The notes under the pieces were generated by a model, which was given only the letters and a program-made list of their open reading frames with translations, was not told where the DNA came from and made no database searches. Shown here piece after piece: positions 1 to 64,000 of a stretch of 64,000 nt of DNA (its first letter is position 1; the number at the start of each line of letters is the position of its first letter). The position numbers were made by a program, and so were the translations under genes. The DNA lies in contig JAEILZ010000008.1 in the NCBI GenBank assembly GCA_018873225.1, positions 2,976,001-3,040,000 on the forward strand, in the 5' to 3' direction. This DNA is from [Phialemoniopsis] sp. UDSM-2020 (Eukaryota; Ascomycota; Sordariomycetes; Thyridiales; Thyridiaceae).

Positions 1-1456
1 GTGAATGCAATGATCTCCAGACAGCGAAAGATCTGGACAAGTGTCAGGCTCGCAGGATCAGAGAGCCACCAGTTCATGCCGCCGGTGAGCCGGATGATCC
101 GCTTGCCCAAGGCAAGGCTTCCGTATCCATCACCGTCATTTGCGCCGCTAAAGACCTGGTATTGGAATTAGTGGTGGCAATTCCGACACAATACGCCGGG
201 ATGGGGTTAGACTTACTCCTATCGTAGTCATCGTGATCGCCGCCGCCAATAGGGCTTGCTTATCTGTAGCGGTGTCTACTACCGCACTGACATCCTCTTG
301 AGCCTTAGCCACACCGGCCTTCAACATCTGCGCCGCCTTATTCTTGTACTCAGCAGTTTTATTACGATACAAGTACCTGTTATCCGGAGACAGCTGGGCC
401 TGATTGAAAGCGGCGACCGACAGAATGCCAAACAGAAGGCACTCTTTGACTACGTTGGTTGGTTTTTGCAAAGCCATGGGCAGATAAAGTCGCAAATAGG
501 GGTTGTGCGCCGGCGCCGAGGTCGGCATCATGAGCTGGCAGACATGGGATCGGTAATGATCTAATAGCCGGCTTGTCATCTCAGTCATGGCACTCGCCTC
601 GAAGGCCGCTGGCTTCGGCGATGCAGGAACACATTGGAACTGCGGCACCGACACGGTCTTTCGAGGAGGAGCCTCTTCCCCTGGCGCTTCTGTATGCGGA
701 AGATTCGCAGGACGGTACAGCGGTTCAAAGACTTGAGATGGTTGATTTTGCGGCGGCTGTGCAATTAGGGGTAGGAAATCGCCAATCAAATCAAAGTCTT
801 GCGACATACTGGCGAGCATGTCGAGTCCTGACGGGAAAACGCTTGTGTCAGGCCCTGAAATCCCGGTCATCCCATGACCCATCGCTTGAGCCGGCCAAAT
901 GGTGAATGGGCGGTCGTGCAACGAGGCGGAGTTATCATCACCGGGCGGCGACAGGGGCTGGAAACCGGCGTTGTCTATCTCCTGAAAGATGGTCTCGAGG
1001 TCCCCATCATCTGTTCCCGTGTGTGTTGCCATACGAGTATGTACTGATGCGATCGAGGAAGTCTCGGATATTGACGCCGCCGAGTTGGTGGCCGGCGAAG
1101 GACGCACCATACTGACTGACTGCAGACCGGGATGACGGCCGGGCGCTGTCTGAGGGCACTGATCGTAGCCGTCACAGATATATCGCCGTGATCTTTCACA
1201 GTTGTAGCATGTGGGCTGCCGCTCATCACACTGGCGTGGCATCAAGTCAGCACGAACCATAGTCCAGCGCAAAGAAGTAACAGCAAATACCTTGATCTTC
1301 CTCAGGCGGCATATACTACAACCCTACAAGCAACAAGCAGAGGGTTAGTACTGCAGGATTTTGCACCTTCACCGAGTTCAGGAATCTCACAGAGTAGATC
1401 TTGCCGCCTCGACGGCGTCTCCGCGTCTCAGGCGCGGGCTGAGGCACTGCATTCAT
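1..1456 (-). CDS. Zn(II)2Cys6 transcription factor, 3' end outside window
   Basis: Probable nuclear fungal-specific regulator. I rebuilt four exons on the minus strand: 1391-1456, 1291-1323, 217-1230 and 1-155 (open at the edge). The introns are 67, 60 and 61 nt, all GT-AG. The zinc cluster is split over three exons and forms only after splicing: residues from about 23 read GCSICRLRKIK, then CDERQPTCYNC, then the sixth Cys in RRYIC. The ATG at 1454-1456 was chosen because a start at 1272 would lose the first half of the zinc cluster. Exon 4 continues into the conserved middle homology region of such regulators and runs off the left edge. Target genes are unknown; the downstream FAD oxidoreductase is the nearest neighbour on the same strand. 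Confidence 0.85.
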
Positions 1457-2008
1457 TGCTAGCGACATCTACAAGATCGCCATACCGAGATGATTCACCA
1501 GTTAAGTTGGCTGGAGGTACGAGAATCCAGGTCGATTGTGTAGTCTTCCAAGGAAGATGCGGGGGATGGGTAATCAATCCCAGGCACGCTAATTGGACGA
1601 CCGCTTCCCTATCATCGAGCGGCGCCATGAGATGCGCCATGAGATGCTAAGGAGTCAAGCGCGTAGTGGTGTGGGACCGGAGATACCGTTTATCTGTAAG
1701 CGGGCAAATTGAACGGGGGACTTTGCCGACCCCATACTTCCTAGTGAGCCCTATCCGAAGTCGCAGTACAAGGGTTGCTGGCCCTGGCATGTGGATGATC
1801 TGGGGAAACTGTGGCGGATTGGGTGAGGAATAGCCTCGTTTCTCGCCCCGAATCTTGAGACCTGCATTGAACGATTGTGGGGAGGCATGGGGTCACTTTT
1901 GCAGCTTGGAGGGGAGTTCTAGAGACACTGGCAGACGTCAAGGACCTGCTACGAAATTCTGACAGGCGCTGCAACTAATTATCTAGAATGCCCAGGTACT
2001 GCTACCAT
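1457..2008. other. intergenic: regulator promoter and oxidoreductase 3' flank
   Basis: No gene seen. It holds a perfect tandem 12-bp repeat, GCCATGAGATGC twice at 1624-1647. Short ORFs on both strands have no family features. Confidence 0.6.
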
Positions 2009-3610
2009 CTATAGCTTGGCCCGGATCTCCTGGGCGACCTCTTCGGCGCCAATTCTGGTAAAGTAGTCCTGAAGAACGGCATCAAGCTGGAACTTCTCGT
2101 TGTTCAAGCGCTCCTCGGTCGGAAGGTAGGCCTCGGGGAAGTAGTCACTGACATCCTGCCCCAGCATCATCTTGCCAAGGGCGTCGCCAGAGATCAAACC
2201 GTTGGTCATGCCGTATGTGTTCCAGCCCGCAGCGATCCACTCTCCCTGGCCCTGTCTGCCCGTCGCGCTGGTCGGGAGCTTGCCGACGAGCGGCAGCTGG
2301 TCGCCTGTGTAGCACATGATGCCCGACCACACAGCCCGGACGTCGCCCTTGGCGGGCATCCACTTCTTGTTGAAGAGACGCGGCAGGATACCCCGAATGT
2401 TCTTGTCCGCAAAAGCGTCGACCTCACTGTCGTCTGCCGAGATGAAGCCGTCAATGTTGTCGCGGTCACCGCCGACCCAAATATCGCCTGTGTCCTTGTG
2501 CTGGAACGCGTAGTAGCGACCCGTCTCGATGTCGTTGCCGGACGGGCTGTATTTCGGCGAGAAGTACAACGACCACGACTGTTTTGTGCTCATGTTGGGG
2601 AAATGTTTCCCGGGGCCCTGGACGGACATGGTGGCGCGGCGAGGGTATATTTTGCCTCGAAGCTTGGGGAGCAAGTGGCCGGCGTGGCCATTTGTGCAAT
2701 GGATGACATTGGCGGCGCGAACGCTTCCACGGGGCGTCTGGACCAGATAGGGGTAGTCTTTGTCGATGTAGCTTTGGTGGCTGATGCCAGTCACAGGAGT
2801 GTTGGTCTCGATCGTGAAGCGGGCGCCGTACTTATCCAGCAGTGCCTTGAAGGTGCCAGTTACGAGGTTGTACGGCGAGCAGACACCCGCTGCCAGCTTG
2901 AGCCCCCCGTAAGTCCCGTTGAGGTTGTATTTCTGAGTACAACATGTTAGCATAGAGCAAACAAAAAGTCTTTGGTACAATGGGCGCTGAGTACACACCG
3001 ACGCAGTCTCCTCTTTGGAGACAAGCTGGTAGGCGGCCTTGTCCTCCGGCACCTCTTCCTCAAACAACTTCAAAGCCTCGATCGTTTCCCTCCACGACTT
3101 CTCGTCATAATAGGCAAAGAACTTTTCGACTTTTGTTCGCCGGCTGAACTTTTCAAACTCTGGCCCTTGCGCCTCGGCCGCCTTGTGCATCTCTTGCAGA
3201 CCCCTGACGGTGTACCGCATAATCTTGTTGGCCTGCTCGATGCCAAAGTTCTCTTCCATGAAGGCGTGTCTCGTAGGCGGTAGCCGGGTCAATTGGCCTC
3301 CATTGCGGCCCGTAGCGCCACTGCATAGGCCCCGGGCCTCGAACACGGTGACCTTGCTAGACCCCGTTGCATCGTTGGCGAGCAGGCTTCTGGCTACGCC
3401 TAGGGCGGCTATGCCCGAGCCGACAATGGCGTAGTCGACTTTACGTGGCAGTTTCGCTGATTGTGTGTGGCCGACATCTTTGTGCGGGGGTGACTGCCAT
3501 AATGACGGCGTCGGTTGCGTCCTGGGGAGCTGCGGATCACTTGTGAGTTGCCCCCAGATGATGGACTCGAGGCCTGAGCCCTGCTTCTTGGAGAATACCA
3601 TGACTGTCAC
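2009..3610 (-). CDS. FAD-dependent oxidoreductase (DAO family), possibly peroxisomal
   Basis: A flavin oxidase of the D-amino-acid-oxidase fold (DAO domain); the substrate cannot be named, though an amine or amino acid is likely. Exons are 2999-3610 and 2933-upstream boundary down to 2009, with a 66-nt intron at 2933-2998. That intron is in frame and free of stops, so an unspliced reading stays open; its GTGTGT donor, GCTAAC branch and CTCAG acceptor, plus the foreign 22 residues it would add, show it is an intron. The mature protein is 511 aa. The Rossmann motif is in DYAIVGSGIAALGVA, followed by SGATGRNGGQL, typical of this group. The C terminus is AKL, matching a type 1 peroxisomal signal. 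It is divergent from the MFS gene at 4318, so the two may share a promoter. Confidence 0.85.
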   Translation of the reverse strand: MTVMVFSKKQGSGLESIIWGQLTSDPQLPRTQPTPSLWQSPPHKDVGHTQSAKLPRKVDYAIVGSGIAALGVARSLLANDATGSSKVTVFEARGLCSGATGRNGGQLTRLPPTRHAFMEENFGIEQANKIMRYTVRGLQEMHKAAEAQGPEFEKFSRRTKVEKFFAYYDEKSWRETIEALKLFEEEVPEDKAAYQLVSKEETASVCTQRPLYQRLFVCSMLTCCTQKYNLNGTYGGLKLAAGVCSPYNLVTGTFKALLDKYGARFTIETNTPVTGISHQSYIDKDYPYLVQTPRGSVRAANVIHCTNGHAGHLLPKLRGKIYPRRATMSVQGPGKHFPNMSTKQSWSLYFSPKYSPSGNDIETGRYYAFQHKDTGDIWVGGDRDNIDGFISADDSEVDAFADKNIRGILPRLFNKKWMPAKGDVRAVWSGIMCYTGDQLPLVGKLPTSATGRQGQGEWIAAGWNTYGMTNGLISGDALGKMMLGQDVSDYFPEAYLPTEERLNNEKFQLDAVLQDYFTRIGAEEVAQEIRAKL

Positions 3611-4317
3611 GCTTTGCTTTAGAGCAGCTTACCAATCTGATACTTGGCTAGTCTTGTGAGAAAATCACCAATGATAAACCACTGCAATGACACGGAAGCC
3701 TTTCACGTATAATTATAGCGCCGTGATTGGCGATATCGTCGATTTGACACCACCGAGCAGATTTGAGCTTCGCAGTCTACTCACCGTCGACGGTAGAGGA
3801 AAGGATGTGCGAAGTTGCGAAGCCGAGATAACGAGTCGGGTGCGCTCTATCCGAATCGGCTTTCGCTGCGACAATTCGAGACTACTGCGATATCCCCACT
3901 TGGGGGGCAAGAAGCTCGCGCCGAACTCCGGCCCTTCGCCTCGCCTGGGGCTATCGAGATAGCCAGGATATTGCTTGTCAGATTTGTGCCGAGCGAGGAC
4001 GATGGTCTCTGCAACTCGTTTTGAGGTCTCTAGGTGTCTGTATCTCTGTATCTTTATCAACCCGTACTAGGCTAGTCGCACAACTCGGCGTGCGCGTGCT
4101 TGGATCGCGAAGCACGGGGAGAGAAGACTAACCCCAGATCCCCCCCTGATAACAGGCTCGCAACTCCACCGCATGTGCGGAATACAAATGCAGCCCGTGC
4201 GAAGCAGACGACAGACATTTGATATCAAGGGTTGCTTTATTAACGGCTGCTCTCTCTGATCACGAATCAGCTTACATACATACTTCCACTCTTCACAGCC
4301 TCAGCCAAGTTGCAAAC
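3611..4317. promoter_or_regulatory. divergent promoter, FAD oxidoreductase / MFS gene
   Basis: About 0.7 kb between two head-to-head genes. I see no coding sequence and no repeated motif that I could tie to a regulator. Confidence 0.5.
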
Positions 4318-5958
4318 ATGGCAGCACAGCCCGCAGATAAAACTAGCAAGACAACAATGCCGGACATCCAACCCACTGAGACGGACCAGGAGCATGGCCA
4401 GACCCAAAAGGTAGATCTCAGTATAAGCGAAGAGGAGGCCGAGAGCGTCTTGGCCTTGCAGCGTTATGTCCCGGGCACAGCAGAGGAGAAGCGTCTTGTG
4501 CGCAAGATCGACTTCATCCTCATCCCATGCCTCTAGTGGATGTACATTCTAGCATACCTGGATCGAGGAAACACGAAAGTTGCGGTTGTACATGAGATAG
4601 TGTTGCTTACTCTGGAACCAGGCAAACGCCAACGCGGCAGGACTTAGCACAGACCTTGGTCTAAGTGATTCGCAGTACTCTCTGTTCATCTCTACCTTTT
4701 TCGTCGGCTACTTCATATGCAACATCCCTTCGAATCTGCTCCTTACTCGCGTCCGGCCTTCTATCTACCTGCCGTCACTCATGCTGACCTGGGGCACCAT
4801 TGTTGCTGCCATGTCAACCTCGAAGCAGTCGACCGGGTTCCTTGTGGGACGATTCTTCCTCGGGTGTATCGAGGCTGGTTTCTTCCCCGGCGTTCTATAC
4901 TTTCTGACTTGCTGGTACAAAAAGGAGGAAGTCGGTGAGTTGAGTGTCTGCTGAGGCTGGTTGACAAAGATGCTGACCGCTGTTAATCAGGCAAGCGTTT
5001 CGCCCTCTTCTACACTGCCGGCTGCGTCTCCCCGGCCCTTGGCGGTATTATGGCCGGTGCCATTATTAGCGGTCTCGAAGGTGCACGCGGCATTGCCGGA
5101 TGGCGCTGGCTGCTACTCATCGAGGGCGTCATCACCGTCGGTTTCTCGTTCATCTTCTTCTTTGTCCTGCTCGACTATCCGCTCAACACTAAGCGCCTGA
5201 CCCCGGAGGAGCGGCAGTTGGCCTATGTCCGCATTCTATACGACCGTAAGAGCAACGTTGCCAGCGACAAGATGGGCCTGACGCCCTGGCAGGCCATCTG
5301 GGCGGCCGTCTGCGACGTGCGCACCTGGGTATTCACCATCATCTACACGCTTGACTCGAGCTCAACAACCATCTCGTACTTCATCCCGACCATCCTCAAG
5401 AACATGGGCTACACGTCCGTCACGGCGCAGTGGATGACCGTCCCGATCTGGATGGTCGGCGCCGTCTTCATGGTCATCTTCTCCTTCACTTCGGACAAGA
5501 CGCGCGACCGCCGGTGGCACAACACGGGCCTCCTAGCCCTGCCGTTCGTGTGCTGCATGATCAGCATCGGCGTCACGGGCGCCAAGGTGCAGTACGTCAT
5601 GATCTGCTTCATGATCGCGGGCCTATACACGGCCGTCGCGCTCATCCTTAACTGGACGACCGAGACCATCGCGCTGCCGCACCAGAAGCGTGCCGTCGCG
5701 TCGGCCATTGTCAACGCCATCGGAAATCTTTCCATTATCTACGGCAGCTACTTGTGGCCGAGCGCCGACAAGCCGCGGTACACGAAGGGATTCGCAAGCG
5801 TCGGTGCCTTCACTGGAGCCGGGGCGCTGCTCGCTGCTTTGGCTCCGCTCATCTTCAAGCTCCTGCCGGAGAGGCCCGCGACTAAGGCTGAGCGGGACCT
5901 CTTGGAGAGGCAAAACGCGTTGCCGACCGTTCAGGAGACCTCTGAGAGCCGGGAATAG
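4318..5958 (+). pseudogene. MFS transporter (anion:cation symporter type) with in-frame TAG
   Basis: A 12-TM carrier of the fungal Dal5/vitamin-type ACS family by its layout. The ATG at 4318 begins MAAQPADKTSK; codon 73 (4534-4536) is TAG. Directly after it the frame continues WMYILAYLDRGN, the normal first membrane segment, where the family has a Trp, so TGG to TAG is the simplest explanation. The first intron has a weak donor (GTTGCG at 4579 or GTTGTA at 4585) and acceptor CCAG at 4618-4621. Exon 2 is 4622-4934, and exon 3 is 4991-5958 after a clean GTGAGT intron. Everything downstream of the stop is intact, so this is a recent nonsense allele, a base-call error or a pseudogene. It is divergent from the FAD oxidoreductase. 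Confidence 0.75.
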
Positions 5959-8900
5959 ATACGTATGTTTGGTATTGGGTGGAGTTCTGACAGGCACAAG
6001 CTTACTGTCTCATGTATATGTAGTCTGATAATTAGTCATGAGGCTTCAAGATCTTGCGCTATTTCTCAAACAAGGATATCAGTGTGACTTGTTTCAATGA
6101 CGAGCGCGGTAATGGACAAAGCTATTCAAGCGAAGTAGCGGTAAGGTCAAGCTTCACCAGGCTGGTGATAGTAAGGCATTGTTTAGGCACAAGAACCATT
6201 TATACAGTTACTCAAGTGAGACCAGCCTCGAACTGCAGAACATTATATGTTTAATCACTAGATACGAGGAAGCAACCCGGATAGAGGCCGACGGTGTTAC
6301 AATCATCTACTTTATCCAACCAGAATATTTCGACGATCAAAATGAACTTTACTGGTTTTCAACTTCACTTGTGTTGGAAGTAACTGGTAGGGAATAGTAG
6401 TTTTGAAGACTATGATGAGGCCCAGCGAATAAATCTTCGTTGTGTCTGATAATATAATTTCATCTGAATTAAATACCCCTTAGAAACAAGGTCAACTTTA
6501 CTACGCCAGAGATGTGTACATTTACCTACTTGCGTGCTATGAGCCTATTGGCTTTTACTAGTGTCACTTTACGATACTTTACACAAGCTGCTCCAACTTA
6601 TTGAACTTTGAGGATCTGAAAGACGTACTTTCACGGCGATGTTATCTCGATGCGCTCTTCTAAAAAACTGGCCAATCAGGTGGCGGGGCGACGATCTTTT
6701 GCGGGGTTGACATCACTGGCACATGCGTGTTGGCGCCCAGCGGTCGGGAATGCAACCCTATGACACACGAGGACGAGCGTCAAAGACCCTTGGAATCGCA
6801 GCGACGGGAAAAGATCGTCGTTATCTGGCAGAGATCAAGGTTTGGTGGTGTGTGCAGGCTCGCACGCCAGTGCACCCTCGACTTTCAACGCAACCGAATG
6901 ACGCCAACCAGCCATGAGCGATGCAGAAAAGTCCCAATCCGCTGGGTGCGTTTCTCTGGATGAGCGCGTTCCTGGAAAGTGTGGGGATGGCAGCTTTTTA
7001 GAGCTGAAGCTAAGACAGCGTGGAGAAGTAACGGCGGAGCTGGAGGCCGCCTAGATGTTTCACCAGCGAGACACACAGATCATCATCGGGCGGATTATCT
7101 ATGGCGGAGAGGTTTGGGTCTCCGGGCACGCACATTGACCGTAGAAGCAAAAATGGCCCGAGAGGCGAAAAAGAAGAGAGGCGCAAGGCGACCCTTTTCA
7201 TTGCGTCGGCTGAATTGGTGCAGGTGTTGGCGATTGGTGCGCAGGGGACGGCTGGTGAAGCTGGTTGTGTTCCAGAAATAAGCATTTTGAAACACGAGGG
7301 ACAACATTGGCACATGTGCAGCAAGCGGGCCGATAAATCCAGCCCCCAGCATCGAATGGTTTTTTTACTCGGTAGATGAATTGAGATAGTTCACGGCAGC
7401 ACACATATTTTCCATTCTGTAGAGCCTTGATGAAGTGCGAGATAGGAAACGCCATCTAGAGACACCGCCCCCTCGGCAGACAGCAGGTCGGATGGTTAAG
7501 TCGACGGACGGATTGCGACCAAAACATTCAGCTGGAATGCGATGGTGGGAAGCAAACGGCAACTAACGGTGCAGAGAGGGAGAGAGGCTAAAGAGGTTGC
7601 ATGAGCTGGCTGGCGACCATGATCGCTTTGGGTGCTAGGCCCGGGACTCAGCCTCTGAGATGGCGTACTTGATCGGGATACGGGGAACAGTCTCAGAACT
7701 AACAGTGAGAAACACACTCTATTCTCAACAAAGAAGCTGAGGTGTGGGCGGCGTCGGGCCAGACCATCCCTCTTCTGTTGCTGCATCCACCAGCCAACAC
7801 GTCTTGTCGAGTCCGTCCAACCACTGAAAGCGAATACTGGTTTTAGCGCATGCGGGTGCTCCACCACGGTTCCAGCCCACCAACTGGAGGACGCTAGCCT
7901 TCCAAGGTTTCTTATCTGGGAAGATCGTCCAGCACCCATTACGTCCTCTTCGATGGTGTTGTCTGCCACTCTAGTTCCAGGCGATGATGCGATCGTCCAC
8001 TGCACTGGCCCATCCCACATCCCACTATCCCATCTCTTGCTTCCAGTTTGACATCGCACTTTCAACTCATATTATCTGGATCAGATATTGCGATTCACTA
8101 ATTCTGCTATTGCTCTTCTTTTTGTTATCCCCTCGCTAGTGAGTTTTTGTAGTCTCGCAGTTGCTCGCTTCCATCTTCGTTTCGTATCGAGGACCCCTGC
8201 TCTTAATCGCATCCCTGCCAACATTCCTGTCGTTGCTGGGCGCCCGAGACGACTGCGCAAGCAAGAGCAGAGCACACAGAGCCCGCGCGGCAAACCTGCT
8301 ACACCACCACCACCGAGTCCGACGACATTCTCGATAGAGAAACCAAAGTACCCCTGGATCACCACTGGTCTGCCATTCTCCCGCAGCTGCTGTCTCAGAA
8401 ACACCTTCACCTCGTAGGTTCCTCTGCCCACCAATGTTACCTCTCCTCGACTGACCGTTCTTGGCCGTGTTCCAGAAAACCCCCGACCTCCACCGCTCTC
8501 CGCCACACCCAGACCCTTGATCTCCATATCCCCTTACAATTATTGTTCCGACATCGATTGATCAGGCGCCTGCCAGACGATCCAGCGAACCACGTTTCCT
8601 CGCTTCTACTTGCCCCCTGCCTGCACCGCACGACATACAGGAGCTTCTGTGGGCGACGTGAACCATACCAGGCTTCGGCTAAGGAAGCCGTGCACACCTC
8701 CAAGAACAAGGATAGGGCCTTGGAACAACTGACCCAACCGACCTCGTCCATAGCTATCCTTCGGCGGCTTCCAACTCGTCGCCTTCTCCGTGCATCATAC
8801 ACGATTGCACCTGGACGTCTTTGGAGGAAACACATGTTGGCAGGTGCTCTTTGGCTCTAAGAGGACGACGCCTAACGACAGTCGCAACTGCGACGACACG

Positions 8901-9039
8901 GTACTTGACAAGAAGGAGAGATTAAGGACACTGCAGCATTTGGACAGTGTTGTAGACGAAGCAAGACGAGAGAAAACACGACCAACAACGGCGACGGCCG
9001 CCCGTCGCTGTTCGTCGCACCCAGACGACAATCCCCACG
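5959..9039. other. 3.1-kb gene-free stretch
   Basis: Roughly 6050-6660 is AT-rich. The remainder has overlapping ORFs on both strands that lack recognisable motifs or coherent splicing. The last kilobase (about 8050-9039) is pyrimidine-rich and looks like promoter or 5' leader of the carrier that starts at 9040. I see no RNA gene here. Confidence 0.5.
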
Positions 9040-11408
9040 ATGGACGCAGCTGTGGGACATGGAGCTCAGCTCCTCACCGTTGCCCACGACATATACCGCC
9101 GCGCAAACGAGACAGATACTAGCGAAGCAGACAAGGAGACGAGACCGCCAATATATAAGGTTATCGGCATATGCCTCGCCGTCGCCTCGGGCCTGTTCAT
9201 CGGTGTCTCCTTCGTCCTCAAAAAGGTCGGCCTGCTCAAGGCCAACGAGAAGTACAATGAGGAGGCCGGCGAGGGCTACGGCTACCTTAAGAACTTCCAC
9301 TGGTGGGCTGGAATGTCGCTCATGATCATAGGCGAGATTTGCAACGTCGTCGCCTACTCTTTTACTGACGCCATTCTCGTCACACCCCTCGGCGCATTGT
9401 CCGTCGTCATCACCACGATTCTATCTGCCATCTTCCTCAAAGAGCGACTCAGCATGGTGGGCAAGGTTGCTTGCTTCCTTTGTATCATTGGGTCTGTCGT
9501 CATTGTTATGAACGCGCCTCACGAGTCCGCCGTCGACAACATCCAGCAAATGCAGAAGTTCGTCATCACCCCGGGTTTCCTCAGCTATACGGGCGTCATC
9601 GTGGTCGGTGCTTTGATCGCTGCGTTCTACGCCGGCCCCAGATGGGGCAAGAAGAATATGCTGGTCTACATCTCCATCTGCAGTTGGGTGGGAGGCTTGA
9701 GTGTCGTCGCTACCCAGGGCCTGGGATCCGCCGTCTTGGCTCAGATCAGAGGCATCCCCCAATTCAACCAGTGGTTCATGTATGTGCTACTGGTGTTTGT
9801 CATCGGCACCTTACTTACCGAAATCATTTACCTCAATGTAAGTTTACTCCTGTCACCCCTCTGCCTCGCGATGATTGTTCAGGTACTTATCCGTCGTCTG
9901 CTCTGTAGAAAGCGCTCAACCTCTTCAATGCCGCCCTCGTCACCCCCACCTACTACGTCTACTTTACCAGCACGACCATCATCACATCCACCATCCTCTT
10001 CCAGGGCTTCAAGGGCACAGCGCAGTCCATAGTAACGGTCGTCATGGGCTTCTTGACCATCTGCTCCGGCGTCGTCCTGCTGCAGCTGTCCAAGTCGGCC
10101 AAGGACGTGCCCGATTCGGCCGTCTTCTCGGGCGACCTCGACCAGATCCACACCATCGCCGAGCAGGAGCAGCCCGAGACGGAGCCTAAGGCTGACGCCA
10201 TCCGCGGCGCCGCCGCCATCGTGCGCCGCTTCTCGGTCGCGCGCCAGAAGATGGAGGTCGAGGAGCTCAAGCGCCTGCACGAGGAGAAGATGCAGGAGAG
10301 ACTGACGCCCGTCAGCGAGAACGGGCCGCAGTATGAGTGGGACGGATTGAGACGCCGCAGGACCATGATTGGAAGCCAGCGGGGGCGGGCTATGACCTCG
10401 CCTACCAACAACAGGCCCTTCAGCCCGCCCGGCACGGCGCAGACGAACCAGACGCATCCGCCCTTGGGGTGGTCGCACTTCCCGACCGAGGAGGAGATCG
10501 CGGAGCGTGAGGGCAGCAATACGCCAGGTCTTTTGTCCAGCATTGCTGGCACCATCCGCAGCCGGGCCAAGAGCGTAGTCCTCCCTGGCCACCCAGAGTA
10601 CCAGCCAGGCCAGCAGTCTTCGAACGACCCGAAGGTGCAAAGCCCGATGCACCCCGTACAATTGACCGAGATAAACGTGCCGTCGGGCAGCAGCGGCCAT
10701 GACCAAAACACGACATACTATAACCGCCACCCCTACGGCGTACCGGCTGACAGCAAGACCGAATACGAGGGCAGCCAGGCGAGCTTGCCGTCAAGTAGCG
10801 GCAGGCGGGTGCAGTTTGGTGGAGACAACCGCCACGCTTCGCAGAGCTCAAGTCTAGCCGTCCCTCCCACGCCGCCGCCGCATTCGGCGCGCCGGCAATT
10901 CTCCTTCCAGAACGTTTTCAGGCGGCATCAGCAACATGACGGCGCCCAGGATAGCAGCCACCAGCAACAACAACACCACGACAGTAGGAGGCCGCGTGTG
11001 ACGTCGAGAGGCTACTCGAACCCACAGGTCAAGGACGCGACCGAGGAGGAGCGGCTCGGCCTGGTCAAGGGCGACTCGCAGAGCATGCCGGCGCTGCCGC
11101 GGTACGGCGACGACGGGAATATTTATGAGAGCGGCAGCGAGGACGAGTACGACATGGGCACGGCGTACACGGACGACAAGCAGTCGCGGTACGGGCGGGG
11201 CATCACGGACTCGCCGCCGCGGAGGGCGCAGCAGCAACACCCGCTCGACGAGGAGGACGAGAAGGAGTGGGAGGCCCGCAGGGGGAGGTCGCCGCCGGAC
11301 TCGTCGTCGTCGTCGAGGAGAGGGACGGGCGGGTCCGGGTCGTCGCCGCCTCCGCCGCCGCCGCCGAAGCACAGTCCGCCCAGGGGCGGGAACGGGGCGT
11401 TTATATGA
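9040..11408 (+). CDS. NIPA/DUF803-type membrane carrier (putative Mg2+ transporter)
   Basis: The two exons are 9040-9837 and 9909-11408, joined across a 71-nt GTAAGT...TGTAG intron; the product is 765 aa. The N-terminal 330 residues form about nine membrane segments. These include the conserved block FIGVSFVLKKVGLL, the AYSFTDAILVTPLGALSVV segment and the NAALVTPTYYVYFTS segment that follows the splice. These are hallmarks of the NIPA (DUF803) family, whose animal members move Mg2+. The C-terminal 430 residues are predicted to be disordered and cytosolic, rich in Gln, His, Arg and Ser, and end in a polyproline tract. Transport substrate in fungi is inference from the family. Residues 1-40 lie before the first membrane segment. 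Confidence 0.88.
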
Positions 11409-12338
11409 TGGGATGTTGAGGGGTATGGTTGTAACATTAGACGAAAGCGCCTTTCGTTGTTTTTGGTCGTTCATTCATGACTTCATGTTGTCGCTTGGGA
11501 AGGGTGTTTTGGGGCTGGCACATGATTCGAAGCACCGAATGGGACAAACATGAAGGAGGGGGGAGCAGCACAGATACCATGGATGGCATTAGAGGGTGGG
11601 AGAAAGCATTGTTGCATATATATACATCGGCTTTGGAACACGATACGTGCAATGAACGAGTTTAAAGAATGGGGAGTTTGTGATGTCATGATATGAGTGA
11701 CGGTATTATATGTCGAGTCTAATTGCTGGCATACGCCAGGCCTTCATTCGTATGAACTGCTATACCCAGCGCCTGGGTACTTATACCTCCTATTATAGCA
11801 GCTTGTTCATGCGATTCAGCTTCATATATAACAGACATTCTTAGGGTTACTGTTCGAGCAAGTCCATAAGTCCAACCGTGGAAAGGAGAAGGCGGCATCA
11901 GCCCCCTTTTTAGCCTGTGTTGTTCGACCTTCATGCGCCATCAACTCCAGGCAAAGCTTGAAACGTCATACGAGTGAGATTAGCACGATTCATATGAAAA
12001 GATGAGATTCTGTTGAAAGAATTGAATTTCGAAGGGAGACGGCGCTCCAAAGCGTCGGGTCCGATCCCCTTGTCATTCCATAGGAAGGTGAGGCTTACAA
12101 GTGAATGTCGATGTGCATGCACCTTGCCGTCCCTTCATTCCACCCTGAGGCTCACGAGCATGTGATGCGGGCATCGGATAGAGTGACGTTCATGCACATT
12201 TGTGTGGGGTAATTCACGATTGCAATAGAGCAATCATTAAAGCCTGGTACTCTGCCTTATACGAACTAGCAAAGTTGTATTCGGTGGCCAAGCCTTTCCA
12301 TCAAGATTGACGATCACGATCACAGCAAGATCTCAGCT
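11409..12338. other. intergenic, nothing recognised
   Basis: 3' flank of the NIPA-type gene and promoter of the Ras-like gene. Short ORFs only; no repeats or RNA gene seen. Confidence 0.5.
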
Positions 12339-14100
12339 ATGAGGAAACCCAGCCCGAACCCCACGATCCGGATCCTCCTCGTCGGGGCACCGGGCGTGGG
12401 CAAGAACTGTCTGGAGTCGAGGGTACAGGCCAACTGTCAAGATTGCAGAGTCGAACCTACTGACTAAGAAGGGGATGTAGTTCACGACATCGACCTTCCC
12501 ACCGCCATACAATCCAGCCCTTACCCTGACGAGCAGGCGCCTCTTCACCCTGACCCCAAGACCACCTACACCAGCCGGCGTAACTTTCACAAGGCCACTA
12601 GACACATCAGATGGCCTCAAGCTCACCCTGGCCGACGCAGACGGACACGAGCCTCCGCGCTCGCCCGGGGCTTCGTCGACCTTTTCCAACCCGGCATCCG
12701 GTCACGACGAAAACCTTCAAATCAACACCACCTGCGCCGAGTGTGCCCGCGAGAGGCAGCGGGGAGCATACCTCGTCGAGATCGTCAACTCGCCCGCATT
12801 GCAGGACCCAGCTGCCAGGATGCGCGTTCTCGCGACTGGGAGCTACGACGCCGTGATCCTTGTCTACGACGTATGCAGCCGCGCCTCTTTCGACGCCGTA
12901 GCTGACCTGCACGCCGAGATTCCCCTTCAAAGCAGATGCCACCGGCCCCACCGTCACCACAGAAGAGCCGCCTCATCCTCACACCCGTCTGCTCCTGTAG
13001 TGGATGCCGACAAGCGCCGCTCCAGAGCGAGCAGCTGGTTCGGCGGCGGCAGCGAGACCGCCCTCTCGGCGCCCAGGGGCGAGGTCGTCGTCGCGCTGGC
13101 GGGCAACAAGGCCGACGTCGACGACGCCGGGCTCCGGTACGACGACGGCGCGGTGGACAAGGAGGCCGCGCTGCGGGAGGAGGAGCGCGGGCTTGTGCAC
13201 CCGCTGTTCCGGGAGAGCAGGTTGTATGATGAAGATGAGTACCGCTACAGCAGGGGCGGCGGGAGGGGCCCGCTCTCGCCTTCGTCGATGCCGCGGATGT
13301 CGTCGGCGGTCGGGTTCGCGCCGCCGGGCGGGATCAAGAGGGAATCTGCGCCGGGGGGACTGATCATGGCGCGCAGGTCAGTCGTGTCGGCTGCTGATGA
13401 GGCCGGGGTGCGACGGTCGGTCTTGTCGGCAAGGACGGTGCCGTTGTCGCCCATGTTCGGCGCGGTGCCGCAGCGGCGGTCCGAGGTCATTGAGCGGTGG
13501 CTGCGGACGGGGTCTCCTGTGCCTGTGGGCGAGGAGGAAGAAATGGGGGAAGAAGAGGAAGAGGAAGAGTGCACGCGCGTGGACACGTGGTCCGAGACGG
13601 CGGGGCCGGCGCGGAGACAGGTGTCGTGGGAGGAAGGGGACGCGCTGGCGCTGGCGCTCGTGCTGGGCGTGCCGTTTTGTGAGACGAGCGCGCGGACGGG
13701 GGAGGGTGTGGAGGAGGTATTTGAGACTGTTGTCAGGGGGGTGTTGAGGGAGATGGGGAGGGAGGAGGAGAGCGGCTGGAGAGGAAGGGGAGAGTGTAGG
13801 CATCGTGGGAGGGAGGAGAGGAAGAAGCGGCGTGGGACGAGGAGGGCGAGGAGCGAAGTGGTCGCTGTGCGTGAGAGCAGCGGGATGGATGATGCGATGT
13901 CGCTCGGCGGTGGTGGGCTGCCCAAAGTCGAGGTTACGGAGCGACCGATCGAGGCGCCGGCGACGTCGTCGAGCAGCGAGACGGGCGATGCGATTGTGCC
14001 GGTGGCCGCGGACCGGGCGAGACGTCCGAGCGTGGTAGAGCGGGTGAAGCACTTGTTCACGAGGAGGCATCATGGTGTTGTCGGGGATGTGGCTGCATGA
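12339..14100 (+). CDS. atypical Ras-like small GTPase with long low-complexity inserts
   Basis: Exons 12339-12422 and 12481-14100 give 567 aa, far longer than the usual 200. The short first exon supplies the P-loop GAPGVGKN (residues 16-23), so the position normally Ser or Thr after GK is Asn (N23). The G4 motif NKAD is at 237-240 and the G5 motif ETSA at 429-432, followed by a typical last helix. The G3 DxxGQ motif is not recognisable: the strand before YDAVILVYDV reads YLVEIVNSPALQDP. Inserts rich in Ser, Arg and Glu separate the motifs and there is a basic tail, but no C-terminal CaaX box, so membrane anchoring is not evident. Nucleotide binding may be altered. Confidence 0.8.
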
Positions 14101-14419
14101 AGGAGGAGGAAATCCCGCGCATCTTGTTCATCTTTTTTTTTTCCCCCAGTATTAGAGTATCATGAGATATCTCCGAGAATCTCCTTCATACCCTCCAGGG
14201 CGCTCACGCTTGCTATATGCAATGAAATGTCTCATTAAAAGAACAGCGTATGCTCTGGCTGGGTGAGTGAAACAAAGTCGTGACCTCGTCAAAAAAAGAT
14301 GCCAACCCTTCCGAACGCCGAGAATGCAGTAAAAGCTGGTCGCATTGGTACAGGCGCGTGTCTTGCCCCGACCGGAACCGCATTTCCTCCCTGGGGCAGT
14401 CCCCGATGCGTGGTTTGAA
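14101..14419. other. 3' to 3' intergenic gap
   Basis: Shared 3' flank of two converging genes, with a T-rich tract near 14130-14141. Nothing else is seen. Confidence 0.6.
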
Positions 14420-15395
14420 TTACCAGTCCGCAGCCCATCCATTTTCCTCAAGAAACTCTTCGCAGGCCTGTTTCAGATTCAGGTTCGGCCTCAGGTCCTT
14501 GCGGGCGAGAGGTTGACGGGTCAGAGGGTCAGTGTTCGATGTCCGCAAATGCTCTTCAATAGACGCCCTTTCGTACGACCTGCCATTGAGTGTCTTGATT
14601 GCGAGGAGCCCACGTCAGTATGATCACAAGAGAAACAGTAGAGTCACATCGCCAACTCACCGTGACGGGATCGACCATGAATTGGAAGGTAATGTCATCA
14701 ACAGCCCAGTCCGGCACTTTCCTCTTCTTCTCGCTGTTCGACCTGGCCGTCTCAAAAACAGTGCGCATTTGCTGGATCTTGGCCTCCCACTCCTCATTCA
14801 GCTCCTTGCGGTCCTCCTCCGTGCCCTCGTCCTCGAGGTAAGCCAGATCCTCGGCCCTCTCCTTCTCAAACAGGCGCATGACCGTCTGCTCCAGGTGCGC
14901 CGTCTCGCGGACCCGGCGCTTCTCCTTGTCGTCCCACCGCTCCTTGCGGCAGGTGCGGACAAGGTCCGTGATGGCGGCCAGCGACTTGTCATGCTCGTTC
15001 TTGGCGCACAGCTCGTGGGCGGTGCGCGCGCTGGCGAGGGCGCCGTCAAAGTCGCGCATCTTGAGCTGGGCCTGGGCCAGGTAGTAGTGGGCCTTCATGT
15101 TCTTGGGGTCGACGTCCAGGCAGACCTGGCAGTCGGTGATGACCTCTGGCCACATCTCGAGCTTGACGCGGGCAAAGGCCCGGTTGGTGTACAGCTGTGC
15201 ATTCTTGGGGTCTTTGATGATCCTGATTGACGCATGTCAGTGTACGGCTCGGTGCAGTCTCAGAGGATGCCGGTGACGAGGCTGACGCCGTGTAACTCAC
15301 GCCTTGGAATAACAGCCGTCGGCGCCCGGGTAGTCGCCTGCTCTGAAGTGGCGATTGCCTTCTTCTTTGAGCTGAGCTGCAGTGAGGCCACTCAT
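14420..15395 (-). CDS. CHIP-like TPR / U-box E3 ubiquitin ligase
   Basis: Three exons, 15301-15395, 14661-15222 and 14420-14593, with introns of 78 and 67 nt, give 276 aa. The N terminus MSGLTAAQLKEEGNRHF begins three TPR units (about residues 5-110), expected to hold the C-terminal EEVD tail of Hsp70/Hsp90. A charged helical middle follows. The C-terminal U-box (about 205-276) reads FMVDPVTTLNGRSYERASIEEHL and is complete only after the second splice. Order and length match CHIP (STUB1), a co-chaperone ligase that marks unfolded clients for the proteasome. The last residues WAADW end just before TAA. Cytosolic. This is one of the safest calls here. Confidence 0.9.
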
Positions 15396-16200
15396 TGCGT
15401 GGCAATTGGGATTTCAGTTCCCGTCAATGTCAAATGAAAATATTGACAAGACCAGAGGTAGGCTCAGCCTGGCCTCGTCGACAATGATAATGCGGCCGTA
15501 GGAGTTCACTCTTGGGGCGAGGCAGATTCCCCACGGCTGCAGATGAACCTGATGTATCACAGCGCGCGCGTTCTCTGACAAGGCAGATAGCCTAAGTCGC
15601 CGGGCGCCAGTCAAGAGACGTGTGTAGTTTTGTCGATGAGGGGCACGGCCTCGTTACCGATGGTAGGGTAGCAAGATCGGCTGCTGCAGGCGCGGACGTG
15701 AGACTCTTGTGTGATCTGTTGCTCTATTGGACGCTGCGCAACAGGGCCGGCTTGGATCGAGGTTTGGACAGCGAGCCGCAGGTTCCGTGCCCGTAGAGCT
15801 GCCCCAAATATATACCAACTGCCAAGTGAATGTCCGTTAATAAGATGACAATGAATCAGGTACGTGTGTCGCAACTTGCTATTCACAGCCGCCTTGTGAG
15901 AGCCAACGCTTCACGTGAGGACAAAGATGAAGAAGACGCAAACGACATGAAGCGAAATGAGATGATGAGAGCGCACGGCGCGGTGGCCGCCTGAAGCGGA
16001 AGTGCCCACGGGCGGGTCCCCCCGCTGATACCGCTGAAACAAAGCGCTGAAAGTGCTGAAAACGGTAAAAGTCGCCCCACACCCGCCGATTTGTCACACG
16101 TGTGAGAACCTTCCAGAATTGGGGGCCGCAAAGGGGGATCCTCGGGGTGCAAAGAGCCCTGGTACATGAGGACTACAGTGTGCTTATCTAATCTATCCGC
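15396..16200. other. intergenic between CHIP-like gene and tRNA
   Basis: Promoter side of the CHIP-like gene and 5' flank of the tRNA. Only short ORFs; nothing else recognised. Confidence 0.5.
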
Positions 16201-16234
16201 GGCAACGTGGCGGAGTGGTTAACGCGCCAGCCTG

Positions 16235-16282
16235 GTGAGTAAAAATGTACCCCAGTCTTTACCCTTTCTAACACCCTCACAG
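16235..16282 (+). other. spliceosomal-type intron inside the tRNA anticodon (putative)
   Basis: A 48-nt insert between tRNA positions 34 and 35. It starts GTGAGT, has CTAAC at 16268-16272 with the branch A 11 nt before the end, and ends CACAG. These are the same signals as the mRNA introns of neighbouring genes, for example GTGAGT in the CHIP-like and amidase-region genes. Because G flanks both ends, the exact cut could slide by one base without changing the product. Confidence 0.65.
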
Positions 16283-16285
16283 CTA

Positions 16286-16309
16286 GTTCCACCATTCGAT
16301 TGGTCTTCA
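16286..16309 (+). other. canonical tRNA intron, 24 nt
   Basis: Lies between tRNA positions 37 and 38, the standard place cut by the tRNA splicing endonuclease. A short ACCA/TGGT hairpin (16291-16294 with 16301-16304) can form inside. I could not confirm the usual anticodon-intron pair. Confidence 0.65.
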
Positions 16310-16353
16310 AGCTGGTTCCTTCGGGAGCGTGTGTTCGAGTCACACCGTTGTCG

Positions 16354-18272
16354 ATTTCTTCCCTTCTTTGGATATTCTTTTTGCTTCGCAGGGCAAGACA
16401 ATTGGAAGAGATACTTAGTTATATTGAGAGGCTAATGGAAATGACGAAAAATGCCAAGGTCTAGATTGGTTATTGAGATCTGTCCGTGCGAAAACTGTGG
16501 CTGTTCTATTATGTTTCCCCAGAGCATCTGCCATCATCATCTTTCCCATCCCCTCAAAAAAAGGAAAGAGGGCAAAGAGCAGAAGTATGCAAATTGTCCA
16601 ATATATAGGTCTGCCGAATATATTTCCCGGTTGAATTATTTCATGGCCTCAGTTTGGGCTGGGTCAAGGGGGTACCGGGAGACGGGAAAGTGCTTGCATG
16701 ATCGTGGACACGCGAGATACTCGCCGCACCAACTTAGACAACGTTTTTAGGCTTACGATACCGACAGAGCTTATGGATGAGCGGCCGGTACTGTCCCAGC
16801 TATGGGAGAAGAAACGCGTGCAATGGCGTCTCCCGGTATAGATGGCCAGCATGGAAAGATCCTGCAACTTGCCAGCCATGCGAGCCATGTGCACAACCTC
16901 GAAAGAAATCCAAGTGGCAAGTAAGTCGTGTCAAGAATTCGACCGCGATTTACTGTTCATTAGCATGCCAGCCATATCCAGCCCTTTCGTACAGAAATGT
17001 TGATGGGTTACACGGGCAGGACGGGATAGACGTCCCCTGAACATGTTTCAGCAGTATGTTCCAGTCCGGCCTCAGCAAGCCATCCGAAATGCGCACCAGC
17101 TCCTGTCGAGCTGTCTGGATCCCTTCTTAGCTTTCGTGGATCCCTTGCCACCGGAGGATTATTGTGATCCGCTGCACGAAAGGGCTTGGAGCAGTGCAGC
17201 TCATGCAGCCGAGTTGATGCTGGCCGCTATCCCCTTTTACTTCGTAAGAAGTCATCTGGTGAAATACTTTGGACAGGTTCAAGATGTAGACTAGAATAAA
17301 GTGTTACATCCAGGCTTGAGATCTTTTGCGCCCTGCATGTGGTGTTATACAATGTATTGTCCTGCTAAGTTTTCTCCGTGAGGTATGTCCGTGAGTATCC
17401 AAACGCAGTCGTCTATTGATGCAATGGTCAGGATATTCAATTTACTAAGGTATGTCAACTGCCTGTTAATATACTCTGGGCTATATTTGATCTATTGGCA
17501 GCTACTTGAACGCCGCTGCTAATCTCAGATAAGTAGTCGCGTACCGCTTGGTCTTTGTCCCGAGGCGCTGGAACTTTGTTTGCTTCTCCTGAATTCTTCG
17601 GCCTTTCAGTTCCGCATGATCGATCTGCCAAGTATTGGTGGCGGCGCTTTAATCGAGTTAAGCAAACACCGTACATGCAGGAAAAGCAACCTTCGCGGAG
17701 GTGCGGGCTGGCTGTTACACAATGAGGCGACCAATGCTCTTGGATCGGTTTGAGACAATTCCAACGATGCGAGACAGACAGAGCAGACAAGCCGTGTCCC
17801 TGAACAGGAGTACACAAGAGTCGATTAAAAGTTGGGCGGACGTGTTCGTGCGGAATGATGGTGGAAAAGCGGCGCGTGGAGTACCCCTTAAACGTGCGTT
17901 GAAGAGGCAATCCTTTTATATCTCCATCTTCCAATTCCCGCTTTGCTCACTCCGGGACATCTTTGTACCCATTGAGTGCTACTCTTGAACGCAATAGGGC
18001 AAGATACCTCTTTTTCTACTTTCTCACCCTATCAGGTGGTCCAGGCGAGCAAGTATCATCAACGCATCCACACGTTCCGGGCTTTCGGGTACGGTAGCGA
18101 GGAAGCCTTCAAGCACGCCAAAACACCACTGCCGGGCCTTCGGTACGGTCGAGAAGGAACCAGAACCTAGACAGGAATCCCCCTCAAATCTGCGTCTCTC
18201 CTGATCTCGATCTCGACACATTGCAGTAAATCCTCCCGGGCTCCTCTCTTTCTCCTCGTACCTCGACTTTCC
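16354..18272. other. 1.9-kb region without a confident gene
   Basis: T-rich runs (TTTCTT near 16355, TTTTT near 16377-16381) may end the tRNA transcript. One weak spliced candidate exists on the plus strand: 16777-16920 joined to 17041-17291 by a GTAAGT...TTTCAG intron, about 130 aa ending YFGQVQDVD. It has no recognisable domain and I do not claim it as a gene. A 159-aa minus ORF at 17455-17934 looks random. The right end is the promoter of the gene at 18273. Confidence 0.4.
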
Positions 18273-19715
18273 ATGACAGCCAGAAAACCTCCCATCAAGA
18301 AACGCACCAGCCATCGCGTCCGTCTCGGTGCATTCAGAATGATTCCCCGATTTCATTTGTTCTTGTTCCTCGCAGGAGCTTTCCTGCTCTTTTACGGACT
18401 GAATACCCAGTACGACACAATTGCCGACACGATCGCACAGGTTGCTCAAAATAAGGAGAATGGGCAGCACGACACTCCCGCGAGCCCTGCGAGCCCACTA
18501 AGTCATCCAAACCCTCCATCTCTTCCCAAACCGCAGGCTGCAAAGCACAAGACCAACGACAATGTCAAGGGTCAGTACTGCAAGTGGGTTTTCGACAGGT
18601 ATGAGTCCAGCGCCTACGAGGAGGAGTGGTTCCAGGAGGTGCCAAAAGTGCAGACCACCACCGCAGAGGGACTCAACGTCTGCAAGGCGATGAAGACCCC
18701 GAGGCACGCCGAAGCAGCCAAGATCATCGTCAGCCGAGCCATCGCCCTGGTGAATGTCGACCCGAAGATCCAGTGGACGACGCTAGACGAATCGTCGACG
18801 GATCCGCTCGTGGCCGCAGACGACTACATGAGCCGCATGCACTACCGGCGCGTCTGCTACGATGAGAAGAAGCAGAGCTTCGGGCCGGCCCCGGGCCGCG
18901 GTGTCCAGCTGATCGAGCCACTGTTCGGCATGCTCCGTGACCCCTACGACGGCTACTGTGGCGGCGACAAGCTGACGATGGAGGACTACCCCGACGAGTA
19001 CCCCGGGCAGTCCAAGCACCACATCCTGCCCCAGGGCTACTCTCCATACGCCTACACGACCAAGGACGGCGAGCCGACAGAGTGGCACTCGCACGGCGTC
19101 CCTCCCTGGTACTCGTCGCTACGCCCCACGCCCGACGAGCAGGTCGGCACGGCGTGGACGCCGCCGCAAAACGTGCACCTGGACCTGGGCTCTTCGTACT
19201 TTGGCGGGTGGACCAAGGGCGCGACGGCGGCGTCGGGCCAGTGGTTCTACGACAAGTACCACGCGCGCGGGCAGAAATTCAACCGGTTCGTGGCCGTCGA
19301 GGTCGAGACGCTCAACGACACAATGGCGTACGAGCAGGTCCCCGCGGACCTGGTGGGCATCTACACGCTCATGAACGTGGGGCTGACGATGGACGGCGGC
19401 AAGGACAAGCTCAACGCCATCGAGATGATCAAGCGGCTCGTCAAGCCCGAGGACTTTTTGGTGTTCAAGTTGGACATCGACTCGGCGCCCATCGAGGAGC
19501 CCATCGTGCAGGACCTGCTGGCGGACGACCCGGAGGCCGGGGGCGCGAGCGGGCTGATTGACGAGCTCATGTTTGAGCACCACGTCAACTACTGGCCGCT
19601 GAACGGGCCGTGGGGCATCCCGGCTAGCTCGACGAAGCACGGGGATTTGTTGACGAGCTACAAACTGTTTAGGGATCTGCGGAAGAAGGGCATTCGGGCG
19701 CACTCATGGCCTTGA
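18273..19715 (+). CDS. type II membrane protein of unknown function, 480 aa
   Basis: Single exon. A basic N terminus (KPPIKKRTSHRVR) is followed by one hydrophobic segment, FHLFLFLAGAFLLFYGL (residues about 27-43), then a Pro/Ser linker and a large lumenal domain from about residue 95. This is the layout of a Golgi or ER enzyme. The domain contains QYCKWVFDRYESS, a Cys-containing GYCGGDK stretch and, near the end, LVFKLDIDSAPIEEPIVQDLL with FEHHVNYWPL. The KLDID...E..H pattern recalls FkbM-like methyltransferases, but this is weak and no SAM motif is secure. A second possible start is the Met at 18339. I do not name a function. Confidence 0.8.
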   Translation: MTARKPPIKKRTSHRVRLGAFRMIPRFHLFLFLAGAFLLFYGLNTQYDTIADTIAQVAQNKENGQHDTPASPASPLSHPNPPSLPKPQAAKHKTNDNVKGQYCKWVFDRYESSAYEEEWFQEVPKVQTTTAEGLNVCKAMKTPRHAEAAKIIVSRAIALVNVDPKIQWTTLDESSTDPLVAADDYMSRMHYRRVCYDEKKQSFGPAPGRGVQLIEPLFGMLRDPYDGYCGGDKLTMEDYPDEYPGQSKHHILPQGYSPYAYTTKDGEPTEWHSHGVPPWYSSLRPTPDEQVGTAWTPPQNVHLDLGSSYFGGWTKGATAASGQWFYDKYHARGQKFNRFVAVEVETLNDTMAYEQVPADLVGIYTLMNVGLTMDGGKDKLNAIEMIKRLVKPEDFLVFKLDIDSAPIEEPIVQDLLADDPEAGGASGLIDELMFEHHVNYWPLNGPWGIPASSTKHGDLLTSYKLFRDLRKKGIRAHSWP

Positions 19716-21630
19716 AGAATTGTTTGTCGTTATTGGTGGCTTCATGAGGTTGTGTTGTGTGGTGTGGTGCCGGATGGCGTTTGCGCCTGTTTTAGGTGCT
19801 TAGTAGTTGGGGTTGGGTGTATGATGAGTGATGGATCGTAGCCAGGGATGTGCACTGTAACAGCTTCGACTTGTTTTTTTCCTTATGTCATCTTAGATGT
19901 ACGAAAAGACCGAGACAATTGAATTGAATTTACTTTGTTTTAGACCTACTGCCTGTACGAAGCTACCGAGGTGACTTACCTGCCAAAGTTGAAGCCCGAG
20001 CAAGAACTCACGATTCACTTCTGCGACCGAGATGATTGTTCCGGTCCTTCACCCACAGCGGTTTATCAGCGCAGGCCAAATAAGCGAGAGAGAGCATCTG
20101 ATTCATCGTTTGAAGCCGAAAGCCAGTCCGATCGACAGGCCCAGAACGGATAGCTTCGGCGACAGACTTTTTCATCATCATCACCGGACCTCAAACAGCT
20201 CTTGACCCCTAGTCTTAGCTCATTCCTTCTATATCTCCCATCACCAACCTATCGCGAACCGCACACACCATTCACCACGGTAGGGCTTGTGTGACCAACG
20301 CCGGACTAACAAGGCACGCGTTGGTGATTGGCCCCCAGCAGGGGTTCGCAGTTCTTCGCGGCCGTGTTAGTGTCAATGCGCGGGCCCCAATCAACGGCCT
20401 GATCATCGCTGTCAGCAAGGGAGAGCCGTGATTGACGGTGGGTGATTTGATCTTCGCACCCCGCGTCACATCTCTCTTCTCAATTGACTCTGCTTGCGGT
20501 GGGGAAATCACACCCCCTGAAAGCCTGCAATATGCATGTTCACATCACAAAGGATTCGCGGCCGGGATGGTCATTTGTCTTGCGGTCTAGCCTAGCCCAA
20601 TGGGTGCAGCCAACGAAAATGCATCATCTCTCGCTTCGTTCTCTCTTTCTCGCTCACCGTTCAATGCCGGCTGATCAGTGAGCGTCGTTCGCGAGCATGT
20701 TCGCATTCACGGCCAAATTGCCCAGGCCGTTGGTAAGCTGATGGGCTGCTGATTGAGGCCCCCAAAACCATGCAGGCTGTTAATTCTTCGCCGACTAACT
20801 GCATTGCGGGCCGCTGCTCGTCATCGCCTCATCGCCAGATGGTTTCAATCTTTAATCTACCGTGATCTTGGCCGCCTTTCTGGCCGCATCAAGGGGCCCC
20901 CATCGGCCCCCATCCATTTCGTGCGGCCGCTCCCGAAAATGCTGTTAGATGCGGTGTGCAGTGCAGGTGGACAAGACAGGCATATCTCCACTCACGGATC
21001 TGCAGAACAGTGCAGCATTCTTGATATTTACCTTCGGCCCGCAATCTGCAAGTTAGTTCAGAGGCCTAGGCAGGTCACCTGTTTGGACTTGCTGGCCAAC
21101 AGCAGAGAAGAGCCAGGGTCTGCTCGCAGAGGAGATCGTACCCCCGGTTCGCTGTGGTCTGTGTTAACCGCCCGCGACTTTGATCCCATCACCACGGCGC
21201 CCAATCACACCCTGGTGACTGGTGCCCCATCCGCACGTCACGCACCACACAGCATCCACCGCCAATGGCCCCGCCGTAGTACACCGGCCCGGGACTGGGC
21301 CTTGGCCTCTCTCACTCTGTGTGGTTCATGCGGTAAGTCATGTAGCTACACTATCAGAAAGGGGAGGGCCAAGGGAAAAGGGCGGGAACACAGGAGTGAC
21401 AAGGACCTTTTTTATGATAATCATGTCATAGGTGATTCTCGGCAACAGCGGGGTTGTCGTGATTCGGGAAAATTGCTCACGTCGGTCGTGTTACCGTCAG
21501 GGACTGAACTGTATATAAGCTTCCACGACTCCCTTTCTTCACTCCCCTCGAAGAAAAGGTCATCACAGCAGCAGCATCTTCTCCACATAGCTCCAGGTCA
21601 AGCCTTTGGGTTATTTTCAAACACTTCAAA
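19716..21630. other. 1.9-kb intergenic region with TATA box at right end
   Basis: No supported gene; a 293-aa plus ORF at 20753-21634 has scrambled composition and overlaps the TATA box and leader of the next gene. The last 120 bp form a classic promoter and CT-rich leader. Confidence 0.5.
21512..21519 (+). promoter_or_regulatory. TATA box of the crystallin-like secreted gene
   Basis: TATATAAG lies 112-119 bp before the ATG at 21631, followed by a pyrimidine-rich leader. Confidence 0.65.
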
Positions 21631-22232
21631 ATGATGTCTCTTCAAGCTATTTCGCTCTTCGGTCTGGCCATGCTCAGCGCCGTCACCGCACGGCCGCTGG
21701 CCTCCGCCGCTGCTACCGTCGGCTTCGAGGCCTTTGCCAACCCCGAGTTCTCCGGCAAGATGAAGCATTACACTTCACCCGAGATCGCTTTCGACAAGTG
21801 CTGTACGTATTTTCCCTCTATGCCCCATCTCGGATCTCCAATCTGACAACATGCAGATACCTTTGGCTCCGAATTTCCCGCCGGTCAGCCGGGTGGTGTC
21901 TCATCCATCCGGGTGGATCACCTCAACGAGTGCCGCATCTTCCCGTACGTTTTATTATATTGACCCTCTCTCTCCCTTTCCGGTCATGCAGACCCTTTCA
22001 ACCCTCCTTGATGAGTAGGGAGGGGTATACTTGGCTGATGTAATATAAAATATGATTATGCTGACATGAGATACCGATATATAGCAACGACAACTGCGAC
22101 CCTGGCAGCGGCAATGACAACGATGCCCTTTGGATCATCGGTGGCTACCACGACCTCGCTAACCCCGAGGTCGGCTGGGATGACCGCGCGAAGAGCTTCA
22201 AGTGCACGTACTGCCCCACATGCAACAACTGA
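21631..22232 (+). CDS. small secreted six-Cys protein, beta/gamma-crystallin-like
   Basis: Exons 21631-21802, 21857-21944 and 22085-22232 give 135 aa. The introns are 54 and 140 nt, both with GTACGT donors and CTGAC-type branches. A signal peptide (MMSLQAISLFGLAMLSAVTA) is followed by a mature part of about 115 aa with six Cys at 57, 83, 91, 127, 130 and 133. The run VGFEAFANPEFSGKMKHYT, then SSIRVDHLNECRI and GYHDL...GWDDRAKSFKC resembles the Greek-key units of beta/gamma-crystallins found in small secreted microbial proteins, some of which are antimicrobial or inhibitory. That fold call is inference. Strong TATA promoter. A candidate effector or defence protein. Confidence 0.8.
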
Positions 22233-22531
22233 ACATAGCAACCTGATCTCGGGAGTTGGTTTTTTCTTCGTTCTGCTGTGTGCCGCCGGCAGGGACACCT
22301 TTACTAGCATTATCTTTTCATGACTTTACGCCTATGCATCATCATCGTGGACGGCCAAGAGCACGGTGTGGGTTGGGGGACTTCGCATGGAGGTGGTACC
22401 TTTTTAGACTTTATTTTTTTGATACCCTTCATCTCCTTTCGTCAGCATGATACTTTATGCAAATCATCATATCTATTGATCCTTCCCGTGTCTAATGTTC
22501 AAATGTGACCCAATGCAATGCACCCATGTGC

Positions 22532-24196
22532 CTATGCTATATCCGCCGACGTGGCTTTGTCCTTGGGCGTGCACTTGAGGCTCCGCGCAATGGTGCACAC
22601 CCAAACCTTGGGCCCTCTTTCATCATCATCCATGCGATTGCGCTCCACGAGACGCTTAATCGCGTTACTGGCCACCCGGTTGGACGTGACGGTCGTCAGG
22701 CTCGACGCCCAGCCGTACGCAAACACCGACCGCGACGGCTCCGTCAACTCGCGCATCACCGCGTTCGCCACCCTAGGTAACGTCCCCTTCTGTATACAGC
22801 TCTCCACCGCACCAACGCCCCAGTCCCCTCCCACGACACGCACAGGCAGGCGCAGGTCATCCGGCACCGGGTGTACAGACATCTCCTTGTACCGCGCCAG
22901 CAGCTCCGGCCTACTCCCTCCTGTCTCAGGCCCGACCTGCTCCCCGTCGGGCAGTAGCAGCGCGCCCCTCTCGAGCTCAGTCGGCGTCGCCATGACGCCC
23001 GTGAGCTTGGCAAACGTCCGCGCCGCCTCGCGCGTGCACACGAGCTCCCTGCCCCGCAGCGCAGGGTACACCACGCGCAGGAACCTGCCCGGGTCGGCGT
23101 TCTCCTTCTCGATCTCGGCGTTCTGCGTCTTGTGCCGCGCCGGGTCGGCCGTGACGTTCGTGTGCGTGATGTCCGACGCCAGCGCGATGAGGACCGAGCA
23201 GTCGAGGTTGACGGCGGGCGTCAGGCCGCGGTAGGTCTGCGGCAGCAGGTGGTTCAGCGACGTCTCGAGGTCGCCCCGGGGCAGGGCGGGGGTGGTGACG
23301 AAGGGCGACTCGGCCGTGTCGACTGTGAGGCTGATGCCGTGCCTGTCGCCCATGCGCCGGATGCGCCCTATGAGCACGTCGATGTCGCCGTTGAGGCCCT
23401 CGGTGATGCGCGGCAGGACGATGTGCACGCGCGGGAAGACGTAGTCGTGGCGGTTGGCGCGCGCGGCGAGCACGAGATCCCGCGCCGCCTGGACCACGGG
23501 GATGTCTTCCTCCCCACTGCTGCTGCTGTCGTCGTCGTTCTCGGAGCCACCGACAGTCTCCTCGCCAAAGTCCCAGCCGGCTGCCGTCATCTCGTGCACC
23601 AGGCGCGTCTGCGTAACGCCCATGATGCGCAACCACTCCGCCCCGTCATCGACGATCGCGTCGATGAAGACGTCATTGGCATGCCGCATGTCGCGCTTGG
23701 GATAGTGTCCGCCACGGCCGCGATCTGCGTCGTCCTTTTCGGGTTGCGATGGAGGCGGCGCCATCTGCGCCGTGCAGTGGAAGCCCGCGAGCCCAGAGCA
23801 CTTCTTGACGAGGGCCCACTGGGCGGCGTACCCGGGGATGTTGGACGCCGAGAGCTGCAGGCGGATCTTCTTGATGCGGTCCACGGCCTCGCTGTCGTCG
23901 CCGGACCCTTCTCGGAGCGTGGTCGCTATATCCCGGGCTTCGTCACGCAGGCGTTGGACGAAGCGGGACTCCTTGATGAGGTGCCGAAGCCACTTGTCCA
24001 TGGTGAAGGGGGCATCGTGCTCCCGGAGGCGGGCGCCGAGCAGGGCGACCTCCTGCTGCACGGCGACGCATTTGGTGAGCAGGTCGGCTCCTAGGGCGGC
24101 GGCGGCCGAGGCCTCATCTGCCGGCGAAGGGGTTGCGTTGCTGTCAAGTCCAGGGGCCTGCTGTGACATTTTCGGCTCGCGTGACGGACCCCGCAC
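22532..24196 (-). CDS. DUF1308 (UPF0415) family protein
   Basis: Single exon, 554 aa from the first ATG or 545 aa from the ATG at 24169 (MSQQAPG), which I prefer because the family starts near there. The N-terminal half is helical (LLTKCVAVQQEVALLGARL..). An acidic linker (SENDDDSSSSGEEDIP) separates it from the C-terminal DUF1308 region with VNLDCSVLIALASDITH, VYPALRGRELVCTREAARTF and TVTSNRVASNAIKRLVE. The family includes human C7orf25; a PIN-like nuclease fold has been proposed for it, but its role is not settled. Tail-to-tail with the crystallin-like gene, about 300 bp apart. Confidence 0.85.
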   Translation of the reverse strand: MRGPSREPKMSQQAPGLDSNATPSPADEASAAAALGADLLTKCVAVQQEVALLGARLREHDAPFTMDKWLRHLIKESRFVQRLRDEARDIATTLREGSGDDSEAVDRIKKIRLQLSASNIPGYAAQWALVKKCSGLAGFHCTAQMAPPPSQPEKDDADRGRGGHYPKRDMRHANDVFIDAIVDDGAEWLRIMGVTQTRLVHEMTAAGWDFGEETVGGSENDDDSSSSGEEDIPVVQAARDLVLAARANRHDYVFPRVHIVLPRITEGLNGDIDVLIGRIRRMGDRHGISLTVDTAESPFVTTPALPRGDLETSLNHLLPQTYRGLTPAVNLDCSVLIALASDITHTNVTADPARHKTQNAEIEKENADPGRFLRVVYPALRGRELVCTREAARTFAKLTGVMATPTELERGALLLPDGEQVGPETGGSRPELLARYKEMSVHPVPDDLRLPVRVVGGDWGVGAVESCIQKGTLPRVANAVMRELTEPSRSVFAYGWASSLTTVTSNRVASNAIKRLVERNRMDDDERGPKVWVCTIARSLKCTPKDKATSADIA

Positions 24197-25313
24197 TCAC
24201 ACCTACACCCTTGTCGTCGATGTATCCTGTCCTGATGGCCCGCCGCCCCTGTAATGCACAGTGGTTGCGATGTGCTCCAATCTATTGATGTCCTTGATGA
24301 CTCATACATGTCCCTGCTGATGATGCGAGATGCTGCAATCCGAGTATGATCATGGATCGAAAAATGTAGAGAAGTTGTCATGAACCGAAGGTGGGCCTAA
24401 GAATTCATGGCGCTTTCTCCATGTGGCCCATTCAGCACGGGCCACCCAGGGATGGCACCCGGTTGTAAGTGAGTCTTGCGAGGAGAGAGAAGATCATCGC
24501 CACACCTGAAATGCTCTCAGGTCATTTGATCTGTCCTGTATGAATGAGCTGATACCATATTTGTCTGAGCCGGGACCGGGCCAGGGCCGGGTCATGACCG
24601 AGGACTGCCTGAGCCGCAACAAAAATACTTTTCAAAGAGTGAACTATTGGCGAAGTGTCAATCACAGACAGCAAGGTCCTTGTTATTAAAATCGGAAAAC
24701 GCTGTAATAAAAGATTAGTGATCCCTCCTATCCCCATGGGGAAGTTCATATAATCCTCCTTCATCTAAGCCAGGCACGCAATGCTAAAAATAGGCTTAGC
24801 CGGCTGTGCATTGCCAATTGGGATGTCCCAGAGCCGCGTAGCAGACAACATCACTTCACGAAACATCGAGGCAAAGCGTCTCTCAATGAGCCGCGCGTGC
24901 ACATATCGCAACGATCAGTCGCGTATGCATACTGCAAGGTCTTTTGAACAGGTCCGAAGGCCTCGCACTTGGCGACTGATTTAGATAGGCAGCAAGGTCG
25001 AGACGATGGCTTCGCTCTGTGATGGTTGTAATACTCGGGACCGAGGCTTACAATCTATCTCTGGAGTCTCGTTGAGCTGAAAAGTGTTAATGGCTCTACT
25101 TGTAATCTATCAATCAACAGTTTGTGTTGAAGATAGAATGGTTGTGAGCGTCCCGACGATATAAAATGTCCAGTCCTTCTCGATCAGAAGTTGACTTTTC
25201 TTTTTGAACCACAAGCCATCTTTGGAGCAATCAACCAGAGCAACCACTCAAGACGTACGAAGCAGACCTATCGCCCACGTTGGATACATCTACCTTGCTT
25301 CTACCCTATCAAA
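24197..25313. other. intergenic, divergent promoters
   Basis: Between the DUF1308 gene start and the secreted proprotein. No gene seen. TATA box near the right end. Confidence 0.5.
25160..25166 (+). promoter_or_regulatory. TATA box of the two-part secreted protein gene
   Basis: TATAAAA about 150 bp before the ATG at 25314, followed by a CT-rich leader. Confidence 0.6.
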
Positions 25314-26420
25314 ATGTTTCCCCTGTCAACTTTGTCCATGCGCAATGCCGCCCTTCTCCTCCTGTTCACCGCCACATTAGGCGTGGACGCCGAGTTGGCC
25401 CATAAGCCCAAGAACGAAAACGTCTTCTACGCGAAGCCCATGTGCGCCAACCCCGAGAAGAAGAACAGCGGCGTCATGCCGTCGCTGGCCTGCGAGAACG
25501 CGATCGAGCTGCTGTACGGCGACCAGCGCGCCAACGTGGCCGGCAAGAAGGGCGGCTGCCACTCGCTGGCCACCTCGGGCGACTGCTCCGTCGCGCTCTG
25601 CAACGTCAACACCGAGCAGGCCAAGCTGCCCAAGTCGCGCATCGCCAACATTGCCCAGCAGATCCACGCCTGGTGCAAGGACGGCGGCAAGACGGCCGGC
25701 CAGGTCTACTTCCAGGGTCTGCAGGCAGTCGGCGAGCCCCATCTGACGGGGACCATCTGGCTCGGCAAGATGGACGGCGCGCCTCGCACCCTGAGTAGAC
25801 GCGAGGAGAGCATCCGTGGCATGGACTGGCGCCGGGAGGCGAGCGCGGACACCAAGGGGCATCCCGAGGCCGAGACCGAGCTGGCCACCCGGGACGTTGG
25901 GGATAGCAAGAACATCGGTGGCGGCTGGAAGATTATCACGAAAGGCTGGGCCCCGTGGTATTCTTTGGTGGGCGAAACAGAAATCAGTAAGTTCTGCGCG
26001 CCCTCATCTGAAGAAAGTGTACCATGAAGTCCTTGTGCTAACCATCTCTCACAAGCTGACGTGTTTGCCGAGGCACAGCGAAGGTGGCAAAGAGACCACC
26101 ACGGGCCCAACCCGGCCGAGCTGATCGGAAGGAACGCCGCCATGGGTACCGTGAGCGAGTTGATATTCACGGCGTACAACAACCACAATCTTGGACAGAT
26201 GCCGTGGGACCGTTACGCGAGCCTGCGCGACAACTTCATTCAGCTCTGGAGGGACCAGGACAACCCCGGCGCGTTGACCGTGAGGGTGCAGGACAACCAC
26301 GGCAACGACATTGGCGAGATTACCCTCACGGTCCATATCTTTACAGACGAGCTCATTAACCAGATAGACAATTTCATTGCCGGTGCTGGTGTCTACGCAC
26401 ACGGGGGGAAGATCCCCTGA
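25314..26420 (+). CDS. secreted two-part proprotein, unknown family
   Basis: Exons 25314-25986 and 26056-26420 (intron GTAAGT...CACAAG, 69 nt) give 345 aa. An N-terminal signal peptide (hydrophobic NAALLLLFTATLGVDA) precedes a Cys-rich segment with six Cys at 44, 60, 82, 91, 96 and 121. A linker with RR at 162-163 and 173-174 follows, the kind of dibasic site cut by Kex2 in the Golgi. The second part (about 200-345) has no Cys and reads GWKIITKGWAPWYS, later TAYNNHNLGQMPWDRY. This layout suggests maturation into two chains. I do not recognise a family. It neighbours two other secreted-protein genes. I chose the Met at 25314 because it begins the signal peptide. Confidence 0.78.
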
Positions 26421-26820
26421 TGTTCAAGGTTAATTAGGTCTTGACTGAGTCTGCATACGAATAAGCTTGGCGTCTTGCGCCTAGCGGAAAGGATGGGCTT
26501 ATAGTGCACAGATATTTGGTTTCTTCCTGTCTCACCCCTTTCTTTTTGATTCATTTTTACACTTGTCAGTCGTTACAGAAATGCTATTAGTTTGGAATTT
26601 ACCTTGCTTTTATATCATACTTGTCACATCGATCTCTTTAGGAAACTGCACGAGCTTGCGAATGGTCAAAGATTCATAAATCGTGATCTGTGAGCGCACA
26701 GCATGACAACTCAAGATAATTTGTGCCCGCTGGGCATGTAGGCCCCAACTACTCGACTTCTCTACATCAATCCTCCACGTTAGAAAATGAACACACGACG
26801 TCAGAAAGCCAACAGAGAGT
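26421..26820. other. 3' to 3' gap between two secreted-protein genes
   Basis: AT-rich shared 3' flank; nothing recognised. Confidence 0.6.
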
Positions 26821-27610
26821 CTAGCAAGCGTTGAGCATGGAGGTTAGGGCCGTCTTCTCGGTGGAGGTGATGGACAAGCCGTAGTAAGACTTGACCTCGA
26901 CCCAAGAGCGGGCGTAGGTGCAGTAGAAGGACGTCAGAGGCGGCTTCCAGTCGTCCGGGCTGCGGTCGCTCTTGGCCTGGTTGACGTTGTCCGTCACCGC
27001 CCAGAGCTGCGGGCGCGAGATGTCGTTGGCGAACTGCTCGCGCTTGGACGCTGTCCAGCTCGAGGCACCAGACTGTCGTAGACGCATGTTAGTCGCTTCG
27101 ACTTTGAGCATGCAGGTAGGAGAAAGGTAGGACTCACAATCCAGGCGTTCTTCAGCGGGACCATGTGGTCAATGTCGACATCCGAGGCGGCGGTCCAGGT
27201 GGCGCCGTCGTAGGGGCTCTTCCAGGTGCCGGACGTGGCCGTGCAGGCAGAGTTGACCACGACACCAGTGCCGTCACGCTTCAGAACGTACTCCCTGCGA
27301 AGTCTGTTAGAGGACTGGATGAGTTCGGTCACATGCACTGCCACTCACCTGGTGTTGCAGGTGCCCTCAATGGTGTCCCAGGTCTTGAACTCGTCCCGGC
27401 TGTAGCCCGTGCCAGCAGCAGAGGCCTTGACGGTGAGAGCAGCCAGCTTGGTCTTGGCACTCGACGCCGAGGGGATACCGGGCTATGTAAATCAGTCTCG
27501 GCATGGAGTGCAAGCAATCTTCTGCAAGTTCTGCCTACCGGAGTGGGCATCGGCATCGGAGCGGCAGCTCCGACGGCGGCCAAGGCCGCGATGGTCAGCG
27601 TGAACTTCAT
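26821..27610 (-). CDS. secreted HNH-type nuclease (GmrSD C-terminal / DUF1524 like)
   Basis: Four exons, 27539-27610, 27349-27482, 27138-27294 and 26821-27072 (introns 56, 54 and 65 nt), give 204 aa. A signal peptide MKFTLTIAALAAVGAAAPMP leads into a compact domain with DVDIDHMVPLKNAW (DH at 111-112), NDISRPQLWAVTDNVNQAKSDRSP (N150, N152, K155) and DDWKPP. This is the His-Me finger pattern of small secreted HNH nucleases related to the GmrSD C-terminal domain. Four Cys (66, 86, 172, 204) may form two disulfides. Role could be nutrient recovery, host-DNA degradation or competition. The first ATG upstream (27637) would bury the signal peptide. Confidence 0.85.
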
Positions 27611-28731
27611 GATGCCTATGTTAAGACGTCGAGCCAAGTCTAGCCTGGTGGAAGAGTGGAAATGCCCTAAAGATCTGAGACCAGCAAAAGAGTGTAACTT
27701 GGGCTCGGGGCAAAGTCATCTCTTATAGAATAATGAGGGCGCGTAAAGTCCTCGAGCAGCATCAACTCATCTCCTTCCTTTTCCTCACTTATCATAGGGT
27801 AGCATCCGGCCGCTCGACCTGAAAGCGGAATTACAAGCGATGGTGGTCAACAGCCGAGGCCACAGCCAGTCAGCGCAACCCTGTGCGACTCGCATTAGGT
27901 GCACTCAGCTGCAGGTGATGCCTACCAGTGATAACAAATGAAAGCGCCACGGACTCCGTCGCCCTACCCGCGATCACCAGATTTGATAAAGGCAAGGGGT
28001 TTGCATCTAAGAAGTGCCGATCCCCTGTCCGCTAAGGTGCCGAGCGGATATCTGGGGTTCGCTACTAGCAGGACCCCGGCAATCAAACCCGCGCCGGCCA
28101 ATGAGCTGCGCCAACCAGAAAACGTTGGCTTCGGCTGCAACGGGCAGCTGTATTTCAGCTGAAACGCGCTACTTGGGGACTCCGTTTGGGTACATCTCAT
28201 TGGTGGCTTCCCTCATTAGAGGATGGTTGCCGGCGTTCCTTGGGTTGTTCTCGAAGGTCAAATCAGGCCTTGAGCACGTGTGGTTGGCTAATGGGGCTGA
28301 TGAAAGGTGAGGCACTAATGCTGAGGGGCTTTCGGAGGCCAAGACTCATCGCTTCCAATCGCGTGATTGAGGGCAAACACTGTCGATTTCAGTGGCGCGT
28401 CTTCACCAGCTGAGCAGAACGACTGATGAACTTGAGGCCGCCTGCTCGTTGATTGAATAAATTTGGCCTATTGTCGAAAGTGGTTCATGATGCACGCGGG
28501 AGAGAGTCGTCCTTGGCTGCATCTGTGTGCATATTTCACTCTCCAGGTTCCCATGGTACTGCGACTCAAACGCGTAGTTGTACAATTCACCTGGCCACGG
28601 GCTCGAGATGTAAATCTGTGAACATGAGATGGTTCACTTTCAGGAGTTAGTGGATGGCAAGTGCTTGAAGTGTATCATCAACATTGAGCTATCTAGTCAC
28701 ATAATCTTGCGGCTTTGTCCAGTGCTTCGCA
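27611..28731. other. intergenic, nuclease promoter on left
   Basis: No supported gene. The left end contains the TATA element of the nuclease; the rest has only short ORFs. Confidence 0.5.
27721..27729 (-). promoter_or_regulatory. TATA box of the secreted nuclease gene
   Basis: TCTATAAGA on the minus strand, about 112-119 bp before the ATG at 27610. Confidence 0.55.
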
Positions 28732-29787
28732 TCATGAGCAAAGGTGTTCGCGCAGGAATTCCGTCTGGACTCTGCTGTTTCTCTCGAAGTTGAAACCTGA
28801 ATAGCCGTCGAAATGTCCTCCGGGTAGGATGTGCAGCCTCTTGGGTTCCATTGCACGCGAGTAAGCCTCGAGGGCGATATCAGTTGGAGTCAATACATCG
28901 TTCTTGGCAACAGTCATCAACAGTGGTGTGGGAGAAATGTGATGGATATGAGAAGAGGGATTCCACTCGCGGAAGGCCTCGATACTAGGGTAATCATACC
29001 GTTAGCCATGGGAGTGTGGAATGCCGAGACTGGGTGCTCTTACGATTTCAGCGTAACCTCATTTTGCCAGTTGCACTTCTTGCCCCAAGCCGTGAAAAAC
29101 TCGTAACTATCAGCCGTCGGCAGTGCTGACGGTTTGTGGACATCCTCGTCAACCACCGGCAGCATTTTGGCAGGTTTTCCTGCAGCGCGATCAAGGCGAT
29201 CTGTGGTATGAGAGTTAGCACCGTGTTTCAAGGAGAGTTGAACTGTGCGTCTGAGTATGGATTTGACGTCACAAGCACTACTTACCCTCTTGGAAAAGCT
29301 GATCGAGCCCTCCAACAAAGTCTGGGCGGATCAGGCGATGGAAGTTGTCCCACCCGTTCACACAAGGCACTTGCGAGAGCACGGCCTTGACTCTGCGGTC
29401 TACAGCGCCGACGTGGAGCACGTGGCCGCCACTGTACGAAGAACCCCAGATCCCAATCTTGTCTTTGTTGACATCCGACCGCGACTGGGCGTAGGTGATG
29501 GCGTCTGAAAAGTCGCTGACCTGCTGCGCTGGGATGATCTCGTGCCGGGGCTGCCCTTCTTTGGTATCGCTGTCGCCGAAACCTCGGTTGTCGTATACAA
29601 GACACGAGATGGGCAAGTGAGATGTGAAATGCTCTGCGAACAGGTTCAGATCCATCTCTTTGAGCGCGGAGAACCCGTGGGACATCACGAGGCAAGGCAG
29701 AGGCCCCGTGGCGTCCGAGGGCTTGTAGAACCACCCGCGGAGCGTGACATTGTCGGCTGTCTGGAAGGTAACGTCTTGGGCGGGCAT
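28732..29787 (-). CDS. alpha/beta hydrolase, peptidase-S15-like
   Basis: Exons 29286-29787, 29044-29200 and 28732-28984 (introns 85 and 59 nt) give 303 aa. The strand-turn-helix carrying the nucleophile reads GIWGSSYSGGH; oxyanion-side motif SHGFSALKEMD; acid region MTVAKNDVLTPTDIALE; catalytic His in LPGGHFDGYSG near the C terminus. No secretion signal, so intracellular. Related fungal proteins include hydrolases found in polyketide clusters. It is head-to-head with the Zn2Cys6 regulator at 30345, and the shared promoter has two copies of the cluster motif, though both lie nearer the regulator. Substrate unknown. Confidence 0.85.
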
Positions 29788-30130
29788 TATGAGATGTTGC
29801 GGTGAGAAAAGAGGTGAAATATGAAGCCAAGCAAGAGATTGGGAAAGGAATATTGAATATAAAGATCACGGGTCCCTGATACTAGCTGGCACTGGATATT
29901 CTGGCCCCGGACAACTTAAATCTATTGAGCTGTTCGCGATCTCATCGACAGCTGTTCAAGATGACCACTGTTAGGAAGCAGTAGCTCAATACATACATTA
30001 GCTTCCAACTCGTCGTTCGAGTGGATCACGACCTGGACCGAGTTCGGGTCGGTCTGGTCTTAGGGTTGTGGGGATGGTGTCGTCAGGCAAATGATGGAGA
30101 AGAGGGGAAGTTGAGGAGCCAAGGTCGCCC

Positions 30131-30139
30131 AAGAAGCCG
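30131..30139 (-). promoter_or_regulatory. cluster motif CGGCTTCTT
   Basis: Read AAGAAGCCG on the plus strand; upstream of the regulator at 30345. Confidence 0.6.
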
Positions 30140-30264
30140 AAGACGCCGATAGATTAACCTGCAATTTTCTCTTCCCCCCACAATTGTCTCTCATCAGACG
30201 GGTTACCTGCATGTCCAACCCCAGATTCGGTCTTCGAATCGGATTCCGCATACGGCAATTGATA

Positions 30265-30274
30265 CGGCTTCTTA
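30265..30274 (+). promoter_or_regulatory. cluster motif CGGCTTCTTA
   Basis: Full 10-bp form, 71 bp before the ATG of the regulator. Confidence 0.65.
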
Positions 30275-30344
30275 TTCTGAAACCCAACACTTGAGAACGG
30301 ATCCCGGTCTCCAAGCACAAGTCGCCGCCGGTAACATTTGGGAT

Positions 30345-33006
30345 ATGTCCGCTGCTGAACCCGTTCATCAAGGGTCTGGGAACCGAGCATCGGCTTCATC
30401 ACCGCCAGAGAATAACGGCCGCAGCCCAAGCTCGGCGAATGGAAAGCGCTCGGCCGTTGCATGCCAGCGGTGCAACCAACGCAAGACGCGATGCACAGCC
30501 GGGGAGAGCATGCCATGCACGGGCTGCCTGAATGCGAACGCACAGTGCATTCTGATCAAATCCAACCGCGGAAGGTGCGTCTCGGGACCCACCTCACTCG
30601 AACCCCCTGTTCCTTTGCACTGTGCTGTTCCGTCGGGGCTGTTCGCTGACGACCTTGCAGATACCCTCGCAAGAGACGAGCGAAGTCTCAACGTGGCTCC
30701 ACGGGGCCATCAGCTCTTTGCAATCAAGCCGAAACCTCCAACCTCCAGCCGCTACAAGAGCAGCCAGATGACAACGATGAGACGGCATTAGCTGAGGATG
30801 AGGACGCGCCCGAGACACTGTATGCCCGGATTGCTCAAGGTGTGGACAAACAACAACATGCCTCTGCCGATACTGGGACGAAGGTCTTCCTAGGCGAAGC
30901 GTTCAGCTTGACTTATGTCGTGCACGACGTCCTCGCGCCGTTTGTAGCACCAGCACCAGATTATGAACGGAGACTCCATTTCCACCTCGACAGTCATGGA
31001 GCCGGTCGCGCGGCCAGTGAGGCCAAGTCTGTCTCTACAGCTCGACAACGCGAATACCTCGAGAAGCAGGGTCTGTTTTTCACTCTCCCTGCCGAGGTTC
31101 TGGATCAACTCCTCGAAACTTTCTTCAGAAGCTTTCACCCAGCATTCCCAATTTTAGATCCCGCCCAGTTCAAGCGGGAGGCACTATCAGGAGAAGCTTC
31201 TTTGCTGGTCCTCAATGCTGTACTCCTCATAGCCATCAGTATCTGCGACAAAGCTATCCTGCGCGCAGCAGGGTTTCACGATCAGCGATACTCTGGCCGT
31301 GCTATCTTCTACAATCAGGCACATGCTCTGCACAATGCAGATCTGGAGCCCGACAAGATCACTACGCTCATTGGCATGTTCTTCATGAGCTTCTGGTGGG
31401 GAGGACCCGACGAGGTCAAAGACTCTTTTTATTGGCTTGGAGTATCCACCAATCTTGCTCAAGCCCTAGGGCTTCATCGCTCGTATGTAATTCTTCCGTT
31501 CAGTTCTTTCTCTGCGACGGACATGACAGAGAAGTAGTGCGAGACTTTCTAACAATCTTGGCCAGCACTCGTAACTCCGGCATGGATGCCGCAACCACTA
31601 GACGATGGAAACGGATATGGTGGGCGATCCGAGTAAGTGAACACTCTCCCATGTCCGGCTGTTCAATGATGCAAAAGTACCAACCCTTTCTATCAACATT
31701 CTAGACCCGCGATACCTTGGTAAGCGGCTCCATTGGGCGACCTCAACATATCAACGGGAATGACTGTGACGTCGAAGTCCTCGAAGAGTCAGATGTCACA
31801 GAAGTCCTGAGTGGCTCTGAGGAGGCAAGGTTGTATCCGTGTCAAATGGCCCGCCTAACCGAGACATGTAGGCATCGACACCCCTAACGCATAATTGTTC
31901 CATTTGTGCTGACCGACTTCCGACAGTCAGTAAAATCATAACCTCACGGTATTCTCCAGTAACGGCGATGGCTCTAGATAAGAGTAGAGTAGATCTTGAG
32001 AACTCTTTACTCCAATTTCGGGCGGCTGTCCCAGAGGACATCAAGTATCGAGGAGTTTCGAAAGATGGCACTGGCATGTGGTCGGCTAATTTGAGCATGG
32101 CAATCAAGTAAGTTCGCATTGACCTGTTTACATTTTCATTATTGCTAACCTTCCTTTCACTCTTCTCTTTCTGTGCAGCTATGCCACTATACTTCTCTGT
32201 CGACCAGAGCGCAGTATCACAGGTGAAGAGAAGACGGAAGTCTGGGGCAACACCTCGATGGCTGTTGCAGCAGCAAATGAGACGACACGAATAATGGAAG
32301 ACATACTATCAGCGTCCCTCGGAAATCGTATCCAGATACACAGGTAAGCCTTGTGTTTGGTCGTTACGCCACTTGCCTTTCCTAGAGTTCCCGCTGATCT
32401 CTACTTAGTATCCCTGCACTTTTCAACGCGCTCGCCATGCACATTCACGCCATGTGTACATCCTCACCGATAGAGGGTGGAGTTGCAGAGAACCGCGCCC
32501 GCTTGTGTATCCTAGGTTTAGAGTGCTTGTCGGATCCTTGGCCAGTAGGTAGCTGGGTGTATCGTCTCTTTGTCAGTATATGGAAGAGACTGGAGACTCG
32601 ACGTGGCCAAAAGGTCGCCCAAGGTAACCGGCCTTTGGGACGTGGCTCTACACAACAGGCATCTCTGGTGCATAATGCTGTGCCGCAACAGCCTTTACAG
32701 AGTTCGAGGCTTCCCGATCCACCTGTTACCGAGAACTTCAGCAGTCTGCCAATGACTGGAAGCTGGGAGAGCTCCATGTCAGCTGGCATGTTTCATCCAG
32801 CGCTTGACCTTGCTCAGGGCCCAGACTACAGCCTGCAAGACCTGGATCCCCTTCAAGTACAAACACTGCCACACGAGATGTGCATGACTCATAACATCCC
32901 GGACTTGTTTGCTTTGGTTAGCGGGCACTCGGAGACTCAACTGGACCAAGGACAGTTCTTTGACCTCCTGGACATACCACAACCATACTCATCCAACAGT
33001 GGATAG
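30345..33006 (+). CDS. Zn(II)2Cys6 transcription factor, likely cluster regulator
   Basis: Seven exons: 30345-30574, 30661-31482, 31566-31632, 31705-31867, 31927-32107, 32179-32343 and 32409-33006. All introns are GT-AG, 59-86 nt, and phases agree, giving 741 aa. The zinc cluster is VACQRCNQRKTRCTAGESMPCTGCLNANAQC (about residues 39-69), continued after the first splice by the basic linker RYPRKRRAKSQR. The fungal-specific regulatory domain follows: FFRSFHPAFPILDP, then RIWWAIRTRDTLVSGSIGRPQHI completed across two introns. The C terminus is acidic/Gln-rich, typical of activation domains. Its own promoter holds two CGGCTTCTT sites, and the same site recurs in three further promoters, so it is the natural candidate to bind them. 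Confidence 0.9.
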
Positions 33007-33224
33007 AGAAATGTTTCAAGAATCAAAGACCACGAGTAGGGTTTCAGTAGCAACATCGTTACTGCTTCCATCTACCGATCCAGATGTAATCAAGAGCTCA
33101 GTTACGAACGTGTTATATCTCACTCGAGCTTATTGCCGCCGATTTGCTGCGGAAGCATGACAACTCAAACACAGAAAAAGATGTCTCAATTTGATCAGCA
33201 ATGTTATTGTACAACTTGATTTAT

Positions 33225-35125
33225 TTAGATGCGGCCTCTATCCAAGAACTTCTTCGGAATTTGTACATGCTTCGAACGCAAGTATTCCGCAGCATTCTTT
33301 CCAAGTACATCGTACGTTGAACTTGCAGCAACTCCGCGGTCCAGATGGTCCTTGAGAAGGAAGTGTACAGCTGGAGGTGAATATTAGCAAAAGGGAATTC
33401 AATGAAATATAAGAGTACCTAGAAGAACCTACCGTTAATATTGGGTAGTTCGAAGCGCTCGACTTTGCCGCCGTTATAGTCATTTTGTAAAAGCTGCTTG
33501 ATGAAGCTAACGGAGAGAAGAGTCCGCAGCCACGGGTACTCATCGGCATGCCGGACGTAGAAGCCCACATTGCAATCGGAGCCTTTATCCCCAGATCTTG
33601 CGTGCACTACGTATCCGAGAGGAGCCGTGCAGGTAGGGCCAAAGCTGTTTAGCGACACGGGCTCAGCAGTCTCATCGACTTCCTGCTCGTACAGATACGG
33701 AACCGTTGTTGTTGGTGCAGGGATCTTCTTTGACAAGCTCTTTGATGGAATATGCGCATTGTGATCTAACAAATCCTGCGGGATGATTGTGACGAAATAC
33801 TCATTGAATGGTTTTGGCAGGCCTTGTCGGAAGTCAACGGCGAAAGTGGCACCAGGGTAGGTGCACATGATGATGTTGAAGCATCGATCGAGAAATTTCT
33901 TCTTCGACAGAGCCTCTTCGTCATTGGACTGCGCAAATATTCGGAAGTCTACCGTAGCAGAGTCCTGAGAGCTGGGGTTGGGAGCAGCCGTGCCAGTGGT
34001 TGTGAACTTGAGGAGGGAGAAGGTGTCTGCGTCGAGATATTCGCGGAGCTGGCGCTCAAGCAAGGCTGCCTTCTCCTCAATATCAAGGCCGGTCATGAAA
34101 TAGTGGACCTCGGCCTGATACCCGCCATGTGCAGTGATACCAACTTTTGTCGTTGGTGGTGGTGGCAGGTAGCCAACGTTGTGCACAAGGACCTTGCCCG
34201 GACCAGCGGGTTCGATCTTGATCTGGTCGACGACGGCAACGACGTCGGAGTTATAGTATCTCTTGCCCTGCAGCTCGTAGAGAAGCTGAGACCGGCAAGT
34301 GTCAACCGTGACACCGCCACTTCTTCCGGGCATGTCATGCGCTTCGATCGTGAATATCCCGGTATGATCAACTCGCACAATCGGTAGTTTGAGAATCGAA
34401 CTCGCACCTTGAGGCATCGACTTAAACCCCGTGAAGTTGCCACCAGTGACGTAGTAAGAACACTCGATGAAATGACCAGCGATGAGGCTGTGTGCGAGTT
34501 CTGAAAAGTCTTCCCGTGACCATCCGTGCCAGTAAGCAGCGGCGGCGACCGTGGGTGCTGCGTCAGCCACGCGGCCACAGACGACAATGTCTGCCCCTTC
34601 GCGGAAAGCCTCCACAATCCCCCAGCTTCCAAGATAGCATTGAGCGGCGTATATGGGACTCCTGTCCCAGTCCTTGAAAAGCTGACCAGTAGTGATGTTT
34701 CGGAAGTCGTGACCTTCGGCAGCTAGCTTTTGCACCTGCTGAAGGACCTGGTCGCCGTCAACCCAGGCGACCGTGAGTTTCAGACCGGCCTTGTCAATCA
34801 ACGATCGCAAAACGTCGTGGAGTCTTTCGGTGTCACTTGCTCCAGCATTGACGGCAAGTTTGATACCGCGAGACTCGATGAATGGCAATGCATCTGTGAC
34901 GGAGTCGACGAATTGCTGCTCGAAGGCGTCGACATGTTCATCTTCCGCGCAGCGGTTTGCGACCATCTTGCCCCTTATGGCCATGTTATACTCTGACATC
35001 CAGTCTCCAACAATGAAGTCGACATCACCAGTCTTGGCAAGTTCGAGCAGGTTTTCCGGTCGGTCGGTGATGGCTCCGGATGCCGAACCGATCGACACCG
35101 GTCTTCTGCGGCCAAGAGAGCCCAT
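33225..35125 (-). CDS. AtuA-like (DUF1446) acyclic terpene utilisation family protein
   Basis: Exons 33433-35125 and 33225-33370 with a 62-nt GTAGGT intron give 612 aa. The N-terminal DUF1446/AtuA domain begins RPVSIGSASGAITDRPENLLELAK and includes VNAGASD, ADIVVCGRVADAAPTVAAAAYWHGW and GGNFTGFKS. The C-terminal region ends YVVHARSGDKGSDCNVGFYVRHADEYPWL and, after splicing, AVHFLLKDHLDRGVAASSTYDVLGKNAAEYLRSKH. In Pseudomonas AtuA belongs to citronellol/geraniol breakdown, but its biochemical step is not defined. The ATG at 35125 is preferred over one 15 codons upstream because the family starts with this motif. Divergent from the SDR at 35728, with one cluster motif between them. Confidence 0.88.
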
Positions 35126-35727
35126 AGCTTTGGCGAAGAAAGGACGGTGTAAACAATCACATGCTAACACGATATCTTATCTTTGGGTAAGTAGCTAGAG
35201 CATGGGAGACGATTCAGACTTATACTATAGCGGGAGGAAATCGAGAGCAAGAGCTACAGAAGTCCAATTTACGCGACTCGACGTGGGGCGACAGAATAGG
35301 CACCTTTGCTGTACCACAAAACATCGAAAGATCTTTGGCCGGCGCTTCAAGTCAGGTACCCTGTGCATCTGAGTGAATCATGCATCCCTGTTCATCAATT
35401 CTGCGACTTCGGCTTTTCACGACGGAAGAAAGAACCCGTTAGCAAGAAAGCAGACTCCACTGATCAACTGCGCTATTGGAGTGGAGGCCAACATAAGAAG
35501 CCGAAGATGAGCGACGACATGGGGTCAAGTCGCCGAAAGCTCCACTTACATCTCGGGGCAAGACCCCTCATTCCATTCCAGGTAATTGATTTGACAAAGA
35601 GGACATCTCAAGATGACGACCAGTGACTGTTTGTCGTTCACTGTATATCAATCCCGTCTGAGAGTGCTCGTTTTCCAGTACAGCATACATGTAGCTAAAT
35701 CAAAACCCGCATTCCCGTCCATGTAAA
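35126..35727. promoter_or_regulatory. divergent promoter, AtuA-like / SDR
   Basis: Contains one exact CGGCTTCTTA site on the minus strand at 35494-35503 and a degenerate CGGCTTTT near 35410. Confidence 0.6.
35494..35503 (-). promoter_or_regulatory. cluster motif CGGCTTCTTA
   Basis: Read TAAGAAGCCG on the plus strand, roughly midway between the two genes. Confidence 0.65.
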
Positions 35728-36817
35728 ATGAGTTCCATGCTAGAGTACGTACGATAATCTCGACTGCAAATCGTTGACTGATAGAGATATTTGACAGTAT
35801 CAAGGGCCGTGTAGCTGTGGTTACTGGCGCATCTTCGGGGAACGGTCGAGAAATCGCTCTGACATTGGCGACCGCGGGTGCACAGGTTGTTTGCAGCGAC
35901 ATCAGTCCAGATTGCAAGGAAGGAGGATACGAGGATACCAACACGCCGACCCATGAGCTCATAACCAGCCGGAATGGACAAGCCATCTTTCAGAAAGCGG
36001 ATGTCAGTTCAGAAGATGAGGTCAGGCTTCTAGTGGAAGTTGCCGTCCGTCAATACGGTCGCCTTGACATGTGGGTAAATCTTCCGATTGAAGTAGCCCA
36101 ACATTACCTAACAATTCTTTGGCCCAATGCAGATTTGTCAATAATGCCGGTATCTTTTGTGGACTGGCTAACATCGTTGATGAGCTAGTTGAAAACTTCG
36201 ACAAGACTCTGGTAAGTGGATGTTTCTCTCTATCCCCTTCACCAACTTGCAATCAAGTGCCTGGTACTTACGTACTGATGCCATCTAAAAGGCCGTGAAC
36301 ACTCGGGGTGTATTTCTGGGAATGAAATACGCTATCACCCAGATGATGAAGCAAGAGCCACTTCCTTCAGGAGAGCGAGGCTGGGTCGTTAATGTTGCTT
36401 CAATCGGTGGTCAAGTAGGACTACTTAAAGAGCGTGAGTTACCCCACGGGCCGAGCGCTCAGCAAACTCACGTTCAAGTTCTCCTTGAGCCAGAAATATC
36501 TGACACAATTTCCTCTCCTAGCATCCTACTGTGCGAGCAAAGGTGCTGTGGTACAGCTGACCCGCCAAGTGGCTATCGACTACGCGAAGGAGAAGATCCA
36601 CGTAAACGCTGTTTGTCCGGGATTTCTTGCCACGGCAATGGTGCGACCATTCTTGGAGGACCCCAAGACCAAGAATTTGCTGCTTTCACAGAGCCCCTGG
36701 CCCCACCTCGGATCAGCTCAGGATGTAGGCAAAGCTGTGCTCATCCTCGCCAGCGATGCTGCCAGCTGGATGACTGGTAGCCTTTTACAGGTCGACGGGG
36801 GCTTCATAGCTCAATAA
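35728..36817 (+). CDS. short-chain dehydrogenase/reductase
   Basis: Five exons: 35728-35744 (only 17 nt), 35798-36070, 36133-36211, 36292-36433 and 36522-36817, total 268 aa. Only the spliced model restores all classical SDR motifs: cofactor site VVTGASSGNGR, acidic residue after strand 2 (CSDIS), FVNNAGIF formed across intron 2, the catalytic Ser region NVASIGGQ, and SYCASKGAV formed across intron 4 (Tyr-x3-Lys). C-terminal PGFLATAMV and ASWMTGSLLQVDGGF fit an NAD(P)-dependent alcohol/ketone reductase. Cytosolic. Divergent from the AtuA-like gene, with the cluster motif between. Substrate unknown. Confidence 0.9.
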
Positions 36818-37356
36818 GGGCAATAGGCTTCATGGTACTTCAGGCACGGCCCTCTATGCTAAGACGGAGGTCAAGCCTTCGACTGTATTCAACTTCGAGC
36901 GTATTCAACCTCGAGCTTTCTGGGTTGCCTTTCCGGAAGCATGGTACTTGGAATTCCTATCATATCATCAGAAGACAGTCATTATCTGCGCATTATGCCG
37001 TGCAAAAGAATCTGGACATATCACGCTGAGATTGCTTGTCTCTTAAACGAGCTTAAGCTCATGTGGGACGTAATTACTTAGCGATTCTTGCCCAATTGCC
37101 CTTTGAAGGAAGAACATGAAGATTGAAGGTTTCAAGGCAAGAAGACGGTCAATGTGCCTTAACATCTATTGTATGAGCCATTGCTACTCAAGGTTATCTC
37201 TTTCCACACATCCATGTGGCCTAGTCTGAGTTGCAGATCGACCGAAGATTGGTGGCTAAGAGCTCAGGAGCTTCACAGTCCCCTCCTTCCGTTTCCCTCC
37301 CTGAAGTATCTGTGCAGTATCTATATCTGGTCTCTCGAGCACCAGGTAACCACTAC
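36818..37356. other. 3' to 3' gap, nothing recognised
   Basis: Between converging SDR and MFS genes. A short imperfect direct repeat (GTATTCAAC followed by TTCGAGC or CTCGAGC) sits at about 36887-36917. Confidence 0.5.
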
Positions 37357-39182
37357 TTAGTAAACAAATCGGAAGAGAGGTGACTTTTCACCCATCTTCT
37401 TGAGCTCGTCTAGGGATGAAACCGTCAGCATAAGAATTTGAAGATCATCAATGGACGTGCTTACCGGTCGTGTATCGAGCATAGACCTCCTCCTCAGACA
37501 TTTCGGCTTTCTTCTTATTCAGATGAATACAATATTGGCGTAAGACAAACGTTGCTATGATTCCTGTGCAGATCATGCCGAATGAGAAACCATAGCCCAA
37601 TCTGTAGACGGGGGCCTCGGCTTGGAGAAAAATGTTTGAGCCGATTGCGCCGCCGAGGTTCCCCATCATCATCAAAGCGGCCATGCCGATAGCACGTTTC
37701 GAAGTCGGTGCAAGATTGTTAGCCGTCCAGGACAGAAGCCCAATGATAGCAGGATACAGTCCGCCAGTGACGAAGAAGAGGAAGAAGTATGTCACGCCAG
37801 GGAATCTCGGGTGCGGGATGGCGAGCAGCGCAATGAATCCCACTAGTCCGATGCAGAACGGGACAACGATGAACATCCAACGAATATGCCGTCTATCCGC
37901 CAGCCGAGCAAAGAGTACAGTAGATATGGCACCAAAGAGGTAAATAGGGATAGTCATCAGCTGGGCATTCGCGGCCGTGTACCCGAGGTCCTTGATAATT
38001 GTCGGCGCCGCAAAGTTAAAACCATAGACGCAAATGCTAGGATACGTCAGTGTACAAAGATCATTGACGGATGAGTTGAGACATAATCAATCAAACATCC
38101 GATTGCTCTCAGTTTGATGCTTACCTGTGACCCCAGTAGATGGCAATGGCGATGTAGAGTTTGACGTCTTTCACAACTAGCCACAGTGTCCCCCAAGTGG
38201 CCTTGTCATCTTCGTCATTTTCTGCGGAATCAATTCCGGCGTCTCTTTGGATGTTGCTAATAATGAAGCTCTTCTCGGCCGCTGACAAGAAACTTGCCGA
38301 CTCGGGAGAGGAGGGCAATATGAACGGGACTAAGGCTCCAACAGCGACGGTCAGGATTCCCTCGAGGATAAAGATCCAGCGCCAGCCTGACAGGCCAGCG
38401 ACGCCGTGCATGTTGACGATAGCATAGGCCAGAAGACCGGAAAAGCTGCCAGCTAGCGACGCCGCTGAGTAGAAAAAGGCCATTCTTGTTTGTAGTTGCC
38501 AGCGTGAGTACCACGTTGTCAAGAGAAAGGCTGCGGCAGGAAAGAAGCCGGCTTCTGCCACTCCCAGCATGATACGGCATGCGAGTAGGCCTTTGTAATT
38601 CTGTACGATCCCTTGCAAAGTGACAATCTAAATCTCGTTAGCAAGCCGATTACTTGCCATGACTTTAGCATAAAAGCTGATGAGTCTTCGTACCGTGCCC
38701 CAGGATACAATCAAAATAGCGAGCCAGTGTGAGGCTTTCATCTTTCGTAGAACATAGTTGCTCGGGACTTCGAATACGGAGTATGTAAAGAAGAAGACGG
38801 TCAGAGCCATATTGTACTGGGCTCCAGTTAGACCGAGATCCTCGTTCATCCCAGCAACCTTTGCATTGCCAATATTTGAACGGTCCATGAAGGACAAGAC
38901 ATAAAGGAGGGTGAGGATTGGTAGTATTCGCCAATCGACTTTGCGCATCACGCGTTTCGCTTCGGTCTGATCATACTGAAAGGGTGCAGAGAGTTAGCCA
39001 AAGTGTATCACACAAAAGCGAAAGCCAGAATGTAAACTTGATAGGAATGAGGGTTGAGAAGTCAGGTCAGAACTTGCCTCGGGGATGGCTGGTGCGGTTA
39101 GGTCTTCTTTCCCCTTGATTGGACTCTCGACGTGGGCTGCGCCCTTTTCATCTCCAGGGACTTCATCGCTGCGGCGAGACAT
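37357..39182 (-). CDS. MFS transporter, anion:cation symporter type
   Basis: Five exons: 39078-39182, 38694-38975, 38125-38627, 37465-38036 and 37357-37409, total 504 aa. Twelve membrane segments. Family marks include KVDWRILPILTLLYVLSFMDRSNIGNAKVAG, RIMLGVAEAGFFPAAAFLLTTWY and GLLSWTANNLAPTSKRA. These fit the fungal ACS group that takes up carboxylates, vitamins or amides. The first intron starts GCAAGT: the frame requires a GC-AG intron, since a GT reading puts a stop straight after the junction. The last exon encodes only 17 residues (DELKKMGEKSPLFRFVY). Divergent from the cyclase gene over a promoter with three cluster motifs. Confidence 0.9.
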
Positions 39183-39450
39183 TTTGTGCAACGGTACAGA
39201 TGCACAAGGGCGATGGCGATCCGTTAACAGCAACAGCCGGATCGTGAAAGAGTTGACTTGTTGAATCCGGGGAAGGAGATTCAACGTGACAGAATCTGGG
39301 GAATGCTCAAGCTGTTCTTAAAGGATTAAATCTGAGTGGCTACTTGCAAATTTACCTGTTCCAGGGGACCCACATGCCCGGATAGGTTAAACCTGGGCAT
39401 GGAATCCAAGGACCATACCATCTCACGACGACTTCTCCACAGCTCACTCA

Positions 39451-39470
39451 CGGCTTCTTCTAAGAAGCCG
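39451..39470. promoter_or_regulatory. palindromic cluster site, CGG-N14-CCG
   Basis: CGGCTTCTT and its inverted copy AAGAAGCCG separated by CT: a perfect 9-bp inverted repeat with terminal CGG/CCG triplets. Zn2Cys6 dimers commonly bind paired CGG triplets. Confidence 0.7.
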
Positions 39471-39867
39471 ATTGTGGAGTTGCACACCTGCGCCCCAGAC
39501 AAACCCCAGCTTTGATCTCCCCTACCCCGCAGAAGTGCGAATAGAATTGCCCACCTATTCTTCTGCCGTCTATCCGAGATCGCTCCAATTAACAGTCGAG
39601 AACATGTTCAATCGGCATTTCTGCTCAAGGGGCGGGAAGACCTTGACCCTACGTGCAGAGTGAGACTTCGGCAAATTTGCGGCGACTTACATTCCTAGGC
39701 TTTACATGTCTTGAAGCAAACCAGTGTGTTCAAGAGGGCCTTTAGCAAGGCATGTCGCTGCCGTGCCTAGCGAAGTAGTGCATTTTCTCCCCCTCACTTT
39801 AGTTGGGCATGGAAAAGCAGATCCGCAGAAAGGACAGAGCAATCTCGGAGCCCCTTAGCTTCTGCTC

Positions 39868-39877
39868 CGGCTTCTTA
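39868..39877 (+). promoter_or_regulatory. cluster motif CGGCTTCTTA
   Basis: Exact 10-bp copy, about 230 bp before the cyclase ATG. Confidence 0.65.
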
Positions 39878-40103
39878 GATGCAATGCGGCTTTTCAAGAC
39901 ATAGTTGTTTAACAACATGTGAAGTTTCCTGGGATGACCAAGAGGGTTCCTAGCAAGCTGGATCACCTCACTCACTGTAGCCAACGGAGCTCTTGGCCGT
40001 AATTCTGACCTGGTTAGACCCTCCTCAATTCTCTTGGTCATGATACTTGTGTAATCAAAAGCCATATCTTCAAGAACAACCATATACAAACCGTGACAAC
40101 ACA

Positions 40104-41530
40104 ATGGAAGATATCCGCTTTCCTGACTTTGACGATCTCCCCATTATCCAAGGTCAGCCGCAAGGATGTCTTTGGGGCTTTTTCGATGCTGAGGGCCAAA
40201 AGGATCAGTTAGGAAGTGAGTCACTTTTAGTCCTTCCTGCCCCCTGCTTTGAGCCCCGAGCAAGTCTAGTATAGGCCAAATATCGCGACCTTGGCTGATA
40301 TTGAGAACTTTCGTCCTGCACAGCTCTGAGACTTCTGACAACAAACGTTGTGCAGAAGGCCAAGGATGAAATACAGACAGGCAAACGAGTACAGCTCGAC
40401 TGGCCACTACATAACATTGAGTATCCAGGGTTCGGGCGGATCCCGCTGCAGCACGAGGTCAAAGACCTCGCCGAAGAAGGATTCGTCGCCTTTGATGATG
40501 TCATAACGTTGAACACACAGACCAGCTCACAATGGGATGGCCTCAAGCATGTAAGTCTGAACACTTTTGCTCCGGCCATTCATAGGTCAGACCGAATCGA
40601 GTCACTTTCCTTCGGAATTATCTGTCCAAACTCGAAGAGACTGTGATGTTGACTCACCAATCCAATGAATAGTGGGGTAGTCAGAAGACCTCCCTTTACT
40701 ACAATGGCTGGACTCATGAGGAGCTCAGAAGTTCAAATGACCTTGGGACACATAGTGAGTACCTATCTTATGCTTCACCATCTGTTGGTCGTAGGTCCTC
40801 GCTGACCGGTGTGTCCTGCGTATTTGGACTGGTGTGACAATGGCGGGATCACAGGCAGGGCAGTACTTGTGGACTGGGTACGTCTCTTGCTGATATGCAA
40901 ATAAGTCAAAGAGTGCATAAGCTCACAGAAATTTCTAGTTGAGCTGGTGGGAACAGCAAAATCCAGGTCGTGAGCCTCCTTCTGCCATCAGCTGTCACAG
41001 AATTCCGGTATCTGAACTGGAGGCGACGCTTGCTTTCCAAGGTACAAAGCTCAGACAGGGCGACATCCTCCTTGTACGAAGTGGCTTCGTCAGATGGCAT
41101 AAGTAAGTTCTCCTCGTGCTCTTTCAGCGATCGTTAGGCCACACAAGTGAGGTAGTCGCGCAATTACTCATATGAAGCCCAATTATACAGCAACGCAGAG
41201 GCAAGCGTCCGTTCCCTCGGAACTAAGGAGCAGCACTATATGATTGGTCTGGCCAATAACGAAGAGACCGTCAGATGGCTGTACTCGAAGCACTTCTCGG
41301 CAGTTGCGGGCGATACCATGGGGTTCGAAGCGTGGCCGTTCCCAGAAGACTGCTGCTTGCACGAGTGGCTTCTTGTGCAATGGGGAACACCTATCGGGGA
41401 GCTCTGGGATCTTGAGGCTCTGTCGGAAGAATGCAAGGCACACAATAGGTGGTCGTTCTTCCTGACGAGCGCACCTCTGAGAATAGTTGGCGGAGTCGCC
41501 TCTCCTCCAAACGCCATAGCCATTTTCTAG
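40104..41530 (+). CDS. cyclase-family hydrolase (kynurenine formamidase-like fold)
   Basis: Exons 40104-40215, 40324-40550, 40673-40754, 40819-40877, 40939-41102 and 41191-41530 give 327 aa. Marks of the family are SSQWDGLKHWGSQ, NDLGTH, NGGITGRAVLVDW, GDILLVRSGFVRWH and GDTMGFEAWPFPEDCCLHEWLL. Members hydrolyse amides or lactones with a metal ion. Intron 3 (from 40755, GTGAGT) lacks an AG where the conserved frame restarts: the boundary at 40818/40819 reads TG. The next AG (40853-40854) keeps the frame but drops 12 residues including CDNGGITG. The gene is thus either spliced GT-TG, shortened, or damaged. Divergent from the MFS gene. Confidence 0.8.
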
Positions 41531-41790
41531 ACTACTGCATGCACTGGCAGATCAAGATGTGCCCCGATATCGGGCAATACTATTGTCTTCTCTACCCCGT
41601 GACAGCAGTTGGTGCAAAGGATGGATAAAGAGCGCCAACCCGCCCTTGTTAACTTTGCAGTCAAAGATTGTCCTGTGAAATTGACTATCCTGTTAGCTTG
41701 AGTGTCGTAGGATATGGAAGATGTCGTAATGTTTTGGAGGTTTCAATTTTAATTTGTCTTAATCTAGTACAGTGATATAATTTGCAATAT

Positions 41791-42744
41791 CTAATCAGTA
41801 ACAATGCTTTGACTTGATCCGTCTCTTGAAGAGGGAGAGAGGAATTTCCGAATCTCCTGGATTGCATCTTTCTTCTTGCTGGTGAAACTAGCCGGCCCCT
41901 GTGGCCCTGAATCCCCAAGCAGAGACACTTTCCGCCATTCGGTCTCGTGACATACTTCCAAAATGGTTCCAGGCTCATACGTTTCTGGCTGTGTCAGCAA
42001 TGCCATCATTGCGTTGGCCACGGCATCTGGCGGTAGAATATAGTCGCGTTCCAGATCAAGGAACTTTGCTGCCTCGGGCTTCTCATAAAGTGGCGAGCCC
42101 ACAACTCTGTGAGACATGTCAGAATAGGGACACAAGGAAGGTTCTCTCTGGTTTCTCACTCACCCTGGAGCAACTCCTAGTACTCTGATCCCGGAAGTCT
42201 CGGCGAGGGGTGCCATTCCCCGAATGAAGCTGCTCAAAGCATGCTTTGAAGCCGTGTAAAGTGGTGTGATGATGCTCGAGCGTTGTGCGGCAATGCTGGA
42301 TATGTGAATAATGGTACCCTCAAGGTTGTTCTCGACAAGCTTGCGCACAGCTATCCGCGTTGTCTTGATGGGATGATTGAGGTTGATGTCGAAGACCTTA
42401 TACCCCGAGCCTTGGTCTTGGTCTTCCCAAAAGGAGTTGCTCGAGGGCTCGAAGACACCGGCTCCTGGGACTACAAGGGTGGGTACTCCCTGAAAGCTTG
42501 TAACGCACTGGTCAAAGGCTGCCTCGAGCTGAGCCCAATTTGTGACATCGACTTGAAAGAACACAACTCGTCGGCTCTCCTCGGGCTGTAATGACTCAAT
42601 CCAAGCGACTGCAGAGGAATGAAGGGCAAGGTCGGCGATGAGAACGCTATAGCCAATACTGTGGATTTGCTTGACAAAGGCGAGCGAGATGCCTGAGCCA
42701 CCCCCGGTCACAAGGGCAATTCGGTTTGCTGTATCTGAAGACAT
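41791..42744 (-). CDS. short-chain dehydrogenase/reductase
   Basis: Exons 42164-42744 and 41791-42106 with a 57-nt intron give 298 aa. Cofactor motif ALVTGGGSGIS (residues about 9-19); ADLAL acidic residue for NAD choice; VDVTN; VPGAG in place of the usual NNAG; catalytic ISSIAAQ and YTASKHAL (Tyr-x3-Lys). The spliced joint VAPGVVGSPLYEK fits the family. Closest in type to NAD-dependent 15-hydroxyprostaglandin-dehydrogenase-like SDRs. The ATG at 42744 is chosen over 42864, whose extra 40 residues are unlike the family. Divergent from the sugar transporter, sharing three cluster motifs. Confidence 0.88.
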
Positions 42745-42942
42745 GCTTGATTCCCGTCCGTCGGTGGAAGTGAAGAATATCGCTTTCAAGAGACTGCAAT
42801 AAATGATGTGATGTGAACCTAAAGTACAATATTCGCTACACGGACCTTCCGTACCACGAAGCATTGAGTGTGGTTAATTTCCTGTTTGTCGATGATTCCA
42901 ATCAGACTTGTGACCAGGGCCTGCTAGTGTCTGGTAGTGCCA

Positions 42943-42961
42943 CGGCTTCTTCGGCTTCTTA
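42943..42961 (+). promoter_or_regulatory. tandem pair of cluster motifs
   Basis: CGGCTTCTT at 42943-42951 directly followed by CGGCTTCTTA at 42952-42961. Confidence 0.68.
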
Positions 42962-43101
42962 GGACTGGAAGATCTTCGACGTGTCTCCGACTCGGGGATC
43001 AAGGGAAGCTAGGGATGGGGCCCCACGAGCAAGCCCAAGCGCTAAGCATGCATGATGGCTTCACTAAACACCCAGGCGGCTTCAGGTTGACACAACTTCT
43101 C

Positions 43102-43110
43102 AAGAAGCCG
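43102..43110 (-). promoter_or_regulatory. cluster motif CGGCTTCTT
   Basis: Read AAGAAGCCG on the plus strand, about 210 bp before the transporter ATG. Confidence 0.6.
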
Positions 43111-43321
43111 TCGGAGTACCTCCCTTTTGCTCGTTGCAGGCAGTGGTCCAATCAGCATCTCCTTAAACCCGCATTTGCTTCCCCAGATCTCTGCTTTTAC
43201 TCCAACAAAAGATTTATACTTATCCTGCGCCAAGCCCAGGCACCACTCTGGGGAAAAAGAAACATTTCGTCTACTACTCCTACGATAAACCGACAGTGTA
43301 ACCAAAGACATCACACGAAGA

Positions 43322-45289
43322 ATGGCGTCCGACGCGGTTCCAGCGACGAGATACAACTTTGCCGTTGTGTTCTTCGTTGCTCTTGGCTCCTTCACCTATG
43401 GCTTCAATGCCTCCATCATGGGCACAGTCTTCGGACTCGCCCCTTTTTTCTCCTATTTCAACCTGTCGCTGACAGGACCGGATGCAGACTATGCCAACTC
43501 GATCATCGGAGGTACGAGGCTGATTTGTTTCTTTTCGTTCTACCCATGGGAATTCGCTGACACTATGACAGCTACCAATGGGCTCTTCTCTGCTGGTGGT
43601 ATTATAGGGTGTCTCCTCATGACCAAGCTTGCCGATAGGTTTGGCAGGAAACGAACCATACAGGTCATATGCGCCGTCTGCGTTGTCTCAGCTGTATTCC
43701 AAGCCGCTGCCGTCCACATCGCTATGCTCCTCGTGGGCAGGTTTCTGAATGGGCTTGGGTAAGTTACTAGCCACCGACATCCACCGCTAACTCTTCGACT
43801 CACAAATGACTTAGCTCTGGCATGATGAACGTCATTATCCCCTTATACCAATCCGAGGTGGCTCCACCACGGGTTCGTGGTCGCATGGTCGGGACTCATG
43901 GCTTTTGCCTCGTACTTGGTTATGTCAGTCTGTTCCTTCGAGCGATCATATTGTTAATCGATGAACTGACGAATATTATTGCCCGCAGAACTTCGCTGCG
44001 TGGACTGGCCTCGGTTGTTACTTCGCACCCAATCCACAAATGGGATGGCGCCTCTGCCTTGCGCTTCCTGGTGCGTATCAATACCACACACATGTATCTC
44101 CTTTCTCCTAGGCATTGATCGCTGACACGGGTCATTGATTTGCAGCTGTTGCTCCCGGAATCCTCGGCCTTGGCTCGCAACTCATCCCCGAGTCGCCACG
44201 CTGGCTCATACAGAAGAATCACATCCATGCAGCTCTCGATATCCTGACTAAACTTCATCACCAACCGGGTGATACGGACAACGCGGCCGCTCGATCCGAA
44301 TGTAGAGCAATTGAGATACAGGTCATGTCAGAGCCAACCAAGGCCATGTCCTTCTTCAGCATTATGAGGAAGCCATCGTACCGCAAGCGTGTTCTCATTG
44401 GCCTATTCGTCCAGTATGTTCCTGCCTCCTCGGGAATTGGCGTATGCAAGGTAAAGGCTTCACACTGATCACGTCTTTAGATGTGCCGCTCAATCTACTG
44501 GAGTGCTGGTCATCAACAACTACCAGGTCATTCTCTACAACGGACTGGGCCTCACGGGTTACCTTCCCTTACTTCTGTACGGGATTTACACTGCCTGGGC
44601 GGCTTTCTTAAACTGGGCAGGGGCAATGTTTGTCGACAAGGTCGGCAGGATCCGGATGCTTGTTATAGGACTGGTACGTGTTTAACCGTACGTTCTATTG
44701 ATCGAATCAGTTCACTGATACTGTGTCTGCAGGTTGGCTGTGGTCTCATGGTGGCTGCTGAGGCATCCATAGTGGCCGTTGCTGCGAACAAGAAGAGTGA
44801 CCGTGGCATTAACGCAGCGGGAGTCGTCTTCCTCTTCGCTTTTGTCACCTTCTATGGCTCTTGCGTCGACGCCATCAGCTACATCTACTGCACTGAGATC
44901 TTCCCGACGGCCATCCGCGCCCAGGGAGTAAGTTATTCTGTCATCGGCTTGTTCGCAATGACTCTCGGTACGTCTAAGGAAGTTTTCGTCATTGGCTTGG
45001 CTCGGACTACTCCCAGAGAGCATGGTTCCCTGGACTAACCTACATAACTCTAGTCTATACCCAACCAGCGCCCATTGCCTTTGCACAGGTCGGGTGGAAG
45101 TACTATCTCGTCTTCATCATTGTGCCCATCCTATGCGCTCCCGTTCTCCATTTCTTCTTCCCTGAGACGAAGGGTCTTTCTCTAGAAGAAATCGGAGTCA
45201 TCTTCGGTGATAGAGAAGGTACTGGTCGACCCATCTCGGTGCACGAGGACACCGCAGAACAGAAACAGGAAAAAGCTGGGGTCTTTTGA
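43322..45289 (+). CDS. MFS sugar/hexose-type transporter
   Basis: Eight exons: 43322-43511, 43572-43758, 43815-43923, 43989-44070, 44146-44413, 44481-44673, 44733-44967 and 45054-45289; 499 aa. Twelve membrane segments with sugar-porter signatures: GGIIGCLLMTKLADRFGRKRTI, GRFLNGLGSGMMNVIIPLYQSEVAPPRVRGRMVG, PESPRWLIQK, and PETKGLSLEEIGVIFGD after the last segment. NFAAWTGLG replaces the usual AYWIGFG. Cargo may be a sugar, polyol or sugar acid; family alone cannot decide. Plasma membrane. Its promoter is shared with the SDR and has three cluster motifs. It ends 45 bp from the convergent amidase gene. Confidence 0.9.
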
Positions 45290-45334
45290 GATTGGGACCA
45301 GAGGATCCGAGTATTAATCTGAGAAAGAAGATAT

Positions 45335-47333
45335 TATCTAAAATTTACATTTTGGTGACTGGAACAACCTGTCTAATTGGGAGGAAACCTGAATTAGTTC
45401 CTCGTCTTCAAATGGTCGTCCCACGATCTGGATAGTTGAGGGTAGGCCCGAGAATAGGCTTGGGTCATCTATCATTTATAATATTAGCAGTCTTTCAAGA
45501 TACAGTAGTGGCTCTGAAGAATATCAGTAAGGACATACATAGCTGATGATTAGGTTTGTCAAATGGATTGGTGTCAAGTGGGCGATAGGTAGGGTCGGCG
45601 GGGTCCTGTTCAGGGGTGACATCGAAGCCCGGGATCGGGAGGATGACGGAAGGGTAGTCGATAATGTTGAACAGAGCAGTATATCCCCAGTAGAGATTGA
45701 AGTCGTTAGGGAGCCCGACTGTAGGGGCAGAAGGACAGACTATGGCGTCGACGGGGCGGCCCGTCCGTGTTTTGGATGCTGTGTCATCCCATGCTGCCGA
45801 GAATTGTTCCCTGTAGACCCTTGCTTTGACATTCAACTACGGGCCGTCAGTGTCGCTGTTATGCAGTTCGTTCTTGGTGACATGAGACTCGCCTTCAACA
45901 GCTCGGCAGCAGATAACGGCCTAGACGGGTAAACCTTCTGAAGTTCTGTGAAGACAGGGATCAGGGGTTCTCCGGTGACGCTAAGAGTATCCGAGATCCC
46001 ATCGATCCCTGACGGGTAGTATATGCCAAACTAAATCTCCTTGTCAATATCACATTCATTCTCGGAACAGAGTCGTACCTACAGTTGTTCGAGAAACTTC
46101 CCAGCAATCGAAGGGCGCGTCGAATGTAATTACTGTACTATGAGTTAGTGGCTTGTACATCGAAGTGGATTGAAGGCCTTACCTTCGTGTCCAGCGTCCT
46201 CTAGAGTCCTCCGTGTCTGCTCGATAGCTCGGAGCACCGGTGGATGTGGCATGACTACACCGTCCCATTTCATGATTCCGATAGAGAGCTTCTCACCAGA
46301 GGCAGGACCCTGTAGCTTCCTCCAAGGGACTGGCGCGCATGTGATGTCATGCCGATTCCGCGGATGCGCATTGATAACCTCTGTAAACAACTCTAGATCT
46401 TTCATGGAGTGGCAAACAGGGCCGCACGACAGTTGAAATGCCGTCTGCCCGTTATTCGTATTGTCCATGCCGCCCTTGGGGATGCGGTCAGCGGTGGGCC
46501 GGATGGCGTACAATCCATTGAAAGCAGCCGGTACGCGAATGGAGCCCCCAGAGTCGGTGGAAGGGGTGACGGGACAGCCTCGCATAGCAACAAGAGCGGC
46601 GTCCCCCCCTGAGCTGCCACCTGCACTCAGATCCCTGTTGAAAGGGTTCAGAGTGCGGCCCCAGAGATTGCTGACAGTCTCGAGGGCCATCCCCGTCTGA
46701 GGCATCGTTGTCTTGCAGAAGAAGATAGCACCCTCGGCTCGTAGAGCTGTGACTAGCGCAGAGTCATGTTGAGCAATGTTGTCTCTCTTCGAAATGTACC
46801 CTGATGTGGTAGCGCGGCCTTTGACGACGTGGTAATCCTATCACCAACTCTTAGAAAAGTTGCGTCACTTGTTTTCCTTGAATGCAATATCGTACCTTCA
46901 GAGCCACTGGCACTCCGTGTAACACCCCGCACAACCGGCCGTTTGTATCGAGGTAGTGGTCAAGCTCTCGCGCACGTTCGAGTCCGTCATCGTAGAACCA
47001 GTCTGTCAAGCAGTTAACCTGTGTAAAGGTTAGTTCGGCAGCTTTTAAGGACCCGGTCTGTAAACCCACCAGCTGATGAGCGATGGCAGTGCGGGCGGCA
47101 AACGCTTCCAAGACCTGCACTGCTTTCAACTCTCGCCTCTCTAAAGACCTCACGATGTCCACTGCCGTTAGCTCAGTGATTCGGAGCTGGTCGTCCGTGA
47201 GCAGACCGCAGGTTCGTGGCACGTTGATCACATTCTTCAACGACTTGTACTTGTCGATGTCAATCCTCCAACGCTTGGGGATGGACTCTAGCAACTTGGT
47301 CTGGGACTCGCGGGCGATGGCCTTCCACGACAT
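45335..47333 (-). CDS. amidase (amidase signature family)
   Basis: Seven exons: 47070-47333, 46896-47018, 46183-46837, 46083-46132, 45893-46030, 45539-45836 and 45335-45468; 553 aa. The Ser-cisSer-Lys triad is visible: Lys in GVPVALKDYHVVKG (formed across intron 2), cis-Ser and nucleophile in LSAGGSSGGDAAL and STDSGGSIRVPA. The C-terminal exon gives YDPSLFSGLPSTIQIVGRPFEDEELI, standard for fungal acetamidase/GatA relatives. The 51-nt first intron is in frame without stops, so unspliced mRNA would still be open. Intron 5 starts GCGAGT (GC-AG). Likely cytosolic hydrolysis of a small amide. Divergent from the ene-reductase. Confidence 0.9.
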
Positions 47334-47629
47334 CTTTGAGGTTGGGTGCAGTGATTGGCTTAGAAAAAGGTTCTACAGAACAGTTCAGGGAGACCGGCGG
47401 GCTTATCTGGAGGCGCATGCGTTCTTAGATTGAAGTGTATCTCTCACTGTGACCTACTGATGGCCGGTTGTCCGAAGAGACCAAGAAAATATCTCTCAAA
47501 CTCATCTTTACGTGGGGAATAAAGTAGTACCGTTCACAGCAGCATCAACAGAGGATTGATAATACGAATCTCGCGAGGTGGAATGAGTCGCGATTCGGGG
47601 TAACTTGGAGCACTTTAGTGCTGTCCATG

Positions 47630-47650
47630 GCGCAAATATAGGTAATTGGC
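47630..47650 (+). promoter_or_regulatory. second motif, GCGCAAATA-N6-ATTGGC
   Basis: 21 bp; one mismatch in the left half relative to the other three copies. The ATTGGC end is an inverted CCAAT box. Confidence 0.5.
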
Positions 47651-47733
47651 CAGCTGCGGTTCTGGTGGATCGAGAGTTGCCCAGGTGGAGATTGCTGCCC
47701 CTAACCCCAGTTGTGGCGTCACTGTTGGAGACG

Positions 47734-47754
47734 GCGCAATTACATCTCATTGGC
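47734..47754 (+). promoter_or_regulatory. second motif, GCGCAATTA-N6-ATTGGC
   Basis: 21 bp, differing from the copy at 49878-49898 at a single base. Confidence 0.6.
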
Positions 47755-48056
47755 AGATTAGCACAAATCACCCCTTCGATCATGGCAAATGTGTCAACTT
47801 AGATCCATTGTTGAGATAAAATCAAAAGAAAAAGTGTGCTGACAAAAGCAGATGGCGATGGCGATGTGGCGAATAAAGTGCGCAAGTGGTTTGAGGCCGG
47901 AGAAACGTTATGCTGTGCTGTTGTGTCTTGATTGTAAAGAGCGCCTGAAGAACTTCACTCACAGCCATACGGCCAGATGACAAATGAACGACGCATCGTC
48001 AGAGGACCAAATCCATAATAAAATTATCGCTTGGTCGTCAAGTGCCTGATGAATAG

Positions 48057-49322
<1,266 letters not shown>

Positions 49323-49527
49323 ACATTGCTTTTAGCTGTAGACTCGCGTATCAAATTCTCATTGTCATGTAGCCACCATACTAGACCTCCAAAATCCAAA
49401 GAACGGTCATAGTTTCTTACGGTCAAAATAACCCACTGCGTCTTTGCCGAGTGCTCCTTGAATTCGATGTTATCCAAAGTGTGTGACATATCATCATATG
49501 TCCTAGAAATTGGAGGCGAGTCGCATT

Positions 49528-49565
49528 GTAGTCGACAAATTGTAGTCGACAGAGCGTAGTTGACA
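49528..49565. repeat. three spaced 11-bp direct repeats
   Basis: TGTAGTCGACA at 49528-49538 and 49541-49551, and the variant CGTAGTTGACA at 49555-49565; period 13-14 bp. Confidence 0.6.
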
Positions 49566-49762
49566 GACCCCGGCCATTGGAGATCAGACTCTCCGAAGAT
49601 TAGAATCAATCAACCAGGAGAAAGGTAATTCCTCCACCCCCGACATCGTTATTTCCATAGTTACCTCATTACCAATCTTCTGAATCGATAACTTTGTCGC
49701 AGGGAAAGCATAAGAAACCTCGACTAACTGAAGCAGGCCGGAGATATTATGTGCGGGGAAAG

Positions 49763-49783
49763 GCGCAATTAGAGCTTATTGGC
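49763..49783 (+). promoter_or_regulatory. second motif, GCGCAATTA-N6-ATTGGC
   Basis: About 455 bp before the MFS ATG; followed by TCCC, as is the copy at 49878. Confidence 0.6.
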
Positions 49784-49877
49784 TCCCGTTCTCGCTATCC
49801 CTTAGGCCGGGATGTATGGGTTCCTCAACACACGAGACCAAGTTTTAGGGGGGCAACCCATCTCTGGCGCTATCTGT

Positions 49878-49898
49878 GCGCAATTACAGCTCATTGGC
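49878..49898 (+). promoter_or_regulatory. second motif, GCGCAATTA-N6-ATTGGC
   Basis: About 340 bp before the MFS ATG; ATTGGCTCCC end shared with the copy 115 bp upstream. Confidence 0.6.
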
Positions 49899-50236
49899 TC
49901 CCCTGCAATGGTTCGAGGTTATCGTTCCAGGTGCTGGTTACCATCTCCCCAGTTAGTCCCCCCACACCTCAAGGCCGGAATTCTCGTGGCTATCTCGAAC
50001 GTCAATCCGCGAATGACAGAACATCCGTGACGTGAGGAGATCCAATCTACCCCATGGTTTACAGTTCTCGGGGTTGAGATAAGGGCGGGGATGGCTTTTG
50101 GCCAAGCGAGGCGAGGCTCCCGTGCTGTGATCAGCAACGCGTATATCAAGTCATTGCCATCCCAGCACCGCCGACCTGAATCAGAGCTTCCGTCCAGCTC
50201 AAGATCCATCGCCATCATCACTGAACCAACACAGTC

Positions 50237-52211
50237 ATGACTGTCTCTGCAGCAAACATGTCGCATGATCAGCCTGTTCCAGGCACTGTTCACTTGGTCG
50301 ACCTCGACCACAACGTCCTCGCTCGTCATGCCACTGCCAACGGAGACATCATCCTCAACCCTACTCCCTCGAGCGATCCCAATGATCCCCTCAACTGGAC
50401 CCCACGGCGAAAATTGCTCGCGTTGATCTGTGCAAACTTGTAAGTTGCTGCCACGTCGTCGTTGAGAGATCCCGCGCGAAGGCTGATGGGATGAGTCTAG
50501 ATACACGTGGTTCTCCGGAATATCTGTCTCTGTTGTCTACTCCGTCCTCGTCAAGTTGTCCAAGGAGTCTGGTGTATCTGTCGCATCCATCAACGAGGGA
50601 ACTGGGTACATGTATCTCCTGCTAGGATGGGGCTTGCTATTCTGGACGCCAGTGTCGCTGAAGTACGGCAAACGTGTTGTCTATCTCATTTCGGTCCTCG
50701 GTGCTATCGTAAGCGACCCTGAAGCTGAAACACGAGAGAAACCAGGACTGACCGCCATTGCTTCAGGGAACGAGTGTATGGAGGTAAGCAAGTGTCGCTA
50801 GTGATGCCCCATATTATGACTGACTGACTCTTTTTGCAGTGCATATGTGAAGAGCAACGGCGAGTGGATCGCAAAGTCAATCGTACAAGGGTTTTTCATC
50901 GCACCGATCGAAGCTCTTCCGGAAATATCGATCACTGATCTCGTAGGCATTCTCCCTTTTGCCCCTCTCCCGGGTTCAACCGCCTTCTCCACCACTTGTC
51001 CGTGAGACTGACCAAGTTTTTGTAGTATTTCACGCACGAGCGTGGAACCTACATGGCCACGTACGCCTTCATGCTTGCCGGAAGCAATTACTTTGCGCCG
51101 ATCATTTGCGGGTTCATCGCCGAGTACCAGGGCTGGCAGTGGGTGTTCTACTGGCCTGCCATCTTCCTAGCAGCCGTCTTCGTCTTTCTGTTCCTGTTCA
51201 TGGAAGAAACAACCTACCACCGAGTATCTCAGCGCCGAGATACACAGAACAGCCCTAGAGGCGCAGAGACACCCATTTCTGGGGGGGAGAACGAGAACAA
51301 GGGAGGTCTTCCGACCGTGAAGAGAGAAGATCCTGGAGCCACAAACTCGGGCCAGGTTGAGAACGGGCAGCTTTACGCACCACCGAGGACGTTCTTTCAG
51401 AAGCTCTCGATATGGCATCCGAGTCCGGGAGAGAGCATACCGAAACGTTTCCTCAGGATCGTCAAGCTGTCTACCTGGCCCCTCATCCTCTATGCCGGCT
51501 TCTCCTACGGATCCTATCTTATCTGGTTCAGCGCCGTCAATGCCACCACTTCCGTTATCCTGTCCGGCCAGCCATATAACTTCTCTTCGGCGATGGTTGG
51601 CCTCAGTTACGTGTCGTGCTGCATCGGTGTGATCATCGGAGGACTGACGTCTGGACGGCTGAGCGACTGGTTGACTATCAAACTTGCGCGTCGAAACAAT
51701 GGTGTGATGGAGGCTGAACATCGGCTATGGCCCTTTGCGTCGTGTGTAGTGGTGGTTCCGGGCGCCCTGATCCTATGGGGGGTCGGTGCTGCGCACGAGA
51801 TACACTGGTTCGGTCTCGTGTTTGCCTTGGGCTGTCTAGCCTTCACCATGACCATGGGCGTGACACTCAGTGTCAATTACCTGATTGACTGCTACCACGA
51901 CATCAGCTCTGATGCAATTGTTATTGTCATCATTGTTCGAAACACGATGTCATTTGCCGTCAGCTACGGGTTAGTATTTTCTCCTCGCCTCCTCCATCAT
52001 GAGTTAAACATAGGTTAACGACATTAGTATCACTCCATGGTTGACAAACCTGGGTTACCAGAATTGCTTCATATCGGCAGCCTTTATTGGCATGGCGGCA
52101 TCGTCTGTATTCCTCGTCATTGTGAAGTACGGCAAGTCTCTCCGTCTTAAAACTTTCAGAAGATACCAGGAGCTTGTGGCTAGTGACGCGGTCAATTTCG
52201 AGGCAGAGTGA
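50237..52211 (+). CDS. MFS transporter, DHA1-type (multidrug/efflux-like)
   Basis: Six exons: 50237-50439, 50501-50708, 50767-50783 (17 nt), 50840-50942, 51026-51969 and 52028-52211; 552 aa. The N-terminal [23 protein letters not shown] is the standard cytosolic lead-in of the fungal DHA1 drug:H+ antiporters. Later marks are [41 protein letters not shown] and a long central loop (about 230-320) rich in charged residues. The microexon supplies GTSVW and is needed to keep frame. Could export a pathway product or toxic substrate. Two copies of the second motif lie upstream. Confidence 0.9.
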
Positions 52212-52756
52212 GATCAAGTCGAGGGCAGCACGGTGGGTTCTAGCGCATGCGATTACACCTGGGCCGGTTTGGTGGTGCAATGCTGTTCAAATGGCCACGT
52301 CTTGAGAGGGTGGTCGTGCAAGGCCGTGATCTACCGTCGTAAGCATACGTTGAGGGGATTGTAGACGAGACTCTAAGAATGAAGTGGATCAGTCGTTATT
52401 TCTGATATTTATGTATTTATCCCAGGCTAGAGGATGTATACTAGATCAGTGTGCTGATTACAAGCTTGGGGTCTTGTTGATGCTAACTAAGTGAAGAGGA
52501 CAAGAAACTAAGGAGAGAACTAAGAGGGACTACCATTTTCCCAACACACTAGGGTGCGCACGTGCCACTGGCGCAAATGAGTAAGCATCCCTCCCGTGAT
52601 TCCGATTCATGACGATCCGTCTCTCCACTTTCAAGACGACTTTGGCCAATTTGTTGAAGACCGCATAATGTGTTTTCATATTCTAGGTATCCTCTATTGC
52701 TTCAATTACTAGTCTGAACAGGTCCCAATCCACGGTCAACGACGTTTCTGGACACT
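52212..52756. other. intergenic, regulator promoter
   Basis: Between the MFS gene and the next Zn2Cys6 gene. Neither of the two promoter motifs was seen. Confidence 0.5.
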
Positions 52757-54414
52757 ATGAGCAGTCGTCCGTCACAAAGGTTGCGGACCAAGACCGGATG
52801 CCTCACATGTGAACCCCGTCTCACATCTACTCAATAAGGCTGGAGCCTTCGCTAATAACTAACTAGGTCGCCAACGTCGGAGGAAATGTGATGAGAGAGT
52901 ACCGATATGCGGGCGCTGCCAGGGTAGCAGTCGTGAATGTGTCTGGCCTACGTCCACAGACCTCGTCGACCGCCGCTTTGCATCACACTGCGATTCACGA
53001 CACCTGCCACGCACGCGCAAACCTCGAGACGAGCAAGCGGATAGACCCGATGGTCAGGAGGTGGCAGTTGTCAAAACACAAAGGGCAGTCTTGGCACCCA
53101 ACCCCATGGAAAAATTCCAGCTTTCAGCGGCCGAGACATCCATGGCACAAGGTGTCATGGTTCGCGACCTGGAGCTAGTGATATCTCAACATTTCTTCGA
53201 CGACTATTACGGGCTTTTACTCCTTCCTGGATGTCATCCTGACTTCTACAACGGATGGCTTTCCGAGATCATGCCGCTCATGACACCTCGCGAGGCACTG
53301 TACGATGCGGTGATGGCCTGTGCAGCATCCCACCTACATTCGTCGAGGCAATGCACACGAATGCGGGAGCTCGCTCTCACTTACTACTCCAAGGCCATCA
53401 CCAAGTTGTCTCGGCTACTCGCTGCTGCTTCTGACCTTCGGAATCACGATGGACTACTCATGGCAATTATGCTGTTATACATCCACGGTGTAAGCTCTCC
53501 TTGTTTCTTCCTTCTCGCTGGGCATACTCTGTATTCAGCTAGCCGAGCACACCTACTGACTTTGGCGCTAGGTCATGGGATGGGGCACATATTCTGATAT
53601 ATCACGACACCTCGAGGCAGCGATAGGCATCGTAGACGCGCAAATACTCAGAAGGCCCCTCAGTGCTGATCAGGCGACCGACATGCTGGTCGTGGAGAGT
53701 GTTCTGTATCACATATTTCATGTCACCACGGGCCTTTGGTCAGAGACAGACAGCCCAGACTATGCCTTTGATCTCGACTTCTGGCTTCGAGCCGAGGACC
53801 GCCTTACCCAATATTCGCTAGTTTCCGAAACAACGACCAGCTGCAACAGTCCAGTCCTTGGAGTCCCAGTACCACTGATGCGACTAGCCTTACTACTCCG
53901 TCAGCAATGTCGACAGTCGTTTCTGGTGGATATGGAAGATATGCGGGATATGAAGAATGAAGCCGCTGTTTGGAACTTGGCTTTCCTTCACGACGTTGAA
54001 CCAAGGGTTGATGCCGTGGATCTGGCGGACGTTCATAAGGACTTCTGCAGAGACGCAAGCTCTCTTTACTCCATCATTGTCTCGCTGCTGCTGAGCCAGC
54101 TACCACGGGACGAACCCGGCCCGCCCTTCGTGGCACCCAACGACAGCCTCCAGGTCAGGAGAGCGGTAGAGATCGTCAGAAAGTATGCGGACAACGACGA
54201 GTGGGCTAAGTGCTTCATTGGCAACTGGCCCACCTATACATTGGGCTTCTTCATGTCGCGGCCCGAGGACCGACAAGTTATCCGGCGGGACTTGGAGAGA
54301 AGGTGGGAGTTGACCAGATTGGCACAGGTCCAACGGTTTCGAAACGACCTGGAAAGCACTTGGGCTTCACGTCACGGGTACCGATTACCTTTACTCCCGA
54401 GCGGAAGTGGCTAG
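52757..54414 (+). CDS. Zn(II)2Cys6 transcription factor
   Basis: Exons 52757-52808, 52867-53489 and 53572-54414 give 505 aa. The zinc cluster is completed by the first splice: residues 14 onward read GCLTCRQRRRKCDERVPICGRCQGSSREC. The remainder is the C-terminal fungal-specific domain of the Fungal_trans_2 type, with DYYGLLLLPGCHPDFYNGWLSEIMPLM and AMLLYIHGVMGWGTYSDISRHLEAA. The second splice joins HG to VMGWG. Such regulators often sit beside the genes they control, here the MFS gene upstream and the FAD oxidase downstream on the same strand. Confidence 0.88.
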
Positions 54415-54847
54415 ACTAGGTCAGCAGAGATTGAGATTGAGACACGGAAGACGGATTACGGCCCCTGAGATAACCATGCGGAGTAGGGACCGCGTGTTTA
54501 CTGCCCCGTGAAGCGCTGCTTGGCGAGTCCAATGATACCCAGAGATTACCTACAGTGCAAGATATTGAATACGTAATGCCACTTCAGTGACAAGAGCGGA
54601 GCCGGACCGTGATAAGCACATGTTTTCGAGCCCATCTTTGGCAAGAACAAGGCCGGCGGGATTATCCCATGACCCGGACCGTCTTCCGTACCCACTCCGG
54701 CTCCACTGTTGGCCCAGCCCCGGTCTAGGCTCCATGTTGGAACTACATACTTCTCTTGCAATGCAACTTGTAATTTTTGTCTTTTGCAATTGGTCGCTTT
54801 TTCGTGGTGTATCAATTTCGAATACCCCAATTTCCTTATCGCAAAAC
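54415..54847. other. intergenic / leader of FAD oxidase
   Basis: The oxidase frame is open upstream to 54587, but that extension has no family similarity and I treat it as leader. Nothing else seen. Confidence 0.55.
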
Positions 54848-56209
54848 ATGGCGGCAAACCCTCCCCCCAAATCCGAGCCCATTGTCATCATCGGCGCTGG
54901 AGTCTTTGGCCTCGGCACCGCCCTCGAGCTGAAGAAGCGTGGCTATGAGAGCGTCACTGTGCTCGACCGCTACCTAGCACCGGTCCCAGATGGAAGCAGT
55001 GTCGACATCTCGCGCGTCATCCGCGTAGACTATGCAGATGAGGTCTACAGCAAGATGGCCCGCGAGGCCCACCAGGGCTGGAGTTCGGAGTACAGGGACC
55101 ACTATTACGAGTCTGGCTTCATCATGTACACCGATAGCAAGGGCAGCGAGTATGTCGACAAGACGAGAAAGATCAACGAGGCTCTTGGTCAGCCATTGGA
55201 GGTCTTTGACGACGCCAGGGATGTCCGCAAGCGCTTCCCTTCCGTCCAGAGCAAGCTCGATGGCTTGAAGGCTTTCATCAACCAGAATGGTGGCTGGGCC
55301 GATGCTGCATCTAGTGTTCAGCAGTTGGCTAGGCAGTGCAGCGAGGCAGGCGTGTCGTTCATGACTGGCGCTCGCGGGAGAGTCCTCTCGCTGAGATTCG
55401 ACAAGGGCAAGCGCATCACTGGCGTCAATGTTGCAGAGGGGTCGCCCATCGCGGCAACTCAAGTCATTCTTGCAACGGGTGCTTGGACGAACCGACTAAT
55501 TTCCATCGGTCACGCGAGCTCTGCTTCCGGACAGCCGGTCGGCTTCATCAAGCTTACTGAGCAGGAAGCCGACAAGCTCCGCGACATGCCCGTCATGATC
55601 AACATCAGCACGGGTGTTTTCGTCTTCCCGCCTTTCCCGGGGACCAACGTTTTAAAAGTCGCTCGCCATGGCTACGGATACGCCACCAGCGTCGACGTGG
55701 ACGACGGCAGGAGCGCACCCCGCAAGGTGTCGTCGCCGCGACGAGACGGCAACAACGCCCAGGCGAATTATCTACCAGAGGACGCAGAGCAAGGTCTTCG
55801 TGAGGGGCTGAGGCAGCTCGTCCCCGAGTTCGCTAACCACCCCTGGCTGGAGAAGCGTCTGTGCTGGTACTCTGACACGCCCGAGGGCGACTTTATCATT
55901 GACCGCCATCCCAATGTGGAGGGTCTATTCTTTGCCACGGGTGGCGCTGGACAGTAAGTCTTCTGGTCATGTGTGGTGCCTATGATGGCAATTTACTAAC
56001 ACACCAATACACACAGTGCCTTCAAATTCTTGCCGGTTCTCGGTAGATATATCGTAGACTGTTTTGAAAATAAGGCATCCGCCGACTTGAGACAGAAGTG
56101 GAGGATTCGTGCTCCCGAGCCAGGCCAGTCGGGGCTCAAGGGGGGAGATGGCAGTCGTGCCGGCCCGCCGCTGCGCACGCTGAACCAGCGTGAGCAAGCC
56201 AAATTGTAG
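54848..56209 (+). CDS. FAD-dependent amine oxidase (sarcosine / fructosyl-amine oxidase-like), peroxisomal
   Basis: Exons 54848-55953 and 56017-56209 give 432 aa. The dinucleotide-binding motif IVIIGAGVFGLGTALELKKRGYESVTVLDR is at 12-41; then DGSSVDISRVIRVDYAD, VILATGAWTN and, near the C terminus, CWYSDTPEGDFIIDRHPNVEGLFFATGGAGHAFKFLPVLG, completed by the splice. This matches MSOX/fructosyl-amino-acid oxidases, which oxidise secondary amines or glycated amino acids with release of H2O2 and carry covalent FAD. The protein ends AKL, a type 1 peroxisomal signal. The Met at 54848 is the family start. Flanked by two regulators on the same strand. Confidence 0.9.
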
Positions 56210-56766
56210 ATTATTGCATGTCAATATGTCCAAACTTAGCAAAACTCGAATTAGTTAGTCTTTTCGTAGATACAAATTAAGTATCGCAATGGTTGTGGAA
56301 GCCATAATGGCTTATTCGGCTCACATGCAGCGAGTACATGTAAGACAAAATGAAGCCCCTGGCCATCACAACTCCCGGACGCAGCAAGTTTGCCAACAAT
56401 TGTACCCTCAACATCTCAGCATGTACCCCCTACAACATGCCAGAGCTAGTTCTGGTCACGGCCCAAGCTTGGAGATAATCAACCTGGCCATGATTGGGTC
56501 CTCAGGGGTTCTAGGGTTCGCTAGAGCAGCCTAGCGCTCCGCTAGGAAATCGGGGTAGAGCATCATTCCCCGCACTTCATCCAGCGCCCAATTTTCTGGG
56601 TTATCTCTCCTTCGATGCCGACAGTGATCCCCAATCCCGAACTCTCCGAGATAACTGCTCCACGCCTTAAACAGTCTCCGCCTCCGCACCCTTCCTGCGC
56701 CGGTTCCGCCTCCCGGTGTCAGTAGACAAAGGACCGCCATGTGAGCCGGTGTTTGTGAACCCCTCG
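56210..56766. other. intergenic, regulator promoter
   Basis: Nothing recognised besides promoter of the next gene; neither motif seen. Confidence 0.5.
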
Positions 56767-59219
56767 ATGGACGACTCACGCCCGCCAAAGCGTGCTCGAC
56801 AGGCATGCGAGCCGTGCCGGTGAGTTATCTCATTCTCCCATGGGTTGTTCTCCCGTTAAGTGGCTGGTTACTAACATCGAATCTCTAGTCGAAAGAAGTC
56901 AAGATGTCCCGGTGAAAGGCCGATATGCTCGTACTGCGAGCGACTGGGCCAGGAGTGTTTCTACAACTCGGCACCTGAGCCACCGGCTCCGGCCAAGAGT
57001 GACCGAAGCGTGGTGGGTAGCATTGCATGCCGATGTGGACGGCACGTGCTGACTGCTGCTAGCAGGAGCTTCGCATGGATAGCCTCGAGGGCAAGATGGA
57101 CCAGTTGATCAGCCAAATCAGGTGCGCTGATAGCTTTTGCTTTGCAAGTTGTAGCATCATGACCCAGGCGCTGACATGACTCCCCTAGCCCAATTCTCAC
57201 AGCCGCTCGCCAGAGCTTTTCATCACAGGCTATAACGAGCCCAACACCTACCTCCGTCATGGATGTGACTTTGTCAACCAGCCATACCCGAAGAGACGAG
57301 GAGCCTCAGTTCATCAGACCTTCTCGCATGCGATCAACTTCGAATGTCGCCGGAGGTGATGGCCGCCAAGCAAGCGACGCATCTCTTCTGCTACCAGAGT
57401 CTAGCTATGGTGAACTGGGCTATCTATTCCTGACCTGGTGCCACCGACAACCTGTGGTGCTATTCAATGAAGAGACCTTTGTGAATTCGTTGAAGACTCG
57501 AGACCCAGAGCTAATGTTGGCGCTGCAAGCCGTTACGCTTCGTTTCCCTCCCGGTGCTCTAACCTCCCAGATGTACGACCGTTTAGAAGCAATGGCCAAA
57601 GCATCGCGAAAACTTGTGATGAATCGGGTTGCAGAGGGGCAGATCACGCTTTCGACCCTACAAACCCTATGCCTACTCAGCTTGTTTGACTTTACTGGTA
57701 AGTCGAGGAGTTCTGACGACCGAGGTTTCGAACGCGGCTGACAAGCTGGAACGATAGCTGGCAAAGTCGTGCAAGCGGGCCTCAACCTCAATATGGCCAC
57801 TCACTTCATATACAACCTACTCCCAAACAATGCGATAGGGGATGTGCGCGAATTCGATGACTGCCTTCGCAGTATCCTGACGTTGAACCACCTCCAAGGC
57901 TGTGTCTTCGCATCCGCCAAGCCGATGGGCTTTCCGAGCAGCTCAGCCAAACCATCCAGTCTATGGATGCCTTTAGATCTACCGGCACTTAGAGCGGTCC
58001 GCCCCGGAGGCGAGATGGACAAAGGGATCATGAGATTTACTCTTGACCTAGCACAGACTTGGCAGATGGCGAGAGAGTACGCTGCCTCCCGTGTCACTTC
58101 CGAGGTGCTGTCGCCCTGGAACCCAGAATCCGATTACTCCAGAGTCATGCACCGCCACCTCGACATCGACTGCAACATGCCTCTGAAATACCGATTCGCG
58201 GCCAACAGGATCGGAGAGCAGACCTTGGAGGCGTTACAACAAGGACGAAGCTTCTGGGGCCCTTACCTCTTCACCCAATTCGTATATGCGGTGATCCCCT
58301 GCATATTGAACCACCCCTTCCTCTTATCGATGCGGCTCCGGCACTTCCGCAATACCATGCCGCAGTCGTTCATCCACCAGTCTTTTGAGATGGTCACCCG
58401 CCATGCTGGATGGATCATGTACTACCTGGAGATCCTAGAGAGGATAGGACTGCAAGTGTCAGATCCAACACTAGCCCACTGTGTCGTGATAGTGGCCACC
58501 ATCCATCTGCAACATAGTTTCGTCGACGAGCCGGAACTACGCGAGAAGGCCCAGACCGGATTCGAGAAGTGCATGGATTTCCTACGACGCGTGGGCACGA
58601 TCTGGCCCAACGTTTCCATGATGGTTTGTGTCCCCGGCTGCGTTCTTGATCTCGTCAACACCAAGATGCTGACGCTACCACACAGGCTCAAAATTTACGC
58701 AAGCTACAGCAAAGCATCATTATCGTCCCGGCCTCAGGATCACTACAGAAGCGGCAGTCGTTTACCATCGACGCGCAGCTGCTGTGGGACATCCTCGTAT
58801 ACGACCGCGCCGGCCGCGCAGATGCCAAGCCGGACCAGTCCATGTTTTGCGGTATGTCGACGACGCAAGGCGGGAGCCAAGGCGCGTCGACCGAGCCCGT
58901 AGCCGAGTTCGACCTCGTGGGCTCGGCCGGCATCTCGGGTCACAAGGCCGTGGCCAAGGAGTCGCCAGCCTATCCTCCCGGGTCCGACGCGGCGGCGGCG
59001 GCGGCGGCGGCGGCACGCTCGTCGCCCAACAATATGCAGCAGGTTATGGTCGACGCGTCGAGGTTGTCGGACTCGGCGAGCAATGATCCGTTCGCGCACG
59101 GGTTCGCGCAGACCGTGCAGGCGCTCAGCGGGGACGAGACGTTGTTTCTGCAGGAGAACGACTTTGGGAGGGCAATTGACGAGTGGCTGAACTTTGATTC
59201 GACAAATTTGCTTTTTTGA
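56767..59219 (+). CDS. Zn(II)2Cys6 transcription factor with coiled coil
   Basis: Six exons: 56767-56819, 56889-57012, 57066-57121, 57189-57697, 57758-58623 and 58686-59219; 713 aa. Zinc cluster ACEPCRRKKSRCPGERPICSYCERLGQEC spans the first splice (from residue 13). A short leucine-rich coiled coil (LRMDSLEGKMDQLISQI) follows from exon 3, then the fungal-specific domain (YGELGYLFLTWCHRQPVVLF). The last intron (58624-58685) uses GTTTGT and shifts the frame, so the C-terminal 178 residues are only reached after splicing. They include a poly-Ala tract from GCG repeats near 58990-59016 and an acidic end. Targets unknown. Confidence 0.88.
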
Positions 59220-60224
59220 GCAGTCACTGCCTAGGACAGGTGTGATTGAAAACAATGCTCGTGTTCACGAGGTGTGGAGGACGCGTGGCGCGCCCCTGAA
59301 GCGAGCGCCGATTTCGGCGATGGATCACGACATTCATCGTTCGAAAACAATGCACTTGGGTCAATTGCCTTGACCGGCGTCATCAATTGCCACAGAGGAA
59401 TGATCTGGAACTGCTAGTGACAGCGGTATTGTATATATAGCCAGGATCGAGCTGCTAAATCGGTCGCAGCGTATGGCAATCGTCGTCAGGGGAAATGTGC
59501 TCTCTGTGTTTTTTCCCAATCCGTCAAGCTAGCCTGCTCGGATTGTTCCGCGCGTGACGTAACCCCTAAAAACTAGCTTGCTCTAGTGCTGTTGTCTTCA
59601 CCGAAACACCCTGCAAACGCCGCTCAGGTGATCGGGCTAAGGGATATGACACCACTGTAGCGCGAATGCCCCTTGCTCTGCTGTTCATGGCCAGAGAGCT
59701 GTCGTCGTCGTTGCGTTTGTAACTACCTAGGTAGTTGAAGATTCCCTCGAGGCACTCGAGAGTTTGCTCCTTCCCGCGGTAGTGTGATGATGATGCTTGG
59801 TTCATGAGATGCACTGATTTGCTCCTGACAAACAGCCGGCTCTTGATCGGACTTCGATGGGGAAAGGACGTTTCATCGAGCAATGTTTCAGTCAATCTCG
59901 TTAGCTTGATGTCAAGTTGGGAAGTTGGGGGCGGGATCTGGTGCTAAACCGATCTTATGCCACCCCAGATATGGCATTCTGATTCTTGTTACGTACTTTG
60001 GCCATGCTTAGCTCTGCAGTTTTGGTTCTTTTGGGCCTTTTGGATCTCAAAATATGCTGATCTCCCCACAACATCTCCACACATCTCCTCGGCTTCCGAA
60101 TCATGCTAGACCAACTGGCGGGTCCGCAACTGGATTATTAGGCGGTCATACCCGCCTTTTGACCTCTTGATTGATTTTTCTTGTGGGCAAATGTTGACCT
60201 TATTCGAGTATATCGTCAGAAACA
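59220..60224. other. 1-kb intergenic region, nothing recognised
   Basis: 3' flank of the regulator and promoter of the exporter. Short ORFs only. Confidence 0.5.
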
Positions 60225-62733
60225 ATGGAGGAATCGTCGAACGCATCGCCGGATGACCCGGACCCGAAACCCAAGCCGGCACCAGGTACCGGGCCACAGT
60301 CTGGAGCAGGTGCCGAAGCTCCACAAGTCTTCGAAACGCAGGAAGCAAATTCTGCAGCGAAGAAGGAGAAGGCGAGGGTGCGTTTCAACAGCAACGCAGC
60401 AGTGACGGTACCTCCCCCGGTTGTCAAGGCGGTAGCTGGACCTGCCACTGAGGCCCCGAATCCTCCAGTACCGAAACCTATCACGAAGCCGAGACCGTCA
60501 GCTCTACGCAGTAGCTCCGCCAATGCTGTGCCTACCGTGCGGTCCAATTTTGGCCATGAGCCCGACAGTCCGTCTTATGCAGCGGCACAAGAGCGAGCTC
60601 GCGAGATTGCTGCCCAGATACGGGCCGAGTCTCCGTGGGACTCCAAGGCTTCGGTGGGATCGAGTATCCAAACAGGCAGCGACTCTGAGTTCGCGGGGGA
60701 CGACATCCCCCTGAAACAGTTGCACTTTCGCACGGGTTCTGACCAGACTTCACCTGACCCCGAGACTTCTCGCCCCTCCTACCAAACCCATGAGTCCCAG
60801 GAAATTAACGAGGCCCAGAAGATCGTGCAAGCTCATTCCCAACGCTTTGCAGCCAATGCTCAGAGCCCACTTCCGATTCATCAAGCGAAGCCGGAAGATG
60901 ACGAGAATCAAGGGCCGAGCGAGATCAATGATGGATTCATCGACGACATGTACCAAGTCCCTCCACCCGAACACTACCGCGGTAGCATTCTTTCTCAGCT
61001 TTTGAAACTCTACAAGCAGCCGCAGGACATCCGCGGCGAACACCACCAGAGCCGGACTTCCCTTCTACCCCTGATGGGTGAGAGGTCCGGCACCGAGTCT
61101 CGGCCTGAGTCTGGAACGGCCACGCCGAGTCGACGGAAATGGTATGACAAGAATCACTCGCAGGAGACTCTGGCCAACTTAGTCGAGGCGTCGACACGTC
61201 TCGCCAACCCCAACAAGCCAACAGACAGTTCGGCGAGGTCCAGGTCGCCTTTCCATCGGAGAGCTGGCAGCAGTTCTCGCCTTAGTCAATACTGGCAGGG
61301 CGAAGAGGCACGAGTGACGGCACGAATTGCCGAAATGCTATCCCGACAGGACTACCTCATCAAGCTTTGTCGAGCACTGATGTTGTTTGGGGCCCCCACT
61401 CACCGGCTGGAAGAGTACCTACGCATGTCGGCTCGGGTGCTCGAGGTGGCTGGGCAGTTCTTGTATCTGCCGGGGTGTATGATTGTTTCTTTCGACGACA
61501 AGACGTTGCACACGACAGAAGTGCGGATCGTTCGAACGGCGCAGGACATCGACTTGGGGAAACTCAAGGATGTGCACGAGGTCTACAAGGAGGTGATGCA
61601 CGATGTTATCGATGTCGAGGAAGGCATTGAGAAGCTGGACGACCTTCTGAACAAGAAGAACAAATTCGGCCCGTGGACCCGTGTCCTGGCTTTCGGTCTG
61701 ACCAGCGCGACCTGCGGTCCGTTCTCTTTCAAAGCTCGACTTATCGACCTTCCCCTGATCTTCTGCTTTGGCTGTCTTGTGGGAACACTGCAGCTCATCG
61801 TGTCGCCTCGCTCGGCCCTGTACAGCAACGTCTTTGAGGTCACGTCGACAATCATCGTCAGCTTCCTCGCCAGAGCATTCGGCAGTATCAGAGGCGGCAA
61901 CCTCTTTTGCTTCTCGGCTCTAGCTCAAAGCGGGATCGTCATGCTGCTGCCGGGCTATCTCGTCTGTAAGTCGCCATCAGGAGTCCATCCTGGAGATCCA
62001 AACGACAGATAACTAACCTTGACCTATAGTATGTTCTGCCCTCGAGATTCAATCCCACGCAATCGTGCCGGGGTCCATTCGCATGGTGTACGCTGTCATC
62101 TACTCCCTCCTTCTCGGCTTCGGCATCATGGTTGGCGCCGCACTCTACGGCATCTTTGACAGCTCAGCGACCTCGGCTACCACCTGCGAAAACCCCATCC
62201 CGGCATACTACGGCTTCATATTCGTGCCGCTGTTCGCCGTCTGCATCAGTGTCATCTACCAGGCGAAATGGCGCCAGATGCCCGTCATGGTCATCATGGC
62301 TTTCGCTGGCTACATCGTCAACTACTTCAGCGGCATCAAGTTCGTCGCCAGCCCGCAGATCGCGCCGACGCTGGGCGCCCTCGCCGTCGGCCTGCTCGCG
62401 AACCTTTGGTCACGAGTGCGGCACGGCGTCGCTGCCGCCACGCTGATCCCGGCCATCTTTTGCCAGGTGCCTGGTGGGTTGGCGTCTACAGGGGGTCTCC
62501 TCAGCGGCCTGGCGACGGCGGACCAGTTGCGGAACTCGACATTGTCTTCCAACGGGACGGACAGTAACTCGACGACTACCAGTCTGCCAACCACAAGTGC
62601 TGTCAACACAATGGTCTTTGATGTTGCGGCGCGCATGATCCAGATCGCCATGGGTATCTCGGTCGGTCTTTTCATATCTGCATTGCTGATCTGGCCACTC
62701 GGAAAACGCAGGAGTGGTCTCTTCAGCTTCTGA
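60225..62733 (+). CDS. ThrE-type threonine/serine exporter family protein (DUF1212)
   Basis: Exons 60225-61965 and 62030-62733 (intron GTAAGT...CTATAG, 64 nt) give 814 aa. The first 360 residues are Pro/Ser-rich and disordered. Then comes the cytosolic ThrE domain: FLLxx-like RQDYLIKLCRALMLFGAPTHRLEEYLRMSARVLEVAGQFLYLPGCMIVSF and later KKNKFGPWTRVLAFGLTSATCGPFSF. This is followed by about ten membrane segments ending RMIQIAMGISVGLFISALLIWP. Bacterial ThrE exports Thr and Ser; fungal members are thought vacuolar or plasma-membrane carriers without a settled substrate. A loop before the last segment is Asn/Thr/Ser-rich and probably glycosylated. Confidence 0.9.
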
Positions 62734-63078
62734 TCTTTTAGTTGCATGCATGAGGATAGAAAAACAAACACTTAGACTTAACAGACACAGATTGTCATAG
62801 AAAGGGCGAGCCATAGAGGCTCTAGGAAGACAGAAACGGAAAAGTTGGGTACCACGTTGATGGCAATGCCACGTGTATTTTGAGACTGGGACTTTGACGT
62901 GGACTGGAAGAAAGCATTGTCGTCTCAGGAACTGGCAGGGAGGGTCTATTTTCATGGAGTTGGCGGGTCATGCTAGCATCACATTGGATTTCGGGTTTCG
63001 CGTTTAATGCATCATCATGGGCATTTCAAGTTGTCATTAGAGCAAGACTAGGTAGTAGGGGCTGCATCCGCATTATGA
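62734..63078. other. 3' to 3' gap
   Basis: Shared 3' flank of two converging genes; nothing recognised. Confidence 0.6.
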
Positions 63079-64000
63079 TCATTCCTTGTCAAAGAATTGG
63101 TTCCTCGGTCGAGGCAATCCGAGGTGCTCCCGAAGTGTGCTTCCCTCGTAGTCCTTCCTGAAGAGTCCTCGCCGCTGCAGCTCTGGCACAAGTCGGTCAG
63201 TAACGGCCTCGAGCCCTTGAGGCAGGAAGGGGAATGTGACAGTGAACCCATCCGACGCTCCCTCTGCAAGCCAGGTTCCAAGCTCATCTGCCACAGACTC
63301 GGGGCTTCCAACGAAGGCAAGCCCAGAGTAGCCTCCGTAGCGTTGTGCAAGCTGCCTAACCGTCAAGCCCTCGTCCCGGGCAAGCTTGATGACGCTCTCA
63401 CGACTCGTTTTGCTCGCGTTGGTGTCGGGAATGTCTTCCGGCAGTTGCCCATCAGGGTCAAAGCCAGAGGCATCGGTGCCAAGCGCAATAGACAAGGAAG
63501 CGATCGCACTGTCGTAGTGGACGAAGCTATCCAGCTCGAGGCGCTTAGCCTTGGCTTCCTCGACCGTGTCGGCGACGACGATGAGAGCTGCGGGAAGGAT
63601 CTTGATGTGGTCTGGATTTCGGCCAGCCGCAACAGCTCGCCCTTTGATGTCTGCGTAGAGCGCCTTTGACGACCCTATGTCACGGGGTGAGCAGAAGACG
63701 ACTTCCGCTGTCTCAGCAGCCAACTGCCGTCCGGGCTCGGACTGTCCGGCCTGTACAATGACAGGCCAACCTTGCACCGGTCGCGCAATGTTGAGCGGTC
63801 CCCGGACCTTGAGATCATCCCCTTCGTGGTTGAGTACATGCAGCTTCTCCGGGTCAAAGTAGATCCCGCTCTCCCTATCGCGGATAAAAGCGTCATCGGC
63901 AAAGCTGTCCCACAGGCCGGTGACCACATCGTAAAACTCGCGCGCCCGCTTATACCGGTCGCTATGCTCCATGTGCTCATCCCTGCCAAAGTTCTTCGAC
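63079..64000 (-). CDS. flavin-dependent monooxygenase, luciferase-like (NtaA/SnaA/DszA group), 5' end outside window
   Basis: The 3' part of a gene, open to the right edge; 306 codons visible. The frame at the edge reads KNFGRDEHMEHSDRYKRAREFYDVVTGLWDSF, which is internal sequence of the NtaA group, so the Met at 63972 is not the start. Further marks are PEKLHVLNHEGDDLKVRGPLNIARPVQGWPVIVQAGQSEPGRQLAAETAEVVFC, and YGGYSGLAFVGSPESVADEL followed by DGFTVTFPFLPQGLEAVTDRLVPELQRRG. Such enzymes use FMNH2 from a separate reductase to oxidise nitrilotriacetate-like or sulfur compounds. No intron was needed in the visible part. Confidence 0.9.
   Translation of the reverse strand, partial: SKNFGRDEHMEHSDRYKRAREFYDVVTGLWDSFADDAFIRDRESGIYFDPEKLHVLNHEGDDLKVRGPLNIARPVQGWPVIVQAGQSEPGRQLAAETAEVVFCSPRDIGSSKALYADIKGRAVAAGRNPDHIKILPAALIVVADTVEEAKAKRLELDSFVHYDSAIASLSIALGTDASGFDPDGQLPEDIPDTNASKTSRESVIKLARDEGLTVRQLAQRYGGYSGLAFVGSPESVADELGTWLAEGASDGFTVTFPFLPQGLEAVTDRLVPELQRRGLFRKDYEGSTLREHLGLPRPRNQFFDKE

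Follow-up and report, generated by a model that had tools for sequence, protein, structure and literature searches.

Putative spliceosomal introns in the anticodon region of a tRNA-Ser(GCU) gene and two other tRNA genes of an ascomycete fungus

Introduction

How is a tRNA gene to be read when its body is that of a serine tRNA and its anticodon loop is broken twice? The question arises from a locus of [Phialemoniopsis] sp. UDSM-2020 lying in a 64,000-nt stretch of DNA, C10:2976001–3040000 (hereafter the window, numbered from its first base), in a genome of 44,176,824 bases in 11 contigs. A sequence-only reading had described a tRNA-Ser(GCU) gene there, in which a 48-nt insert of the mRNA intron type splits the anticodon and is followed by a 24-nt intron of the ordinary tRNA kind. 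In published descriptions, tRNA splicing is treated as independent of the spliceosome (cited part of PMC13149111), non-canonical tRNA introns are listed only for the tRNA endonuclease in the cited part of PMC4090602, and the tRNAscan-SE 2.0 paper contains no word beginning with “spliceosom” (PMC8450103). Searches of open-licence full texts turned up no tRNA described as having a spliceosomal intron, and an earlier report elsewhere is possible. Spliceosomal removal of an intron from a Pol III transcript is, on the other hand, in print for U6 of fission yeast (cited part of PMC10484740), the kind of precedent that the sequence-only reading had invoked for fungi.

The window gene and its sister

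At the gathering threshold, cmscan finds one RNA family match in the window, a tRNA at 16201–16353 (43.7 bits, E-value 5.6e-6, gathering score 29), in which the cloverleaf is whole and a long insertion lies inside the anticodon loop. The features of the gene are as follows.

16201–16353, plus strand: tRNA-Ser(GCU) gene with two interruptions (Rfam RF00005, 43.7 bits; sister gene on C1)
16201–16234, plus strand: exon 1, with the 5' strand of the acceptor, the D arm, the 5' strand of the anticodon stem, and C32, U33 and G34
16208–16228, plus strand: region of the A box (internal promoter of Pol III), with the same sequence in the C1 sister gene
16235–16282, plus strand: 48-nt spliceosomal-type intron between G34 and C35, absent from the C1 sister gene
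16235–16240, plus strand: 5' splice site GTGAGT (from sequence)
16268–16272, plus strand: branch-site-like CTAAC, branch A to AG 11 nt
16278–16282, plus strand: 3' splice site CACAG (from sequence)
16283–16285, plus strand: exon 2, CTA (C35, U36, A37)
16286–16309, plus strand: ordinary 24-nt tRNA intron between positions 37 and 38, starting with GTT and ending with TTCA, as in the C1 sister
16310–16353, plus strand: exon 3, running from A38 and the 3' strand of the anticodon stem through the long variable arm and the T arm to the 3' strand of the acceptor and G73
16329–16345, plus strand: T arm with the B box
16378–16382, plus strand: T5 run, possible Pol III terminator (role suggested by sequence)

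The A and B boxes are the internal promoter elements of Pol III. After G34 the loop region runs on for 75 nt, namely the 48-nt insert, CUA and the 24-nt insert, the three bases of CUA being exon. Excision of both inserts leaves 81 nt with the loop CUGCUAA, and thus a cloverleaf with a long variable arm, G73 and the anticodon GCU, whereas ARAGORN takes the gene as Thr(GGU) with a single 72-nt intron. The sequence and coordinates of the sequence-only reading hold base for base, as does its pairing of the stems (17/17 checked pairs formed, the D and variable arms being outside this count), so the decayed stems of a pseudogene are not seen. The contradiction that it had noted, a serine body with a GGU (Thr) anticodon if a single intron is assumed, is exactly what ARAGORN returns; with introns of 48 and 24 nt the serine body receives a serine anticodon.

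The exact extent of the insert is confirmed by an uninterrupted sister gene, C1:2559712–2559835, minus strand, which lacks the 48 nt and retains a 43-nt tRNA intron of the ordinary kind that likewise begins with GTT and ends with TTCA. The sister has CCTG/CTAGTT and the window gene CCTG-(48 nt)-CTAGTT, so that the insert ends are fixed by comparison with the sister and not by motif; as G stands on both sides, the boundary could be shifted by one base, and the signal counts below take this into account. In the same alignment the 24-nt insert falls between positions 37 and 38, the place of the canonical tRNA intron, and the 48-nt insert falls elsewhere, at 34/35.

The C1 gene is the only other tRNA-Ser(GCU) found by a genome DNA search, by an A-box pattern allowing 3 mismatches (2 exact places, plus 3 in Ser genes that are CGA or AGA according to ARAGORN, making 5) and by an A-box plus loop pattern with 2 mismatches (2 places in the genome). 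The search for further tRNA-Ser(GCU) genes that had been advised thus yielded one intact sister, not several; the window gene might be dispensable, yet it makes up half of the known tRNA-Ser(GCU) set.

The two genes differ at 8 of 81 exon bases, which comprise three two-sided compensatory pairs, one one-sided change and one T-loop base, the acceptor-stem differences being at gene positions 5–7 and 74–76; all 17 checked pairs are formed in both. Since the acceptor of Ser(AGA), GGCAACA/TGTTGTC, is nearer to that of the window gene than to that of the C1 gene, a large share of these differences may have arisen in the intact C1 copy. Telomere-like repeats (AACCCTAACCCTAA) are located directly 3' of the C1 tRNA-Ser and of a C11 tRNA-Ser(AGA), away from contig ends.

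Initiator tRNA-Met and tRNA-Gln(CUG) genes

Two further genes show the same arrangement. An interrupted initiator tRNA-Met(CAU) gene (iMet; C8:1427974–1428096, minus strand) carries a 51-nt GT-AG insert at 33/34 and is read by ARAGORN as Tyr(GUA) with a 51-nt intron; it stands in tandem with a plain gene (C8 1428252–1428323), for which ARAGORN gives Met(CAU). Read by sequence, the C8 gene is an initiator tRNA gene; A1-U72, A54 and the GGG/CCC anticodon stem are marks of initiators. Without the 51 nt it has the loop CUCAUAA, and 3 of its 72 bases differ from those of the plain gene (one two-sided pair and one one-sided change), with 17/17 checked pairs formed, plus 4/4 in the D stem. An interrupted tRNA-Gln(CUG) gene (C4:6073465–6073595, minus strand) has a 59-nt GT-AG insert at 34/35 and is Thr(CGU) with a 59-nt intron for ARAGORN, which names the plain gene (C4 6114363–6114436) as Gln(CUG). 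Its sequence without the 59 nt has the loop UUCUGAU and also differs from that of the plain gene at 3 of 72 bases, none of them in a checked pair, and all 20 checked pairs are formed.

The insert points defined by the sisters are GGGCT/CATAA in iMet and GATTC/TGATT in Gln, and comparison with the sisters leaves no room for slip of the insert ends in either. BLAST matches of the plain genes to the genome split at the same places, at query positions 2–32 and 33–72 for iMet and 10–35 and 36–74 for Gln. For iMet and for Gln(CUG) alike, genome DNA searches with the plain genes detect two genes, the plain one and its interrupted counterpart. Neither interrupted gene has an ordinary tRNA intron. Downstream of the interrupted Ser, iMet and Gln genes there are T runs of 5, 7 and 6, respectively.

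Removal of the GT-AG segments thus yields GCU for Ser, CAU for iMet and CUG for Gln, while the one-intron ARAGORN reading yields GGU, GUA and CGU. The two-intron reading of the window gene gains its strongest support here, because iMet and Gln(CUG) show the same in the same genome. At the level of sequence, the genome appears to carry at least three tRNA genes with an mRNA-type-looking intron in the anticodon region; the Ser observation is confirmed, and its reading is supported and now extends over three genes instead of one.

Splice signals of the inserts

With boundaries taken from the sisters, GTRNGT stands at the exact 5' boundary in all three inserts, and each of the three has CTRAY shortly before its 3' end and ends in YAG. 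For an estimate of chance, the full signal set (GTRNGT start, CTRAY 5–25 nt before the end, YAG end) was counted in all overlapping segments of the window on both strands. It is present in 2 of 127,900 segments of 48 nt (two placements, the insert itself counted), 1 of 127,895 of 51 nt and 2 of 127,878 of 59 nt (two placements allowed, none needed), that is, at about 1e-5 per insert length, with a joint chance near 2e-15 if the three are independent. These rates are not underestimates, as real introns and the Ser insert itself are among the counted segments.

The insert lengths of 48, 51 and 59 nt are typical of candidate introns in the window (47.6–88.2 nt, 5th to 95th percentile), 48 nt being at the short end. 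There are 38 such candidates, a few overlapping, compared to 17.8 in 60 shuffles (standard deviation 4.9, maximum 35). Two window introns in protein-coding genes, confirmed by homology or Pfam, have the same signals as the tRNA inserts:

33371–33432, minus strand: 62-nt reference intron of an AtuA family gene, GTAGGT..CTAAT..CAG (BLAST scores of homologues)
61966–62029, plus strand: 64-nt reference intron of a ThrE family gene, GTAAGT..CTAAC..TAG (Pfam)

With the AtuA exons joined, 97 of 120 homologues score higher in BLAST and 23, among them the closest (814 against 815 bits), do not. Joining of the ThrE exons extends the Pfam ThrE match from 1–203 (167 bits) to 1–240 of 241 (228.3 bits) and adds ThrE_2. 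The AtuA family protein has fungal relatives, the nearest named one being from Melanomma (67%). The absence of T4 runs from the inserts was considered as a possible adaptation to Pol III and is uninformative, as just 4 of the 37 window candidates contain a T4 run, and some 10% of segments drawn at random.

Search for further cases and for intron donors

The tRNA family list of the genome (63 of 930 candidates scored) misses the interrupted iMet gene and so is incomplete; among the tRNA genes listed, none of the eight others of at least 84 nt has splice signals. The pattern CTAAY–YAG–B box occurs at 31 places in the genome, below the backward control (52+26); of 30 loci examined out of these 31, only the Gln gene has all signals, and two are ordinary tRNA-Arg genes. 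A CTGAY version gives 66 places against 95 in the control (strings inspected by eye only). Both patterns leave out GATC B boxes, class II tRNAs with tRNA introns and insertion at other places of the tRNA. In viral and prokaryote collections, pattern scans for the interrupted Ser, iMet and Gln genes gave no match, a result of little weight as these collections contain no fungi.

The genome-wide donor search was made for the Ser insert, and no copy of it is present elsewhere in the genome within 3 mismatches. A single mobile intron family (introner) as the source of the inserts was rejected, the likeness between the Ser and iMet inserts being no better than that of shuffles (400 of 500 as good) and the same being true of iMet and Gln (500 of 500). 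The Ser (16235–16282) and Gln inserts are weakly alike (11 of 500 shuffles as good).

None of the three U6 genes found in the genome has an intron. No 5.8S rRNA match is obtained in the assembly (39 of 1270 candidates scored), and the rDNA array may be missing from it. By its gene content, contig C3 (28,924 bases) is the presumed mitochondrial genome; the first named match of the mitochondrial NAD2 protein is from Pestalotiopsis (83%). Two partial tRNA matches, C6:1465516–1465572 and 1467451–1467507 (model positions 9–63, approximately 31 bits), are inverted and 1.9 kb apart.

Alternative explanations

The literal ARAGORN reading implies one long ordinary intron in each gene, cut at 37/38 by the tRNA endonuclease, and hence tRNAs with changed anticodons (Ser GGU, iMet GUA, Gln CGU) that mistranslate or are recoded. 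All three bodies, one of them an initiator, would then have the wrong anticodon, while their sisters show the correct loops, uninterrupted or with an ordinary intron, and the GT-AG ends coincide with the boundaries that the sisters define; we consider this reading extremely unlikely. Little more credit, as still highly unlikely, is given to removal of the inserts at 33/34 and 34/35 by the tRNA endonuclease as non-canonical tRNA introns of the kind known from red algae and nucleomorphs (Cyanidioschyzon and nucleomorphs in the cited part of PMC4090602), which leaves the complete spliceosomal signals unexplained. Folding of each arm (one MFE fold, anticodon stem held) gives no clear bulge-helix-bulge at the ends of the three inserts; in the Ser arm, a predicted pairing reaches the insert's 5' splice site.

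More weight belongs to the possibility that GT-AG introns, or intron-like DNA, landed in redundant tRNA genes that are now silent or unspliced, the intact sisters doing the work. As each interrupted gene found has an uninterrupted sister, it could indeed be silent, and odd insertions in synonymous genes are usually viewed in this way (cited part of PMC4090602). Still, no pair is broken in the checked stems of the three genes, T runs of 5–7 follow each of them, and three independent inserts with complete splice signals, all at the anticodon, are not expected of random disruption, so that dead copies are an unlikely explanation as well. The intact stems and compensatory changes fit selection on structure, without dating the insertions; these changes may have originated in the intact sister, or before insertion.

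Proposed processing and origin

We therefore regard the window gene as very probably a working Pol III tRNA-Ser(GCU) gene with a GT-AG, U2-type spliceosomal intron in its anticodon and an ordinary intron at 37/38, with like introns in the iMet and Gln genes. In the proposed pathway, Pol III would transcribe the gene from its internal A and B boxes; the nuclear spliceosome would excise 16235–16282 and join G34 to C35, as the signals and the sister gene suggest; the tRNA splicing endonuclease and a ligase would then remove 16286–16309, whose position is the canonical one and whose ends are shared with the intron of the sister gene; and the product would be a tRNA-Ser with the loop CUGCUAA. In budding yeast the tRNA endonuclease is located in the cytoplasm, at the mitochondrial surface (cited part of PMC4090602), and if this fungus is alike, removal by the nuclear spliceosome would precede cleavage by the endonuclease. 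This order would also avoid a Ser tRNA with a threonine anticodon. For iMet (33/34) and Gln(CUG) (34/35) the spliceosome alone would suffice to restore the anticodon, as there is no ordinary tRNA intron.

Gene duplication probably preceded the arrival of the introns, which perhaps came by reverse splicing into the anticodon loop, an exposed part of the molecule, as could be the case for the Ser insert. All three inserts are at 33/34 or 34/35, and this clustering may reflect reverse splicing into the exposed loop, intolerance of insertion elsewhere, or a restriction of the tRNA finders, which may see inserts at this place alone.

Comparison with known systems

A close parallel is provided by U6 snRNA genes of fission yeast and other organisms, where a spliceosomal intron likewise resides in a Pol III small RNA gene and is thought to stem from reverse splicing (cited part of PMC10484740). 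Reverse splicing into U6 is explained by its being a component of the spliceosome, which a tRNA is not; moreover, here three tRNA genes are affected, at the anticodon, and the U6 genes found are intronless. In ascomycetes, the rDNA of lichen fungi holds ectopic short spliceosomal introns, again in structural RNA genes with non-Pol II transcripts (cited parts of PMC8527467 and PMC11889510), and yeast removes one such intron from Pol I transcripts (cited part of PMC8527467). Those introns are in Pol I rRNA of a multicopy array, whereas ours are in low-copy tRNA genes, in the anticodon itself.

Among tRNA introns proper, the segment 16286–16309 is a canonical eukaryotic one (37/38, Sen endonuclease), in contrast to the 48-nt insert at 34/35, which carries splice signals and which the sister lacks. 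Archaea, Cyanidioschyzon and nucleomorphs also have several introns per tRNA, some in non-canonical places, and these are ascribed to the tRNA endonuclease (cited part of PMC4090602), unlike the GT-AG segments with a branch site observed here.

Significance

A practical error is exposed: ARAGORN, a standard tRNA finder, assigns the wrong anticodon to all three genes. If the inserts are spliced, these would be, to our knowledge, the first spliceosomal introns in nuclear tRNA genes, and the Ser gene would encode the first tRNA that needs both splicing machines. A tRNA transcript would thereby be shown able to serve as a substrate of the spliceosome, three precise sites would become available for studying intron gain in folded RNA, and the initiator tRNA would be tied to the spliceosome.

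A broader proposition is tentative and on balance doubtful. It holds that there is a class of spliceosome-dependent tRNA genes, the initiator tRNA-Met gene included, whose anticodon loops introns keep entering by reverse splicing, with more such genes probably unseen and misnamed by tRNA finders. The tRNA supply of the fungus, and even its capacity for translation initiation, would then be coupled to the activity of the spliceosome, and failed splicing could in principle let the endonuclease make tRNAs with switched anticodons.
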